Source: an uncultured Schlesneria sp.
Lineage (GTDB): Bacteria; Planctomycetota; Planctomycetia; Planctomycetales; Planctomycetaceae
Length of the DNA: 57,379 bases
Direction: 5' to 3'
Assembly: GCA_903840265.1 (NCBI GenBank)
Contig: CAIMFH010000016.1
Span: 1 to 57,379 of the forward strand
A model generated the notes under the pieces. The model did not search any database. It was not told where the DNA came from and worked only from the letters and a program-made list of their open reading frames with translations. Within the stretch, counting starts at the first letter, position 1; each line of letters opens with the position of its first letter. The position numbers and the translations under genes are program-made. Shown here piece after piece: positions 1 to 57,379 of this stretch.

Positions 1-226
1 GCAGCAAATATTTGCGTCGCAAGAACCTCTCCCCCGTCAACCGAATCGTCGCCCAGATGCCCTCATTTAGGAACCAAAAAGCATCTTTGTTTGAGTGATT
101 TAGGAAAAAAATTGGCCATTGCTTGTCCAGAGATTGACTGGTACCACCGGGAATCCACATCTTTGGGAGCTTATTCGCTCCCTGCAGTGCATCGTGCAAT
201 TCTTAGTTTTTCCTTAAGGAGTTCCC

Positions 227-1290
227 ATGAGAACTGAGCCCAAGGTTTCCAGTCCGCAACAGCAACGATCAGGTTTCACATTGATTGAGTTGCTGGTTGT
301 CATCGCCATCATTGCAGTGCTGATCGCGCTGCTCTTGCCCGCCGTTCAGCAGGCGCGTGAGTCGGCTCGCCGAACTCAGTGTAAAACAATCTGAAGCAAC
401 TGGGCCTTGCGGTCCACAATTTCCACGACGTGCGCAATGGTCTTCCGCCATACATGCTTGGCGACGGTTACCTCAGCTTCTGGGGGATTCTCCTGCCATT
501 TCTCGACAACGCCAACTTGTACAACTCGATTGATCTCACGCAACCAGTGACGAGCACCACCGCCGTCAACAACGGGATCATCAACAACAATGTCATCGGT
601 ACCAATGCGGCAACTGTCGGCAAAGCGTCGCTGCCAGCGTATCACTGCCCAAGCCGCCGTGGCTCCGACGTGAGTACCGGTGGACGGTATGCCTCAATGT
701 CTGGCCCGACGGGAGACTACGCCGTTGTGATCTGGTATGCCAACGATGGAAACGGAACTCAGCAGGGGACGAATTCCAACGACAGCTGGTGGAACTTGCA
801 TGGCCGGGGTCTCGATCAAAACCTTTTTAGCGCCATTAGAACGGCAACGGTTGTCGACCCGGCGACCAGTAACCGCGTGTTTAGCGGTTTGGGTAACACC
901 ACCAACGGCTGGGCTCCTCGCGATTCATTCGCGAAGATCACCGATGGAACTAGTAATACGATCATCATCGGCGAAAAGCACATTACCCAGAACGAAATTG
1001 GGAAGTGCTGCGATAACGGAGATTACGCCGACGGAAACATCTATTATCAAGTTGGTAACTGGGGCGAATACACGGTCGGTCGTCAAATCCGCGGATCCGT
1101 TCCGTTTGCTCCGTACAAGACTTATCCGGATTCCGCAGCGCAAACGACGGCATTCGGAAGCTGGCACGACGGAATGGCTCAGTTCCTACTGGCCGACGGG
1201 TCTGTTCGAGCGATCAGCAGCAATATCGACACCAATCTGTTCCGTAATCTCGGTCATGCCAGCGATGGCAACGTGATTGGCGATTTCTAA
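227..1290 (+). pseudogene. DUF1559 prepilin-like secreted protein, broken by a single-base frameshift
   Basis: The ATG at 227 follows a strong ribosome-binding site (AAGGAG, 216-221). The first frame encodes a type IV prepilin-like N-terminus ([20 protein letters not shown]) and the DUF1559 signature through RRTQCK, then stops at 392-394. The rest (NNLKQLGLA-like start, then the C-terminal SWHDGMAQFLLADGS block and GNVIGDF end) continues in the next frame to 1290. The normal text at the junction is [10 protein letters not shown]. Here the A-run near 383-386 is one base short, so restoring one A rebuilds a protein of about 354 residues. Family function is unknown; members are exported through a prepilin-type signal. 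This is either a recent null mutation or a homopolymer sequencing error. The intact downstream frame favours a recent event or an error. A lipoprotein gene follows, as at the other DUF1559 locus near 50-51.6 kb. Confidence 0.85.
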
Positions 1291-1319
1291 ACCCGATCAG
1301 CATCGGTGCGATTTTATCG

Positions 1320-1365
1320 GCGGCAGGTTATCAGCCATTCTGTGCGATGACCTGCCGCATTTTAT
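1320..1365 (+). terminator. Stem-loop between the DUF1559 and lipoprotein genes
   Basis: Positions 1320-1332 and 1346-1358 form a 13-base stem (one G-U pair) around a 13-base loop, followed by ATTTTATT. It begins 29 bases after the DUF1559 stop. It could be an intrinsic terminator or an attenuator that lowers expression of the downstream lipoprotein, CRTAC1 and TPR genes relative to DUF1559. Confidence 0.55.
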
Positions 1366-1405
1366 TAACTCAATGTTTGGCAATACGCCCATGAGGATTT
1401 TCAAG

Positions 1406-1831
1406 ATGAGTAACAATCAAAGAATCGCAGCAGCGATCTGTTCGACATTCGTGCTGCTTGCCACCATCGGATGCGGTGGCGGTGGGTTTCAACCTGTCTC
1501 GGGCACGGTTTCGATCAAGGGCGGAAAGCCCTTGACCAAGGGCATGGTTCGGTTCACGAAGGTCGATACCGGCAAGGCGACATCTGCGGTTGGCGACATC
1601 GACGCTCAAGGCAATTTCCAATTGAGCAGTGTCAGCAAGAATGACGGTGCGTTGCCCGGCGACTACACCGTAACACTGTCGGGGACGGAAATTGGCGGCG
1701 GATACGACAAACCAGGAGAACCGCAAGTGAAACCTGCCGCCGACAAATACGACACCGACAAGACCACGGATCTCAAATTCACAGTAAAGCCTGGCAAGAA
1801 TGTCGCTAAACTTGAACTCGACCCGAAATAG
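1406..1831 (+). CDS. Small lipoprotein, carboxypeptidase-regulatory/transthyretin-like fold
   Basis: A protein of 141 residues with a lipoprotein signal peptide (hydrophobic segment then LLATIGCGGGG, the Cys being the lipid site). The mature part has the pattern of the small planctomycete lipoproteins often found after DUF1559 genes: VSGTVSIKGGKPLTKGMVRF, a central DAQGNF turn, GDYTVTL and a C-terminal LKFTVKPGKN strand. This predicts one beta-sandwich domain of the carboxypeptidase regulatory-like type. ATG 1406 is preferred because GAGG lies 9-10 bases upstream; an in-frame ATG at 1391 is the alternative. Its 3' end overlaps the CRTAC1 gene by 32 bases, implying coupled translation. Probably anchored in the periplasm or outer membrane; ligand unknown. 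Confidence 0.8.
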   Translation: MSNNQRIAAAICSTFVLLATIGCGGGGFQPVSGTVSIKGGKPLTKGMVRFTKVDTGKATSAVGDIDAQGNFQLSSVSKNDGALPGDYTVTLSGTEIGGGYDKPGEPQVKPAADKYDTDKTTDLKFTVKPGKNVAKLELDPK

Positions 1832-3590
1832 CGTTCATTTTTGGCGGCCTCTCCTGGTGTTATTCGGATTCGCTGGCTGCCATCGCGAACCCACGCCCGT
1901 CGTTCCGCCAAAAGTCGAGGGGACATTCGTAACCACTGAACGGCAACCGAGCCTCGCCCGGTTGCCGTTTGAGTTTACTAAGTCCTACACCCCACGCCCG
2001 AATCAAGCCGACGATTGGTTCGAAGACATCACCGACAAGACGGGAATTCGCTTTCAATATCGAACCGGCTGCGAAGCTCGATACTACACAATCCTCGAGA
2101 GTGTCGGTGGCGGGGTCGCATTGTTCGATTATGACCTCGATGGGGATCTGGATCTCTTCTTGACCGGCGGCGGTCGAATCTCCGCCCCGCCAGTGACAGT
2201 GGGTGGGGTGACATCGGCCCTGTACAGGAACGATGGCGACTGGAATTTCACCGATGTCACCGAGTCCATCGGACTCAATCGAGACGATCTCTACACCCAT
2301 GGCACCACTGTTGGTGATTTCGATCACGACGGCTATCCCGACTTGCTGATCACTGGATATGGCGGTTGCCGCTTGTTCCGTAACGATGGCGGAAAGCGAT
2401 TTGTCGATGCGCCGATGCCGTCTGTCGGTGGTTCGCGCTGGTTCACGTCAGCCGCCTGGGGTGATTTCGACCGAGACGGCTGGGTCGATCTATTTGCCGT
2501 TTGCTACGCAGAATGGCACCTGACAGACGATGTTTGCGTTCAGCGACAGATGCAGGGGACTCGCCGCGACACATGTGCCCCCACGCGGTACGCGGGTCAG
2601 CAAAGCTGCCTGTTTCGCAACCAGGGGGATGGGACATTCGCTGAAGTCAGCAATGCTGCTGGAATTTTGCCAGGCATGCGCAGCCTGGGGATTGTCACCG
2701 CTGATCTGGATGGCGATGGATGGCTCGATTGGTTTGTCGCAAACGATGTCCAGGACAATCAACTTTATTGGGGTACCGATCAGTTACCGTTGGACGAGGG
2801 AGGCACCGTGGCCGGGGTCGCCTTCTCCGAATCCGGTGATCGAGATGGCTCGATGGGAACCGACATCGTCGACTTCGATGGTGATGGCGAACTCGATCTG
2901 TTCATCGCGAACTATGCCGGCCAAGACAATATGTTGATGCGCAGCGTCGGGGGACGCAGCTTCGTCAATGTCACGCGAGCCTCCGGCCTTTCCGCTCCCT
3001 CGCGCCGTTGGGTCAAGTTTGCGTCGCTATTCGCGGATTTCGATCTGGATGGCTGGCCCGACCTGTTCATCAGCAACGGACACGTCCTCTACGATGCTCA
3101 CGATCTACCGTACCTTCAACCGGCTCAACTTTTCCAGAATCAGCATGGAAAGCAGTTTCGCGAAGTCACGACCAATGCCGGGCCGTACTTAAGTATTCCG
3201 CATGCGGGCCGGGGCGCCGCGGTGGGGGATCTCGACAACGATGGTGCTCCGGATCTGGTCGTCATGCACCAGGATCAGCCGGTCGCCATTCTGCGAAATA
3301 AGCATCAGGCGACTCATTGGGTGCGCCTATCACTGCGAGGCAAGGCGTCAGGAATCGACCCGGTTGGTGCCAAAGTCTTTCTCCAGCAAGATGGAATCAC
3401 GATGACTTCCGTCTTCTCTGGTGGAGGCAGCTATCTATCTCACTCGGATCGCCGAGCCCTCTTCGTCACGACCAGCGATGAACCTGTCCAAGTGACAGTC
3501 GTCTGGCCAGGCGGAGCACGGGAGGTCTTTACCAATCTTGTAACGCGGACGACACATGAACTCGTCGAAGGCTCCGGACGACATCCCTGA
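1800..3590 (+). CDS. CRTAC1 family protein: FG-GAP/VCBS repeats with C-terminal ASPIC/UnbV domain
   Basis: A 596-residue secreted protein. The N-terminus has a hydrophobic segment ending in a Gly-Cys (FGFAGCHRE), suggesting a lipoprotein. The body carries at least six FG-GAP repeats with calcium-binding-type loops such as DYDLDGDLDLF, DFDHDGYPDLL, DFDRDGWVDLF, DLDGDGWLDWF, DFDGDGELDLF and DLDNDGAPDLV, predicting a beta-propeller. The last 90 or so residues match the ASPIC/UnbV domain (DPVGAKVFLQQDG to VTVVWPGGAREVF). The start overlaps the lipoprotein gene by 32 bases and the end overlaps the TPR gene by 35 bases, so the three form a translationally coupled unit. Family members are extracellular and their role in bacteria is unsettled; adhesion or ligand binding is an inference. 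Confidence 0.9.
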   Translation: MSLNLNSTRNSVHFWRPLLVLFGFAGCHREPTPVVPPKVEGTFVTTERQPSLARLPFEFTKSYTPRPNQADDWFEDITDKTGIRFQYRTGCEARYYTILESVGGGVALFDYDLDGDLDLFLTGGGRISAPPVTVGGVTSALYRNDGDWNFTDVTESIGLNRDDLYTHGTTVGDFDHDGYPDLLITGYGGCRLFRNDGGKRFVDAPMPSVGGSRWFTSAAWGDFDRDGWVDLFAVCYAEWHLTDDVCVQRQMQGTRRDTCAPTRYAGQQSCLFRNQGDGTFAEVSNAAGILPGMRSLGIVTADLDGDGWLDWFVANDVQDNQLYWGTDQLPLDEGGTVAGVAFSESGDRDGSMGTDIVDFDGDGELDLFIANYAGQDNMLMRSVGGRSFVNVTRASGLSAPSRRWVKFASLFADFDLDGWPDLFISNGHVLYDAHDLPYLQPAQLFQNQHGKQFREVTTNAGPYLSIPHAGRGAAVGDLDNDGAPDLVVMHQDQPVAILRNKHQATHWVRLSLRGKASGIDPVGAKVFLQQDGITMTSVFSGGGSYLSHSDRRALFVTTSDEPVQVTVVWPGGAREVFTNLVTRTTHELVEGSGRHP

Positions 3591-4851
3591 TTCATTGCGG
3601 TATCGCAGTGACCTTCACCACCTTGGCCTCCACCAGAAGGTTTCTACGGCTGGGCGAACGTATCGACTGCTGGCTGTTCTCGGGCTGGCCGTATTATCAA
3701 TCCCCCTGTACTGGGGCTATCTGAAGTTTCAGGAATATCAAGGGAAAACTCAGTTGGTCGCCGCTCGCCAGTTGTTGGACGAATTGCTGTTCGAGCCAGC
3801 CGGCCCCGCCTGGAACGCGAAGGCCAATCGTGTGGAAACACTGTTAAAGTCGGTCGCCGCGTCGTCAAACAAGCCTTCGGCGAACATCCTGCTGGCAACG
3901 CTCCGCGGCCAACCGGGATTTCGACCAGTCGTGCAGGATGTCCTCTCCACCAATGGGGTCAACTGTAACTCGGCGGACATCGCAATTTCCGCGCTATTGC
4001 TACTTCGGGGCGGCGAGCTTTCGCTGGCGGACAAGCTTGCCACACTTGCATTGAAACGGGGCGACGAGCCAGCCCGAGCACTGCGAGCCGCGACCATCAT
4101 TGACTATCAACTCGGACGAGACGAAGGCGTCGTCAATCATGCGACTGCCTGGTCGAAGATCGCTCCCGACGAAGTGTTACCCTGGCAATACCTGGCCTAC
4201 GTGGCCGAGGATCGGGGATTCTGGAGCGATGCCATTATTGCTCTTAGAAAGCAGATTGCGCTGATGTCGGGCAACTCATCCCCGGAACGCCGACGCCTGG
4301 TCACGCACCTCATTAAAGTCGGCGATGTCGCTGAATCGCGACGCGAATTTATCATCCTGTCAACAAGCGTTCCTCTCGAGCCCAAGGACAGCCTTTCGCT
4401 ATTAGAAGCGAAGCTGCTGTTTCTCGAAGGAAATCTCGCCGAGGCCGAACGAATACTGCTTGAGGCACGATACTCGCCCGCAGAGCGGGTCGATGCGATC
4501 GTACTGCAGTCCACGATCCTGTTGGATCGGTCGGAAACCGACAAGGCGATTCCCCTGCTGCGAGAGTGCGTCAAAGACGCCCCGGCCAATCAGGACGCTC
4601 ATTACCTCCTGGGCCAGGCTCTCTCACGCACCGGGCATTTGGACGAAGCTCGATCGCAAATGGAGACCCACCGGAAGCTGCTCGACTTGAAAGTGCGCAT
4701 TAACTCACTCGAACGCCAGGCTGGACACGAACCCGCCAACGTCGAAGTCCGCCAAACCCTGTCGCAACTCTACAACCAAATCGGCCTCACCGAGCAAGCC
4801 AAACTTTGGCAAGACGCCGCCAACACCGCCCAGCAGTCTCGTTCGAGATAA
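3556..4851 (+). CDS. Membrane-anchored tetratricopeptide repeat protein
   Basis: A 431-residue protein. About 35 hydrophilic residues precede one transmembrane segment (LLAVLGLAVLSIPLYWGYL). The remainder is helical TPR-like: paired helices such as DAIIALRKQIALM, AEAERILLEARYSP, KAIPLLRECVKDAPANQDAH and YLLGQALSRTGHLDEARSQM. The topology implies a periplasmic TPR domain. The ATG lies 35 bases inside the end of the CRTAC1 gene, a tight overlap that points to co-translation and probably to a shared complex. TPR domains bind partner proteins; here the natural candidate partner is the CRTAC1 protein. No catalytic motif was seen. Confidence 0.85.
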   Translation: MNSSKAPDDIPDSLRYRSDLHHLGLHQKVSTAGRTYRLLAVLGLAVLSIPLYWGYLKFQEYQGKTQLVAARQLLDELLFEPAGPAWNAKANRVETLLKSVAASSNKPSANILLATLRGQPGFRPVVQDVLSTNGVNCNSADIAISALLLLRGGELSLADKLATLALKRGDEPARALRAATIIDYQLGRDEGVVNHATAWSKIAPDEVLPWQYLAYVAEDRGFWSDAIIALRKQIALMSGNSSPERRRLVTHLIKVGDVAESRREFIILSTSVPLEPKDSLSLLEAKLLFLEGNLAEAERILLEARYSPAERVDAIVLQSTILLDRSETDKAIPLLRECVKDAPANQDAHYLLGQALSRTGHLDEARSQMETHRKLLDLKVRINSLERQAGHEPANVEVRQTLSQLYNQIGLTEQAKLWQDAANTAQQSRSR

Positions 4852-5197
4852 CGCCAAATGGAACGCTGCCTTCGTTGGCGGTCTTCGATCTGCCTGTCAC
4901 CCAAAAATCGTCAAGTCCCGACAGACCGTGTTCCGACATAGATGAACTGAGCCCTGTCACCGCAGCATTCAGTACGCTTTCAGGCGTATCGAGCGACAAG
5001 AACACTGGAAACTGCCGCCGAGTCACGACAGAATAAGCCCCCATCACATCGTCATCTCGCTTCAATAAATCCAATTCGAATTCCGAAATACTGCACAACG
5101 TTGTGGCTGCTGATTCGCAAACACATCACGAAGTAACTCGGGAGCCTCCTCGAGAAATTCATACGACCGATTCTGAGTGTCATGGGGAACCGCTCCG
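4852..5197. other. Intergenic region, no convincing gene
   Basis: This stretch of 346 bases has only weak open frames. One minus-strand frame (about 4787-5098, TTG start) reads fairly protein-like in its N-terminal half, with an acidic start and a LDDFWVTGRSK stretch, but it overlaps the end of the TPR gene and has no ribosome-binding site. It may be a decayed gene. No terminator hairpin was found directly after the TPR stop. Confidence 0.4.
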
Positions 5198-5695
5198 ATG
5201 CGTGAATTCCTACACAGTTGGAACCGCCAGACAGGCTGTGTCACGTTGGTGATGGCACTCGCCGTCACGGGGGCGTGGGTGCGTAGCCTCTGTTGCTATG
5301 ACCACGTTGATTTCGCTATCGGCGATCGACAGCACATCATCTACTCGTTGAATGGCGCGGTCTCCTGTTGGTCGTGGGATTTGACCGGGGATCGGGCGAC
5401 GCGCAGGACAAACGGCTGGGGATCAATGTTCATCCCCGTAGGGGGAGCTTTCTCCGGGACGACGTTGACCCCGGCCCAATACCGGCCTGCCAGTACTTCT
5501 CTGCAGTACTGGACCATCGCCATTCCGCTGACGATCGTCTCTGCCGTTTTGCTCCTGATACAGCCCAGGCGACTTTCATCGTCAATTGCGATTCTTCTGC
5601 GCTCGCATTGCGTAAGTGAACATCGCCGCATCGTCACGGGAAACCGAAATCCGCTGCTGCGCCTCGTGGATCCCGCAGCAACACTTGTTGATTGA
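5198..5695 (+). CDS. Small membrane protein, unknown function
   Basis: A 165-residue protein with one transmembrane helix near the N-terminus (after MREFLHSWNRQTG) and another at about residues 105-125 (YWTIAIPLTIVSAVLLLIQP followed by RR). The segment between them would lie on one side of the membrane. The plan, with a short Trp-rich start, an N-terminal helix, a 75-90 residue loop and a second helix ending in a Pro-Arg/Lys cluster, is shared with the gene at 20886-21374. ATG 5198 is chosen over the upstream GTG at 5177 because GGGGA precedes it at suitable spacing. The C-terminal 40 residues have a different composition. No function can be assigned. Confidence 0.6.
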   Translation: MREFLHSWNRQTGCVTLVMALAVTGAWVRSLCCYDHVDFAIGDRQHIIYSLNGAVSCWSWDLTGDRATRRTNGWGSMFIPVGGAFSGTTLTPAQYRPASTSLQYWTIAIPLTIVSAVLLLIQPRRLSSSIAILLRSHCVSEHRRIVTGNRNPLLRLVDPAATLVD

Positions 5696-5758
5696 TGCAG
5701 CGCTGCTGACGACTCGCTGTCGTAACGACTATGGCACTAGATCTACAGAACAGCCCGT

Positions 5759-5789
5759 GTGAATTTCACAATTCACGTGTTCATGAACA
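5759..5789. promoter_or_regulatory. Two adjacent palindromes upstream of the BBP7 barrel gene
   Basis: GTGAATT (5759-5765) pairs with AATTCAC (5770-5776) around a TCAC centre. The next bases, 5778-5789 (TGTTCATGAACA), are a perfect 12-bp palindrome. They lie about 145 bases before the chosen BBP7 start, where a promoter would be expected. Two tandem dyads suit a dimeric transcription factor. The factor is unknown. Confidence 0.4.
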
Positions 5790-5935
5790 TGGCGAATCGA
5801 TTGCCGGTACTTTAACGGCAGCGGCAGCGCAGATAATTCTCGCGCTGGATATTGACGATCCACTTGCGGTGTAAAGTGGTTGGTATCAATAGCCGCTTCG
5901 GCACTTGCTGCCGGAGATCATTCATCAGGGCCCGT

Positions 5936-7051
5936 ATGCGATCCCTCGCTCGCTTCTTTGCGGTTTCATCGTTGGTGGCAGGACAATTCACCGCAGCGAT
6001 CAGTTTCGCGGAGTCACGTCCCGAGGAAGTCTTCAATAACGAACCCGGCAGTGTGGCGGCATTGGCTCCCGCCAAAGGCGTCGCGCCCGTTCAATTGACG
6101 CAGTACCAAGGCAACTTCTTCAATCCGTCAAACGACCTCGAAGACGTTTTTGAATCCAACAGTACTGCTGCTGGCGGGCAACTGTGGACTGCTCGCATCG
6201 GAGCGATCTTCCTGAATCGCGGTGGTCCGCAGCATACCACCATGGTGACCGACGGAGGTGGCAGCCCGCTGCTGCAATCAGGACAATACGATTTCAGTGT
6301 CCCCTGGGGCGGCGAAATCGACGTGATTCGCCATAATCTCAATGGCTCGGGATGGGGATTGGAAGGTCGCTATTTTGGAGTCGGCAATTTCCAGGCAAGC
6401 ACCGCCGCCACCTACGATACTGGTGCTCTTGTCCCTTATATCAATCCGCTCGGAGCAGCAGGGTATTCTCCGACCACGATGAACTCCTCGTATACCGCCA
6501 GCAACCTGTTGAACTTCGAATTGAATGCGCGCAAGCAGGTCAACTCCGATCTGCAACTGCTCGTTGGATTTCGCTATTTCGGATTCAACGAAGGGGTGGG
6601 AATCAACCTCGCCAGCGATCCGTTCTCGTATTACTCAACACATCAGATCGGTGCCACCAACCATCTGTACGGTGCCCAGATCGGAGCCGACAAGCGACTC
6701 TGGCAACATGGCAGATTCCAGTTGGAAGGGATCGTGAAAGCAGGCCTCTACGGCAATCAGTCCGGCAACAGTACTCAGGTCTTCGTGCAAGACGAAGTGG
6801 GAACGGCCTACAGCACTTCGGCCAGCCAGACCCGAGCCTCATTCCTCGGTGAAATTGGATTGGCCGGCCTCTACAAACTAACCGATCACCTCGCCTTCCG
6901 AGCCACCTATCAAGCCTTCTGGCTCGAAGGGGTCGCTTTAGCCTCGAACCAGATCGGGACATCTGATCCTCTCAACGGAGTCGCTTCCGTCAACAACAGC
7001 AGCGGAGCCGTCTTCCACGGTGGCTTCCTGGGCTTGGAATACACCCGCTGA
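5936..7051 (+). CDS. BBP7 family outer-membrane beta-barrel protein
   Basis: A 371-residue protein with a Sec-type signal peptide (MRSLARFFAVSSLVAGQFTA, cleavage likely near the following AISFAES). After a linker, the mature part alternates aromatic and polar residues typical of outer-membrane strands: WTARIGAIFLNRG, GGEIDVIRHN, GWGLEGRYFGVGNF, LLNFELNARKQV, LQLLVGFRYFGFNEGV, LYGAQIGADKRLW, FQLEGIVKAGLYGN, LAFRATYQAFWLEGVAL and a terminal FHGGFLGLEYTR ending in an aromatic-Arg. This is the pattern of the planctomycete BBP7 barrels. ATG 5936 is preferred over an upstream frame start at 5852 because the signal peptide begins there and AGGG precedes it. Probable outer-membrane surface or pore protein; substrate unknown. 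Confidence 0.85.
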   Translation: MRSLARFFAVSSLVAGQFTAAISFAESRPEEVFNNEPGSVAALAPAKGVAPVQLTQYQGNFFNPSNDLEDVFESNSTAAGGQLWTARIGAIFLNRGGPQHTTMVTDGGGSPLLQSGQYDFSVPWGGEIDVIRHNLNGSGWGLEGRYFGVGNFQASTAATYDTGALVPYINPLGAAGYSPTTMNSSYTASNLLNFELNARKQVNSDLQLLVGFRYFGFNEGVGINLASDPFSYYSTHQIGATNHLYGAQIGADKRLWQHGRFQLEGIVKAGLYGNQSGNSTQVFVQDEVGTAYSTSASQTRASFLGEIGLAGLYKLTDHLAFRATYQAFWLEGVALASNQIGTSDPLNGVASVNNSSGAVFHGGFLGLEYTR

Positions 7052-7113
7052 TCATTGACCAATTGCTTCCACCCTCGTCATTGGCGTTCCGCGCCACCAT
7101 TCTTTTCTCCCTT

Positions 7114-7141
7114 CGTCATTCCCGCGCAGGCGGGAATCCGG
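7114..7141. repeat. Short palindromic repeat of the ATTCCCGC...GCGGGAAT type
   Basis: ATTCCCGC (7118-7125) pairs perfectly with GCGGGAAT (7130-7137) around a 4-base loop. This CGTCATTCCCGC(N)GCGGGAATCC type of sequence is a dispersed element found in many unrelated bacterial genomes. It lies about 65 bases after the BBP7 stop and may help end that transcript, although no T-run follows. Confidence 0.7.
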
Positions 7142-7253
7142 TCTGATTGATGGCCCTCAACCAATTTTCGTGGGCCGTCATCAATCGATAGCTTCGTCCT
7201 CCTTCGCGGCACGGATCGCGACCTTGCCGTATCTGACTCTTCGCCCCTGACAA

Positions 7254-7466
7254 CTACGGTTCCATCTGCGCCCCACTGGTCGGAGTGCCTAATGGTTCCG
7301 CTTTAGCCGATTCGTCACCGGTTTCAACGCTCGCGTCTGGCTTCACGTCATAGTGCCGCGCATTCTCAGGATGCTCAGACCAGCCACTTCCTGTCCACCA
7401 CTCGCAGAGCGTCTCACTGGCACGTTGAATCACATAGTCGTTTGGCGTTGGAATTGTGTCGAGCAT
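7254..7466 (-). CDS. Small hypothetical protein
   Basis: A 70-residue frame on the minus strand. A GAGAAGAG sequence sits 6-7 bases before its ATG, a good ribosome-binding site, and the residue composition is protein-like rather than shadow-like: TPNDYVIQRASETLCEWWTG followed by SGWSEHPENARHY, then an acidic, Ala/Gly-rich tail. No signal peptide or membrane segment is seen. It does not lie opposite another gene. I do not recognise the family, and the evidence is only the start context and composition. Confidence 0.5.
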   Translation of the reverse strand: MLDTIPTPNDYVIQRASETLCEWWTGSGWSEHPENARHYDVKPDASVETGDESAKAEPLGTPTSGAQMEP

Positions 7467-7934
7467 TTTGATCTCTTCTCAAAAAAGGGATTTAACAGCG
7501 AGTCGATTTTGATTGACGCCCGACCAATGAGGTCATGGCAAGATCACATTTCGTGGGTGGAATGAACTTGGCTAAGGACGAACACCGCCCGAATGCAACT
7601 CCGCAAATCTCGTGACAATCAAATGGCGTAACTTTATCTGGTCCCTGTGGTGGCGCGGGTTCAGCCCTTACGAAGTAGTTCAGCCAGGCCACTGTTCGGC
7701 CGCTTCGGTCAAGCAGCGCTCACCGCGCATCGACCGATGAAGTCACGCTTCCGTCGTCGTTGCCCCAACTGTCGAAGCCCGCCACACTCAAGCCCTCGCG
7801 GCGTCCATCAGTTAATGGCTTCATTGAGCGTGCGACTGTACCTTGGCTGGGCATTTGCAACTGAACAGACCTACCGTTCCTTTCCGCCAGCAACGCGCAA
7901 TGAAATTCACATACTTCCCATAGAAAGACCACGC
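7467..7934. other. Intergenic region before the SDR gene
   Basis: No convincing gene is visible in these 468 bases. An in-frame extension of the SDR frame to 7647 is rich in Arg, Pro and Ser and does not look like protein, so the SDR start is placed at 7935. No clear promoter or hairpin was identified. Confidence 0.4.
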
Positions 7935-8723
7935 ATGTTTCAGTACCAAGGAAAGACCGCACTCATCACCGGCGCCTCTTCAGGAATAGGGGCTGCGTTC
8001 GTGCATGCATTGGCGGCGCGAGGCATGTCGGTCATTCTGGTGGCGCGGTCAGAAGAAGGGATGAATTCGCTGGCTGCCGAAGTCAAACAGAAGCATCAAG
8101 TCCAGACGCACGTGATTGCCGCTGATTTGAGCCAATTGGATGCGGCATCCAAGATCGGCCAGATCGTCGCCGAACGTGGTTTGACCGTGGACTTGCTCAT
8201 TAACAATGCCGGATTCATGACGCACGGACCCTTCGAATCGATTGATCCCGCGAGTGAAACGAACGAAGTGATGGTGAACATCGCCTCCGTCGTTGGACTG
8301 ACTCACACGTTCCTGCCCGGAATGCTCGCGCGTCGGGCAGGGGGCGTCATCAACGTCGCCTCGGTCGCCGGATTCCAACCCATCCCCTATCTGGCGGTGT
8401 ACGCGGCCAGCAAAGCCTTCGTCATCTCATTCTCAGTAGCGCTCTGGGAAGAATGCCGAGACCGAAACGTCTGCGTCATGGGCCTATGTCCAGGGACCAC
8501 GTCCACCGAACTCTTCGATCGGGCGTCCGCCCCAGAAGCGGCTTTAGGAAAACCGCGTACCGCCCAACAGGTCGTAACAACAGCACTCAATGGCTTGGAC
8601 AAAAAACGCAGCCTGATCGTCGACGGCCTGAAGAATAGGTTACTCAGCCTCGGCCCGAGACTAATCCCCCGCTGGTTCGCCGCCCAATGTGCCGGAAAAG
8701 CCGTGAAGTCCAAGACGAAATGA
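7935..8723 (+). CDS. Short-chain dehydrogenase/reductase (classical SDR)
   Basis: A 262-residue NAD(P)-dependent oxidoreductase of the classical SDR type. TGASSGIG (about residues 11-18) is the dinucleotide-binding glycine motif, an Asp-Leu after the fourth strand (VIAADLSQ) fits cofactor binding, NNAG lies near residues 89-92, and the catalytic Tyr156 and Lys160 sit in YAASK, with the catalytic Ser in the preceding NVASVAG strand. The Arg at the end of the second strand (ILVARSEE) suggests an NADP preference. The length is normal. ATG 7935 is chosen because the fold begins directly after it. The substrate cannot be read from the sequence. It appears to be transcribed alone. Confidence 0.92.
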   Translation: MFQYQGKTALITGASSGIGAAFVHALAARGMSVILVARSEEGMNSLAAEVKQKHQVQTHVIAADLSQLDAASKIGQIVAERGLTVDLLINNAGFMTHGPFESIDPASETNEVMVNIASVVGLTHTFLPGMLARRAGGVINVASVAGFQPIPYLAVYAASKAFVISFSVALWEECRDRNVCVMGLCPGTTSTELFDRASAPEAALGKPRTAQQVVTTALNGLDKKRSLIVDGLKNRLLSLGPRLIPRWFAAQCAGKAVKSKTK

Positions 8724-8783
8724 GCTTCCCAAGTAGGGTGCCGTGAAGTCTTCGAAACGCACCTCCCAATCAATCCAGGTGAG

Positions 8784-8804
8784 CCGCGCTGCGTCAGCAC
8801 GCGG
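8784..8804. repeat. Short hairpin downstream of the SDR gene
   Basis: CCGCG-CTG pairs with CAG-(CA)-CGCGG around a CGT loop, an 8-pair stem with a 2-base bulge. It lies about 60 bases after the SDR stop and before the antitoxin-like gene. It may be a terminator without a T-run or a dispersed repeat. Confidence 0.4.
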
Positions 8805-8939
8805 ACCCGATGAACACGCGACTCTGAATCAAACTTGCGCCCTGGGCCGCTTCGTTCCTGGTTGTAGCGTGATGACTCCGCGAAAGTGTATAGTCATCAA
8901 CTGACATTCCCGCTCCAGTTTCGCTTTCGACCACGTTCC

Positions 8940-9161
8940 ATGAATCCTCCTCTCGACCCGCGCCGCATCGAATTGCTCGACCCCGAGGTGGTGGCGATGC
9001 TCAAGGCCAAGTCGCCTGCCGAGAAGATGGAGATGGCGTTTGAGGTGCAGAAGTTGGCGCGTGGAGTGCTCCTCAGTCGCATTCGTAGTCAGCATCCGGA
9101 ATGGACGCCTCTGGAGATCGACGAAGCGGTTGCACAGAGGATGAACCGTGCAGAGCGGTGA
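8940..9161 (+). CDS. Rv0078B-type antitoxin-like small protein
   Basis: A 73-residue helical protein with the sequence style of the Rv0078B-related antitoxin family: a start of RRIELLDPEVVAMLKAKSPA, then EKMEMAFEVQKLARGVLLSR and a C-terminal HPEWTPLEIDEAV block. The downstream nucleotidyltransferase starts 14 bases inside its end, the usual antitoxin-first overlapping layout of a toxin-antitoxin pair. In the mycobacterial Rv0078B/Rv0078A pair the partner is a nucleotidyltransferase-fold toxin. ATG 8940 is preferred to the longer frame from 8886, whose extra residues (rich in Phe and Arg) look non-coding. The family match is from memory of motifs, not a search. Confidence 0.65.
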   Translation: MNPPLDPRRIELLDPEVVAMLKAKSPAEKMEMAFEVQKLARGVLLSRIRSQHPEWTPLEIDEAVAQRMNRAER

Positions 9162-9720
9162 ACTGCTGGCGACGGCGATTCGTGCTGCCGAGACGCTTGG
9201 CATTCCCTATATGCTCGTTGGTTCTCTCGCCAGCATGCGCTACGGTGAGCCACGACTGACGCTCGATTTCGATATCGTCGTGGATCTCAACTTTGCGTCC
9301 GCCGAAAAGCTTTGTCAGGCTTTCGATGGTCCCGACTTCTACGTCAGCCTGCCTGCCGCTATTGAAGCGGTGCGGCATCGGAAGTAGTTCAATGTTCTGC
9401 ATCGCAAATCAGGGATGAAGATCGACTTCATGATCGCTCGGCAGGATGAATGGGGCCGTCGGCAACTCGAACGGCGACGCAACGTGGAGTTGTATCCGGG
9501 TCAACAATGCGACATTGCCGCGCCCGAGGATGTGATCCTCGGCAAACTGCTGTACTACCGCGAAGGCCAATCAGACAAGCACCTGCGAGACATCGCCGCC
9601 ATGCTCCAGACCAGCGGTGACGAGATTGATCGAGCCGACATCGCCGCATGGGCCACAAGGCTCGATGTGCTCGACATCTGGCAGGCCATCGTCGCGCGAG
9701 TTGATGCCGCGCCAAAGTAG
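9148..9720 (+). pseudogene. Nucleotidyltransferase-fold toxin-like gene interrupted by an in-frame TAG
   Basis: The GTG at 9148 has AGAGG 7 bases upstream. The N-terminal part holds the nucleotidyltransferase signature: VGSLASMRYG, then after about ten residues the paired acids in LDFDIVVDL. The frame stops at TAG 9385-9387 just after VRHRK, but the same frame resumes immediately with FNVLH and continues with an acidic KIDFMIAR strand and an alpha-helical C-terminus to 9720. The total of about 190 codons matches a full-length member of this family. One point mutation (for example CAG or AAG to TAG) explains the break. The antitoxin gene upstream is intact. Possibilities are a dead toxin, a sequencing error, or two separately translated halves (an ATG exists at 9415). 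Confidence 0.8.
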
Positions 9721-9722
9721 TA

Positions 9723-9739
9723 GGCACACTCCGTGTGCC
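9723..9739. repeat. GGCACAC/GTGTGCC hairpin repeat, copy 1
   Basis: A perfect 7-bp stem with a 3-base loop, starting three bases after the nucleotidyltransferase stop. A near copy (GGCAAAC GGA GTGTGCC) occurs at 28334-28350 just after the stop of an ABC permease gene. The placement suggests a 3'-end element. Confidence 0.65.
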
Positions 9740-9753
9740 GCGTCTCCCAAGTA

Positions 9754-9870
9754 GCCTTCTCGCTCCGCCGAGAAGTAAGCCAACCGCGAATCCGCGCCCT
9801 GAATGTCTCGGAACGGGATGGCGATCAGAACGTCGCGTTCATCGGCTTCATTCTCGCAGAGCGAGAAGGC
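9754..9870. repeat. 12-bp inverted repeat between convergent genes
   Basis: GCCTTCTCGCTC (9754-9765) is the exact inverse of GAGCGAGAAGGC (9859-9870). The left arm also starts a shorter local hairpin (CTTCTCG...CGAGAAG). The unit fills the gap between the nucleotidyltransferase and the convergent DUF1559 gene. The internal 90 bases contain no gene. It could be a small non-autonomous repeat or a bidirectional terminator. Confidence 0.55.
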
Positions 9871-9903
9871 TAGCAAAACGCGATCACTGCTCGGTCGCTT
9901 GCC

Positions 9904-10830
9904 TTAGTATTCTCCAATCACCTGACCATCGCTGATCGAAGCGAGTCTGGTGTAGGTCGTGCGATCGACGTTTTCGCTGATGAATCGGACAGAGCCATCT
10001 CCCATCAGAAAATGGCAGCCGCCCGTATGCATGCTGCCAAAGTCCAGAGTCTGCGTGTTGATATCGGTCGTTCTGGCGTTGATCGGTAAAGCGGAATTGC
10101 AGACGCCACCGTTGTCATCTCCGAAGTCCACAACACCCGCCCAGATCGCATCGCCACCGATATGCAAGCCATTGACCAGTCCCGGAGATTGTCGTTCGCC
10201 GATCAGAAACGCATTGCTGAGGCCATCTGAGAAGTCTCGAAAACTTCGGCAGGCGGGGGGATTGCCGGACAGATCGTACCAGGGAAACGCGCCATCGACG
10301 GGATTCGTTGAGTCTGTGCCCTGTACGGAAGGGTAGTTCGACTTTCCGTACGGTTCTGCCCCTGATCCGTAAAAGTCGGTGAGGTTCACAATCGCCGGAC
10401 CCGAGTCCGAGGGACAGCGGTAGACGGTCAGGGTCGAAGAGAGAGCATTGGGGGGCGTGAAGGACTCCATGTGAGCGCTGAAACCAGTGGCGGGGGTGCC
10501 GCCAGGATAGGATTTTCCCACGGTGCTGCCCAAGAGGTTGTACAGCGGGGCCTGATCAAGAAAGGGAAGGATCATGGTCCCCCATCCCCATTCATTCTGG
10601 TGGATCAGACCTGCGGGGATGCGAGACAACGTCTCGTGGTAACCATGCAGCGCCAGGCCGAGCTGCTTCAAGTTGTTTTTGCACTGCGTTCGCCGCGCGG
10701 CTTCTCTGGCCTGTTGCACGGCTGGCAATAGCAAGGCGATCAAAACCGCGATGATCGCGATGACAACCAGGAGTTCGATCAGAGTAAAACCGGCCGTCCG
10801 ATGACGCCCAGGCATCGTTCGCTGTTGCAC
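9904..10830 (-). CDS. DUF1559 prepilin-like secreted protein
   Basis: An intact DUF1559 protein of about 308 residues. [20 protein letters not shown] is the prepilin-type cleavage and membrane segment, followed by the family block [20 protein letters not shown] and [13 protein letters not shown]. The C-terminus has the expected [20 protein letters not shown] and ends in [11 protein letters not shown] 10830 is chosen because GGAGAG lies about 5-8 bases upstream; an ATG 15 bases further in is the alternative, and the frame extension to 10983 has no ribosome-binding site. The protein should be exported and processed by a prepilin peptidase. No lipoprotein partner lies next to it, unlike the other two copies. 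Function unknown. Confidence 0.9.
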
Positions 10831-11113
10831 TGTTCTCTCCTCATAGCCGGGATCAATCGGCACTGAACGTCCCAGCGAGCGATGCATCGCGGTTGTGCCT
10901 GCCTTCATGAAAAAAGCTAACCATGCGTCGTGGCAATAACAATGCCACTTCAGGTGTAGGAAGGTCGATTTGGTGACGTACATTCAATGTCGACAGCGCA
11001 CTCCAAGTTTTGAACGCGGCATAGGGCGTTTTGCTGGGCCGGTGCAGCTCGCTTGGTCTCAGAAATTGATCTGTCACAAAACACGCACTTTTTTGAGGAA
11101 AATTGCAAAAAAC

Positions 11114-11167
11114 AGGGTCGTTTTGTCCCCCATTGTCAAATTCTGTCCTGGGCTGTCAATTTTTGTC
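11114..11167. promoter_or_regulatory. Three repeats phased at 20 bp
   Basis: TGTCAAATTCTGTC (11134-11147) and TGTCAATTTTTGTC (11154-11167) match at 12 of 14 positions and are exactly 20 bp apart. A third, weaker unit ending TTTTGTC (11121-11127) keeps the same phase. A spacing of two helical turns places the sites on one face of the DNA, as expected for cooperative protein binding. They lie about 290-340 bases upstream of the DUF1559 start and 140 bases before the orphan terminator. Confidence 0.45.
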
Positions 11168-11307
11168 AGTGACGTCGAACGGCGAAGAGACTACCTCGAG
11201 CCATTATTTTTGGCATTGCGCCGAAATAGTCGAAACAGGGTCTAGATCGAGTCACACGGGATCGGGGATAATCGGACGACGAAATGAACTTCTGAGTGGA
11301 CCGTAAC

Positions 11308-11363
11308 AACCGGCCACACCTGCTGACCTCCCTGCCGAGGTCGACGAGTGTGGCCGGTTTTTT
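11308..11363 (+). terminator. Strong intrinsic terminator with no gene upstream
   Basis: AACCGGCCACAC (11308-11319) pairs perfectly with GTGTGGCCGGTT (11348-11359), followed by a T-run. Within the loop, GACCTC and GAGGTC form a second inner stem. This is the clearest rho-independent terminator in the window, and no protein gene reads into it on the plus strand. It may mark the 3' end of a small RNA beginning somewhere after 10,990. Confidence 0.75.
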
Positions 11364-12005
11364 GTTGTGCTCTTGGACGGCGAAATTGCGAATGGGGAGC
11401 GGAATGTGATCCAAATCGATGTGAAAACGGCAACCGCAGTCGAGTCTGACCGGATTTGTCAGTACTGCCAATTCGTAATGAAGCAAGGGCGACGATTTCG
11501 AGACGGAAATCGATGCCGCCACGTAATCCGAAGTCCTGACAGCAATGTCAGTTGCTGCGATCGGTCTGAACGGAAAATTGCGCTGAAATCTCAGTGTCAG
11601 AATAGATACCCCCCCCGAAAACCCTGCCAAATCCTGCCAAATGGAGGTTCTGTCGGACGCGAGCTTGCTGTTGTCGTCTGCGATCGATCCCTGTTCGTGT
11701 TACGACCCGCAAAATCGGCACACCGGCCATAGACGGTCGTTGACTGAGGCCGTTTTCGTCCGCGACAGAGCGATGCGTGTAGCGTTGTTCGCGAAACTGC
11801 CGACGAAAGGGAGGATAGTTTCCCGCGCACCAATTCCGCGCCGATACCCAATTGACTCTGGTTGCGCGGCAGCATTAGGATTTATGTAACCGACAAACTC
11901 ATTTCCAAACCAATCAAACCCAACAGCGTCGAGTGACGTATATTTGGGAATGGCTCCCTGTAGAACTTAACTTTCGATGCAGCCTGACCTGACGGGACGC
12001 GGTTC

Positions 12006-12677
12006 ATGAATAGTCTTGGCAAAATCCTGGTGGTATTCGTGACGGCAGCCAGCCTGGGTTTTGTCGCGTTCACGATGTCACTCGTCTCCGGCGGCCCAAA
12101 TTGGAAGGCCGAGATGCAGTCGCCCGAGTTAACGGATGATTTCGTCTTCACGATCACTCCCGGTGAAAAGACGACTTACGCAGTCAAGACTCGAAAGACG
12201 GATCAGCCGGTTGGTTCTGCAACTCCCGTGATGGCCGAAGCGGTGGTGGCGGCTCGCAAGAAGCAGGTCGACGATGCGAAGGCCGAAGAAACTCGGCTGA
12301 ACGCAGACGTGGCTCGCCTGCAACCCATCATTAAAGAGATCAAAGATCTGATTCCGCCTGACAAAGCAGGAATGGCGGCACGAGCTCAATTCCTCGACAA
12401 GCTGCTGACCAAGATCAGCGGCGATATTCAGAACACGACTCAGGAAATCGCCACGAAAGCGACCGCGATTCAGCAGATCCAAAAGACGGCTCAAGAACGC
12501 CGTGATGAAGGATTTCGCCTGAAAAATCAGCTCGAATTGATGCGGACGGACTTGTTTGTGTCCCTGGCACAGCAAAAGATTCTGGAAGATGAACTGGTTC
12601 GTGTGGAAGAGAACCAGAAGCGACTTGAACGACGCAGCGAACAACTGCAGAAACAAGTTGAGCCCTACGAGAAATAA
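12006..12677 (+). CDS. Membrane-anchored coiled-coil protein upstream of the mre cluster (paralogue 1)
   Basis: A 223-residue protein starting MNSLGKILVVFVTAASLGFV, an uncleaved signal anchor or single membrane helix. About 60 polar residues follow, then a long heptad-rich coiled coil (for example VDDAKAEETRLNADVARLQ and LEDELVRVEENQKRLERRSE) to the end. The N-terminal sequence matches that of the next gene (GKILVV followed by a similar hydrophobic helix), so the two are likely paralogues or bind the same membrane partner. The gap to the next gene is 96 bases, all on the plus strand leading into mreB. I know no named family for it. A role in cell-wall elongation is inferred from position. Confidence 0.75.
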   Translation: MNSLGKILVVFVTAASLGFVAFTMSLVSGGPNWKAEMQSPELTDDFVFTITPGEKTTYAVKTRKTDQPVGSATPVMAEAVVAARKKQVDDAKAEETRLNADVARLQPIIKEIKDLIPPDKAGMAARAQFLDKLLTKISGDIQNTTQEIATKATAIQQIQKTAQERRDEGFRLKNQLELMRTDLFVSLAQQKILEDELVRVEENQKRLERRSEQLQKQVEPYEK

Positions 12678-12773
12678 GTCGCGGTATTTGTCCGAGCAAG
12701 GGGTCGAGGAACGACCGTCACTTGGAATTGCAGTGGCAAGTTGACGTTGAAAAACTGACGGTGAGGTGACTCC

Positions 12774-13625
12774 ATGACGACAGTCGGCAAAATTCTGGTC
12801 GTGTTGCATCTGGTGCTAAGCATCATGTTCATGGCGTTCGCTGGGGCCGTGTTCACGGCGCAGAAGAACTGGCGAACGAATGCGCTGGCCACTCAGGCTT
12901 CGTTGGCAAAGGCCAACACCAAGCTGAAAGATCAGCTCACCGAGTTCGAACGCGAACGAACCGACACTCAGGTCAAGACCGACAAGCTGAATGATCAGAT
13001 CATGAAGCTGACCTCGGAAAAGGGAACGCTGACCACTCAGGTGCTGGCGTTGACGGCAGATAACGAACGCCTCCAACTGACGAATGATCAGGTTGAAGGT
13101 CAGGCTCAACTGCAGACAGTGGAAGCGACCGAGCGAACTGCCGAATCGACCTTGCAACGCAATCAAAACGCCACGACGTACCAATGGCGTGAACAACTGA
13201 ATAAGAAGGTCCACGAACTCGAAGATACCGTGTTCGCCAAAGACCAGGAAATGCAGCAGTTGAACGACCGCCATGAGCGGGTTCTGAAAGATCTGCAGAC
13301 GATGAAGATATATATGGGTAGCTTACGATTGCCAACTGATCCTAAGCTGATGATTGCCAAAACGACACCTCCACCTCCATTGGAAGGCCGAGTTGTCGAT
13401 TACGTCAAGGAAAAGAAGGGCAATACGGAACTGGTCGAAGTTTCGTTGGGCAGCGATGATGGACTCAGCGTCGGCCATACGATGACGGTCTACAATCGCG
13501 AAGGCCGCTATTTGGGACAGATTCGTCTGACGCTGGTGAACGCCGACAAGGCGGTCGGCATCGTGACGCTCAAGGAAAAGAACACCGTCATTCAGAAGGG
13601 CGACAATGTCACCACGAAGCTCTGA
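12774..13625 (+). CDS. MreC-like architecture protein: membrane anchor, coiled coil and C-terminal beta domain (paralogue 2)
   Basis: A 283-residue protein. Residues 1-30 (MTTVGKILVVLHLVLSIMFM...) form a membrane anchor like that of the gene before it. Residues about 35-190 are a heptad-rich coiled coil. After a PPPP linker the last 85 residues look like a small beta-barrel: VEVSLGSDDGLSVGHTMTVY, then YLGQIRLTLVNADKAVGIV and IQKGDNVTTKL. The phrase 'GSDDGLSVG' parallels 'GRDGDLSPEDG' in the MreC encoded downstream, and the overall plan (anchor, coiled coil, beta domain) is that of MreC. The end overlaps a 46-residue membrane protein gene by 20 bases. It is probably a periplasmic scaffold acting with MreBCD. 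The similarity is read by eye. Confidence 0.75.
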   Translation: MTTVGKILVVLHLVLSIMFMAFAGAVFTAQKNWRTNALATQASLAKANTKLKDQLTEFERERTDTQVKTDKLNDQIMKLTSEKGTLTTQVLALTADNERLQLTNDQVEGQAQLQTVEATERTAESTLQRNQNATTYQWREQLNKKVHELEDTVFAKDQEMQQLNDRHERVLKDLQTMKIYMGSLRLPTDPKLMIAKTTPPPPLEGRVVDYVKEKKGNTELVEVSLGSDDGLSVGHTMTVYNREGRYLGQIRLTLVNADKAVGIVTLKEKNTVIQKGDNVTTKL

Positions 13626-13746
13626 TAACGCGCCGGCTCCCGATGTCTACGTCTCGTTGCTGTGGGTCTCGCTGGCCGCATTGCTGACGGGAATCGTCTT
13701 CCTCGTCATGGCCCTGTCGGCCTACGATTGGAAACTGAGTCCCTGA
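13606..13746 (+). CDS. 46-residue single-pass membrane protein overlapping the coiled-coil gene
   Basis: The ATG at 13606 lies 20 bases inside the end of the preceding gene, in another frame, and the frame ends at TGA 13744-13746. The product has a 15-residue polar start (MSPRSSDNAPAPDVY), one strongly hydrophobic helix (VSLLWVSLAALLTGIVFLVM), and a short polar tail ending in DWKLSP. The in-frame overlap, the well-formed membrane helix and the lack of stops argue that it is real. It lies between the coiled-coil pair and mreB, so a small adaptor of the elongation machinery is a reasonable guess. AGAAGGG at 13595-13601 provides a ribosome-binding site. Confidence 0.7.
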   Translation: MSPRSSDNAPAPDVYVSLLWVSLAALLTGIVFLVMALSAYDWKLSP

Positions 13747-13880
13747 TCGGCAAATAGGACCGGTCCTGAACCCCGTCTTGCCGCGAACTCCGGCAGAAAC
13801 TACAACTCCGCCGGCGCAATGTTCCTCCATGGGAGGGGTCTGCGCCAAAGTTGCGTATTTTTCGCACGGCGGATGCACGG

Positions 13881-14930
13881 ATGCTCTATCGCCTTAAACG
13901 CTGGCTCAGCCCCGACTTGGCTATCGATCTCGGTACGGCCAATACGCTGATTGCCATCCAGGGAGAAGGGGTCGTCCTCGACGAACCGTCCGTGGTCGCG
14001 CTACAAAAAGGAACGCGGCGAGTCCTTGGTCGCGGGACCGCGGTCGGCAAGCTAGCTCGACAAATGCTCGGCCGGACTCCCGATTCGATCACCACAGTCA
14101 AGCCAATCCAGGACGGAGCCATCACCGACTTCGAACTGTGCGAAGCCATGCTGCGCTACTTCATTCGGAAGGCGGCCAGAACGACTCCCGGTATTCGTCC
14201 AAATGTTGTGATTGCTGTGCCCGGCGGGATCACGCAAGTCGAAAAGCGAGCTGTCTTTAACAGTGCCGAACGAGCAGGGGCCGGGCGAGTCTATCTCGTC
14301 TCGGAATCGAAAGCCGCCAGCATTGGAGCTGGCTTACCCATCGCTGAACCGATGGCGAACCTGATCTGTGAGATCGGTGGCGGGACCACGGAAGTCGCCG
14401 TCTTGAGCTTGGCCGAGATCGTTGCCAGCAAATCTTTACGCATCGCCGGCGACGACTTCGACCAGGCGATTGTCGACTATCTGAAGCGAAACTTCTCACT
14501 GCGGATCGGTGATCAAACCGCCGAGCAGTTGAAGATCCGCGTCGGTTCCGCGTACTCGTTGGACCAGGAGCAGACCAGCGAAGTGCGTGGACTTGATGTC
14601 GTCAGCGGGGTGCCTCGACGAGCCATTGTGACGAGTGAACAGATCCGCGAGGCATTGCGTGGTCCTCTGGAATCGGTGTTAAACGCGGTCAAGAGCGTGA
14701 TCGAACAATGCGATCCAGAACTGGTGGCGGACCTGTCTGATACCGGCATGGTGTTGTCCGGTGGTGGGGCCTTGTTGCCTGGGCTGGACCTGTTCTTTCG
14801 TGAGCACTTGGGCATTCCAGTTCGAGTAGCGGCTGATCCACAGCGAACTGTGATTCGCGGCACGGCTATTTGTGTCGAGCATCTGCACCAATGGAAAGAC
14901 AGTCTGGAAGCCAGCGATGGCAGCTTCTAA
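13881..14930 (+). CDS. mreB: Rod shape-determining protein MreB (bacterial actin)
   Basis: A 349-residue actin-fold ATPase that polymerises under the membrane and guides lateral wall synthesis. Visible motifs are the phosphate-1 loop DLAIDLGTANTLI near the N-terminus, VIAVPGGITQVEKRAV, the phosphate-2 loop ICEIGGGTTEVAVLSL, AGDDFDQAIVDYLKRNF, and the adenosine motif GMVLSGGGALLPGLD. The length is normal for the family. ATG 13881 is chosen because MreB proteins usually begin within a few residues of the amphipathic RLKRWLSPDLAIDLG segment. A TTG at 13851 follows GGGAGGGG but the spacing is long. The gene leads a tight mreB-mreC-mreD-mrdA run with gaps of 27-29 bases. Confidence 0.96.
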   Translation: MLYRLKRWLSPDLAIDLGTANTLIAIQGEGVVLDEPSVVALQKGTRRVLGRGTAVGKLARQMLGRTPDSITTVKPIQDGAITDFELCEAMLRYFIRKAARTTPGIRPNVVIAVPGGITQVEKRAVFNSAERAGAGRVYLVSESKAASIGAGLPIAEPMANLICEIGGGTTEVAVLSLAEIVASKSLRIAGDDFDQAIVDYLKRNFSLRIGDQTAEQLKIRVGSAYSLDQEQTSEVRGLDVVSGVPRRAIVTSEQIREALRGPLESVLNAVKSVIEQCDPELVADLSDTGMVLSGGGALLPGLDLFFREHLGIPVRVAADPQRTVIRGTAICVEHLHQWKDSLEASDGSF

Positions 14931-14957
14931 CGAAGGACCACGACCACGGGAGATTGA

Positions 14958-15899
14958 ATGTCGTCAATGAGCGGGCCATTAACTTGCGTGCTGGTTCTAG
15001 TCGGCGTGGGGCTGCACTTTGCTCCCGAGAACGTCGTGGCCCGAGTGCGCGCGGTCATAGCCGATTCATTGCGGCCTGGACAAGTGGCCGCTCGCGAAGT
15101 CACTGAGTTTGTTCGTGGCCACGGCAGCATGAACTTGACGAAGACTGATCGCGATCATCGTACTGAAGTGGATCGTCTGCGAGATCAACTGCAAGAGGAG
15201 CAGACTCAAACGGCGGCACTGCAGATTCGCCTCGCTCAACTCGCCGATCACAACTCTCGAACGGATTCGCTGCCCGAGACTATTCGCACATTGCCGCCGC
15301 TCGTCACGTCGTCGCTAATCGATGCGGCCGTCCTTGGTGATGCGGTTGCCGAGAAGTGGCGAAAAGGGAAGCTGCTGGATCGCGGACAAACGAGCGGCGT
15401 TCGAGAGACCGAGCTGGTGGTGAAGAGCAATCATGCGCTGGTCGATGTTGGCCGAGATGGTGATCTTTCGCCTGAAGATGGCGTTTTGTTAGGACGGTGT
15501 GTGATTGGGAAGGTCGAACGAGTTGGCCGCTGGACGAGTACGTTCCTGCTGCTGACTGATTCCGGCTACCGTGGCCGTGCCCAGTTGGTCCATCAAGCGG
15601 ACTCGGGATATGTGTTTGGAGCGAAGGGGATTCTGGAAGGGCAGGGTGAGCCGCTCTGTCGTCTCAAGGGAATCGCTTCTTCTGATTCGGTCACCGTCGG
15701 CGATGCCGTCTATGCCGCAACGCGGGAGGGACTGTCTTCGACTCCCTTGTACTACGGCCGAGTCGTCGAAGCTTCATTGGGCCCCTCTGATTCCGAATGG
15801 AAAGTCCTGGTCGAACCTGTTCCTGTTCCCAGCGATCTGCAAAGCGTCCAAATCATGCGAACTGCGGTGAACAACGAACGACTGACGGCCGAGCGATAA
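14958..15899 (+). CDS. mreC: Rod shape-determining protein MreC
   Basis: A 313-residue bitopic membrane protein that links MreB and MreD to the periplasmic wall synthases. It has an N-terminal membrane helix (SGPLTCVLVLVGVGLHF), a coiled coil at about residues 60-100 (RDHRTEVDRLRDQLQEEQTQ), and the paired beta-barrel region: VDVGRDGDLSPEDGVLLGRC, VIGKVERVGRWTSTFLLLTD, then GEPLCRLKGIASSDSVTVGD and YYGRVVEA. The length fits the family. GGGAG a few bases upstream supports ATG 14958. Sequence conservation is looser than in Proteobacteria, so the call also rests on its position between mreB and mreD. Confidence 0.88.
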   Translation: MSSMSGPLTCVLVLVGVGLHFAPENVVARVRAVIADSLRPGQVAAREVTEFVRGHGSMNLTKTDRDHRTEVDRLRDQLQEEQTQTAALQIRLAQLADHNSRTDSLPETIRTLPPLVTSSLIDAAVLGDAVAEKWRKGKLLDRGQTSGVRETELVVKSNHALVDVGRDGDLSPEDGVLLGRCVIGKVERVGRWTSTFLLLTDSGYRGRAQLVHQADSGYVFGAKGILEGQGEPLCRLKGIASSDSVTVGDAVYAATREGLSSTPLYYGRVVEASLGPSDSEWKVLVEPVPVPSDLQSVQIMRTAVNNERLTAER

Positions 15900-15927
15900 C
15901 TTGGGTGACGATTAAGGAACAGTAGCG

Positions 15928-16464
15928 TTGTTACGATTCGTGGGAGTTCTGGTGACGATCTACGTGGGCGTGGTCGCTCATTGTAGTGTCGTGCCTGCGG
16001 AAGTGGCCGGGATGGGTCGTCCCTTTTTGCCAGCACTGATCCTGGTCGTCATCGCCGCAGGTTGCGAAGCGTCGTTATCGATACTGCTGGCGGCGCTTCT
16101 TGGTTTGATCCTGGATGGTCTATCGACCGAACGCCTGGGTGTTCATCTGGCGTTGGCAGCGATGCTCGCCTTGGGCCTGCAGTTGCTGCAGCCGATGTGG
16201 CGATCGCGCAGTGCGCTGGGATTGATTGCGATGACGATCGTGACCTGTCTGGCGTGGCGCATGCTGGCTCCGATGGCGCTGGCGATGCTGTCAGATCGCA
16301 AGGTCAATCCGCATTCCTTGCTGACCTCTGCGGTGCAAGATTCGGCTTGGACCGCTGCCGTGGCGAGCGTATTGATTCTGCTGGCACGCGGACTGGTTGG
16401 TCAGAAAATACAGGTCCAGACGATCACAGAACGCTCGACGCAAAAGTGGGCCACGGCCCGCTAG
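15928..16464 (+). CDS. mreD: Rod shape-determining protein MreD
   Basis: A 178-residue polytopic membrane protein with five or six hydrophobic helices (for example FVGVLVTIYVGVVAHCSVV, PALILVVIAAGCEASLSILL, AALLGLILDGL, LALAAMLALGLQLLQ and VASVLILLARGL). The GLILDGLSTERLGVHL stretch resembles the conserved MreD loop after the third helix. The start is TTG 15928, with AAGGA about 9 bases upstream. It lies 28 bases after mreC and 29 before mrdA. MreD completes the MreBCD complex. Assignment rests on topology, length and gene order because MreD is poorly conserved. Confidence 0.82.
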   Translation: MLRFVGVLVTIYVGVVAHCSVVPAEVAGMGRPFLPALILVVIAAGCEASLSILLAALLGLILDGLSTERLGVHLALAAMLALGLQLLQPMWRSRSALGLIAMTIVTCLAWRMLAPMALAMLSDRKVNPHSLLTSAVQDSAWTAAVASVLILLARGLVGQKIQVQTITERSTQKWATAR

Positions 16465-16493
16465 TGTGAGGCACGACAGAAGAAGTCAGGTTC

Positions 16494-18737
16494 ATGTTAA
16501 ATCGACCTTCGGCAACATGGTCAGTACCGGAAGCAGACCGTTCCCGTGATTGGGATCCGGATCGCGCTCCCGGAGTGCGCCTGTCGCTGATGTGGCTGGG
16601 TATGTTGATACCGCTGGTCGCAGTCGTGGTTCGCATGGGACAACTGCAGATCATGCTGCAGCAGGATTTCGCTGACGGATTCGAGCAGACGTACGAAGTT
16701 CTGGAAGAGATTCCCGCTCGTCATGGACGTATTCTGGCGGCGGACGGCAGCGTGCTGGCCGGTGAGGACGCTCGCTACGACTTGCAGATGAACTATCGCT
16801 TGATTCAGGAACCTGCGGACGAACGCTGGTTGCGTGGTGAAGCCTTACGCAACCTGGATCGGGTGGAACGCAAAGATAAGCAGAAGGTGGCTGCTGAGAA
16901 GGAACGTGTGCTGAAGCGTCGCGAAGAACTTTGGGAGGCGGTCGCCAAATTGACGGGACGTAGCTCGCAAGAATTGGCCGAGACACGGTTGCAAGTTCAA
17001 AACCGCGTCGTCCAACTGCGCAAAGATGTGCTACGCCAACGAGCGGAGCGTCAGGAACAATTGAATGCGAAACCCGTCGACTCGACGGTGCCCGCAAGTG
17101 CTGGTTGGGCGTCGATCTGGACTCAAGTTCGTAAAGAGCTGACCGAACCACCGACTCGCTCGCTGGATGCCGAGCCGTTGATCGAAGAAGTGGGTTCTCA
17201 CACGATTGTGTCGGGCGTCGATGCGGATGTGAAAGCTGAGATTGAGGCTCATCGAGAGCGGTATCCGGGTCTGCGAATCGATGTTCAAACGCGGCGAGTC
17301 TATCCGCAGGGCGAACTGGCATCGCACCTCATCGGCAGCCGCACGCTGCTGTTGGCTGATGAAGCGAAAAAACGTCAGATCACTGAGCCCGAGTCTGATC
17401 TGCGGATTGGTGATCCAATCGGACGCAGTGGCCTGGAACTGAAATATGATGCTCACCTGCGCGGTGTGCGAGGCCAGCGCCGTGTGATGAAGAATCGTCG
17501 CGGCGACATCGTTTCGACTGAGGATCTGCGTCAGCCTCGACATGGCCGCGATCTGGTGCTGACTTTGGATATGGAGGTCCAGCGACGATCAGAGCAACTG
17601 CTGGATGAGGCGCTGGCAGTCGTCACGCTTCCTCAAACGGTCGACGACGAATCGAGCCAGCTTGTCACCGAATATCCTTCGCTGCCGCAGGGTGCGTGTA
17701 TCGTTGCGATCGATGTCCATAGTGGGGCGATTCTGGCGGCTGCTTCGGCGCCTCGATTCGACTTAAACTTGTTGACTCATCCTGACCGTCAACGTTGGCA
17801 GGATCTGATGGACGATCCGCGGAAGCCGCTGTATTCGCGAGCGACGCAGATGGCGCTGCCACCGGGGTCGGTGTTCAAGGTGATTTCCGCAGTGGCTGCC
17901 GTGGAATCGGGCAAAGTGAACCCCGACACGCCAATTGCATGTCGCGGGTATCTTGATCGGCCCGATCAGCATCGTTGTCAGATCTTCCGGCATCATCACG
18001 TCGGTCACGGGAATACACAGTTGGACGATGCCTTGTGTTGCTCGTGCAACGTCTACTTCTTTACCGCCGCACGGCGCATGGGGCCTGGGCCATTGGTCGA
18101 ATGGGCGACGCGATTCGGCATGGGTCAGCGAACCGGAATCGATTTGCCATCCGAAGGGGTCGGGCATCTGCCGTCTCCGGAAGAGATGGTAAATGGGCAT
18201 CGACGGCGCTGGTATCCGAGCGACACACTTGGCTTGGTGATAGGTCAAGCCGATCTGCTGGTGACTCCGCTACAGATGGTGCGAGCGATGGCGGCTGTGG
18301 CCAATGGCGGCCAACTGGTCACGCCACACCTGGCGGGAGAAGTTGGGCCCGTGTCGATGAGCGATGCACCCTCATTCCGACCGGTGTTTTCTCATCCCGA
18401 ACCGCAGCCGATTGAGGGCTTGCAAAGCGAAACGCTCGCTCATGTTCGCGAAGGTTTGGAAAAGGTCGTCAATCATCCCAGCGGCACGGCCTACAAGACC
18501 GTTCGAATGAAGGAAGTTCGTATCGCGGGTAAGACGGGAACTGCGGAATCGGGATCCATGGATCATGCCTGGTTCGCGGGTTACGTTCCTGCGGAACGAC
18601 CTCGCGTGGCCTTTGTGGTTGTGTTGGAGCAGGGTGGCGGCGGAGGCAAGGCGGCGGGGCCGGTGGCGAAAAAGTTTGTCAGTTGTCTGCTCGACCTGGG
18701 CTTGGTCACTCCGGTGACGGATTTGGCACGTGAGTAG
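16494..18737 (+). CDS. mrdA: Penicillin-binding protein 2, peptidoglycan transpeptidase
   Basis: A 747-residue class B PBP that cross-links peptidoglycan during elongation, with SEDS protein RodA as its usual partner (rodA is not in this window). It has one membrane helix at about residues 32-52 and a dimerisation/pedestal region holding an unusually long charged coiled insert (about residues 120-200, ERKDKQKVAAEKERVLKRRE). The transpeptidase motifs are Ser459-V-F-Lys462 in LPPGSVFKVISA, Ser517-Cys-Asn519 in DDALCCSCNVYFF, and Lys680-Thr-Gly in AGKTGTAES. The three cysteines around the SxN motif are uncommon. It lies 29 bases after mreD and ends the cluster. The length is about 100 residues above typical PBP2 because of the insert. 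Confidence 0.93.
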   Translation: MLNRPSATWSVPEADRSRDWDPDRAPGVRLSLMWLGMLIPLVAVVVRMGQLQIMLQQDFADGFEQTYEVLEEIPARHGRILAADGSVLAGEDARYDLQMNYRLIQEPADERWLRGEALRNLDRVERKDKQKVAAEKERVLKRREELWEAVAKLTGRSSQELAETRLQVQNRVVQLRKDVLRQRAERQEQLNAKPVDSTVPASAGWASIWTQVRKELTEPPTRSLDAEPLIEEVGSHTIVSGVDADVKAEIEAHRERYPGLRIDVQTRRVYPQGELASHLIGSRTLLLADEAKKRQITEPESDLRIGDPIGRSGLELKYDAHLRGVRGQRRVMKNRRGDIVSTEDLRQPRHGRDLVLTLDMEVQRRSEQLLDEALAVVTLPQTVDDESSQLVTEYPSLPQGACIVAIDVHSGAILAAASAPRFDLNLLTHPDRQRWQDLMDDPRKPLYSRATQMALPPGSVFKVISAVAAVESGKVNPDTPIACRGYLDRPDQHRCQIFRHHHVGHGNTQLDDALCCSCNVYFFTAARRMGPGPLVEWATRFGMGQRTGIDLPSEGVGHLPSPEEMVNGHRRRWYPSDTLGLVIGQADLLVTPLQMVRAMAAVANGGQLVTPHLAGEVGPVSMSDAPSFRPVFSHPEPQPIEGLQSETLAHVREGLEKVVNHPSGTAYKTVRMKEVRIAGKTGTAESGSMDHAWFAGYVPAERPRVAFVVVLEQGGGGGKAAGPVAKKFVSCLLDLGLVTPVTDLARE

Positions 18738-18862
18738 CCGATTTGAGGTTTGCCGTACTGCTGGTGGTTCGTTCGTCCGCTGATACGCGCCGAACGGAGA
18801 TGAAGTCGCTACAGTGCTGCCGCTGTGTTGCTGTTTATGGCTTTTGATTTGGAATCGCGAGC

Positions 18863-20257
18863 ATGCCTGACGAGCCCATTCCTGCGGTTGCGCCAACAAC
18901 CTTGCCGCGTGTCCTGGGTCTCTTTGACGCGACGATGATGGTCGTCGGATCGATCATCGGGTCGGGAATCTTCTTGAAGGTCGGCAACGTCGATCGCGCA
19001 TTACAGCAGTACGGTTTTATACCGATTCTGAGTGTGTGGGTTGGTGTCGGTATCGTGACACTCTGCGGATCGCTGGCCCTCGCCGAACTCGGCGCGATGT
19101 ATCCTCAGGCGGGCGGACCGTATCTTTATCTGCGAGAAGCCTACGGTCGACTCCCCGCGTTCTTGTGGGGTTGGACCGAGTTCTGGGTAGTCCGTACGGG
19201 GTCAGTGGGGGCTCTCGCTTGCGCGACAGTCATCTACTTCACAGAATTGGTGCCAATGCCGGGATGGGGCCAGGCGACGATGGCGGTCGGGATTGTCATT
19301 GGGCTCTCGGCAATCAATATCCTGAGTACTCGTTGGGGAGCCACTGTCCAGAACATTGCGACCGTGGCCAAGGTCGTGTTCCTCGCTGGCTTGATCTTGT
19401 TGCCAATCATCATGGCGAAGATTCAGCCCGAAAACCTTCATCCGATGTGGACTTCGCCTCCTGATGGCGGCGCGGCCAGCCTGAGTTTCTGGAAGGCCAT
19501 CGGGATCGCGATGATCGCCGTGCTTTGGCCCTATGATGGCTGGATCAACCTGGCCCCGGTGGCCGAAGAAATACGCGAGCCTCAACGAAACGTGCCGCGT
19601 GCCCTGACGTTGGGGCTGGGGATCGTGATTGTCGTGTATATGGGGGCGATTCTGAGCTACCACCTGACTCTGACCACCTCTCATCTGGCCGAGAGCGCGA
19701 CTGTCGCCGCCGACGTCTTTCAGAAGTTGTTCGGCTCGACGGGAGCGAAGATTGCCGCGCTGGGGGTGATGTGTTCGACGTTCGGTGCGACGAATTCGAA
19801 TATGATCACCGGTCCGCGAATCTATTTTGCGATTGCGCGCGATGGATTGCTCCCGCGGTGGATTCATCAAGTTCATCCGACTCGCCACACACCGGCGAAC
19901 TCGATCATTTTGCAGGCGGTCTGGACGACATTGCTGGTGATTGTGTTCTATGCCTGGAAAGAGAAACCCAAAGATGCGTTTGATGGTCTGACTGATTCCG
20001 TGATCTGCGCGGGTTTGATCTTTTACAGCCTGACGGTGTCAGCGGTTTATGTCTTGCGAATCAAACAACCAAACCTCATACGTCCCTATAAGACCTGGGG
20101 TTATCCGATTACGCCAGCATTGCTGTTGATGGCGTATGCGGGTGCCTTCACCAGTTTGTTGATCGAACAATGGAAAGAGACGGCTGGAGTGCTGATACTG
20201 ATTGCTTCGGGCATCGTCTACTTCCAGTTTGCCATTCGCAGACAGGCCCGAGCGTAG
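18863..20257 (+). CDS. APC superfamily amino acid permease
   Basis: A 464-residue membrane transporter with about 12 hydrophobic helices. The first helix has the APC unwound-helix motif MMVVGSIIGSGIFLKVGNV, whose GSGIF binds the substrate backbone. The second segment, LAELGAMYPQAGGPYLYLRE followed by AYGRLPAFLWGW, is diagnostic of the amino acid/polyamine/LAT-like group. ALGVMCSTFGATNSNMITGPR and later YAGAFTSLLIEQWKETAGVL fit helices 8 and 11-12. Likely an amino acid uptake or exchange permease at the inner membrane; substrate unknown. It starts 125 bases after mrdA and is probably transcribed alone. Confidence 0.92.
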   Translation: MPDEPIPAVAPTTLPRVLGLFDATMMVVGSIIGSGIFLKVGNVDRALQQYGFIPILSVWVGVGIVTLCGSLALAELGAMYPQAGGPYLYLREAYGRLPAFLWGWTEFWVVRTGSVGALACATVIYFTELVPMPGWGQATMAVGIVIGLSAINILSTRWGATVQNIATVAKVVFLAGLILLPIIMAKIQPENLHPMWTSPPDGGAASLSFWKAIGIAMIAVLWPYDGWINLAPVAEEIREPQRNVPRALTLGLGIVIVVYMGAILSYHLTLTTSHLAESATVAADVFQKLFGSTGAKIAALGVMCSTFGATNSNMITGPRIYFAIARDGLLPRWIHQVHPTRHTPANSIILQAVWTTLLVIVFYAWKEKPKDAFDGLTDSVICAGLIFYSLTVSAVYVLRIKQPNLIRPYKTWGYPITPALLLMAYAGAFTSLLIEQWKETAGVLILIASGIVYFQFAIRRQARA

Positions 20258-20335
20258 TGTATTGTCTTGGAGCTCCAATCTGGGCTCTTCCTTCCTGACT
20301 CGTCCCTTTCCTCTCGTTACTCGTTACTTTGCCCC

Positions 20336-20809
20336 ATGCCCCTTTTGAACATCGTTCTGTTTCAGCCCGAGATTCCACCGAATACGGGCAACATTGGTCG
20401 GACCTGTGTCGCGGTGGGGGCGAAGCTGTGGCTGATCAAACCGCTGGGGTTTAGCCTCGATGAGAGTCAACTGCGTCGCGCGGGGCTCGATTACTGGCCG
20501 TATCTGGACTACGAGATCGTCGATAGCTGGCACGAAGTGAAACAGAAGCTGCCGGGTCATCGGATCTGGTGCGTGGAGAATCCCGCGTCACGCACGGTGT
20601 GGGAAGCGGAGTTTTCGCCGGGCGATATCCTGCTGTTCGGTCGGGAAACCACCGGCCTGCCCCCCGCCATCGTCGAAGAACTAAAAGCGACCACGATCCA
20701 GTTTCCGATGCGTTCCGAAGTTCGCAGTCTGAATCTGGCGAACACGGTCTGCGCGGTGGTCTACGAGGCCGTGCGTCAGTTCGGCGGGCTGCCTGGCCAG
20801 AGCGGTTGA
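20336..20809 (+). CDS. trmL: tRNA (cytidine(34)-2'-O)-methyltransferase TrmL (SPOUT)
   Basis: A 157-residue SPOUT methyltransferase that adds a 2'-O-methyl group to the wobble base of leucine tRNAs using S-adenosylmethionine. The trefoil-knot motifs are visible: the start [40 protein letters not shown], the AdoMet-binding [11 protein letters not shown], and [20 protein letters not shown]. The length is that of a minimal TrmL. ATG 20336 is used because the protein normally begins within a few residues of [10 protein letters not shown]; the frame is open further upstream to 20267. Single gene with no clear operon partner. Confidence 0.93.
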
Positions 20810-20885
20810 AACAGATTACCAACTCGACAGGCTAACCGCTGTGACAATTGATGCCAGTCCGGCTGGTCGATTGTATCATCACGCC

Positions 20886-21374
20886 ATGTTCACCTTCTTC
20901 CATGGCTGGCGACGAAAAGCAGGCTGGATCGCGTTTGCGATGACGATACTCCTTGTCATTGCTTGGAAACGCAGTCAGTCTTACAGCGACTCCCTGGTAT
21001 CGCCGAGTTCGCCCACGAGGTATGGCATGATCTCCAGCGAGGCTGGTCTGGAGTTTTTCGGGGCAGAATTTCCCACCGCTGAGGCCGGCTCCAAATGGAT
21101 GCAATCGGGGTGGAATTCCGACCGCATCCGGAAAAGTTGGGACGGAAGAGTTCTGGATATCAACTCTTCGATCGCAATTGGAGAAAACCTATGGGTGTCG
21201 GAGCGATTCGGCTTCTGTCGCTTCGAAAATCGTACCGGAGACGAGGAAGACCCCCGTCGAGTGAAAGCCGTCATCATTCCGTACTGGAGCGTGATCGTTC
21301 CTACCGCTTTGCTCTCCGCCTGCCTAATTCTCTGGAAGCCGCGAAAGCGGTTGTCAGGAACTTCGCAAAGCTAA
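20886..21374 (+). CDS. Small membrane protein, unknown function (similar in plan to 5198-5695)
   Basis: A 162-residue protein with an N-terminal membrane helix (GWIAFAMTILLVIAW after MFTFFHGWRRKA) and a C-terminal helix (YWSVIVPTALLSACLILW) followed by KPRKR. The 95-residue part between them contains several Trp, Phe and Gly residues and would be exposed on one side of the membrane. Shared features with 5198-5695 are the Trp-containing short start, the YW..IPxTxxSA core of helix 2 and the basic end after it. ATG 20886 is preferred over 20841 because the hydrophobic segment then has a normal N-terminal position. Function unknown. Confidence 0.6.
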   Translation: MFTFFHGWRRKAGWIAFAMTILLVIAWKRSQSYSDSLVSPSSPTRYGMISSEAGLEFFGAEFPTAEAGSKWMQSGWNSDRIRKSWDGRVLDINSSIAIGENLWVSERFGFCRFENRTGDEEDPRRVKAVIIPYWSVIVPTALLSACLILWKPRKRLSGTSQS

Positions 21375-21760
21375 TTCGCTGTACGCGATGCTGGTTATTT
21401 TGTCTGGAATCGGGGACCACAGTCCCACTGTCCTCGGATCTTCGTCGGCGCAACTTGCCACTCAGCGCAGAGTAATGTGCTGCGAATGTGAGAACTACAG
21501 TTGCAGAGCAAAACGAAGGCGACGGGCTTTCAGCGCTGGAAGCCCATCCCACGGAAACGCGGCCATACGTCGGCTGCGCTCATCTCGTTTTCCAGCGGCT
21601 CCTCGATCTTTGACCTCGATAGAACGGTGCATCAAACGCGTCTGGAAACCATGCCGACGACTAATCTATTCGATCTGCTCCAAGTTCATCCTTGCAGCGG
21701 TCTCAAAATCGACTTAGTTTGACGCGACAAATCCATCCCATTCTAGACGGAGAGACCACC
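21375..21760. other. Intergenic region with a palindromic element
   Basis: No convincing gene. A hairpin at 21524-21545 (GGGCTTTC, loop AGCGCT, GGAAGCCC; 7 of 8 pairs) is followed by GC-rich text that reads like dispersed planctomycete repeat sequence. The 40 bases before 21761 contain the RidA ribosome-binding site. Confidence 0.4.
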
Positions 21761-22228
21761 ATGGCCAGCGCAGTTGAACAGCGATTGTCTCAGCACGGAC
21801 AAGTGATTCCGAAGGCTCCAGAAGCGATCGGATTTTATGTCCCGGTGATCCGCACGGGGAATCTGGTGGTCACCAGCGGCCAACTGCCGATGGCAGGTAA
21901 AGAACTGATGTTCAAAGGGAAAGTTGGCAAGGAAGTTCGCGAAGAAGAAGGGTTTCATGCCGCACGGATGTGTGCTTTGAACGCGCTTGCTCAGATCAAG
22001 GCTTGCATCGGGGATCTGGACAAAGTGACGCGGATCGTGCGCGTCGAGGGATACGTTCAATCGGCGGATGGCTTTACGAATCAGCCGCAAGTGGTGAACG
22101 GAGCCTCCGAACTGCTGGTGCAGGCCTTCGGTGATATTGGCCGTCACACGCGGATCGCTGTTGGAGTCAACGAACTGCCGATCAATGCGGCGGTAGAATT
22201 GGTCGTGTGGGCCGAAGTCAAAGATTAG
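21761..22228 (+). CDS. RidA family protein (YjgF/YER057c/UK114)
   Basis: A 155-residue member of the RidA superfamily. Canonical RidA hydrolyses reactive enamine/imine intermediates released by PLP enzymes. Visible hallmarks are VVTSGQLPM near residue 40, the long helix with [20 protein letters not shown], and the C-terminal [20 protein letters not shown] with its conserved ELP and Ala-Val-Glu core. It is about 25 residues longer than the archetype and belongs to a subgroup with an N-terminal extension ([19 protein letters not shown]). ATG 21761 has GGAGAG 9 bases upstream. Whether it keeps deaminase activity is not certain, since many subfamilies differ at the catalytic Arg. Confidence 0.88.
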
Positions 22229-22373
22229 TTCTCATAGCCAAGGTCGCCAAGACCTTGGGCGGTCGCGCGAGGACGGTCTTGCAGCCAATACGCTGTGTCT
22301 TTGGGCCGACGTGAAGGGACGATCTACCGAGCCACCTTGGGGTGTGAATTGGGGCTGCTCGTTTGTTGAAATG

Positions 22374-22435
22374 AAAGCTCCGTCGAGCCGGAGCACTCCA
22401 AAGGGGGACTTTGGAGTGCGGTGGCTGGACACCGC
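22374..22435. repeat. Dispersed repeat with three consecutive hairpins (copy A, longest)
   Basis: Three stems follow one another. GCTCCG/CGGAGC is at 22377-22394. GCACTCCAAAG/CTTTGGAGTGC, a perfect 11-bp stem with a GGGGA loop, is at 22393-22419. GCGGTG/CACCGC is at 22418-22435. Adjacent stems share bases, so alternative foldings are possible. The core GCTCCGTCGAGCCGGAGC followed by ACTCCA recurs at 22599, 24698, 30537 and, degenerate, 39071. Confidence 0.8.
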
Positions 22436-22598
22436 TTTGGCTCCAATTCAAAAGTACCTCGTTGCGCGGGGGGTGGGAAGATGAACACTTCAATTCTTCA
22501 ATCGCGTCGTCTTCGCCGTTCGTAAGCTCTCCGCATCGGGTGTTTTTCTGGGGACTGGCCGATCTTCTCGTGATCTGGAGGCTTTGGCGATTGAACCC

Positions 22599-22625
22599 AA
22601 AGCTCCGTCGAGCCGGAGCACTCCA
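22599..22625. repeat. Dispersed repeat, copy B
   Basis: An exact copy of the core found at 22374, including the leading AAA, and ending ACTCCA. It lacks the second and third hairpins. It lies 85 bases before the start of the secreted protein gene. Confidence 0.8.
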
Positions 22626-22710
22626 CATGTCGAAAAAGCCTTTTCCTGATTCGGTGTTTGTCGATATGATCCGGCAGACAAAATGTCTGCTGGTGTGCAA
22701 GGATGTGCTC

Positions 22711-24558
22711 ATGTCGAATTCCATCCGCTGTCGTGCTGTGTTGCTGTTCGCCGCTGTCGCCTTCAATGGCCTCCTGCTGCGGGGAGCAATTGCACAAGAT
22801 GATCCCATTGCACAGCCTGATCATCCTTTGGTCGTGGCGGCCGTGGCCAGCGTGGACCGATTGCTCGATCGGGCAGTCGACGTCATGCAAGTCAGTGGAA
22901 CTGGCACCACGCGCGAAGATGTGATCGCCCTGCTGCAAAAGTCGGTCATCGAGCTGGAAGGTGAAACAACATCGCAGTGGTTCGATCTGACCAAACCAGC
23001 CGGCATTATGTTTTTCTTCGACAGCGCATGGCTGACTCCGGGCGCAGCTGAGGCAAAAAAAGATGGAGACGATGGTGAGGCTTCTGCCGGCGCACCCTCA
23101 GCTTTGGCCGGAGCGGTGTCGGAAACGGGGCTGTCCCCGAAGCGCTTCGTCGGTTTCTTTCCCGTGAAGGACTATCAGCAGATGCTGGTGCAGGGAAAAT
23201 GGACGCCGGTCGAAGGTAAGGTGAATTGTTTTCGCAATGACAAAGGTATCGAGGAATATGCGCGCCGGTTCGGCAACTATGTGGTGATCGGAGAAGACGG
23301 CGACACGGTCGATCATTGTCCCGATCCTCGAGAGGTCGTGAAAAGTGTCCTCGGCAAGAACGATGTGGCAATCTCATTGCAATTGAAGGGGTTGCCGCCG
23401 TTGTTCAGATCGCTGGGAGCGGAGGGGATCAAATCGGTCTATGACGCGGGGCTGCAGCGTCGCGATGATGAGCAGGAGCGTGACTATCTACTGAGACGGG
23501 CGCTGGGTGACATCACTCGCGAACTGCTGGACTTGGCGATGACTCAGATCGATGAAGTCACGCTGGGCATTCGAATGGAGGCGGATGTCCGCTCAATTGT
23601 CGAACTGGAAGTGAATGGAACCGCCGAGGGGAAGCTTGCCAAATTCGCCGCAGAGATGACTCCGAAGAAGTCTGCGTTCGACCCCTTGTGGAATGCAGAC
23701 TACGACCAATCACTGGGGCTCTCTTTGGCGCTCCCCCAGCGGCACGCAAAACCTCTGGCTGCGGCCATTCGAAATTATGTGGCCACAGCGACCACGGCTG
23801 CCGAGGTCAAGGCGATTAAGGAGAGTGCCCCGATAATCAATGTGGGGTGCCGCATGTTGGAGACCAACCAGTTCGAATTGATCTATACAGGTGAACGAGA
23901 AGGGGACGCCAATGTCTCACTGTTGGGGATTCGAATTCCCACGAATCGAGATTTCCCTCAACAGTTCGAGGGGCTGATGTCCCAAGCCAAGGATGTGGAA
24001 TTCACGACAACTGCGTTGGAAGGCTTGCCATTGTATCACACCACGGAACTTCCTTTTCTTGCGGGCGGCTTTCGAACAATGGTTTCTGAGACTGGATTTA
24101 TCGATGCGGGCGAAGCAGAAGCGGAGTGTCATTCCTGGCTGATCGCTACTCCAGATGCATTCTGGCTCTGTTCGAGAGCAGGCGAATCTGACGAAACGAT
24201 TCCGACTTTGCTGCATCGCGCGTTGGATATCAAAACACTGGCCGCGGACAGCTCCAGAAATCGTCGCTCAATCACCCCGTTTCGGATGTCACTGCATCCG
24301 CGTCACTGGAAGAGTGCGAATGCTGATCCCGATGAGGGGGATGCGACGGTCGATCGCAAGCCAGATCCGGAACTTGAACGACTGGTCGCTCAACGAGAAC
24401 AGCGCCAGCAGCTCTATGATGCGCATCCCGACGGCATTTCGGTGGAGTTACTCCCCGCAGCACGCGGTTTAAAGCTGACGATGGCTTTTGATGCCGTCTA
24501 TGCTGTACTTGTTCCACAGATGATTAAGGAGACATTCCTGGGTGTCGATAGTCGCTAG
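22711..24558 (+). CDS. Large secreted protein of unknown function
   Basis: A 615-residue protein with a clear Sec signal peptide (MSNSIRCRAVLLFAAVAFNG, cleavage probably after the following GAIAQ). No transmembrane segment, repeat or catalytic motif was recognised in the mature part, which mixes helices and strands. An Ala/Gly/Asp-rich loop is at about residues 115-130. A phrase near residue 155, KRFVGFFPVKDYQQMLVQ, and the C-terminal LLPAARGLKLTMAFDAVYAV are the most conserved-looking segments. ATG 22711 has AGGA about 8 bases upstream; the longer open frame from 22411 runs through repeats. Probably periplasmic and specific to planctomycetes. I do not recognise the family. Confidence 0.75.
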   Translation: MSNSIRCRAVLLFAAVAFNGLLLRGAIAQDDPIAQPDHPLVVAAVASVDRLLDRAVDVMQVSGTGTTREDVIALLQKSVIELEGETTSQWFDLTKPAGIMFFFDSAWLTPGAAEAKKDGDDGEASAGAPSALAGAVSETGLSPKRFVGFFPVKDYQQMLVQGKWTPVEGKVNCFRNDKGIEEYARRFGNYVVIGEDGDTVDHCPDPREVVKSVLGKNDVAISLQLKGLPPLFRSLGAEGIKSVYDAGLQRRDDEQERDYLLRRALGDITRELLDLAMTQIDEVTLGIRMEADVRSIVELEVNGTAEGKLAKFAAEMTPKKSAFDPLWNADYDQSLGLSLALPQRHAKPLAAAIRNYVATATTAAEVKAIKESAPIINVGCRMLETNQFELIYTGEREGDANVSLLGIRIPTNRDFPQQFEGLMSQAKDVEFTTTALEGLPLYHTTELPFLAGGFRTMVSETGFIDAGEAEAECHSWLIATPDAFWLCSRAGESDETIPTLLHRALDIKTLAADSSRNRRSITPFRMSLHPRHWKSANADPDEGDATVDRKPDPELERLVAQREQRQQLYDAHPDGISVELLPAARGLKLTMAFDAVYAVLVPQMIKETFLGVDSR

Positions 24559-24696
24559 AAACGTTGACTTCGAAGACGCCGATGGGTGTACACGCCTTCG
24601 GCGATAGTGTCGCACTTTGATGGGACGAACAGGGTGTAGGGGACCGATGTCGACAAGCTACGCGCGGGGCGATGCCCACGCGGTTAAACGATGCAA

Positions 24697-24722
24697 CCTC
24701 CGTCGAGCCGGAGCACTCCAAA
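24697..24722. repeat. Dispersed repeat, copy C, at the 3' end of the AAA ATPase gene
   Basis: The core CTCCGTCGAGCCGGAGC plus ACTCCAAA ends 3 bases from the ATPase stop codon (24726, minus strand) and lies between two convergent genes. The placement suggests a role in ending or stabilising transcripts. Confidence 0.75.
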
Positions 24723-24725
24723 TTG

Positions 24726-26282
24726 TCAGTCTGCGGAGACGCAGCGGTTGGCGGCCCAGTCGCGGAGTTCTTCGATCTTTTCGTGCATGAGAACTGACAA
24801 CGGTCGGGTCTTGGCGAATTCTTCGAATAGATGTCGGCTTTGGACTTCGGTTCCTTCCTGGAACGCGGCGTACATGGATCCGATGACCGCTTGTTCGAGT
24901 TCTGATCCGTTGAAGCCGACGCTGGCGGCGGCGAGTTGTTCCAGGTCGAAGATGCCGGGAGATCGCTTGCGCCGCTCCAGGTGAATGGCCAGGATGCTGG
25001 CGCGGGCTTCGGCACTCGGGAGGTCGACGAAGAAGACTTCATCGAACCGGCCTTTACGCATCAGTTCGGGGGGCAGGGCCGAGATGTCGTTGGCGGTGGC
25101 CACGATGAAGATCGGGTGCCGGTGATCCTGCATCCACGACAAGAGGGTACCGAACATCCGTTTGGACAAGCCGCCGTCGGCCGATGCGGCTGAGGCCGAG
25201 GCGAACGCCTTTTCGATTTCGTCGATCCAGAGGACCACCGGGGCCATGGCTTCGGCTTGAGCGAGTGCTTGGCGTAGCTGGCTTTCGCTTTCGCCGATGT
25301 ACTTCTGGTAGAGGACGCCGGGATCCAGTCGCAGCAGCGGCATGCGCCAATCGGCGGCGACGGCTTTCGCACACAGGCTTTTTCCGGCACCGGGGATACC
25401 GAGCATCAGGATGCCGCGTGGCGTCGGCAGTCCGAAATCGCGAGCCTTCTTGCTGAACCCATCGCGACGTTGCTTCAGCCAAGCTTTGAGATTATCGAGG
25501 CCGCCGACATCTTCCATGGTGAAGTCGGCCGCGACCGATTCGAGACAGCCCGCCGACCCGAGCAGAGCACGTTTCGCTTCGAGAATCAGCGGCAGGTCTT
25601 CTGGCTTCAGTGTGTAGTCGCGGTAGATGGCTGAGGCGACGATGCGTTCGGCTTCGGATCGCGTCAGACCTCGCAGGGTCTGGACGAGTTGATCCATGTC
25701 GCGCCGCGTGAGTGTCGCGGTGACTTCATACATGCTCTCGCGGCGGACTTTGGTGTACGTGTGCTTGATAACCTCTTCGAGTTCTTCGGCGGTGGGCCAA
25801 CCGAGTTCGAACGGGATCGTCAATCGTTTGACTTCGGTCGGCAGTGGCAGCGCATCGACGAGGATGATGTTGCTTTGACGGCGATCGCCTAGCGCTGCGA
25901 GATCGCGCAGCATGCGGTGCACCTGGGCGTCTTTGGCATGCGGTCCCAAGTCCTTGAACAGATAGATGGTGCTCTGCGGTAGTTCGATGGCGACATGCAA
26001 GGCATCGATCGCCTTTTTCACCGGCGTCCCGGCCTCGCCACCGATCCCGACCGCTTGCGTGATGAGAGTGAGAGTCTGGTGCCCTGCCAGCATGGCGATC
26101 GGGAGCCACGTCCCTTTTTCACCAAGTTGCCTCATGCCCGAGGTCATCGACCATTCGTACAGGGGGCGCCCGAGTTCGATGGCGATCTTGCGCACTTCCT
26201 GAACAGCTCGTTCCTCGTCTCGCGTTTCGATTGAGATGAGAGGGTGTCGCGATTGGACAAGGAGCTTCAGGGAGGAGGGCAT
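24726..26282 (-). CDS. Stand-alone AAA+ ATPase, Ycf46-like
   Basis: A 518-residue protein. Residues 1-250 form a divergent N-terminal domain with the degenerate P-loop-like fold seen in Ycf46-type proteins (start [20 protein letters not shown]). Residues about 260-450 are a full AAA+ module: Walker A GIPGAGKS (about 294-301), pore-loop-like [16 protein letters not shown], Walker [13 protein letters not shown] (about 348-359), sensor 1 VATANDIS, and arginine finger [17 protein letters not shown]. The lid follows. Ycf46-family ATPases are implicated in regulation of photosynthesis in cyanobacteria; here the role is unknown. The gene is monocistronic, with repeat copy C directly after its stop. 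Confidence 0.88.
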
Positions 26283-26359
26283 GACAGTCTCAAATGAATC
26301 GCGGATTGGCGTGATTGGGAGAGGAGAATTGAAACACAGTCACACGAAGGGCACAGAGG

Positions 26360-26458
26360 AAGAGTTAAACCACGGAATACACGAAAAACACGGAACCGAT
26401 AAGAATCACAAACCTATCTTCTTTTCGTGTGTTCAGTGTATTCCGTGGTTTAGCTCTT
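26360..26458. repeat. Long imperfect inverted repeat (CCACGGAATACAC family)
   Basis: A 23-base arm at 26360-26382 (AAGAGTTAAACCACGGAATACAC) and its inverse at 26436-26458 differ at one position. The sequence between them keeps partial complementarity (ACGAAAA with TTTTCGTG), so the whole 99 bases can fold into one long hairpin. This CCACGG(A/N)ACACG type of sequence is widely scattered in bacterial genomes. A partial relative (AGCCACGGATTGACACGGATG) lies at 40297-40317. It sits between the AAA ATPase start and the ABC permease stop. Confidence 0.8.
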
Positions 26459-26519
26459 CTGAATCGTTTCGCGTTCTTAGTGTTTCAGACCTCTTCTCCC
26501 AGTGAAAGACGATTGTACA

Positions 26520-27323
26520 TCAGACATCTGATTCTGCGGATGAGCTGAATTCACATGCTCGTAAGATTCCGATGGAGGCGGTCACCAGGACTGGTGGGTA
26601 CAGCAGCAGAATCGCGACGTGTTGCCAGGGGGGCGTGTTCCCGATTAACGAGATGGCCCCGGACATGAATTCGGGAGGGATGTCGAGTTCGCACCACTGG
26701 AGCAGCAGCGCCTGCAATCGATGATGGACGGTCAACTTGTTGATCACGGCTGGCACAAAGCTGATCACTAGTTCAAACAACAGGGAATAGCCGACCGCTA
26801 GCACCATACCTCGTCGAGGCATGATTGTTCCCAGCAGCAGATAGACGGCGGCGTAAGCGGGAGTCGACAGCAGGACGAGGCGAGCCATGGTCCACCAGAT
26901 CTGCCATCCGTTTGACGCGCCGCTCAGTGGGACTGCGACCGCCAGTCCCAGCAGAACGGGAGGGATGACCCAAGTCACCGCCGCCAGGTATTTGCCAACC
27001 AGGACAGCGGTGCCGCCATTCGGTCGGACAGACAGATAGACCCAACTGCGGCGTTCGAGTTCTGCCGACAGGGCAGGGGTGACCCATAACATCGTTCCCA
27101 GCATTGTGACCAGCATCGGGCCGAGTGCAAACAGGAAGCCGATCCAGAGTTCACGCGGAGTCGGATCGGGCAGGCCATTCTCGCGCATGCTGGCGTTGAT
27201 GCTGAATCGAATGACGCCGATGATGAAGATCGGGAAGCCTGCGAGAACCAGCCACCACGCCATGCGAGGCAACGTGAGGGAGCGCTTCCATTCGAACATG
27301 AATACGGCACCGACATTGCCCAT
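26520..27323 (-). CDS. ABC-2 type exporter permease (module 2)
   Basis: A 267-residue membrane protein with six hydrophobic segments, for example MAWWLVLAGFPIFIIGVI, FLFALGPMLVTMLGTMLWV, LAAVTWVIPPVLLGLAVAVP, LLSTPAYAAVYLLLGTIM, VGYSLLFELVISFVPAVI and VAILLLYPPVLVTASIGIL. This is the usual plan of an ABC-2 or NatB-like permease subunit. The ATG overlaps the stop of the upstream ATPase gene (TAATG) and has an AGGTGA ribosome-binding site, so the pair is translationally coupled. It is the last gene of a four-gene operon. Substrate unknown. Confidence 0.85.
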   Translation of the reverse strand: MGNVGAVFMFEWKRSLTLPRMAWWLVLAGFPIFIIGVIRFSINASMRENGLPDPTPRELWIGFLFALGPMLVTMLGTMLWVTPALSAELERRSWVYLSVRPNGGTAVLVGKYLAAVTWVIPPVLLGLAVAVPLSGASNGWQIWWTMARLVLLSTPAYAAVYLLLGTIMPRRGMVLAVGYSLLFELVISFVPAVINKLTVHHRLQALLLQWCELDIPPEFMSGAISLIGNTPPWQHVAILLLYPPVLVTASIGILRACEFSSSAESDV

Positions 27324-28249
27324 TACAGTTCACCTCGGTGCATTTTCATCAGGGAATTGAAGAGCGCCTGCAGTGATTCATCTGCAGAGTGCATCTCGGT
27401 CACTTCGATACCCGAATTCTGCAGCCATCCCGGCAGTTGCTCGTACAGGCGGGCAGGTTGTTTCGTCGCGACTGTGACGGTGTCTTCGACGATGCTGGCC
27501 GAATCAACGACTTGTTCACGCAGCATTAACGAGGCGAGTGCGTGGGGATTGTTGCAGCGTAAGGCGACTTCGTTTGGCAGGCCGACCATCATCGCATACA
27601 CATCTTCGGCCGTTCCTGATGCGAGTAATCGTCCGCCGCAGATCAATAGGAACGATTGAGTAATCGATTCGATCTCGTGCAACACATGGCTGGCGAACAG
27701 CAGGCTCTTGCCGAGATCGATCCAGTCGAGGAGGACTCGGGTCAGTTCATGGCGACCGACAGGATCGAGGCCGCTGAATGGTTCGTCGAGGATCAGGATG
27801 TCGGGATCATGTGCGATCGCCTGGGCCAGCTTCGTTCGCTGCCGCATCCCGCGCGAATAGCTGGAGATCGATCGATGCATGGACGGGGTCATGCCGACGA
27901 GGTCGAGCGCATTCGCCGCGGCGACCCCGGCATCGGCGGTGCTCATGCCTTGAAGCTGCTGCAGGTACTTGACCCATTCGAAGGCGGAAACGCTGGAGTA
28001 CAAGCCTTCGCTACCGGGGCAATAACCGAGTCGACGGAAGAGGGCGGCGTTGTTGCGAGGGGATTCGCCCATCACGCGAACGGATCCGAGCGTCGGACGG
28101 AGTTGGCCCGTGATCAGATTCAAGAGCGTCGATTTGCCGGAGCCGTTGGGGCCCAGCAGACCGTACGCTCCTGCGCCAAGTTTCAGTGTGAAGTCGTTCA
28201 CACCGATCACTTTGCCGTAGAGTTTGGTGACGTTCTGGAGTTCGATCAT
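27323..28249 (-). CDS. ABC transporter ATP-binding protein (module 2)
   Basis: A 308-residue ABC ATPase. It has Walker A LLGPNGSGKSTLLNLITGQL, the signature-like SISSYSRGMRQRTKLAQAIA, Walker B ILILDEPFSGLDP, and the H-loop LFASHVLHEIE. A C-terminal extension of about 90 residues is typical of CcmA/NatA-like exporters. The start is set at MIELQNVTKLYG; a TTG 15 bases upstream would add five residues. It overlaps the permease gene that follows by one base. It presumably drives export by the permease at 26520-27323, either alone or in a complex with the other ATPase/permease pair. Confidence 0.93.
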   Translation of the reverse strand: MIELQNVTKLYGKVIGVNDFTLKLGAGAYGLLGPNGSGKSTLLNLITGQLRPTLGSVRVMGESPRNNAALFRRLGYCPGSEGLYSSVSAFEWVKYLQQLQGMSTADAGVAAANALDLVGMTPSMHRSISSYSRGMRQRTKLAQAIAHDPDILILDEPFSGLDPVGRHELTRVLLDWIDLGKSLLFASHVLHEIESITQSFLLICGGRLLASGTAEDVYAMMVGLPNEVALRCNNPHALASLMLREQVVDSASIVEDTVTVATKQPARLYEQLPGWLQNSGIEVTEMHSADESLQALFNSLMKMHRGEL

Positions 28250-28333
28250 TGGGCAGGCGGCCAAGGCTGAGGTGCAGATTTAATGAGGTCGGACTTTGCG
28301 AGGTGGACCACATTCTCTGAGTGACGCGGAAAC

Positions 28334-28350
28334 GGCAAACGGAGTGTGCC
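28334..28350. repeat. GGCACAC/GTGTGCC hairpin repeat, copy 2
   Basis: GGCAAAC GGA GTGTGCC (one mismatch in a 7-bp stem) followed by TGCTACTT, matching the element after the nucleotidyltransferase at 9723-9739 in inverse orientation, including its TAC-TACT flank. It begins 8 bases downstream of the permease stop (28358, minus strand). Confidence 0.6.
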
Positions 28351-28357
28351 TGCTACT

Positions 28358-29458
28358 TTAGACTCGCATGGGGGCTGAGATGCGGTAGTAGGTGATTCCC
28401 AGGGATGTCACCGTTAATACGACCAGGATGATTGTGGAGACCATGACGTCTTTGAATTCGGCGAAGCCAAACATCCATCGCTGGACTCGGCCCAAAGTGT
28501 GGTAGAGCGACAGATGCGTCCAACGCGATTCTTTGATTTCAAACAGGGGGCGTGCGAAACGCCGTCTTGGTCGATCCGGCCGTTCTTCTCGTTGGGCTTG
28601 GACGACTTGGTTGCCTGCGCTCAGGGCGTCTGCCGACGTGGCGGCTCCGTACGTGAACCAGCCCAGGATCCAGATCGCGAACCAGGCGAAACCGGCATAG
28701 CGGCTTTCTTGCGTGAGCGACGAGAAGCAGATGGCGAGCACGGATGTCGGCAGCATCAAGACGATTGAGGCTCCGATGATTCGCAGTGGCAAGTCCCAGG
28801 TCGCCGTGATGACACTGAGGTCCGGTGAGAGCAGGATTCCCAACAGGTAGAGCGCTAAGGCTGGCACGGTCGAGATCACGGCCAGATACGCCCACAGGCT
28901 GGCGACTTTGCCGAACAGATATTCGGCGCGTGTCAGTGGCCGTGAGAAATACAAGAGAAAGGCGCGCGAGCGGATGTCTTGTGAGATGAGCGGGGGCGAG
29001 ATAACTCCGACCACCATCACCATCAACACCGCCTGTGGATAGCGGAAGAATGATTGCAGTAGCCACGCCCAGACGGTGTGACGGCTGCTCTCGAGATCGC
29101 CCGAGCGAAGGGCATCTCGCAGGGTGTCGAATTCGGGTGTTTGAGGCATTCCATTTAAGAAGGGATGCAGCATTTGCCGCCATTCTGAATGTAAGGCGGC
29201 TTGCTCCCAGACGAAGAAGCCGACCCCGAACCAGATTGCGGGGAGCCAGGCGAAGACCAGCATTCGTCGCAGCCAGCGACTCTGCCAGGCTCGACGCACT
29301 CCGACATCGGTAATGACCCACCAGCGCGTCCAGCCGGGAACGCGCTTGTCGGACCAACCCCGATAGCCGAGGTTGTTCACGCCGCGACTGGCGGGGACGC
29401 TGGTTGGTACCGAGCGAGCTGCGGCGATTGTGGATGACGGAACAGAAGCGTCAGTCAC
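28358..29458 (-). CDS. ABC exporter permease (module 1)
   Basis: A 366-residue membrane protein. A long cytoplasmic N-terminus (about 65 residues, basic) is followed by helices such as MLVFAWLPAIWFGVGFFVW, AVLMVMVVGVISPPLISQDI, YLAVISTVPALALYLLGILL and IIGASIVLMLPTSVLAICFS, with the last near FKDVMVSTIILVVLTVTSLG. The SRAFLLYFSRPLTRAEYLFG stretch after helix 2 is typical of ABC-2 permeases of the ABC2_membrane_2 kind. GTG 29458 lies 8 bases inside the ATPase gene and has GGAG upstream, so the two are co-translated. Substrate unknown. Confidence 0.85.
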   Translation of the reverse strand: MTDASVPSSTIAAARSVPTSVPASRGVNNLGYRGWSDKRVPGWTRWWVITDVGVRRAWQSRWLRRMLVFAWLPAIWFGVGFFVWEQAALHSEWRQMLHPFLNGMPQTPEFDTLRDALRSGDLESSRHTVWAWLLQSFFRYPQAVLMVMVVGVISPPLISQDIRSRAFLLYFSRPLTRAEYLFGKVASLWAYLAVISTVPALALYLLGILLSPDLSVITATWDLPLRIIGASIVLMLPTSVLAICFSSLTQESRYAGFAWFAIWILGWFTYGAATSADALSAGNQVVQAQREERPDRPRRRFARPLFEIKESRWTHLSLYHTLGRVQRWMFGFAEFKDVMVSTIILVVLTVTSLGITYYRISAPMRV

Positions 29459-30380
29459 TGGCTCCGCCTCCTCGAACGGCGTTCAGGAAGATTTCTTCGA
29501 GCGAATTCTGAGACGGCGTCATTGAGCGAACTCCAACGTTGGCAATTTGAGCAGCCTGCCAGACATCGGCAGCAAGTTGATCCGGCAATCCCATCAAGAC
29601 GACGCCCCCACCGGGTCGACGGTCGATCTTGATGCCGCGACCGCGAATGGCATCGACAAAGCGGTCTTCATTGCCGAGCAATCGGACTTCCAGTGATGGT
29701 GTCGCGGGGCGACTGAGTTCGACCAGACTGTCCGATACTTGGACTTTACCTCGAGCCAGGATCACGACTGAGTCACTGATCGACTGCACATCGGGCAGGA
29801 TGTGTGTACAGAGCAGCACTGCTTTGCCATGGTCGCGCGCCAACAAGCGAATGCGGTTGAGCATCACCTGTCGTTCTTCGGGGTCCAGACCCGAGGTCGG
29901 TTCGTCGAGGATGAGGACCGGGGGGTCGTGGACGATGGCCTGGGCGAAACGGAGCTTCTGTCGCATTCCGGTCGAATAGGTTTCGACGGTGCGGTAGCGT
30001 TCTTGAGCGAGCCCGCAGAAATCGAGGATCTCGTGAGCTCGACGAAGTGCTTCGGTGGCCGGGATTTGTGAGAGCTGGGCGACGAACTGCACGCAGTCGA
30101 CGCCGGTCATGCCGTGCAGATAGCAGTCGTCTTCGGGCATGTAGCCGACGTTGGCTCGGATCTCGCGGCTTTGGCGGCCGAGTTCGAAATTGAGCAGGCG
30201 ACCATGTCCAGATGTTGTTCGAACAAGCCCCAGCAGGACTTTGATGAGCGTTGTCTTGCCGGCACCGTTCGGGCCCAGCAGGCCAGTGATGCCGGATTCG
30301 ATTTTCAGCGACACATTGTCGAGTGCTCGAAAGCGGCCGTAGTCTTTCGTGATCTCAACCAGCTCAATCAAGGCAGTCAT
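29451..30380 (-). CDS. ABC transporter ATP-binding protein (module 1)
   Basis: A 309-residue ABC ATPase opening the operon. It has Walker A LLGPNGAGKTTLIKVLLGLV, the signature region VETYSTGMRQKLRFAQAI, Walker B VLILDEPTSGLDPEER, and the H-loop LLCTHILPDVQ. An approximately 80-residue C-terminal extension resembles gliding-motility or NatA-type exporters. Its 3' end overlaps the permease gene by 8 bases. Two complete ATPase-permease modules in one operon may act as a heteromeric transporter or as two exporters for related substrates. Confidence 0.93.
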   Translation of the reverse strand: MTALIELVEITKDYGRFRALDNVSLKIESGITGLLGPNGAGKTTLIKVLLGLVRTTSGHGRLLNFELGRQSREIRANVGYMPEDDCYLHGMTGVDCVQFVAQLSQIPATEALRRAHEILDFCGLAQERYRTVETYSTGMRQKLRFAQAIVHDPPVLILDEPTSGLDPEERQVMLNRIRLLARDHGKAVLLCTHILPDVQSISDSVVILARGKVQVSDSLVELSRPATPSLEVRLLGNEDRFVDAIRGRGIKIDRRPGGGVVLMGLPDQLAADVWQAAQIANVGVRSMTPSQNSLEEIFLNAVRGGGASD

Positions 30381-30535
30381 GAATGGTCTGTTACCGAACG
30401 AACGCGATCCGCAGGAATGGCTTCCTACTCATCGTGTCCGGCGGACCGACCGAATGCAACCCGACCGCGAAAGGGAGACAAGCCGATGACTGACAAGTGT
30501 CATCGACGAAGCAATGCGAGATTGTTGTTGGAACC

Positions 30536-30565
30536 AAAGCTCTGTCGAGCCGGAGTACTCCAAAG
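30536..30565. repeat. Dispersed repeat, copy D, at the 3' end of the cytochrome/WD40 gene
   Basis: AAAGCTCTGTCGAGCCGGAG plus TACTCCAAAG: the same core as at 22374 with two substitutions. It ends one base from the stop codon of the minus-strand gene (30567). Confidence 0.75.
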
Positions 30566-30566
30566 G

Positions 30567-32492
30567 TTACTTGGCCGCGACCTGTGGCTTGAAGCCAGGG
30601 GCGGCGATGAACTTCACCAGCTCTTTGCCGTCTTCGGCGTTCCAGATCCGGACTTCGCCGTCGTGGCTGCCGCTGGCAACTCTTTTGCTTCCGGTATGGT
30701 ACGCGACCGAATAGACCCAGTCGTTGTGCGGGCCGAATTGCTTCACTTGCTGACCGTTGGTCAGGTTGTGTTGCCGAGCAAACTTGTCGGCACTACCCGC
30801 GAAGGACATTCCATCGGGGGTGGTCTGGATGCGGAAGACTTCGCCGCCGAAGCCGATTTCGCGAGCTTGCTTGGCGTCGGCGACGGCCCAGACGCGGATG
30901 CGGTTGTCTCGACCACTGGTGGCGACCGAGTTGCCATCGGGCAGGAATCCGACCCCGAAGACCGGTTGGCCGTGACCGTTGAAGGTCGATTGCGATTCAC
31001 CGGTCGTGCTGTCGAAAACTTTGGAGGTCTTGTCGCGGCTGGCGGTTGCTACCTTCTTGCCGTCGGGGGACCAGGCGATATCCATGACCCAGTCGGCGTG
31101 GTCTTCGATCATCTTCTGCTGCTGACGGCTGGCGACATCGAACAGACGAATCGATCGGTCCGCGGCGGCGGCAGCCAAGCGAGTTCCGTCCGGGCTGAAG
31201 GCGACGGCGAAGACCTCATCATCAGTTGTGAACAGGTCTGCGGTCAGAGCCCCATTCTCGACGTTGAAGAACTTGACTTCTCCCATTTGGCCGGGTGTTC
31301 CGGCGGCGACGGCCAGTGTCTTGCCGTCGGCGGTGAATTCAATGTCGTGTGGTCGTTCGGCCAGGTTTGTGATGCGGCGGACGAGCTGTCCGTCGGCGGG
31401 GTTCCAGAGCAGGACTTCGCGGTATCCGGACGTTGCCAAGAGGTTTCCATCAGGGCTGAATGCTACGGCCATAACGGGGACGGGGACTCGGTATGATTCA
31501 GGCGGGGCGGGCTGCGTGGGCTTGGGAATGATCGTGATCAGCGTGGCTGCTGCGGGAATGCCGGCATCCAGGCGGGCTCCGGTGTCGATCCATTTCTTGA
31601 CGATGGCGATTTGTTCTGGAGTGAGCGGGTCGGCGTCTTTGGGCATCGAATGATCTTCGATCATGATCTGGAGCAGGGAATCGCCTGGTTTCGCGGCGAT
31701 CACTGACACCCCGTTTTCGCCACCTTTCATCAGGTTGGCGAACGTTTCCATGTTGAGGCGGCCCTTGGCCGTGCGCGCGTTATGACAAGCCAGACAGCGC
31801 TGTGAGAAAATCGGAGCGACCTGCTTGGCGAATGACACCAACCGGCCGCAGTCGACGAGGGTGGTTTCGAGTTCCACTTGCTTGGCGACCGCTTCTTTGG
31901 AGAGAGCGGCGTAGGCCGATTCTGCGTTCTGCAATTCGGGCTGGAAGGCAGTATTAGCCAGGTCCGCGGCCATAATCTTGGCGGGTTGTTCGGCGATCAG
32001 CTTTTTGGCGTTCGCGATCGTTTCTTCGGTCATCTGGACCGATTTGGTCGCTTCGTCGAGAGCCTTGACTCCAGCGGCAAGTTTATCGGCAGCGGCTTGC
32101 GCTTTATCTGCTTCGGCCTTTTCGTTGTCTTTCCCTTTGGCCTCTTCGGCGGCCTTGGCAGCTGCAGCAGATTCGGTTTCGAGTTTTGTTTTCTCTTCCG
32201 TCGCCTTCTTCACGGTTTCCTGGAGCTTGGGAAGCTTTCCTTCCCCATCTTTGACGGCGGCCTCGGCCTTGTTTTGTTCGATCTTCAGGGCGGTGATGGC
32301 GGTGGCCAACTCTTTGGCTTTGGTTCGAGCGGCGACGACGGCTGGCTCACCGGCGACCTGGCGTCCCTTGGCTTCTTCGGCCACTTTTTGCTGGTCGGCG
32401 ATCTTCTGGTCGAGGTTGTCTTGCGCGAACGTGCTGGTCGCGACAACGCACAGTATCCAACCAGCAAGCACGAATGGGGTCAGGCACTTCAT
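30567..32492 (-). CDS. Planctomycete cytochrome c (PSCyt1-like) with coiled coil and WD40 propeller
   Basis: A 641-residue secreted protein. The signal peptide is MKCLTPFVLAGWILCVVATS, with cleavage likely just after the following TFAQ. An Ala/Lys/Glu-rich coiled coil runs to about residue 215. A haem-binding CLACH motif lies near residue 234 within the planctomycete cytochrome C domain (RCLACHNARTAKGRLNMETF...SMPKDADPLTPEQIAIVKKW). From about residue 335, seven or so WD40 blades follow (VAFSPDGNLLATSG, FSPDGTRLAAAAADRSIRLF, WSPDGKKVATASRDKTSKVF, FGPHNDWVYSVAYH). AGGAA precedes the ATG. The family combines electron-transfer-like and propeller domains and is typical of planctomycetes; its reaction is unknown. 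Confidence 0.9.
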   Translation of the reverse strand: MKCLTPFVLAGWILCVVATSTFAQDNLDQKIADQQKVAEEAKGRQVAGEPAVVAARTKAKELATAITALKIEQNKAEAAVKDGEGKLPKLQETVKKATEEKTKLETESAAAAKAAEEAKGKDNEKAEADKAQAAADKLAAGVKALDEATKSVQMTEETIANAKKLIAEQPAKIMAADLANTAFQPELQNAESAYAALSKEAVAKQVELETTLVDCGRLVSFAKQVAPIFSQRCLACHNARTAKGRLNMETFANLMKGGENGVSVIAAKPGDSLLQIMIEDHSMPKDADPLTPEQIAIVKKWIDTGARLDAGIPAAATLITIIPKPTQPAPPESYRVPVPVMAVAFSPDGNLLATSGYREVLLWNPADGQLVRRITNLAERPHDIEFTADGKTLAVAAGTPGQMGEVKFFNVENGALTADLFTTDDEVFAVAFSPDGTRLAAAAADRSIRLFDVASRQQQKMIEDHADWVMDIAWSPDGKKVATASRDKTSKVFDSTTGESQSTFNGHGQPVFGVGFLPDGNSVATSGRDNRIRVWAVADAKQAREIGFGGEVFRIQTTPDGMSFAGSADKFARQHNLTNGQQVKQFGPHNDWVYSVAYHTGSKRVASGSHDGEVRIWNAEDGKELVKFIAAPGFKPQVAAK

Positions 32493-32750
32493 GGTGCGTT
32501 CCTAAAGTCATGGACGAGACGATTGAAGGCGGGGTGAATCAAGTTGCGATTCAATCGAATCGAGGGCGGGAAGTCAGGCGGGCGGCGGGGGCCGCAATTG
32601 GCAACGATCAGCTTCGCCCGATGCGAGACTGCTGTCAAGTCGCGATGCCGTATCACAGTATTTTTCGGCAAGTCCGGGGCACCATTTCAGTGGGCCGTCA
32701 AGGAGGCAAGTTGCAGCGGATCCGAGAGTGGAACCCTATGTCGCCGGCGA

Positions 32751-33380
32751 TTACTTTGCCGACGGCTTCTCGGTGTTTTCCGTTTTCAACAGGCCTTCTT
32801 CAATCATCTTGACGGCCGTGTTGAGATACGTTTCGTTGCTGATGGGCGAACCCAATCGTTGGGCAAAGTGCTTGCGGTTGTCGAGCCAGAAGAACACGAT
32901 GCCCAGGATCATGATGCTGAGGAGTTGTGCGTCCAAGTCCGAGCGGATCGTGCCGCGTAATTGAGAGACTTCGATGCGTTGGCGGATCAGATTCATGAGA
33001 TCCGGCTCGCCTGGCCAGACCTGAAAATCGCCGTCGACTCGCGTGCGGGCGCACAACCGCAAGGCAAGTTCATTTTCGCCGACATAGATCAAAATCCGCT
33101 TCATCTCGGCACGCAGGCTGATCGGTCGGTTTGTCGCGCGAACGGCCGCGGGAAACCGTTGGGCGTACCCTTCGACGACTCGCCTTTTGACGGAATCGTA
33201 GAGCGCTTCTTTGCTGCCGAAATGGTGCAGGATCAGGGGGTGTGACACGCCCGACTTCTTCGAGATGTCGCGTAGCGACGTGTCCGCAAATCCTTTTTGG
33301 GCGAAGAGTTCCAGCGCCGCATCCAGCACCACCGTGCGCACCGCTTCCGGATCGCGGATTCGTCGGGGTGACTGCGTCAT
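32751..33380 (-). CDS. TetR family transcriptional repressor
   Basis: A 209-residue TetR regulator. The N-terminal helix-turn-helix spans about residues 15-62: LDAALELFAQKGFADTSLRD, ISKKSGVSHPLILHHFGSKE and ALYDSVKRR. The rest is the helical ligand-binding domain. It is divergent from the RND efflux operon, and a 37-bp palindrome lies in between (33556-33592), so it probably represses that operon and perhaps itself, and is released by a pump substrate. The length is normal for the family. Confidence 0.93.
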   Translation of the reverse strand: MTQSPRRIRDPEAVRTVVLDAALELFAQKGFADTSLRDISKKSGVSHPLILHHFGSKEALYDSVKRRVVEGYAQRFPAAVRATNRPISLRAEMKRILIYVGENELALRLCARTRVDGDFQVWPGEPDLMNLIRQRIEVSQLRGTIRSDLDAQLLSIMILGIVFFWLDNRKHFAQRLGSPISNETYLNTAVKMIEEGLLKTENTEKPSAK

Positions 33381-33555
33381 GGGGCGCTCCGGGGCTCGTT
33401 AGACCGTGTGGGCGAGATTGTTGGACGATAGGCTTGAATTTGCAACGAACCTTCCTGTGAAATGCCTGTCAGACAGTCCCTTAAAGCAGACTCAGGCTCT
33501 CTGCTGGCTGGCTTCGGAAGCTGCAATTGACACCGGTTTTTCCACCGCTAAGATA

Positions 33556-33592
33556 TTAACCGCTTGGTCAATTATATTGACCGAATGGTTAA
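33556..33592. promoter_or_regulatory. Predicted TetR operator, 37-bp palindrome
   Basis: TTAACC-N4-GGTCAAT-TAT-ATTGACC-N4-GGTTAA is symmetric about 33574 with every paired base in the arms matching. It ends 16 bases before the RND adaptor ATG (33609) and is 176 bases from the repressor start. Its place over the expected core promoter suits repression of the pump operon. The repressor assignment is inferred from adjacency. Confidence 0.8.
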
Positions 33593-33608
33593 CTGAAAAG
33601 GGTTGTTG

Positions 33609-34913
33609 ATGCTTGCAAGAACGCAACGGGTTTTAATACTGGCCGCAGTTTTGACGGTCGGGTGCGGGAAGCCAAACGCTTACGTTGAGCCGCCTCCGCC
33701 GGAAGTGACCGTCACGACGCCGACTCAACGAACCGTGACTGAGTATCTCGAATTCAGCGGCATGACTCAGCCGATGGAAACGATTGAGATTCGGGCACGA
33801 GTCAAAGGCTTCTTGAAAGAGCGCCACTTCGTCGAAGGGGCTGACGTCAAGCAGGGGCAACTGCTGTTAGTCATTGACGAAGAGCCGTTTCAGATTCAAC
33901 TCGATGCTGCCAAAAGCCGCCTGAACGAATCCGAGGCTGCGCTGCAGCAGGCGATCGTCTCGAAAGCTCGTGAAGTGGCGCGGGCCCAAGTGAAACTCAG
34001 CGAATCTCAGATCAACTTGGCTCGTCAGGAAGAACAACGCGTGCGCGGCCTGTATCAGCGTAAGATTGCGACTGAGGCCGAGATGGAACAGGCGTCGTCG
34101 GCTCTTGAATCTCGTACCGCCGATCTGGAATCGGCGAAGGCGAATTTTGAGCAGGCTAAGTCGACGTACGAGACCTCGATTCTGACCTGTCGAGCTCAAG
34201 TGGAATCGGCCGCGATCGCCGTGCGAAATTCTCAGCTTGATCTGGGCTACTGTCGTATGACGGCTCCGATGGACGGCCGGATCAATCGTGTTAATTTTGA
34301 TATTGGCAACCTGGTTGGTGACGGCCAATCGTCTGTGCTGGCAACCATTGTGCGGGTCGAACCCATTTATGCCTATGCGACGATCAGCGAATCTGACGTC
34401 CTGCGAACGCCTGCACTCACACAGTTTGGTGCGTCCGCTCATGACAAGAAGGTTCCCGTTGAATTGGGACTGGCCAGCCAGGAAGGGTTTCCGGTCATTG
34501 GAACCTTGGATTACTCCGACCCCAGTCTGGATGCTTCGACTGGAACGCTTCGGACACGTGGTTCCTTCCCGAACACGGACCGTTCGCTCTTGCCGGGGAT
34601 GTTCGTGAGGATGCGAATTCCTGTGGGCGAACGGACGGATGCGATGCTGGTCCCCGAGCGGGCCTTAGGGACAGATCAATCGGGGCAATACGTTCTGGTG
34701 GTGACCGCAGACGGCAAGGTCGAATATCGAGCCGTCAAAACGCGGATGGCGGTGGACGATCTGCGAGTGGTCGAAGGGCCATTGGCCATGACAGATCAGG
34801 TGATTGTCGAAGGTCTGCTGCGGGCTCGTCCGGGTTCAAAAGTCACGCCGAAGCCGAGTGTTGCTGCGGAGGCCGCTGCCGCCGCCACGGCAGCAGTTTC
34901 AGCTCCAGAATAG
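33609..34913 (+). CDS. RND efflux periplasmic adaptor (membrane fusion) protein
   Basis: A 434-residue lipoprotein-like adaptor: signal ending LTVGCGKPN (lipid-site Cys), a beta-barrel/lipoyl start EIRARVKGFLKERHFVEGAD then VKQGQLLLVIDEEPFQ, a long alpha-hairpin (about residues 95-200, AREVARAQVKLSESQINLAR), the returning lipoyl half DLGYCRMTAPMDGRINRVNF, and the barrel and membrane-proximal domains (GTLRTRGSFPNTDRSLLPGM). The ATG has AAGGG about 7 bases upstream, and the palindromic operator lies directly before it. It links the inner-membrane pump encoded next (61-base gap) to an outer-membrane channel, which is not encoded here. Confidence 0.95.
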   Translation: MLARTQRVLILAAVLTVGCGKPNAYVEPPPPEVTVTTPTQRTVTEYLEFSGMTQPMETIEIRARVKGFLKERHFVEGADVKQGQLLLVIDEEPFQIQLDAAKSRLNESEAALQQAIVSKAREVARAQVKLSESQINLARQEEQRVRGLYQRKIATEAEMEQASSALESRTADLESAKANFEQAKSTYETSILTCRAQVESAAIAVRNSQLDLGYCRMTAPMDGRINRVNFDIGNLVGDGQSSVLATIVRVEPIYAYATISESDVLRTPALTQFGASAHDKKVPVELGLASQEGFPVIGTLDYSDPSLDASTGTLRTRGSFPNTDRSLLPGMFVRMRIPVGERTDAMLVPERALGTDQSGQYVLVVTADGKVEYRAVKTRMAVDDLRVVEGPLAMTDQVIVEGLLRARPGSKVTPKPSVAAEAAAAATAAVSAPE

Positions 34914-34974
34914 ATTTGACCGCTCAGTGTGATCGTTAGTTTGGCCGTTCCGACGCTTCTGGTATCAGGTGACC

Positions 34975-37900
34975 ATGTTTTCGAAGTTTTTCATTGAGCG
35001 TCCGATCTTCGCCAACGTGATCGCCATCGTCACGATGCTCGTCGGGATTGTGGCCCTGCGTGGTCTGCCGATCGAACAGTATCCCGAGATCACCCCACCC
35101 ACGGTGCAAGTGGCGGCAGTCTATCCGGGGGCCAATGCCGAAGTTCTGTCCGATACGGTCGCCGGCCCGATCGAACAGGAAATTAACGGTGTGGAAAACA
35201 TGCTGTACATGTCTTCCACCTGTTCGAGCAATGGTTCGTACACGTTGACGGTGACATTCGAAGTCGGCACCGACCTGGACGAAGCTCAGGTGCTGGTGCA
35301 GAACCGCGTGGCGGTTGCAATGCCGCGACTGCCACAAGAAGTTCAGCGCCAAGGTGTCACGACGAAGAAGCAATCGACCAACATCACGCTGGTCGTCTCG
35401 TTGGTCTCGCCCAGTCGCAAGTATGACGACTTGTATCTGAGCAACTTCGCGACGTTGCGAGTCAAAGACGCGTTGACCCGTGTGGAAGGGGTCGGCGATG
35501 TGCAGGTGATCGGCGGTGGAACTTACGGCATGCGCGTCTGGGTGAATCCAGATGCGCTTAAGGCTCGTAATCTGACGATGGAAGACATTCTGGCCGCAAT
35601 TCGCGAGCAGAACGTCCAAGTGGCGGCGGGGCAAGTGGGGCAGGCTCCCACGCCGAAAGAGCAGGGGTTCCAGTTCAACGTCTCGGTGCAGGGGCGGCTG
35701 AGTAACCCCGAGCAGTTCGGCGACATCATTATCAAGACGGTGAACGACGATCGTTCGGGGATGCGAGTCATCCGAGTGAAAGACGTCGCCCGAGTCGAAC
35801 TAGGGGCCCAGACTTACGATCAATGGTGTGAAATCGGCGGCCAACCTGCGGCCAGTTTGCTCGTCTATCAGTTGCCGGGCGCGAACGCTTTGCGAGTCGC
35901 TGAAAATACCAAGCACGCACTGCACGAGCTGCAACGTAACTTCCCGGAGGGAATCGAAGGGATTATTCCGTTCGACACCACGATCTTCGTCGATGAATCG
36001 ATTCACGAAGTCTATAAAACGCTGATGGAAGCGGGCGTGCTGGTGCTGATCGTGATCCTGGTCTTCCTGCAGGATTGGCGAGCGACCCTGATCCCCGCAA
36101 CGACTGTGCCGGTGACGATCATCGGTGCGTTCGCGGCGATGGCGGCGCTGGGCTTCTCGATTAACATGTTGACGCTGTTCGGACTGGTGTTGGCGATCGG
36201 AATCGTCGTGGACGACGCGATCGTGATCGTCGAAAACGCCGTGCATCACATCGACCACGGAAAGCTCGATCCCAAGTCAGCGACGATTATTGCGATGAGC
36301 GAAGTGATCGGCCCCGTGATGGGGATTACGCTGGTGCTGATGGCCGTGTTCCTGCCAACCGCGTTCCTGGGTGGGATTACGGGGCAACTCTACCGCCAGT
36401 TTGCGTTGACGATCGCCGCCACGGCTGTGATCAGTGCCTTGAACGCGGTGACATTGAAGCCCGCTCAGTGCGCCGTCTACCTTCGACCCACGCCGACGAA
36501 GAAGAACTTTTTTTACCGTGGGTTTAACGTGGCTTACGGATGGCTTGAAGGAGTCTATACCGCGATTATCACTGTCGCTGTCCGGCAGACGTTCGTGGTG
36601 ATGATTCTGTTCCTGGGATTGGTCAGCCTGACCGGTTGGTGGTTCCTGAAGCTGCCGACGGGGTTCGTTCCTTCGGAAGATCAGGGATATGCGATCGTCG
36701 CGATTCAGTTGCCCGACGCGGCGTCGCAAGAGCGAACTCGCGAGGTCACTCGCCAGGTGAGTGCCATTCTGAAGGAGCAGCCGGGCGTTCGATCCTGGTT
36801 CTTGCTGGGGGGGATGTCGCTGTTGGACGCCTCGGTGACTTCGAACGCGGCCACAATGTTTATCACATTCACCTCTTTCGAAGAACGAGCCAAGGATCCC
36901 TCGCTCAGCCAGGAAGCAATTCTGGGCGGTTTGATGGGGAAATTTCAGTCGGTGCGTGAAGCGATGGTCTTCGCGTTCCCACCGCCCGGTATCCGCGGGT
37001 TGGGGGTGGCCGGTGGTTTCGAAATGAAAATCGAAGACCGCGGCGGCGTTGGATTGGGCGAGTTGCAGAAAGTCGTGAACGACATGGTGGCTGCGGCCAA
37101 CGGTCAATCCAGCCTGCGTGGTGTTCAGTCGACATTCCGGTCCGGTGTTCCGCAGATCTACGTCGACATTGATCGCGTGAAGGCCAAGAGCCTGGGTGTG
37201 CCGCTGGATGCGATCTTCGGCACGATGCAGGCGTCGCTCGGTTCTGCCTACGTCAACGACTTCAATAAGTTCGGCAAGACATATCAGGTTCGCGTGCAGG
37301 CCGATCAACAGTTCCGCCTGCAGCCTGAAGACATCAAGCGGCTCGAGGTTCGAAATCGCGATGGCCGGATGATCCCGCTGGGGACGCTGGCGACGATTCA
37401 CAAGACGCTCGGTCCGCAGATCGTACCGCGCTATAACCTGTATCCATCGGCAACAATCAACGGGGCCGCTGCTCCGGGTGTCAGTTCCGGTCAGGCCCTG
37501 CAATTGATGGAAGAACTGGCGGCGAACAAACTGCCGCAATCGATGGGATATGAGTGGACCGGGATGTCGTTCCAGGAAAAGCGAGTCGGTTCGCAAGCGG
37601 TCTATGTGTTCGCCCTGGGCGTATTGATGGTCTATCTCGTGTTGGCTGCTCAGTACGAAAGCTGGCTGATGCCAGCAGCCGTGATCATGGTCGTGCCGCT
37701 CGCGTTGTTGGGGACTGTGATCGCGGTTTCCGCTCGAAACATGGACAACAACATCTATACGCAGATCGGGATCGTGCTGATCATCGCGCTGGCGAGTAAA
37801 AACGCGATCTTGATTGTCGAGTTTGCTCGCGAGCTGCGGCAGAAAGATCGCTCGATCATCGAAGCGGCGATTGAAGCGTCACGCCTGCGATTCCGACCGA

Positions 37901-38190
37901 TCCTGATGACATCGTTCGCGTTCATCTTGGGGATCGTGCCACTGATTCGAGCAACGGGGGCCGGTGCTGCCAGCCGAAGAGCGTTGGGGACGGCTGTGTT
38001 CGGCGGGATGATCGCTGCGACTGTGCTGGCGGTGTTCTTCGTGCCAGTCTTCTACGTGCTGATGCAGCGCATGGCAGAATGGCGACGTAAGCCAACAGCG
38101 TCGTATCAGGCGGGCGGGGGATCGAATCCTCATTCATCGCACGGCACTTCCCAGAATCTCGAAGAGTCAGTGCCCGTGCATGTGAACTGA
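34975..38190 (+). CDS. RND multidrug efflux pump, HAE1 family (AcrB-like)
   Basis: A 1071-residue proton-driven drug exporter of the inner membrane. The N-terminus FSKFFIERPIFANVIAIVTM is typical of the family. The transmembrane helix 4 proton-relay motif GIVVDDAIVIVENAVHHIDH carries the paired Asp residues, followed by MGITLVLMAVFLPTAFLGGI. The C-terminal half repeats the plan with IGIVLIIALASKNAILIVEF, the helix 10 Lys, and RFRPILMTSFAFILGIVPL. The full length matches AcrB/MexB. It is co-transcribed with the adaptor gene and probably under the TetR repressor. No outer-membrane TolC-like gene follows, so the channel must be supplied elsewhere. Confidence 0.96.
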   Translation: MFSKFFIERPIFANVIAIVTMLVGIVALRGLPIEQYPEITPPTVQVAAVYPGANAEVLSDTVAGPIEQEINGVENMLYMSSTCSSNGSYTLTVTFEVGTDLDEAQVLVQNRVAVAMPRLPQEVQRQGVTTKKQSTNITLVVSLVSPSRKYDDLYLSNFATLRVKDALTRVEGVGDVQVIGGGTYGMRVWVNPDALKARNLTMEDILAAIREQNVQVAAGQVGQAPTPKEQGFQFNVSVQGRLSNPEQFGDIIIKTVNDDRSGMRVIRVKDVARVELGAQTYDQWCEIGGQPAASLLVYQLPGANALRVAENTKHALHELQRNFPEGIEGIIPFDTTIFVDESIHEVYKTLMEAGVLVLIVILVFLQDWRATLIPATTVPVTIIGAFAAMAALGFSINMLTLFGLVLAIGIVVDDAIVIVENAVHHIDHGKLDPKSATIIAMSEVIGPVMGITLVLMAVFLPTAFLGGITGQLYRQFALTIAATAVISALNAVTLKPAQCAVYLRPTPTKKNFFYRGFNVAYGWLEGVYTAIITVAVRQTFVVMILFLGLVSLTGWWFLKLPTGFVPSEDQGYAIVAIQLPDAASQERTREVTRQVSAILKEQPGVRSWFLLGGMSLLDASVTSNAATMFITFTSFEERAKDPSLSQEAILGGLMGKFQSVREAMVFAFPPPGIRGLGVAGGFEMKIEDRGGVGLGELQKVVNDMVAAANGQSSLRGVQSTFRSGVPQIYVDIDRVKAKSLGVPLDAIFGTMQASLGSAYVNDFNKFGKTYQVRVQADQQFRLQPEDIKRLEVRNRDGRMIPLGTLATIHKTLGPQIVPRYNLYPSATINGAAAPGVSSGQALQLMEELAANKLPQSMGYEWTGMSFQEKRVGSQAVYVFALGVLMVYLVLAAQYESWLMPAAVIMVVPLALLGTVIAVSARNMDNNIYTQIGIVLIIALASKNAILIVEFARELRQKDRSIIEAAIEASRLRFRPILMTSFAFILGIVPLIRATGAGAASRRALGTAVFGGMIAATVLAVFFVPVFYVLMQRMAEWRRKPTASYQAGGGSNPHSSHGTSQNLEESVPVHVN

Positions 38191-38350
38191 CGCGGTAGAT
38201 TTGACGGCAGCCGCATTCTGAACTCGCTCAGAGCAATCCGTGAATACTAGAGCGATCGATTCGATTGCTGAGCGACTTTCATGATCCGTCCAGAGTCGAT
38301 CTTCGTTGACTCGAAGGCCAATCGATACTCTGGATCGTGAGCGTGCTGTG

Positions 38351-38557
38351 ATGTGGGTTGTATTCGCACTTATTGCTGAGGTTTTCGGGCTTGGCGTTGA
38401 TGGCCACCAACTGGAGGGTCTGCGTCGTCGGATCGCTGAGTTGGACGTAAGCCAGATCCGCGCGCAGGCAGATCATCGGCGGTTAATGGCCGAGAATGCG
38501 GATCTGCAAGAGATCGTCGATTACTTCGTTCGCGAGGACGCCAAGACGCTGAACTGA
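38351..38557 (+). CDS. Small protein with hydrophobic start and coiled coil
   Basis: A 68-residue frame: a short hydrophobic segment (MWVVFALIAEVFGLGV), then a charged helix with heptad spacing (HQLEGLRRRIAELDVSQIRA, then ADHRRLMAENADLQEIVDYF) ending DAKTLN. Composition and amphipathicity are protein-like, but there is no clear ribosome-binding site and a minus-strand frame overlaps. It lies downstream of the RND pump and before a terminator that faces the other way. Function unknown; it might be a small membrane-associated adaptor. Confidence 0.5.
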   Translation: MWVVFALIAEVFGLGVDGHQLEGLRRRIAELDVSQIRAQADHRRLMAENADLQEIVDYFVREDAKTLN

Positions 38558-38589
38558 AGCGACGATCGGTCGGTTATCTGAGCGCACAC

Positions 38590-38621
38590 AAAAAGCCCGG
38601 TATTCTTGGAATACCGGGCTT
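38590..38621 (-). terminator. Intrinsic terminator for the minus-strand microprotein gene
   Basis: A perfect 13-bp stem (38593-38605 with 38609-38621, loop TTG) followed on the minus strand by a run of five T. It lies 58 bases after the stop of the 28-residue basic protein and shows that a minus-strand transcript ends here. Confidence 0.85.
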
Positions 38622-38679
38622 ACTATCCGCATCTGAATCGCAGGGATGCTATTTGACCGGGTTTCGGTCTAAGCGAAGG

Positions 38680-38766
38680 CTACTTGCGGTGCCGAATCTT
38701 GGCGCGCATCTTTCGCTTTTTTCGTCCGATCTTTCGGCGACCCTTACCCGTCTTCTTAACGCCCAT
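38680..38766 (-). CDS. 28-residue very basic microprotein, possibly ribosomal (AURKAIP1/COX24-like)
   Basis: The frame reads MGVKKTGKGRRKIGRKK, then RKMRAKIRHRK and stop: 16 of 28 residues are Lys or Arg, with no acidic residue. GGGAG lies about 9 bases before the ATG and a strong terminator lies 58 bases after the stop, so this is a complete small transcription unit. The composition and the RK..RAKIRHRK ending resemble the tiny basic proteins of the AURKAIP1/COX24 (bS22-like) type that bind the small ribosomal subunit. That comparison is by memory and by composition only. It is too short for most gene callers. An rRNA-binding role is the first guess; a nucleic-acid-binding peptide of another kind is possible. 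Confidence 0.75.
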   Translation of the reverse strand: MGVKKTGKGRRKIGRKKRKMRAKIRHRK

Positions 38767-39188
38767 CAGCCTGCGCTCCCGTCATCGGTAATTCCTTATG
38801 AAAGCCTCGCGACACATTCGCCAGCGGGGGAGGAGAGGATAGCAACTACGAGGAAAACGAGCAAGGAACGGGTCGCTGACGTGCGGCAGGTTAGCGACGA
38901 GTCGAATCACCATCGGGAATCGATCGCCGGTACTGCTCTAACTCCTTACAAATTGTGGGATTAACGCCGTTTGAGTGGCTTCGGATTGCTCCAGAGGCGA
39001 GGAAGCGAAAAGTGATTTGACCACCGTTTGGAATCTTTGACTCACTGCGGCCATCTGCCGGCAACTCGGGGTTCCATCGAGACGGAGCAGTCCAGAGGAA
39101 AGAATCTCTTTGGCAGGCTCAATCAAGAAACTGTACGCTGACGCAGCGGAAAAATTTCGGCCTGGTCTACTGCGACAAGGAGTTCGAG
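38767..39188. other. Intergenic region between the microprotein and the thioredoxin-like gene
   Basis: No convincing gene. The left end is the promoter/leader of the microprotein. A degenerate dispersed repeat is at 39071-39098. A minus-strand frame (38938-39318) reads through that repeat and is not believed. Confidence 0.4.
39071..39098. repeat. Dispersed repeat, copy E (degenerate)
   Basis: GTTCCATCGAGACGGAGCAG plus TCCAGAGG matches the core at 22374 with several substitutions. It lies 90 bases before the thioredoxin-like gene. Weakest of the five copies. Confidence 0.5.
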
Positions 39189-40289
39189 ATGGCACGACCT
39201 GTGGCTTCGCTTCGAAAAGCAATGATTCCGGTGTTGATGATTCTCGGAGGGATGATCGGATGCGCTGATTCAGGGAAGCCGTCGCCTCCAGGATCCGTAA
39301 CGGGAACCACAGCATCATCTGCTCCCTCCGTCGTCCCTTCCACCTACGCTAAAGTGGAAGCCACCGACACCGTGACGGCTGCGAAGGAGCCCACAGGCGA
39401 TTCGTCGCAACAGGCTGCCGAACAGACGAAGCCGAAGCGAGAACCAATCTATGACACTCAGACTCCGGGTCGCGAGTTGATCGACAAGGCGATCAAGCTC
39501 GCTCAACGGGATCACAAGCGAGTGTTGATTGAATGGGGATTCAACACTTGTATTTGGTGTGTGCGGTTGCATGACACTTTCAAAAAGGACGCTCTGGTTC
39601 ATCCGCTGATTCACGAAGAGTTCGTGCTGGTTCTGGTCGACAGCACCGAGAATGGTGAGCTGATGAGGGAATACGGCGGTAAGGATCGTCAGTACAGCTT
39701 TCCACATCTGACGGTCTTGGATGCCCAAGGAGAAGTGCTGACCAATCAGAATACGGAGCCGCTGGAGAAGGGCTCTGCACACGATCCGCAGGTGGTCGCG
39801 GAGTTCCTGACCAAGTGGTCCGCGCCGAAGGAAGATGCGGAAGAAGTCGTCGCCAAGGCACTGGAACGAGCGGGTGCGGATCGGACGCGAGTGCTACTGC
39901 GCGTGGGAACACCTTATTGCGGCTGGTGCCATGTACTCGTCCAATTCACGCAGGATCATGCTGAGCTCTTGAGCAAGGACTATGTCGACATCAAGATCGA
40001 CACGCTGCGAATGACTAATGGAGAAGCCGTCGCATCGCGCTATCAGCCGGTCGCAAAGGAATCGCTGGGAGTTCCCTGGTTCGTCATCCTGGACGAAACC
40101 GGCAAGACGCTCGCAACATCCGTGGGGCCGAAGGGCAATATCGGGTATCCGTTTCAGGCTCCCGAAATCGACCATTTCATTGGGATGCTCCGTGAGACTC
40201 GCCAGAAACTGACGGATGCCGAATTGGAGCAGTTGCGGACGGATCTGGTGGCTTATCGTGAGGAACGCGAACGCAAGCAAGCCAAATAG
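39189..40289 (+). CDS. Lipoprotein with two thioredoxin-like domains
   Basis: A 366-residue protein. The signal ends in MILGGMIGC (lipid-site Cys) and a Ser/Thr/Pro/Ala-rich linker of about 60 residues follows. Domain 1 (about residues 90-215) has the active-site dithiol C121-I-W-C124 in EWGFNTCIWCVRLHDTF and the cis-Pro strand FPHLTVLDAQGEVL. Domain 2 (about residues 215-345) has C244-G-W-C247 in GTPYCGWCHVLVQF and VPWFVILDETGKTLATSVG. The C-terminus is a charged helix. Two redox-active domains in tandem on a lipid-anchored protein suggest a periplasmic disulphide relay or reductase. It is convergent with the methyltransferase gene across a shared terminator. Confidence 0.88.
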   Translation: MARPVASLRKAMIPVLMILGGMIGCADSGKPSPPGSVTGTTASSAPSVVPSTYAKVEATDTVTAAKEPTGDSSQQAAEQTKPKREPIYDTQTPGRELIDKAIKLAQRDHKRVLIEWGFNTCIWCVRLHDTFKKDALVHPLIHEEFVLVLVDSTENGELMREYGGKDRQYSFPHLTVLDAQGEVLTNQNTEPLEKGSAHDPQVVAEFLTKWSAPKEDAEEVVAKALERAGADRTRVLLRVGTPYCGWCHVLVQFTQDHAELLSKDYVDIKIDTLRMTNGEAVASRYQPVAKESLGVPWFVILDETGKTLATSVGPKGNIGYPFQAPEIDHFIGMLRETRQKLTDAELEQLRTDLVAYREERERKQAK

Positions 40290-40339
40290 AAGAGGTAGCC
40301 ACGGATTGACACGGATGAAACACTGATTTGGAAACAAGG

Positions 40340-40367
40340 AGATCGCCGGATGAGCACGGCGATCTTT
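40340..40367. terminator. Shared terminator between convergent genes
   Basis: AGATCGCCG (40340-40348) pairs perfectly with CGGCGATCT (40357-40365) around an 8-base loop, followed by TT. It lies 50 bases after the thioredoxin-like gene and ends 7 bases before the methyltransferase stop codon (40372). Probably bidirectional. Confidence 0.6.
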
Positions 40368-40371
40368 CGGT

Positions 40372-41490
40372 TTATTGTTCGCGTTTTGGCATCCGGGCGG
40401 TGATGACGCGGTAGTCTCCGACTTCGGATTCTTTGATCTCGATGAACCACAGTGGCATTCGCTCCAGAAACCAGGACGGGGTTTTGGTGACGACGTGGAT
40501 GAGGCCCCCTTTTTTCAGGGCTCGATAAGCGGTATCGAGGAAGAGTTCGGCGATCGCGTAGTGAGAAAAGTAAGGGGGGTTGGCGAGGACCAGGTCGAAG
40601 TCGCCGGTCGAAGCGGATGCTCCTTCGCAATCGAGGATCGCCGTGATTTTTGGGGCGTCATTCAGTACGGCACTTAACTGAGTGCATTGCACGGCGCGTG
40701 GGTTGGAATCCAACGCCATCACAGTCACGTTTTCGGCGGCAAAGGATGCGGCCAGGCTGACCGTGCCGACGCCGCAGCCCATGTCGAGGACTTTCATCTT
40801 CGGCTTGATCTGCATCGTATTGATCAGGGTCCGCGCTCCCAGGTCGATACGTCGGTGCGAAAAGACGCCGGGACGGCTGTGGACTTTGATCAGGCGGCCG
40901 CGATCGCGGAAAGCGAACTCGGTATCGAAGTCCTTCTGTTTCTTGAGCGGTTTCTTTTTGGTGGCCAGATACAGCGTCCCTTTTTTCTTGTAGGGGCGAC
41001 GAGTCACCTTGGGGAACAGTTCTTGAAGCTGTTCATGAATCCACTGATCTTCGTCGTTGTCGGTGACCGCCAGCAGGCGTCCCCCTTCAACCAGGCGCAG
41101 GTGACCTTGCTGCATCAGATCGCGAGTGAGCTCGGCATCGCCACCTTTGCGGAACACGAACGCCACCAAGTCGGCCTCAACAGCCGGCAGATCGGGTTCA
41201 CAGTGCAGATTCAAGTTGGCGAGTTCGCCGTGATCTGCAATCGCGAATGCGGTTTGGTTCTTCTGGAACAGGTCCAGAAAAAAGCAGTCGACGTGTGCGT
41301 CAGGTCGTTCGCGTGCGTAGGTTTCGGCAAATTGGCCTCGACCGCCCGTGGTGCAGATGACGCGTGTCGCGGTCAGTTCCGGGATCACATCGATCAGCAA
41401 CTGTTCGTGCGGTCGGACGGGAAGGATCTGCGGTTCGTCTGGGAATTCCTCGTCGTCGTCGCGATGTTTCTTTTTCGATGAGCGGGCCAC
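40372..41490 (-). CDS. RsmC/RlmG-like class I rRNA methyltransferase
   Basis: A 372-residue protein of two related halves. The N-terminal half is a degenerate methyltransferase-like domain (PHEQLLIDVIPELTATRVIC... with no AdoMet glycine motif). The C-terminal half has the active fold: VLDMGCGVGTVSLAASF (motif I), VMALDSNPRAVQCTQLSAVL (motif II), and the catalytic NPPYFSHYAIAELFL (motif IV, NPPY). This is the layout of RsmC and RlmG, which methylate guanine N2 in rRNA. The Lys/Asp-rich start (ARSSKKKHRDDDEEF) may bind RNA. Exact target base unknown. Transcribed on the minus strand 40 bases from one arm of the large palindrome at 41530-41603. Confidence 0.82.
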   Translation of the reverse strand: MARSSKKKHRDDDEEFPDEPQILPVRPHEQLLIDVIPELTATRVICTTGGRGQFAETYARERPDAHVDCFFLDLFQKNQTAFAIADHGELANLNLHCEPDLPAVEADLVAFVFRKGGDAELTRDLMQQGHLRLVEGGRLLAVTDNDEDQWIHEQLQELFPKVTRRPYKKKGTLYLATKKKPLKKQKDFDTEFAFRDRGRLIKVHSRPGVFSHRRIDLGARTLINTMQIKPKMKVLDMGCGVGTVSLAASFAAENVTVMALDSNPRAVQCTQLSAVLNDAPKITAILDCEGASASTGDFDLVLANPPYFSHYAIAELFLDTAYRALKKGGLIHVVTKTPSWFLERMPLWFIEIKESEVGDYRVITARMPKREQ

Positions 41491-41529
41491 GGAGGGACTT
41501 TCTGTTCGTCTTTAAAAATATCGGTCTTG

Positions 41530-41603
41530 CTGAGCGGGGGGCGTAAGCCCCCTGGCCAGATGTGGATTCGCGACTTGCCAGGGGGCTTACGCCCCCCGCT
41601 CAG
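41530..41603. repeat. Perfect 27-bp inverted repeat, G/C-rich palindromic element
   Basis: Positions 41530-41556 and 41577-41603 are exact inverse copies of 27 bases separated by 20. Each arm is itself a hairpin (GGGGGC-GTAA-GCCCCC, a GNRA-type loop). A third copy of one arm is at 42937-42963 on the other side of the rlmI-like gene. The right arm ends 13 bases before the stop codon of that gene (41617). Confidence 0.9.
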
Positions 41604-41616
41604 GTGGCTGCCACCT

Positions 41617-42837
41617 CTAAACCGCTCGGCAAAGGTAGCACTTGAGGTACTCGGTTTCGAGGCACGAGACCGAAGTGGGGTGATCGGCGGCGGCTCCGCG
41701 AGCTTCCAGGATCTGTAGTCGGCGGTTTTCGTGTAACGCCGCTTGAGCCAGCATGTCTTCGAACAAATCGCTGGAAACGTGGCCCGAGCAACTGCAGGTG
41801 ACGAGCAATCCGCCGGGCTTCAAGAGTGACATCGCCGATCGATTCAGGCTGTAATAACCGCGTAAGGCGGCGTCGATTCCCTGGCGGTTGCGGGCGAGTT
41901 TGGGCGGGTCCAGGATCACCGTGTCGAACTTTTCGCCGGCCGCAGCGAGTTCTTCGAGTGCTTTGAAGCAGTCGCGTTTCATCGTCTTCAGCCGGTCTCC
42001 GACGCCATTCAGTTCGGCATTCGAGCGAGCGAGCGTCAGAGCAGATTCCGACATATCGACGGCCAGCACTTCCGCCGCCTGACCGTTGACCAGGCAATTC
42101 AGCGAGAAGCCGCCGGTGTAGCAGCAAACATCGAGAACTCGTTGGCCGCGAACGAAGTCGGCCACGCGTCGGCGGTTGTCTCGCTGGTCCAGGAAAAAGC
42201 CTGTTTTCTGGCCTTCGGCGACATCCAGCGCGAACTTTACGCCGTTCTCGGTGATCAACAGTGGTCGCGGGGGCGGTTCACCGCAGAGCAATCCATCGGC
42301 CAGTTCCAAGCCTTCGGCAGCGCGAATCCCTTTTTCGGTCCGCAGCCAGATCCCTTTCGGTCGCAGCTTTTCCTGTAGTAGCTCGATCAGGATCTCTTTG
42401 CGACTTGCCAGGGCCAGGCTGGTCAGTTGCACGAGCAGCCAGTCGCCGTATCGATCGATCGTCAGTCCGGAAAGCCCATCGGCTTCACTGAAGACTAGAC
42501 GACAAGCTTGATCGGGTCGAAAGTCGGGAAACAGCACGTTTCGCAGTGAAATCGCGTCGTCCAGGCGACTCGACCAGAAGGCTCGGTCGAGCGGCTCGGT
42601 TTCGTTCCACGAGTAGAGTCGCACGGCGATGTTGCTGTTGGGGTTGAAGATCCCGCGAGCGACAAATCGTCCGATGTCATCTTCCACGATGACTTCGTCA
42701 CCCGCTGCGACATCGTCGGAAACTTTGTCGATTGCCCCCGCGAAAACCCACGGATGTCGACTGAAAAAGGGGAGGGCTTTGCGTGGTTTGAGGATCACTC
42801 GCGGAAGAGTGTCTGTGGCAGCGACGGCGGTCGGCAT
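41617..42837 (-). CDS. rlmI: RlmI family 23S rRNA cytosine-5 methyltransferase
   Basis: A 406-residue protein. An N-terminal PUA RNA-binding domain (about residues 12-90, RVILKPRKALPFFSRHPWVF to GIFNPNSNIAVRLYS) is followed by an EEHEE-type linker region and a class I methyltransferase: VLDVCCYTGGFSLN (motif I), VLAVDMSESALTLARSNAEL, and FDTVILDPPKLARNRQG (DPPK catalytic loop). C-terminal cysteine-containing strand LLVTCSCSGHVSSDLF fits the family. RlmI methylates C1962 of E. coli 23S rRNA; the same target is inferred. The gene is preceded by the response regulator on the same strand (139-base gap) and flanked by copies of the GC-rich palindrome. Confidence 0.88.
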   Translation of the reverse strand: MPTAVAATDTLPRVILKPRKALPFFSRHPWVFAGAIDKVSDDVAAGDEVIVEDDIGRFVARGIFNPNSNIAVRLYSWNETEPLDRAFWSSRLDDAISLRNVLFPDFRPDQACRLVFSEADGLSGLTIDRYGDWLLVQLTSLALASRKEILIELLQEKLRPKGIWLRTEKGIRAAEGLELADGLLCGEPPPRPLLITENGVKFALDVAEGQKTGFFLDQRDNRRRVADFVRGQRVLDVCCYTGGFSLNCLVNGQAAEVLAVDMSESALTLARSNAELNGVGDRLKTMKRDCFKALEELAAAGEKFDTVILDPPKLARNRQGIDAALRGYYSLNRSAMSLLKPGGLLVTCSCSGHVSSDLFEDMLAQAALHENRRLQILEARGAAADHPTSVSCLETEYLKCYLCRAV

Positions 42838-42936
42838 TGTGTGGATGTTTCTGGATAAGTCTTCGGTCGCCGATCTCTCCAGAGATGGATCCCGTTGCGA
42901 GAGGAAGATGCTGACGGGCAGGGGGGAGCCCGCAGT

Positions 42937-42963
42937 GCCAGGGGGCTGACGCCCCCCGCTCAG
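42937..42963. repeat. GC-rich palindromic element, third copy
   Basis: Identical to the right arm at 41577-41603 except for one base (CTGAC for CTTAC). It ends 13 bases before the stop codon of the response regulator (42977), exactly the same distance as the copy next to the rlmI-like stop. This identical placement points to a 3'-end function or to insertion at a preferred site. Confidence 0.85.
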
Positions 42964-42976
42964 AAGATACGTGTCT

Positions 42977-43444
42977 TTACTTCAGGCCGAGTGATTTGAC
43001 CGCTTCGCCGTCGACTTCTTCCAGATAGGCCAATAGTCGATCGCGTTGATTGGTCAGGTGACGGACTCGCAGCAGGGACTTGACCCGCGTGGTGAGTTCC
43101 AATCGGTGGACCGGCTTCGTCAGGAAGTCGTCCGCGCCAGCCTGAACCGCTCGTTCGATGTCACCCAGTTCGTTGAGGGCGGTGACCATCAGGATGGGAA
43201 TGTCGCGCGTCGCGGGGTCGGCTCGCAGTCGTTTGCAGACTTCGTAGCCGCTGACCTTTGGCATCATAATATCCAGCAGGATCAGGTCGGGATGAAATTC
43301 TGCGACCATATCCAGCGATTGCTGGCCATCATGTGCCATCGCGATCTCGTACGGTTCCCCGGTCAGGTAAGCATCGAGCAGTTCGCAGTTTTGCAGGTTA
43401 TCGTCTGCAATCAAAATGCGAGAAGGAGCAGTCATCACAAGCAT
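42977..43444 (-). CDS. Response regulator, receiver domain only
   Basis: A 155-residue protein with a single REC domain: the acidic pair in ILIADDNLQNCELLDAYL, the phosphoacceptor Asp in DLILLDIMMPKVSGYEVC, the conserved Thr/Ser in ILMVTALNELG, and the Lys in DDFLTKPVHRLEL. A short C-terminal helix (VRHLTNQRDRLLAYLEEV) resembles those of stand-alone regulators coupled to hybrid kinases. No DNA-binding or output domain. No histidine kinase lies nearby, so the partner is elsewhere. ATG 43444 and an in-frame ATG at 43435 (TAPSRILIADD) are both possible starts. Confidence 0.9.
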   Translation of the reverse strand: MLVMTAPSRILIADDNLQNCELLDAYLTGEPYEIAMAHDGQQSLDMVAEFHPDLILLDIMMPKVSGYEVCKRLRADPATRDIPILMVTALNELGDIERAVQAGADDFLTKPVHRLELTTRVKSLLRVRHLTNQRDRLLAYLEEVDGEAVKSLGLK

Positions 43445-43580
43445 CCGGTTATATCATTGAATGGAATTATCCCGATCCGTCGCGGCCAATCTTACCGAGT
43501 TGTCAACCGTAGCGGAATTCGCACGGGGAATGTCGTAGGCATTCTCCGAATTGCAGAAGCTGGCGAGCGGAGTTTGCCGT

Positions 43581-44129
43581 CTACTCTGCTGATGTCGCTG
43601 CCAGACGCCAATTCTCGTTAGGGGGCGTTCCTTCGATCAGTCGTCGCAGCAACGTCTCATCCACTTTGCCTCGAAAGCGAACTTTTCCGTCCAAAGCGAA
43701 GACGGGGACACAGGTTCCGAATTTTTCGATGAGTTGCGGGTCGGAATCGATATCGATGAGTGTCGGCGAGGGAAGCCACCTTTTGTACTTTTCGATCAAC
43801 TCGGCGGCTTCTTCACAAAGATGGCAGCCTTCGCGAGTGTAGAGGGTGCTGTTTTCGAAGCGACGGCCCGGTTGGCTGGGCCGCCATGTCATACCTGCGT
43901 CTGGCGATTCCGATCGGGCCAATAGGCGGCCTCCTTGAATGATGCTGGCCAGGCCCGTCAGCCACCACAGCCAATCATTCTGGTACCAGGTTCGTGGCAT
44001 TCCGGGGATGCCGAACGCAGTTTCCATTCCGCGTCCGACGGCCAGAATCAGGCCGAGCGTCAGCAGCAGCGTGCCAGCGGTGGCAGATCGCTCTTTGGAA
44101 GTGGTGAGCCCATCAGTCTGATCATTCAT
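43581..44129 (-). CDS. Membrane-anchored glutaredoxin-like (DUF836-type) protein
   Basis: A 182-residue protein. Two hydrophobic helices come first (AGTLLLTLGLILAVGRGMET and NDWLWWLTGLASIIQGG), then a glutaredoxin-like domain with the dithiol CHLCEEAAELIEKYKRW, a strand LIDIDSDPQLIEKFGTCVPV with the cis-Pro, and FALDGKVRFRGKVDETLLRR. The arrangement suggests a thiol-redox domain held at the inner membrane, facing the cytoplasm or periplasm. ATG 44129 is preferred; an ATG 18 bases upstream is also in frame. Substrate unknown. Confidence 0.82.
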   Translation of the reverse strand: MNDQTDGLTTSKERSATAGTLLLTLGLILAVGRGMETAFGIPGMPRTWYQNDWLWWLTGLASIIQGGRLLARSESPDAGMTWRPSQPGRRFENSTLYTREGCHLCEEAAELIEKYKRWLPSPTLIDIDSDPQLIEKFGTCVPVFALDGKVRFRGKVDETLLRRLIEGTPPNENWRLAATSAE

Positions 44130-44130
44130 T

Positions 44131-44535
44131 TTAGTATCCGGTTCCACCGCAAAAGCTTCCGTATTTGGTCAAGGATCGTCCGACAACTCTTGCCAGTGGT
44201 CGTAGAATGGAGCTGCTCGGGTCGCTCCCCGAAAGTGATAATCCGTAGAATGGGTGAAGTACGACGCCATTTCTATTGAAGTCCGTATCCTGGGTTTGGC
44301 CAGGCAAAGATCCTAAACCGTCCCCGCAACACGGATAGAGACTGGAAACGCCGCGGATCGGCTGGTAGTTTACGCAAGCGAGTTGCAGCCTGACCAGTGG
44401 TTCACCGACCCGATTCTTCAGGGTTCCACTGGTTGTCGCAAGGAAGCATTGGTTCTCGAGGTTCGATACCGGATTGAAAGGGTCCATCAGGGACGCAATC
44501 AATAAAGTTCGCCGGGTCTCGGCAGGCACAACCAT
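44131..44535 (-). other. Possible gene just upstream of the glutaredoxin-like gene
   Basis: An open frame of about 134 residues whose TAA lies one base before the ATG of the next gene, a coupling-like junction. The sequence has several Cys and Gly (SLYPCCGDGLGSLPGQ and a SFCGGTGY end) but no recognisable family, no signal peptide and no clear ribosome-binding site. It fills the 408-base gap that must also hold the kinase promoter on the other strand, so it may be chance. Otherwise nothing is seen here. Confidence 0.3.
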
Positions 44536-44537
44536 CA

Positions 44538-47483
44538 ATGTCTAGCAAACTTAACGTCGAGACATTTATCGCCGTTCTCAAAAAGAGCGGTCTGGTTGAA
44601 GCAGAGCGTCTGCAACGGCTGATCACGGACTATACGGCCAAAGGTGGCGTGGCCGACGATTCTCCCAAACTGGCCGATTTTCTGGTCGCCAATGGCGTAA
44701 TCACTCGCTGGCAGGCCGAGAAGTTGCTGCAGGGGAAGCACAAAGGTTATTTCCTGGGGAAATACCGGTTGCTGTCCTTGCTCGGCAAAGGGGGGATGAG
44801 CTCCGTCTATCTGGCCGAACACGTGTTGATGCGCCGACGCTGTGCGTTGAAGGTCCTGCCGACCAAGCGAGTCCATGATTCGTCGTACCTGGCTCGATTC
44901 CATCGTGAAGCTCAGGCGGTGGCATCGCTCGACCATCCGAACATCGTGCGAGCTTATGATGTTGACCATCAAGTGGACCGCGACAGCGAAATCCACTTTC
45001 TGGTGATGGAATATGTGGAAGGGTTCAGCCTTCAGGAGTTGGTCCAAAAGCTGGGGATGTGCAGCTTTTTTGATTCGGCCGAATACATTCGTCAGGCCGC
45101 GCTGGGGCTGCATCATGCGCACGAAGCGGGAATGGTTCATCGCGACGTGAAGCCTGGCAATCTGCTGGTCGATCCCAATGGCGTTGTGAAGGTTCTGGAT
45201 CTCGGGCTGGCTCGATTCTTTACCGGGGACGAGGATGAAGACGCGCTGACCCTGCGCCATGACGAGAAGGTGCTGGGAACAGCCGACTATCTGGCACCCG
45301 AGCAGGCATTGGACAGCCATACTGTCGATGAGCGGGCCGATATCTATGCCCTTGGCTGCACGATGTATTTTCTGTTGACGGGTCGGCCCCCGTTCACCGA
45401 GGGAACGCTGGCTCAACGGTTGATGGCGCATCAGACCAAGACGCCGCCGACGGTTGAATCGTTGCGGGCTGATACCCCGCCGTCTCTGGCTGCCATCGTT
45501 CGTCGAATGATGGCCAAGAAAGCAGAAGATCGTTACCAGACTGCTCGGGATGCGTCAGATGCTCTTTATGCCTGGATCGATCTGAACGCCGATTCCGACT
45601 GGCGAAAAGCACACTCGGGGATTTATGGAACGCGATCGGCCGTTGAAGCCGCGAATATTCCAGTCGCCAAGCCGGTCGTGGCGATGCCTGTGGCAGCGCC
45701 GGTTTACGCTCCCACAGCCCCCGTGACGCCACCGCAGGCCAGCGCAGCGCCGACTGGATTTCAGTTCGCGCCGCCACCAGTCCAAGCGGCGGCACCCGCC
45801 GAATCGCCACCTGCTGAGTCCGCGTTGTCCGACTTCTTCGCTTCCTTGTCGGATTCGCAAACAGCGCCGGTCAAGCCAGTAGCTAAGCCAGCACCGGCAA
45901 TCAAACCAGTAGTCCCGGCTCAATCCACGATTGTCTCAGCGTCGGCACCTCCGCATCTGAAGCCTCCTTCCAGTTTGAAAATTAAAAACACCGATCCCGT
46001 CTTGGCGAGCACTGATTCGCCGTTCCTTGATTTCAGCGGGGCAGGATCTGCGCCGGTCGCTCCGGTCAAGCCAGCCGCTGCCGTACCGAAAGCACCAAAG
46101 CCAGCGAAGCAGGCCAAGCCAAAGATCAAGCTGCCATTTGAGCTGCCATCCAAATTGCCGTTCAAGTGGCCGTTGCCGGCTTCGGTACTGGCAGGAATTG
46201 GCGGCGGTGTGGTGGTCTTGCTGCTCATCATCGCTTACTTCATGGGTTGGCTGGGCGGAAAAGGATCGCGCGACGACCGTGTCGAGATTCCTCAGGCCCC
46301 TTGGCCTGCCGAAAAACGCGAAGTGACAGTGGGCGCAGAAGGGGCAGATTACAAAACGATCAATGAAGCGCTTCGAGCCGTTCGTCGTCGATATGAGCCG
46401 ACAGGAGCCGCGAATGACGTGATGGTCATTAAGGTTGCCGCAGGCACCTATCCGGAAAGTATCCTGGTCGACGGGACCGTTCACCGAGTCCGACCCAGGA
46501 ACAAGAAGCCTGACAAGTCTGAGAAGCCGCTAGAGCCGGACTGGCCTGCGGGAATCAAGCTCGTGGCTGACGGCGAGGTCATTTTGGAGGCACCAACTCC
46601 CAAGCCAGAACAGCCAGCTTCTGATGGTCCGCTGTTACGCCTGAAGAACATTCCAAAGTTTGTCGTGGAAGGAATCACGATCGATGCGACGGGCAAAGCC
46701 ATCGGCGTCGAAATCGCTGGTGACATGATTGAAAGCCGATTGTCAGGTGTAAAAATAAAAGGTTTCACGCAGATCGGCATCACCTGTCTGGGGGCGCGAG
46801 GGAGCTTATTCGGCACCCAATTCACCTTGGATCGGCTAACACTGGAACCAGCGGCGAGTTCGAAGAGTGCAATTGGCGTGCGGATGCAAAGTGGTGGAGA
46901 TGGCGATCCCAGCGACGCGGTGGTGCGTGGTTGCCGATTCCTAGGACCGCTGGCTGCCGGCATGACGATTTCAGGGACAGGGCCTTATCGAATTACGATC
47001 TCCGAAAACATCTTCCACAAAACTCAGGATGGCATCCGCTTTGAAGGGGCTGTTCAGTGGAAAGATATCTTGATCCTGAACAATACCTTTCATGAGGGTC
47101 GCCATGGAATCGTCTTCATACACATGCCAGCCGACGGTTCGATGGGGCTTGGCTTCCGCCGAAACCTATTCACGAAAATGTCGGCCGCGGAAGCAGTGGT
47201 CGAAACAGGTTACAACGCGCCACGGTTGAGCACGATGTTGAGTCTTGACCGACCTGGATGGGAGCTGAATTACTCGGACCGAGCCAAGCCAGCTTCACCG
47301 GAGGCTGGAGAGATCGATCCCTTGCTCGATACCAATGGCAAACGTGGGGAGGCTAACTTTGCGTTCTCCTCAACGGATGTGAAGAGCCCTAAATTTCTGG
47401 CACCCACCGACAAGAGCGTTCAGCGTAGTGTGCCTGGTGCGGCAGAAGGTGAAAAAGATTGGGTCGGCGCGGTCGGGCCGTAA
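44538..47483 (+). CDS. Ser/Thr protein kinase fused to an extracytoplasmic beta-helix domain
   Basis: A 981-residue transmembrane kinase. Residues 1-75 are a helical region with LADFLVANGVITRWQAEKLL, common ahead of planctomycete kinases. The kinase domain (about 76-345) has the glycine loop LLGKGGMSSVYLAE, Lys105 in ALKVLP, catalytic Asp203 in VHRDVKPGNLLV, DLG (Asp221) in VLDLGLARF, and the APE-like YLAPEQ. A Pro/Ala/Lys-rich linker (about 370-545) leads to one membrane helix (VLAGIGGGVVVLLLIIAYFM, about 550-570). The C-terminal 390 residues form a right-handed parallel beta-helix (GADYKTINEALRAVRRR start, then repeated short strands), probably a periplasmic sensor. Autophosphorylation and a surface signal are inferred. 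Confidence 0.92.
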   Translation: MSSKLNVETFIAVLKKSGLVEAERLQRLITDYTAKGGVADDSPKLADFLVANGVITRWQAEKLLQGKHKGYFLGKYRLLSLLGKGGMSSVYLAEHVLMRRRCALKVLPTKRVHDSSYLARFHREAQAVASLDHPNIVRAYDVDHQVDRDSEIHFLVMEYVEGFSLQELVQKLGMCSFFDSAEYIRQAALGLHHAHEAGMVHRDVKPGNLLVDPNGVVKVLDLGLARFFTGDEDEDALTLRHDEKVLGTADYLAPEQALDSHTVDERADIYALGCTMYFLLTGRPPFTEGTLAQRLMAHQTKTPPTVESLRADTPPSLAAIVRRMMAKKAEDRYQTARDASDALYAWIDLNADSDWRKAHSGIYGTRSAVEAANIPVAKPVVAMPVAAPVYAPTAPVTPPQASAAPTGFQFAPPPVQAAAPAESPPAESALSDFFASLSDSQTAPVKPVAKPAPAIKPVVPAQSTIVSASAPPHLKPPSSLKIKNTDPVLASTDSPFLDFSGAGSAPVAPVKPAAAVPKAPKPAKQAKPKIKLPFELPSKLPFKWPLPASVLAGIGGGVVVLLLIIAYFMGWLGGKGSRDDRVEIPQAPWPAEKREVTVGAEGADYKTINEALRAVRRRYEPTGAANDVMVIKVAAGTYPESILVDGTVHRVRPRNKKPDKSEKPLEPDWPAGIKLVADGEVILEAPTPKPEQPASDGPLLRLKNIPKFVVEGITIDATGKAIGVEIAGDMIESRLSGVKIKGFTQIGITCLGARGSLFGTQFTLDRLTLEPAASSKSAIGVRMQSGGDGDPSDAVVRGCRFLGPLAAGMTISGTGPYRITISENIFHKTQDGIRFEGAVQWKDILILNNTFHEGRHGIVFIHMPADGSMGLGFRRNLFTKMSAAEAVVETGYNAPRLSTMLSLDRPGWELNYSDRAKPASPEAGEIDPLLDTNGKRGEANFAFSSTDVKSPKFLAPTDKSVQRSVPGAAEGEKDWVGAVGP

Positions 47484-47914
47484 ACTTGAGACTCGATTTT
47501 GGTCCCCTTAGAACCGTTATAATCGGTAAACTCAACGTCTCGAATTTGCGCAATTCCTTACTGGCAATTGAGTAAAAATATTCGGTGTACATATTTTTGC
47601 GACTTTCGCGAATGCACTTCTCCCGATGAGTTCCAGAATCGGGCACAACTTCGATCCTGCTTAGAAGTTAGCGGTGACTCGGTGAACTCTTCTCGTTCGC
47701 GGTGAACAGTGGTGTCCTGTTCGTTGGGGGCGGAACCTGCTGCGCTGTCTGTTGTTAAGGTGTACAGTAGTAAGCGGGTCTGTCACCTGCCTACGATGGT
47801 TTCTGCCTGCCTGACACCTCCACGTCTTCCCCTTGCGTGGTATTGAATCCCCCCGGTTCCAAGACCGAAGTTTCATTCCGCGATAGCGGTGTCGGCGGCG
47901 CTATAGGTGCTGTC
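47484..47914. other. Intergenic region after the kinase gene
   Basis: No convincing gene. A TATAAT hexamer lies at 47518-47523, but no -35 element is at the right distance (TTGAGA at 47486 is 26 bases away). Several GGTGA(A)C words occur between 47670 and 47710. The reading frame of the next gene is open back to 47837 but has no start signal there. Confidence 0.35.
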
Positions 47915-48565
47915 ATGACGTCCCGCGTCCACCATCATCAACATCATCAGCGAGCGCTCCGTGGCGATCTCCATCGCACGCGATTGCGTTCGATCAGGCC
48001 TGCAGAGGCTCACCGGCAGCGTGGTACCAATCAGCGTTCGGCGGCCTTCAGTGCGCCTGAAACATGGCACGAACCGCAAGGATCGACGGGCATTCGCTTC
48101 GTCTACCAGTCGCCGGGGCCAGGGTACGTTCATCCGGTCACGATTGAAGAAGTGCGTCAACGGATTGCGGAACTGCCAGCACAATTCACTCGCACGATCC
48201 AAGTCGTTCAGTTCAGCGCCATGACTCGCAAACGGAGTTTGTTTCCGTTGTATGGCATGCAATGGGGGCCGAGTATCTACTTGTATCCCATCGAAGAGTC
48301 GCTGCAGGAAATTTACCACAGTCCGCCGACGCCACAGCAACAGATCGAAGCACGCATGTTCGGCGGTGTCTGGCGACAGATCGATCGCGTCTGGACGTTG
48401 ACCTGGACTCCTGAATCCATCCGCGACTTCTATCTCAATAATGTGCTGGTCCATGAAATTGGCCACGTTAATGATTTGCGGAATACAAACTCTGGCGCAC
48501 GCGAACGCTACGCCAACTGGTTTGCCACCGAGTACGGCTATCGAGCTTCACGGGGTCGGGTTTGA
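47915..48565 (+). CDS. Putative zinc metallopeptidase-like protein with HExxH motif
   Basis: A 216-residue protein. The only functional motif is H180-E-I-G-H184 in VLVHEIGHVNDLRNTNSGAR, the zinc-binding signature of gluzincin/metzincin-type peptidases, with an acidic residue two positions later (HVND) and a downstream ERYANWFATEYGYR helix that could carry a third ligand. The N-terminus is His-rich (SRVHHHQHHQR) and strongly basic, with no signal peptide visible. The central part (GIRFVYQSPGPGYVHPVTIE, MQWGPSIYLYPIEESLQEIY) is ordered and protein-like. The family is not one I can name. It may be a single-domain protease or an inactive relative. Confidence 0.65.
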   Translation: MTSRVHHHQHHQRALRGDLHRTRLRSIRPAEAHRQRGTNQRSAAFSAPETWHEPQGSTGIRFVYQSPGPGYVHPVTIEEVRQRIAELPAQFTRTIQVVQFSAMTRKRSLFPLYGMQWGPSIYLYPIEESLQEIYHSPPTPQQQIEARMFGGVWRQIDRVWTLTWTPESIRDFYLNNVLVHEIGHVNDLRNTNSGARERYANWFATEYGYRASRGRV

Positions 48566-48604
48566 CTGCGTAGCGCAGGACTCTAAGCCTTGCGGGAGAA
48601 GAGC

Positions 48605-49990
48605 GTGTCAGCGACTCGCCGAGATTTCCTGAGGCAGTCTGCGCTGATCAGTGCCGCTGGTATCTGGTATGGCTCGGCAAGCGCTGCAGAGCCCGAATCT
48701 TGGAAGCTCGCCACGTTTCGCTGCGATGTAACCCCTCCAGTCGGGCATCCATTGCTCGGCAATTCGTTTGCTCCGTCGACCGGGACACGCGATTCGCTGG
48801 ATGCACGTGGCTTTGTCCTGATGGGGCCCGAGCGTCCTCTCGTACTGGTTGTCCTCGACTGGTGCGAAGTTCGCAACGATTCCTTTCAGCGGTGGAGAGA
48901 TGTGCTGGCCGATGCTGCGGGAACGACTCCGGATCGAGTACTCGTTCACACAGTCCACCAGCACGATGCCCCATATTTTGATCTCACCGCTCAGAAACTG
49001 CTGGCGGCGTCGCTGCCGGGCGGATCCATGCTCGATGCGGAGTTCCATGAAGACTGTGTGCAACGAGCAGCCCTGGCATTGAAGTCGAGTTTGCCGATGG
49101 CCACCGAAATCACGCATGTCGGGATCGGTCAGGCAAAGGTCGAGCAACTGGCATCCAACCGCCGCGTCGATGAAAACGGCAAGATCAGCTATCGGCGTTT
49201 CAGTCGCTGCAACGACCCTGTGCTGCGCGCATTGCCGGAAGGCGAAATCGATCCCTGGCTGAAAACGATCAGCCTGTGGAATCGAGACAAGCCGCTGCTG
49301 GCGCTGTCTGCCTATGCGTGTCACCCGATGAGTAGCTATGGCAACGGTGAGATTTCAGGCGATTTTCCAAACCTCGCCCGCAACATTCGGGACGCCGCGA
49401 GTCCTCGTACCTTTCAGATCTATGCGACAGGTTGTTGCGGTGACGTGACCGCAGGGAAATTCAATGATGGTGCCCCGGGCAACCGAGTGTTGTTTGCCGA
49501 GCGACTTGCCAAGGGGATGGCGAGCGCCTGGGCGACCACTCAAAAGCATCCGTTGAATAACATCACCTTCCGTAGCGAGACGATCGTGATGCCGCACAGT
49601 GAACTTCCAACACTGGGCGAAGCGGCGTTGCGAGAAAAGCTAAACGACGGTCACATACCATTGGCCGCGCGGGTTCAAGCAGCACTTGGTCTGAGTTCAT
49701 TGCAGCATCATCCAGACGGGCATCATATCGACATCCCGATGATTGACTTTGGTGTTGCGCAACTGCTGCTGCTACCGGCCGAGAGCTTTGTTGCCTATCA
49801 ATTATTCGCTCAGCGCCAGCGCCCCGATGGTGTCGTGATGTGCTTAGGCTTCGGAGAAAGCGCCCCAGGTTACATTCCGACCAATCAGGCGTTTGCGGAA
49901 GGATTTCGTGAGGAGCACGGTTACACGTGGAATCGCCCTCAAAGCGAAGACATCCTCAAGGGTGCGTTGAAAAAAGTCTTGGCGAACTGA
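48605..49990 (+). CDS. Tat-exported neutral/alkaline ceramidase-like protein
   Basis: A 461-residue protein with a twin-arginine signal (TRRDFLRQSALISAAGIWYG), so it is exported folded, probably with a bound metal. The mature protein begins FRCDVTPPVGHPLLGNSFAP, the usual start of ceramidase-like planctomycete proteins, and has HTVHQHDAPYF, LSAYACHPMSSYG and YATGCCGDVTAG, which correspond in position to the zinc-ligand and catalytic loops (HxHSGP, HPTS and GDVSPN) of neutral ceramidases. The deviations leave its substrate open. The start is GTG 48605, with GGGAGAAG just upstream; the longer frame to 48590 is unlikely. Single gene, convergent with the lipoprotein gene at 50054. Confidence 0.82.
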   Translation: MSATRRDFLRQSALISAAGIWYGSASAAEPESWKLATFRCDVTPPVGHPLLGNSFAPSTGTRDSLDARGFVLMGPERPLVLVVLDWCEVRNDSFQRWRDVLADAAGTTPDRVLVHTVHQHDAPYFDLTAQKLLAASLPGGSMLDAEFHEDCVQRAALALKSSLPMATEITHVGIGQAKVEQLASNRRVDENGKISYRRFSRCNDPVLRALPEGEIDPWLKTISLWNRDKPLLALSAYACHPMSSYGNGEISGDFPNLARNIRDAASPRTFQIYATGCCGDVTAGKFNDGAPGNRVLFAERLAKGMASAWATTQKHPLNNITFRSETIVMPHSELPTLGEAALREKLNDGHIPLAARVQAALGLSSLQHHPDGHHIDIPMIDFGVAQLLLLPAESFVAYQLFAQRQRPDGVVMCLGFGESAPGYIPTNQAFAEGFREEHGYTWNRPQSEDILKGALKKVLAN

Positions 49991-50053
49991 ATCGGCCAGG
50001 TACTCGCGACATCCGCTCGCCAAGACTAATTTGAAATCTCATTCCGCAGTAAA

Positions 50054-50491
50054 TCAACTACTGCTGATGGCAGTTCCAGCCGTTACATCGATGACGAACT
50101 TGTTCGTCGTCGCATTGATCTGAGCTGGTTGCGGCAAGTCGTACGACTTCGGTTCTGCTGGAGGATTATTGGGATCGAACGCAGTAGGTGATTCCGGATT
50201 GGCTCCCTGGAAGCGTTCGACAACACGGATCTTGTGGGAGCCTTTCAGTGCCCCACGCGTCCCCTTGATATATTCCAGCACGAACTTCCCCTCCTTATCG
50301 GTCGAGCCCGCTGAAGGCCTTCCGTTGTCGGGCAGGAACTCGACATTGGCATCGGCGAGCGGTTGTCCATCTCGCAGGATGACACCGGTCACGGGGTAAA
50401 CTGCGGGACCTTCCGCCCCACCGCAGCCGATCACGGCAAGCAGGCATGTCGCGGCCAAGCAGTTGGCGATTGATTGAAGAATCAGCTTCAT
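50054..50491 (-). CDS. Small lipoprotein, carboxypeptidase-regulatory-like fold
   Basis: A 145-residue lipoprotein: the signal ends in LLAVIGCGG (lipid-site Cys). The mature part has VYPVTGVILRDGQPLADANV, EFLPDNGRPSAGSTDKEGKF and KGTRGALKGSHKIRVVE, the same plan as the protein at 1406-1831. GAGGAGT a few bases before the ATG is a strong ribosome-binding site. It is the last gene of the LacI-DUF1559-lipoprotein operon (44-base gap to the DUF1559 gene), repeating the DUF1559-plus-lipoprotein pairing at the start of the window. Confidence 0.85.
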   Translation of the reverse strand: MKLILQSIANCLAATCLLAVIGCGGAEGPAVYPVTGVILRDGQPLADANVEFLPDNGRPSAGSTDKEGKFVLEYIKGTRGALKGSHKIRVVERFQGANPESPTAFDPNNPPAEPKSYDLPQPAQINATTNKFVIDVTAGTAISSS

Positions 50492-50535
50492 TTTACTCCT
50501 CGCAAAACAGATCGAAAATGTGTGTTCGGGTTGAA

Positions 50536-51564
50536 TCAGTAGTCGCCAACAACAGCGTTGTCATTGCGCGAAGCGACTCGTTCCAGGGTCAGATAGTCCA
50601 TATTGTTTGACAAGAATCGCACTGCGCCGTCGGCGAAGAGCAGGTGGGCGCCGCCGGTATGTTGTGAGTTGATGCGCGTGTGGCGGTAGTAGGGATACTC
50701 GTCACCATTTGCGCCCTGAGTTGAATTGATGGGCGAGCGAATGATGGTCATGTTCAACCACCAATCGGTGTCGCCACCAGCTCCACCGGACCAGGCACCG
50801 CCTTCATAATTACTGGCGCGACAGTCTTGGATTGGCGAAAAGGTCTTGCTGCAGTTTGGATCAGGGGCACCTTGTTCACCGACCATCACTGTATTGGAGG
50901 TTCCGTCGACCGTGTCGGCGATTCGAGTCGGTCGCGCATCCCCATAGGCTCCGTTCGAGGCGACTATCATGCCGTTGTAGTTCGATCGATAGTAGCCAGT
51001 CCAAGTGCTGGGCGATGGGCAACAGACTCCGGTTGCTGCGTTGTCGTAGCTACCGCCGATTCCGACGTAGTTGGCAACTTGGTAAGTCAGCGACGCCGGA
51101 GCACCTAAAGCAGTAGTAGCGCTGGTGGATGTAGAAGTACGAGTGGTTGGCAAGCTGCTGGAAGGACAGTTCAATCCGGCGACCCGAAGAGTATTCACCA
51201 CGGCCCAGTTACGGTTGGGATTGCCGTTCTGATTCGTCCAGTCCGTGCCGGCGAAGACCATCTGGTTGAAAGCCGCACCCTGGTCGAACATCGGCAGCAA
51301 GCGGACCATCCACGAAGCGCCACGCAAGGTGCCTGTTCCACCTTCAGGTACGACATTGCCGGGTGGAAAACAGTTGGAAGTGTCGTGGTAGTTGTGCAGT
51401 GCCAAGCCGAGTTGCTTGAGATTGTTCTTACATTGGGTTCGTCGAGCCGCTTCTCGTGCCTGCTGCACGGCTGGCAGCAACAATGCGATCAACACGGCAA
51501 TGATCGCGATTACGACCAGCAGTTCGATTAACGTGAAACCTTTAGAACGCCGCGGACAAGCCAT
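50536..51564 (-). CDS. DUF1559 prepilin-like secreted protein
   Basis: A 342-residue, intact DUF1559 protein. [20 protein letters not shown] then [20 protein letters not shown] and [13 protein letters not shown] give the family start. The C-terminus has [20 protein letters not shown] and ends NAVVGDY. The Thr/Ser-rich loop ([15 protein letters not shown]) in the middle is more repetitive than in the copy at 9904-10830. ATG 51564 has AAGGGA at the right distance; a GTG one codon earlier is possible. It is transcribed after the LacI-type regulator (51-base gap) and before the lipoprotein. Confidence 0.92.
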
Positions 51565-51615
51565 CACCGATTCCCTTTTGCAAGTATGGAAGAACAGAAC
51601 GCGATCCTTCGCAAC

Positions 51616-52695
51616 TCATGACGTTTCCCGCGTCACAAGTTTCGTTTCAATCAAGTCAACGACACCCGCTTCCGCGGTTGATTCCAGTTGCTTTTGCAGT
51701 CGCGAGACGACCTGACTCAGTAGCTCTGGCAACTGATGACTCACGGTTGTGACGCTGGGATCGAAGATGGCCGAGAACTGCAGGTCTCCCCAACCAATGA
51801 CCGAGATCTCTGTCGGAACACGGATGCCCAGGCGGCGGAACGCTCGCAGCAATCCCACGGCGGTGAAATCGGTATCGCACAAGACACTATCCGCTCGCAG
51901 TCTGCCCGTGATCATCCGCGCGAGTTCATCAAAGCGTCCGTAGTGTTCGGGATCGCTGACCAGCCAGCCTTGTGTTTCTTGGATGATTTTCGATTCATTG
52001 AAATTGATCCCGCATTCGGCGGCCGTGGCTTGGTACGCAGCGATGCGGGTTTGAATCGCCTTCGATTCGAGTTCTTCCGTCACCAGGACCGGATTGGTTC
52101 GACCGCGCTCGTGAAGATGCCGCATGGAGGCCTCTGCGCCGGACACAACATTGCTGACAACACTGGTCACGCCGGGGATTTGCAGGTCACCACCCACGGT
52201 CAGCGCCGCGGGATGATTCTTCAAGAGCGTTGCGACGGCGGACCACTGTGATTCATTTTCATGAGCCAGGTAGACGATGCCATCGATCCACCCGGCGCGA
52301 ACGTCGCGAAGCAGTTGCTCAATGGGCTCCAAGCCCTCGGGGGCTCGTGTGGCCAAGATTCGAAAACCTTGCCGCTCGGCACATTCATGCAGCCAGGCGA
52401 GTAGTCGTTGGGCGAGGAAGTTTTTCCAGTCATGGGCGACGACGGCGATGACACCGCTGCGTTTTCCGGCCAGTTGGCGTGCCGCGACGTTCGGACGATA
52501 GCCCAGTTCATCGGCGATCTGACGAATTCGCTCGGCGGTCTTCACGCTCACGCCGATGCGACCGTTGCCGGTTCCCATCAGAACGGCAGACACGGCCATG
52601 CGTGATACGCCCGCTCGTTCGGCGATATCAACCATTCGCACCGGGCGGGAAGACGGGTCAGCTGAAGCCAATGGGATTTCCTTCGATATCTTCAT
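51616..52695 (-). CDS. LacI family transcriptional regulator
   Basis: A 359-residue regulator. The helix-turn-helix (VDIAERAGVSRMAVSAVL, then the hinge NVAARQLAGKR) is at about residues 21-72, preceded by a 20-residue extension. The rest is a periplasmic-binding-protein-like sensor (SGVIAVVAHDWKNFLAQRLL, DSVLCDTDFTAVGLLRAFRR, EISVIGWGDLQFSAIFDPSV). ATG 52695 has no ribosome-binding site; an in-frame ATG at 52635 begins directly at the helix-turn-helix. A CG-centred dyad lies 13 bases upstream of 52695. It heads an operon with a DUF1559 and a lipoprotein gene, so it probably regulates their expression in response to a sugar-like ligand. Confidence 0.9.
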   Translation of the reverse strand: MKISKEIPLASADPSSRPVRMVDIAERAGVSRMAVSAVLMGTGNGRIGVSVKTAERIRQIADELGYRPNVAARQLAGKRSGVIAVVAHDWKNFLAQRLLAWLHECAERQGFRILATRAPEGLEPIEQLLRDVRAGWIDGIVYLAHENESQWSAVATLLKNHPAALTVGGDLQIPGVTSVVSNVVSGAEASMRHLHERGRTNPVLVTEELESKAIQTRIAAYQATAAECGINFNESKIIQETQGWLVSDPEHYGRFDELARMITGRLRADSVLCDTDFTAVGLLRAFRRLGIRVPTEISVIGWGDLQFSAIFDPSVTTVSHQLPELLSQVVSRLQKQLESTAEAGVVDLIETKLVTRETS

Positions 52696-52707
52696 AAATT
52701 GAATTGC

Positions 52708-52721
52708 ATATCTCGCGATAT
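52708..52721. promoter_or_regulatory. Candidate LacI-type operator
   Basis: ATATCTCGCGATAT is symmetric at 6 of 7 paired positions around a central CG, the usual form of LacI/GalR operators. It sits 13-26 bases upstream of the regulator's start codon, so autoregulation of the whole operon is likely. Confidence 0.55.
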
Positions 52722-53019
52722 ATTGTCGTCCGCAGTTTCTGCATCAAGCATGCCAATCAAGGCGTCCGCCAGTTCGATGCGGCCTAAAGGGGCCGTGAAG
52801 AGACTTTGTGACAACGGAGTTGCGGGCCATTACTTCGGATCGCCGAAGTGGCCTAATGCGCTAGCCGTGTAGTGACCACTGCTCTCGAAGAGGGCAACAC
52901 GTGCCTATTCGGTGCGTCGTTGAAAGAGGGGACTGTGAAGAAACATTCACAGTCCGAGTACCCTCTGGGGGCACGCTCAACTCAAGTCGCCTTCTCGCTC
53001 CCTCTAAACAGACTGCGGC
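52722..53019. other. Intergenic region between the LacI and TlpA-like genes
   Basis: No gene-like frame survives inspection. CGCCTTCTCGCTCC at 52988-53001 is a further copy of one arm of the inverted repeat at 9754-9870. It lies 18 bases from the TlpA-like stop codon (53020). Confidence 0.4.
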
Positions 53020-54081
53020 TCAGTCCTGCTTCGCCTCGTCGGGCTCTCTGGTCTTTGCCGGCGACTCTACTAATTGACGTTCGATGATCATTTCCAACGT
53101 CTCGTGACTGATCATCCCTACCAGCATCACTTGGATCTCACCTTGGCGGTTGAAGAAGATCGACGTGGGGACTCCGTTCAAGCTTGGAATCTGGCCGAGG
53201 GTTTGCTCGTTAGACAACGCGCACGGATAGTTGATTTCAAAATGCTTCATAGAGGTTTTGATGAGTTCAATGGCGGCATCGCCTGTTGCATTTTCCACGT
53301 TGAGGCCGACAATTTCGAAGCCTTGATCTTTGTATTTCTTGGTCGCGGCAATCAGATCCGGGATCTCACGACGGCAAGGAGGGCACCACGTCCCCCAGAT
53401 GTTCACCATCAGCAGCTTTCCCGCGTACTGCTGCTTCGTCAGCGACTTGCCTTCGGTGTCCTTGAGATCAAAGTCGAACTTGAAATTGTGTTTTGCTGCG
53501 AACAGACGATCGACTCGATCGGCCACCGCCTTCTTATGCGCCGCTTGAATAGCTGCTTCGATGCTGGCGAAGGCAGGATTCTGACGGACATGTTCTAAAG
53601 CAGGATCAGACTTGAGTTCATCAATATCGTTCCAGCCGGCATCAATGGCTTGTCGCAATGCCTTCAAACTCGCGTCATCGTTCTTTTCCTGAGAAAAGGC
53701 GCGCGCTTCATTGACGAAAATCACCTTGCCGATGAATTCGAACGTAAAGTCCTTCGCCGTAGCCGGGTCAGCTTCGAGAGCCCTGCGCAGGTAGTCGGCC
53801 GCTTTCTTGGACAGCTTGAAGTCATCGTCTCGGGTGTCTCGCGCATTGACGTGATTGATCCTCGCCAGCCCCAACAGTGCCCGCGCATCCTGGGGATCCT
53901 TGGCGAGTTGCGCGAGCAGATCGGCTTCTTCCTTGGCGGAATTGTAGTCGGGCTCTGAATTTGCCGGCGCATCGACCGTGAATTCATCTTTCGTCTGACT
54001 GGCCGTGCTGGAGGGAGCCGGATTTGTTTTCTGGCAACCGACGACGAAGATCAGACTGGCCAGCAATACAGTTACTCTCAT
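53020..54081 (-). CDS. TlpA-like thioredoxin lipoprotein with helical repeats
   Basis: A 353-residue lipoprotein (signal ends IFVVGCQKT). The N-terminal 190 residues are helical and TPR-like (DLLAQLAKDPQDARALLGLA, KKAADYLRRALEADP). The C-terminal domain is TlpA/ResA-type: a DFDLKDTEGKSLTKQQYAGK start, the active site WGTWCPPCRREIPDLI, and the cis-Pro region NGVPTSIFFNRQGEIQ. Membrane-anchored thioredoxins of this kind reduce periplasmic disulphides, often for cytochrome c assembly. ATG 54081 follows AGGA at about 8 bases; a GTG three bases earlier is also possible. It is co-transcribed after the LRR gene (76-base gap). Confidence 0.9.
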   Translation of the reverse strand: MRVTVLLASLIFVVGCQKTNPAPSSTASQTKDEFTVDAPANSEPDYNSAKEEADLLAQLAKDPQDARALLGLARINHVNARDTRDDDFKLSKKAADYLRRALEADPATAKDFTFEFIGKVIFVNEARAFSQEKNDDASLKALRQAIDAGWNDIDELKSDPALEHVRQNPAFASIEAAIQAAHKKAVADRVDRLFAAKHNFKFDFDLKDTEGKSLTKQQYAGKLLMVNIWGTWCPPCRREIPDLIAATKKYKDQGFEIVGLNVENATGDAAIELIKTSMKHFEINYPCALSNEQTLGQIPSLNGVPTSIFFNRQGEIQVMLVGMISHETLEMIIERQLVESPAKTREPDEAKQD

Positions 54082-54157
54082 CACTCATCCTGTGTTTCAA
54101 GAGTCTAACGATGCATAGTTGAAGGGCGCTGATTCAGACATCCTCACGTACCGTCAT

Positions 54158-55381
54158 TTAGTAGCGATTCCCGGCATAAAGCAGTTCGCAAGTCGGTACC
54201 AGTTTCTTGAATTGCTGAACCCCCGCAAGTGTCACGGGGGTGTTACTCAAGTCAATGAACTTCAGCTTCTTGTGTCCCTTCAAGAAGCCCAGGCCAGGGT
54301 CCAAGATGCCCGAATCTTTCGCGTTGATTGTCTCCAGGCTATTCGCAGTCACCTTAATTTTGGCGAAACCTTGCCCTGTAATTCCTTTGGAACCTTCGAT
54401 GTTCAGATCCTTCAGGTTCTTCATTCCTTCCACGAATTCCACAAAATAGACGTCGTTCATGCCCACGATGTGGCTGATGTTCAGCGACTCCAGACTCTTG
54501 ATCGAATTGATTGCGCGGGCTCCAGGGAGACTGATCGGCGTCGCGGAAACCGCAAGCACTTTCAGAGACTTCAGGCCTCCCTTCGCCACGGCCTGTCCCA
54601 AACCGACTCCGCTGATACCAGACTTATTGAGCAGCACCTCTTCCAGTCCCGGCGCCTTCGCCAACGCGACCAGGCCCTTATCCGACAGTCCGACACATTC
54701 GTCCAGATGCAGTGACTTGAGTGTGCTGGCGTTACAGATCTGATCCAGGCCTGCGTCATCCAACTCGCGTACTCGATCCAGGATCAGCACTTCGATCGCG
54801 GGCAGTTTCCCAACGGCAACGAAGTCCGCCGCGGTCAAGTCGCAGTTCATCAACTCCAAACGCGTCAGACCGGGTAGCAATGCCAACGCTCCCAATCCAG
54901 CATCGGTCACTCGCGTCGAATTCAGCGAGAGCGACTGCAGAGAGGGGACACCTTGCAATGACGTGATCCCTTTGTCTGTCACGCCGGTCGAGTCGAGCAC
55001 CAGCGACCTCAATGCCGGTAACTTGGCGAGCATTGCCAACCCGTCATCGGTGATCGTGCTGCCACGAGCATCAATCGCGTTGACATCACCCAGTCGAGAC
55101 TTCATCGAAGTGAGTCGCGTCAACGCCTGATCGTTGATCTGATTCGGAGGCAACCCTTTGAACCAGGCCAAAGTCTGCGCAGGATCTTCGGCCTGAGCCA
55201 CGGATGACGGATTCGGAATTGTCTTGGCTGGGGGTGCTGGCGGCGCCTGTTGAGTGGTCATCTCATCCCACGTCGGCACCTTTCCTCCACAACCACTGAT
55301 CACACCGCAAAGAAATAGGGCGGCAACCGGCGGAGCCAGTCGAAAGCGTGCAACAGCTTGGCGATGGTCAATGGGGTCCAT
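54158..55381 (-). CDS. Leucine-rich repeat lipoprotein
   Basis: A 407-residue protein with a lipoprotein signal (FLCGVISGCGGKVP). A Pro-rich spacer is followed by about 10 leucine-rich repeats of the cysteine-containing or GALA-like kind, for example LAKLPALRSLVLDSTGVTDK, LQGVPSLQSLSLNSTRVTDA, LALLPGLTRLELMNCDLTAA and LKKLKFIDLSNTPVTLAGVQQ-type units. The product would be a curved binding surface in the periplasm or on the cell surface. GGAG lies 8 bases before the ATG. It is probably the first gene of a two-gene operon with the TlpA-like protein, whose partner or client it may bring together. Confidence 0.88.
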   Translation of the reverse strand: MDPIDHRQAVARFRLAPPVAALFLCGVISGCGGKVPTWDEMTTQQAPPAPPAKTIPNPSSVAQAEDPAQTLAWFKGLPPNQINDQALTRLTSMKSRLGDVNAIDARGSTITDDGLAMLAKLPALRSLVLDSTGVTDKGITSLQGVPSLQSLSLNSTRVTDAGLGALALLPGLTRLELMNCDLTAADFVAVGKLPAIEVLILDRVRELDDAGLDQICNASTLKSLHLDECVGLSDKGLVALAKAPGLEEVLLNKSGISGVGLGQAVAKGGLKSLKVLAVSATPISLPGARAINSIKSLESLNISHIVGMNDVYFVEFVEGMKNLKDLNIEGSKGITGQGFAKIKVTANSLETINAKDSGILDPGLGFLKGHKKLKFIDLSNTPVTLAGVQQFKKLVPTCELLYAGNRY

Positions 55382-55797
55382 ACGAAATCTCCGACAACTC
55401 AGAAATGAAAATCATGAAAAAGTGCGGGCGAATGCCGCCGACGGACTTGAGGAGTGAACATCATTACAAATCTGGAGCACTCCGCCAGACATAATCCCGC
55501 AATCAGGGCTTCAACCTTCCGTTTACGGCTTGGATTTCGTCGTCCGCAGCGAACTCGCCGTTTCGATTTCTTGTCTCAATCTGCGCCACTCCGCGAAATC
55601 TGCGGACTCCACCTGACTCGGCTTTGTTTTCAACGCTTGTCCATCCCCCTAGAATGGAGATTCGACCGCTGCGGGTGCCGCCCGAGTTGATTCATCGAAG
55701 GCGACTGATCCGCCATTTCGAACGCAGCCACCCGCCAAGATCCCAGACCATTTTGATCGGGGCCATCCCCGATCGCATTTTGCGAGATTTAGCACCG
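55382..55797. other. Region before ileS
   Basis: No convincing gene; two plus-strand frames (55254-55457 and 55454-55690) lack good starts and have biased composition. The only clear structure is the hairpin at 55755-55774. No T-box sequence elements were seen. Confidence 0.4.
55755..55774. promoter_or_regulatory. Hairpin in the ileS leader
   Basis: GATCGGGG (55755-55762) and CCCCGATC (55767-55774) form a perfect 8-bp stem with a CCAT loop, ending 23 bases before the ileS ATG. It could affect ribosome access or act as an attenuator. A long T-run is absent, although GCATTTT follows. Confidence 0.45.
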
Positions 55798-57379
55798 ATG
55801 TTTGAGAAAGTTGCCGACGCAGAATTTGTTCGCGGAGAACACGAAGTTCTGAAGCTGTGGAATGATCGCGCGATCTTCCAGAAGCTGCGTCAGCAGATTG
55901 ACGGCAAACGTCCCTGGAGTTTCCTCGACGGTCCGATCACAGCCAACAATCCAATGGGGGTGCATCACGCCTGGGGCCGCACCTACAAAGACACCTTCCA
56001 GCGTTACTGGGCGATGAACGGTCGCGACCTGCGCCACCAGAACGGCTTCGACTGCCAGGGGTTGTGGGTCGAGGTCGAAGTCGAAAAACAGTTGGGCCTG
56101 GGCGCGAAGAGCGAGATCGAAAAATACGGCATCGACAAATTCGTCCACGAATGTAAACGTCGCGTGCTGAAGTACGCCGCGATCCAGACCGAACAATCGA
56201 TCCGACTCGGCTACTGGATGGAGTGGGATGACCCCAAGCAATTGCGTGCTCTGTCTGAGGCCATCGGCACCGACAAGCAAGTCGACTTCACTCCGCCCAA
56301 GCAACCAGGGAAACCCCTGCGCGACACGGCGGAATCGATCGTCGCTCGCTTAGGCAACCCGGATTGGGGTGGCAGCTACTTCACGTTCTCGACCGAGAAC
56401 AACGAGACGATTTGGACCTTTCTGAAGAAGTGCTACGAACGTGGCAAGGTCTATCGTGGTCACGACGTGATGCCTTGGAGTGGAAAGGCGGGCAGTGCGT
56501 ACAGCCAGATGGAAGTTGCCGACGGCCGCAAGCTAACAGTCCATCGCTCGGCCTTCGTTCGCTTTCCCCTCGTCGATCGTCCCAATGAATTCCTGCTGGT
56601 CTGGACGACGACCCCGTGGACGTTGACCAGCAATGTCGCGGCGGCTGTGAATCCAGATTTGGACTATGTGAAGCTGAAGGCCAAACGCGATGGGGCTGTT
56701 TACTACTTCGCGAAAGACAACCTCGACTTCCAACGCCTGGCGACGGAATTCAAAGAAGGCTTTGGACGCGAAGAATGGGGCTGGCCGAAGGCTGTTCCCA
56801 AGCTGAAGACTCTGTCGCAGATCTTTAAGGAAAACGGCGGCTTCGACATTGAAGCAACGATCAAGGGGGCCGAGATGGTCGGCTGGAAGTATTCCGGCCC
56901 GTTTGACGATCTGCCCGCTCAATCGACTCCCGGTGGCGTTCCGTTCGACGACCGCATGGCCGACAAGACCGGTGTCGGCTGTCATCGCGTCATCGATGGC
57001 GGACGCGATTTCAAGGGGAACGCCAACGTTGTCGCTGGGGAGGGGACAGGCATCGTTCACATCGCACCGGGTTGCGGCGATGTCGACCATACACTCGGTG
57101 CGCAAGCAGGCATCGTGGGCCTCGCACCATTGGCTGAGGACGGCACATTCGTCGACGGCTTTGGCGTGTTTACGGGCAAGCGGGCTACTGATCCTGCGAC
57201 CGTGGATCTCGTGTTCGCCACGCTCAAGGAAAAGGGCCTGCTCGTTAATGTCGAGCAGTATCCGCACATCTATCCCTTCTGCTGGCGTACTGGCGACGAA
57301 CTGGTCTTCCGTCTGGTTGACGAGTGGTTCATCAACATGGACTGGCGTCAGGAGATCATGGATGTCACCGACAAGATCC
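55798..57379 (+). CDS. ileS: Isoleucyl-tRNA synthetase, 5' part (runs off the window)
   Basis: The frame from ATG 55798 stays open to the end of the window (527 codons seen; IleRS proteins are usually about 900-1100 residues). It charges tRNA-Ile with isoleucine. The HIGH-type motif appears as [12 protein letters not shown] with His56-His57, preceded by [33 protein letters not shown] and YWMEWDD follow. The editing (CP1) domain contains [20 protein letters not shown] and [20 protein letters not shown]. The KMSKS loop would lie beyond the window. The sequence style ([13 protein letters not shown]) is that of the eukaryote-like type 2 IleRS, which is often less sensitive to mupirocin (inference). 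No ribosome-binding site of normal strength was seen. Confidence 0.95.

Follow-up and report, generated by a model that had tools for sequence, protein, structure and literature searches.

A coiled-coil and micro membrane protein pair encoded ahead of mreB in planctomycetes and retained in genomes without MreB

Ahead of mreB in deep lineages of the planctomycetes stands a conserved pair of genes, encoding a membrane-anchored coiled-coil protein (CC2) and a very small membrane protein (micro), and CC2 is retained where mreB is gone. The reading we favor, to which we assign roughly an even chance, is that planctomycetes have an envelope scaffold whose conserved core is CC2 with micro and which also works without MreB. 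To our knowledge planctomycetes do without the usual division protein FtsZ, and the pair provides a testable lead on how such cells are built and divided. Across the titles, abstract openings and passages of the literature surveyed, CC1 (a second coiled-coil protein of the locus), CC2 and micro go unmentioned, and on that coverage the pair ahead of mreB represents undescribed envelope genes; a 2012 comparative-genomics paper, which reportedly dealt with planctomycete morphogenesis and is cited in PMC12283558, may already list them.

The window (the whole stretch of DNA that was analysed, 57,379 nt) carries seven consecutive plus-strand ORFs, from CC1 through mrdA, as the initial annotation described (Table 1). 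Pfam identifies MreB (E = 7.5e-124), MreC (7.6e-15), MreD (6.5e-8) and a class B penicillin-binding protein (1.2e-63). No family in Pfam or NCBIfam reaches its cut-off for CC1, CC2 or micro of the window; MreD shares their operon and other elongasome membrane proteins share the process, but CC2 and micro match none of the corresponding models over cut-off. In PHROGs, CC1 and micro have no match and those of CC2 are weak. The start of mreB is most likely the ATG rather than the TTG upstream, because the 349-aa product, beginning MLYRLKRW, resembles a 348-aa relative in L154. A scan of the locus for promoters and terminators gave hits at about chance level, so the operon structure is based on gene spacing. 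A second full-length MreB in the window's own genome was considered and rejected, since the six weaker PF06723 matches, which we take to be Hsp70-type ATPases, are all partial; a search of the same genome likewise led us to reject a second MreC.

Table 1. Positions of the genes and predicted protein segments in the window
Feature	Position	Strand	Remarks
CC1	12006..12677	+	223 aa; N-terminal membrane anchor and predicted coiled coil
CC1 anchor, residues 1-38	12006..12119	+	homologous to CC2 anchor (profile-profile)
CC2	12774..13625	+	283 aa; anchor, long helix, beta domain (predicted)
CC2 membrane anchor, residues 1-38	12774..12887	+	
CC2 continuous helix, residues 4-183 (anchor and coil)	12783..13322	+	predicted structure
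CC2 C-terminal six-stranded beta domain, residues 204-281	13383..13616	+	predicted; FlgT_C/MreC-like
micro	13606..13746	+	46 aa, single-pass membrane protein; 20 nt overlap with CC2 stop
mreB	13881..14930	+	probable ATG start; listed ORF begins TTG 13851
mreC	14958..15899	+	Pfam match
mreD	15928..16464	+	Pfam match
mrdA, class B penicillin-binding protein (PBP2)	16494..18737	+	Pfam match

CC2 and micro are conserved as a pair. Immediately 3′ of CC2 comes a small single-TM ORF in 70 of 74 loci, compared with 2 of 154 positions after other genes. Micro has 16 relatives that are 46-89% identical, and the part of its gene outside the CC2 overlap is under purifying selection (dN/dS 0.07-0.08 in two of three pairs, the third having no computable dS); with its relatives, its position and this selection, we reject the idea that it is a chance ORF. 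CC2 is under purifying selection as well (dN/dS 0.06-0.24, three pairs). Its identity to L003 is 65%, against 95% for MreB, and this much faster evolution is unlike that of a tightly fitting core part of the elongasome.

The tie between CC2 and the mre operon is old and real. Outside the window's order, CC2 precedes mreB in the same orientation, at a distance of 200-1467 nt, in 54 (31 families) of the 65 phylum-sample genomes that could be compared, the 65 being the overlap of 126 CC2 and 133 MreB genomes among the matches listed; the other 11 have the two genes on different contigs, some possibly through assembly breaks. In the sister order, CC2 adjoins mreB in 24 of the 25 genomes with both genes, with gaps of 310-638 nt. 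The window's own order behaves differently: CC2 lies within 1.2 kb of mreB in only 18 of 134 genomes (drawn from 143 of 144 CC2 genomes, G127 being left out), 114 show no linkage within 30 kb, and where both genes share one large contig they are more than 400 kb apart in 17 of 21 genomes. CC1, CC2 and micro nevertheless stay together in 29 of the 30 best-scoring loci of this order, the window among them. The expectation that all three occur beside mreB is thus upheld across the phylum for CC2 and the small membrane protein, whereas CC1 belongs to the window's order and the triad there is mostly far from mre.

Searches covered the planctomycete phylum, where CC2 was found in 211 and MreB in 272 of 294 genomes; the CC2 shortfall may partly reflect the low sensitivity of a profile built from the window's order. 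Within the class sample, CC2 is in every one of the 136 genomes of high quality, a count that, like the own-order counts in the phylum sample, includes genomes whose sequences built the profile (A1). In the sister order, CC2 is in 75 but MreB in only 26 of 77 genomes. The presence of CC2 there does not depend on MreB: it is kept in 50 of 51 MreB-less genomes, and CC2 therefore cannot be solely a scaffold for MreBCD and needs an MreB-independent role in the envelope. The initial proposal of a scaffold tied to MreBCD is accordingly right about the operon and too narrow about the function, as CC2 outlasts MreB and its linkage is mostly broken in the window's order. Among 44 genomes placed on a CC2 tree, all chosen for having CC2 (14 with and 30 without mreB), the state of mreB changes at least 11 times; this is a quick single-gene tree with many open forks, on which gain and loss look alike.

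Structure prediction gives CC2 an anchor, one continuous periplasmic helix of about 150 residues and a six-stranded beta domain, with the helix at residues 4-183 (pLDDT mostly 80-95), the strands at 204-280, and the periplasmic side of the rod read from the anchor. We propose that the scaffold arose in the mre operon or joined it very early. Roughly residues 7-30 would hold CC2 in the inner membrane, its rod would reach about 22 nm into the periplasm if straight, with the small beta domain at the tip, and micro would be its one-helix membrane partner. The action is likely to be structural: CC2 may self-associate through its coil while the beta domain holds a periplasmic partner, which could be a cell-wall synthase such as PBP2/RodA, where present, or another component of the wall or outer membrane, in a manner likened to the positioning of PBP2 by MreC. 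In cells with MreBCD the CC2 scaffold would be positioned by the cytoskeleton, and in those that have lost MreBCD its envelope job would continue; CC1, sharing the anchor, would have been added in the window's order. The genes, their conservation, linkage and selection and the retention of CC2 after MreB loss are observed, topology, helix and beta fold are predicted, and oligomerisation, the partner and a part in wall growth or division are inferred.

It is possible, if unlikely, that CC2 and micro instead serve a general envelope process, such as lipoprotein handling, tethering of inner to outer membrane or secretion, and that they only have an old operon in common with mreB. An HMM places lnt, which encodes a lipoprotein enzyme, ahead of CC2 in the same orientation in 27 of the 44 sister-order loci and in 15 of the 20 deep-phylum ones, and it is present in 14 of 30 MreB-less loci; its persistence near CC2 could point to another envelope process. 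Yet in the loci examined CC2 has mreB behind it, where that gene is present, more often than it has lnt in front, as in the sister order (24 of 25); lnt was found in none of 11 own-order loci examined, and the predicted architecture of CC2 is MreC-like. All fetched loci were picked for CC2 and the 20 deep ones also for adjacent mreB, so the two neighbors are not fairly compared in the latter. A scripted recount of the families, the sister-order adjacency, the own-order distances and the lnt positions gave matching figures. Six own-order loci and genome G020, taken as P. limnophila, have a divergent STAS-type gene upstream, and in G020 a T2SSE ATPase gene comes next; this too would suit a general envelope process.

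The same reading would draw on the likeness of the beta domain to the FlgT C-terminal domain (PF16538). In Pfam at E up to 1, 34 of 53 CC2 beta domains match FlgT_C, the best at 1e-6, which places it above the 27-bit cut-off by extrapolation from the E-value; among ten members re-scanned, five scored 16.6-22.3 bits, all below that cut-off, and the other five did not match at E up to 0.05, and the window's own domain has none at E up to 1. In a PDB sequence search, the best hits of the beta domain were TsaP and LysM-domain proteins, both weak (E 0.02 and 0.08); whole CC2 gave coiled-coil noise and one weak hit to a LysM-domain protein. CC2 differs from FlgT_C and TsaP in bearing the anchor and coil and in its place in the mre operon. 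The domain also resembles the N-terminal beta-barrel of F1-ATPase, a common small barrel with about 10% identity and no functional implication.

Genetic work bears on what the pair might serve. Passages of two reports describe P. limnophila mutants in which mreB, ftsI, ftsW, pbp2 and rodA were deleted without a growth defect, and mur genes that were non-essential in a transposon screen (PMC6952346, PMC10632474). With mreB, pbp2, rodA and the tested mur genes dispensable, CC2 may serve something other than wall synthesis. According to a 2025 paper whose subject is a planctomycete that buds laterally, the divisome of the polar-budding members is not understood (PMC12288469). A bolder version of the scaffold, which we regard as doubtful, would make CC2 and micro the core of a growth and division machine independent of FtsZ and MreB. 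Formerly tied to MreBCD, this complex of membrane rods would have taken over the organisation of envelope growth and budding in lineages from which FtsZ and then MreBCD were lost, and CC1 would be a specialisation that came later within the window's order.

The resemblance to MreC (PF04085) raises a further alternative, that CC2 is a remote MreC relative, a helper or stand-in that organises PBP2 with or instead of MreC; we consider this improbable. The two share an inner-membrane anchor, a coiled coil and a beta domain, an order of parts noted at the outset and reproduced in the predicted structure, as well as the mre operon. The whole-CC2 profile aligns with MreC at probability 57 (E 1.1e-4) and the beta-domain profile at probability 83 (E 8.9e-6, score 39.3), while 100 column shuffles gave at most 16.5, the reversed profile 20.3 and 11 other families of the loci at most 15.7; a second MreC alignment gave 32.0 (probability 47.7). 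This profile similarity is weak but above the nulls tried. It would also suit a stand-in that, among MreB-positive sister-order genomes, MreC exceeds its cut-off in only 13 of 26 and CC2 is present in 25 of 26. However, the window has MreC alongside CC2, as do 19 of the 20 deep-phylum loci, CC2 remains where MreB and (over cut-off) MreC are gone, and within the 30 MreB-less loci themselves no PBP2 gene was found. Only one of 53 beta domains matches Pfam MreC (E 0.055), and CC2 of the window does not match it over cut-off; MreC has two barrels, whereas CC2 has a single small beta domain of about 80 residues behind its long coil. MreC is absent from the matches listed for 18 CC2 members (25 of 114 families) and from the 50 listed in each of two fold searches, an absence that does not exclude it. 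In Pfam the beta domain appears nearer to FlgT_C than to MreC, so the early comparison of the CC2 C-terminus with MreC keeps its above-null profile similarity but finds little backing in Pfam or among the fold matches listed.

Accidental hitch-hiking of CC2 with mre, with no functional link, would agree with the broken linkage in the window's order but is very improbable, being largely refuted by same-strand adjacency across so many families and in the sister order, far beyond accident.

We return to the scaffold reading and to CC1, which is under purifying selection (dN/dS 0.11-0.13, three pairs). The N-terminal anchor (GKILVV) said to be common to CC1 and CC2 is confirmed and the likeness extends across residues 1-38, which are 34% identical (profile-profile probability 98.8, E 6.5e-17). 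Within the class sample, strong CC1 matches occur only in the window's family (36 genomes at E <1e-32 and a split match in G030, of 37), and the remaining matches are mostly the CC2 anchor itself. HMM searches found no CC1 in the 20 deep-phylum and 44 sister-order loci, coverage outside the class being of loci rather than whole genomes. We therefore reject CC1 as a phylum-wide part; its restriction to the window's order in the searched samples marks it as a lineage-specific addition. What is left is a two-gene module, beside mreB in deep lineages and kept when mreB goes, that provides a short and concrete gene list for a genetically tractable species. In G020 the CC1-CC2-micro triad lies at about 972.8-974.6 kb of contig G020:C1, with CC2 some 2.4 Mb (approximately) from mreB.

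The elongasome locus proposed in the initial annotation is real and also important: seven plus-strand genes are present as described (see table), with two coiled-coil proteins (CC1 and CC2) and a 46-residue membrane protein (micro) encoded ahead of mreB. All three of these genes are coding and under purifying selection, and the window's genome has one CC2, one full MreB and one MreC. CC2 does have the MreC-like order of parts that had been noticed. The window is a 57-kb contig of a Schlesneria-like planctomycete, whose nearest named relative has a CC2 with 96% identity. The CC2 and micro genes overlap by 20 nt, micro lies 134 nt from mreB, and gaps within mreB-mreC-mreD-mrdA measure 27-29 nt. 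The ATG at 13881, rather than the TTG at 13851, should be the proper mreB start; the region holds 11 terminator-like hairpins, the one just 5′ of mreB among them, versus 7.0 ± 2.8 in shuffles, which is about chance frequency. The window's mreD, over the cut-off in two databases, does not fit the excerpted text of a 2016 review, which reports MreD in no PVC proteome (PMC5147048).

Linkage of CC2 to mreB extends through the phylum. A profile built solely from own-order (Planctomycetales) sequences found CC2 in 211 of 294 genomes of a phylum sample, and MreB was found in 272 of the 294; in a class sample CC2 was present in 146/148 genomes and in all 136 of high quality. Among the 65 genomes outside the own order with both genes among the matches listed, 54, from 31 family codes, have CC2 in the orientation of mreB and 200-1467 nt upstream of it; in the other 11 the two sit on different contigs. 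The order in deep-phylum loci is often lnt (apolipoprotein N-acyltransferase), a HEAT-repeat protein gene in some, CC2, a small ORF with a single transmembrane segment, mreB, mreC and a PBP gene. In 20 such loci, picked for CC2-mreB linkage, HMMs detected lnt in 15, MreC in 19 and PBP in 14; the HEAT-repeat protein occurs in three (L082, L085 and L090; Pfam-checked in L082).

Within the own order, CC2 was detected in 144/150 genomes and MreB in 141/150. Where both are among the matches listed (134 genomes), mreB lies 229-1163 nt downstream of CC2 in 18 and about 22 kb away in two. This separation is real and more than an assembly effect, since 17 of the 21 genomes with both genes on one large contig have them >400 kb apart (three are adjacent, one at about 22 kb). 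Because the 18 adjacent cases span 12 genera and include the two most divergent full-length MreB proteins (47-48%; G023 and G028), adjacency appears to be an old state that has been lost repeatedly. The CC1-CC2-micro triad is intact in 29 of the 30 best-scoring own-order loci, the window among them; micro was missing by tblastn in the other (L026). In the genome taken as Planctopirus limnophila (G020), the triad lies ~2.4 Mb from mreB, which encodes 348 aa and has spacings to mreC and mreD similar to the published 74 and 3 nt (PMC6952346, in excerpt). Upstream of that triad is a divergent STAS-domain gene, in this genome followed by a T2SSE ATPase gene; six other own-order loci have a homologue of the STAS-domain gene.

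The sister order (that of genome G345) shows that the proposed tie to MreBCD only was mistaken. CC2 is present in 75 of its 77 genomes (64/64 of high quality), MreB in 26 (22/64), and MreC passes the cut-off in 14, 13 of them with MreB. When CC2 and MreB co-occur they are adjacent in 24/25, 310-638 nt apart (on separate contigs in G453), so that the operon tie, as outside the own order generally, is borne out. Yet 50 of the 51 MreB-less genomes keep CC2, the exception (G488) being 77% complete. Among 30 of the MreB-less loci, HMMs detected micro in 28, lnt in 14, and PBP or MreC in none. A quick tree of CC2 from 44 genomes of this order has the mreB state changing at least 11 times. One contig (G470:C84) carries MreC and CC2 with about 1.3 kb between the two hits, in a genome where no MreB was detected up to E 1e-30; mreB may have been lost there recently or in part.

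Micro travels with CC2. The ORF that follows CC2 is small and carries a single strongly hydrophobic stretch in 70 of 74 loci (19/20 deep, 41/44 sister-order, 10/10 own-order), versus 2/154 after MreB, MreC, PBP, Lnt and CC1 genes. Since the micro HMM, built from own-order sequences, recognises 2-3 of the 20 deep-phylum ORFs, their homology rests on position, size and the hydrophobic stretch.

CC1 and CC2 had been treated alike, incorrectly: by HMM, CC1 occurs in none of the 20 linkage-selected deep-phylum loci, all with CC2, nor in the 30 MreB-less sister-order loci. Profile comparison aligned the two over a 38-residue anchor (probability 98.8, E 6.5e-17) and nowhere beyond; CC1 may thus be a tandem duplicate of CC2 that has diverged and lacks the beta domain. 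In line with this, tandem arrangements in G161 (two full copies) and G432 (a 211-aa CC2-like ORF immediately upstream of CC2) are possible models for its origin.

From its anatomy and distribution, CC2 is predicted to form a rod in the periplasm that is anchored in the inner membrane and carries a binding head, and micro would be its small membrane partner. Adjacency to mreB in deep lineages suggests that the pair served cell-wall growth, and survival of MreBCD loss says that it has a role needing no MreB. On the simplest reading, CC2-micro would be a structural platform for envelope growth, once positioned by MreBCD, with a partner and phenotype that we infer. The strongest competing reading, a general envelope function, draws on the FlgT_C/TsaP-like head and on the lnt neighbour. 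By HMM, lnt is found upstream of CC2 and in its orientation in 42/64 loci outside the own order (L092-L152, L073-L090), an old linkage so far without explanation.

Excerpts of papers on gene knock-outs and transposon mutagenesis in P. limnophila report mreB, ftsI, ftsW, pbp2 and rodA as dispensable and many essential genes as phylum-specific and of unknown function (PMC6952346, PMC10632474). The excerpted review places MreB in almost all PVC proteomes, some budding planctomycetes excepted (PMC5147048). The texts retrieved, in part, by our literature search name no coiled-coil protein upstream of planctomycete mreB. Elsewhere, the window encodes a putative porin, a long ORF and two proteins of DUF1559, described in excerpt as a large planctomycete paralogue family (PMC10632474).

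Features of the window and of compared loci
Sequence	Feature	Coordinates	Strand	Remarks
Window	CC1, CC2, micro, mreB, mreC, mreD, class B PBP gene		+	Seven genes in that order; ORFs, Pfam, NCBIfam
Window	Terminator-like hairpin and T-run	13841-13857		
Window	mreD	15928-16464		Pfam (E 6.5e-8), NCBIfam
L083 (G161)	Tandem CC2 copies	2469-4175		
L138 (G432)	CC2-like ORF and CC2	4241-5730		
L153 (G020)	STAS-domain gene	12105-14480		
Window	DUF1559 protein	430-1290	+	
Window	BBP7-type putative beta-barrel porin	5852-7051	+	
Window	DUF1559 protein	9904-10983	-	Type IV pilin-like methylation motif
Window	ORF, 715 aa	22411-24558	+	No Pfam match, E up to 1e-4
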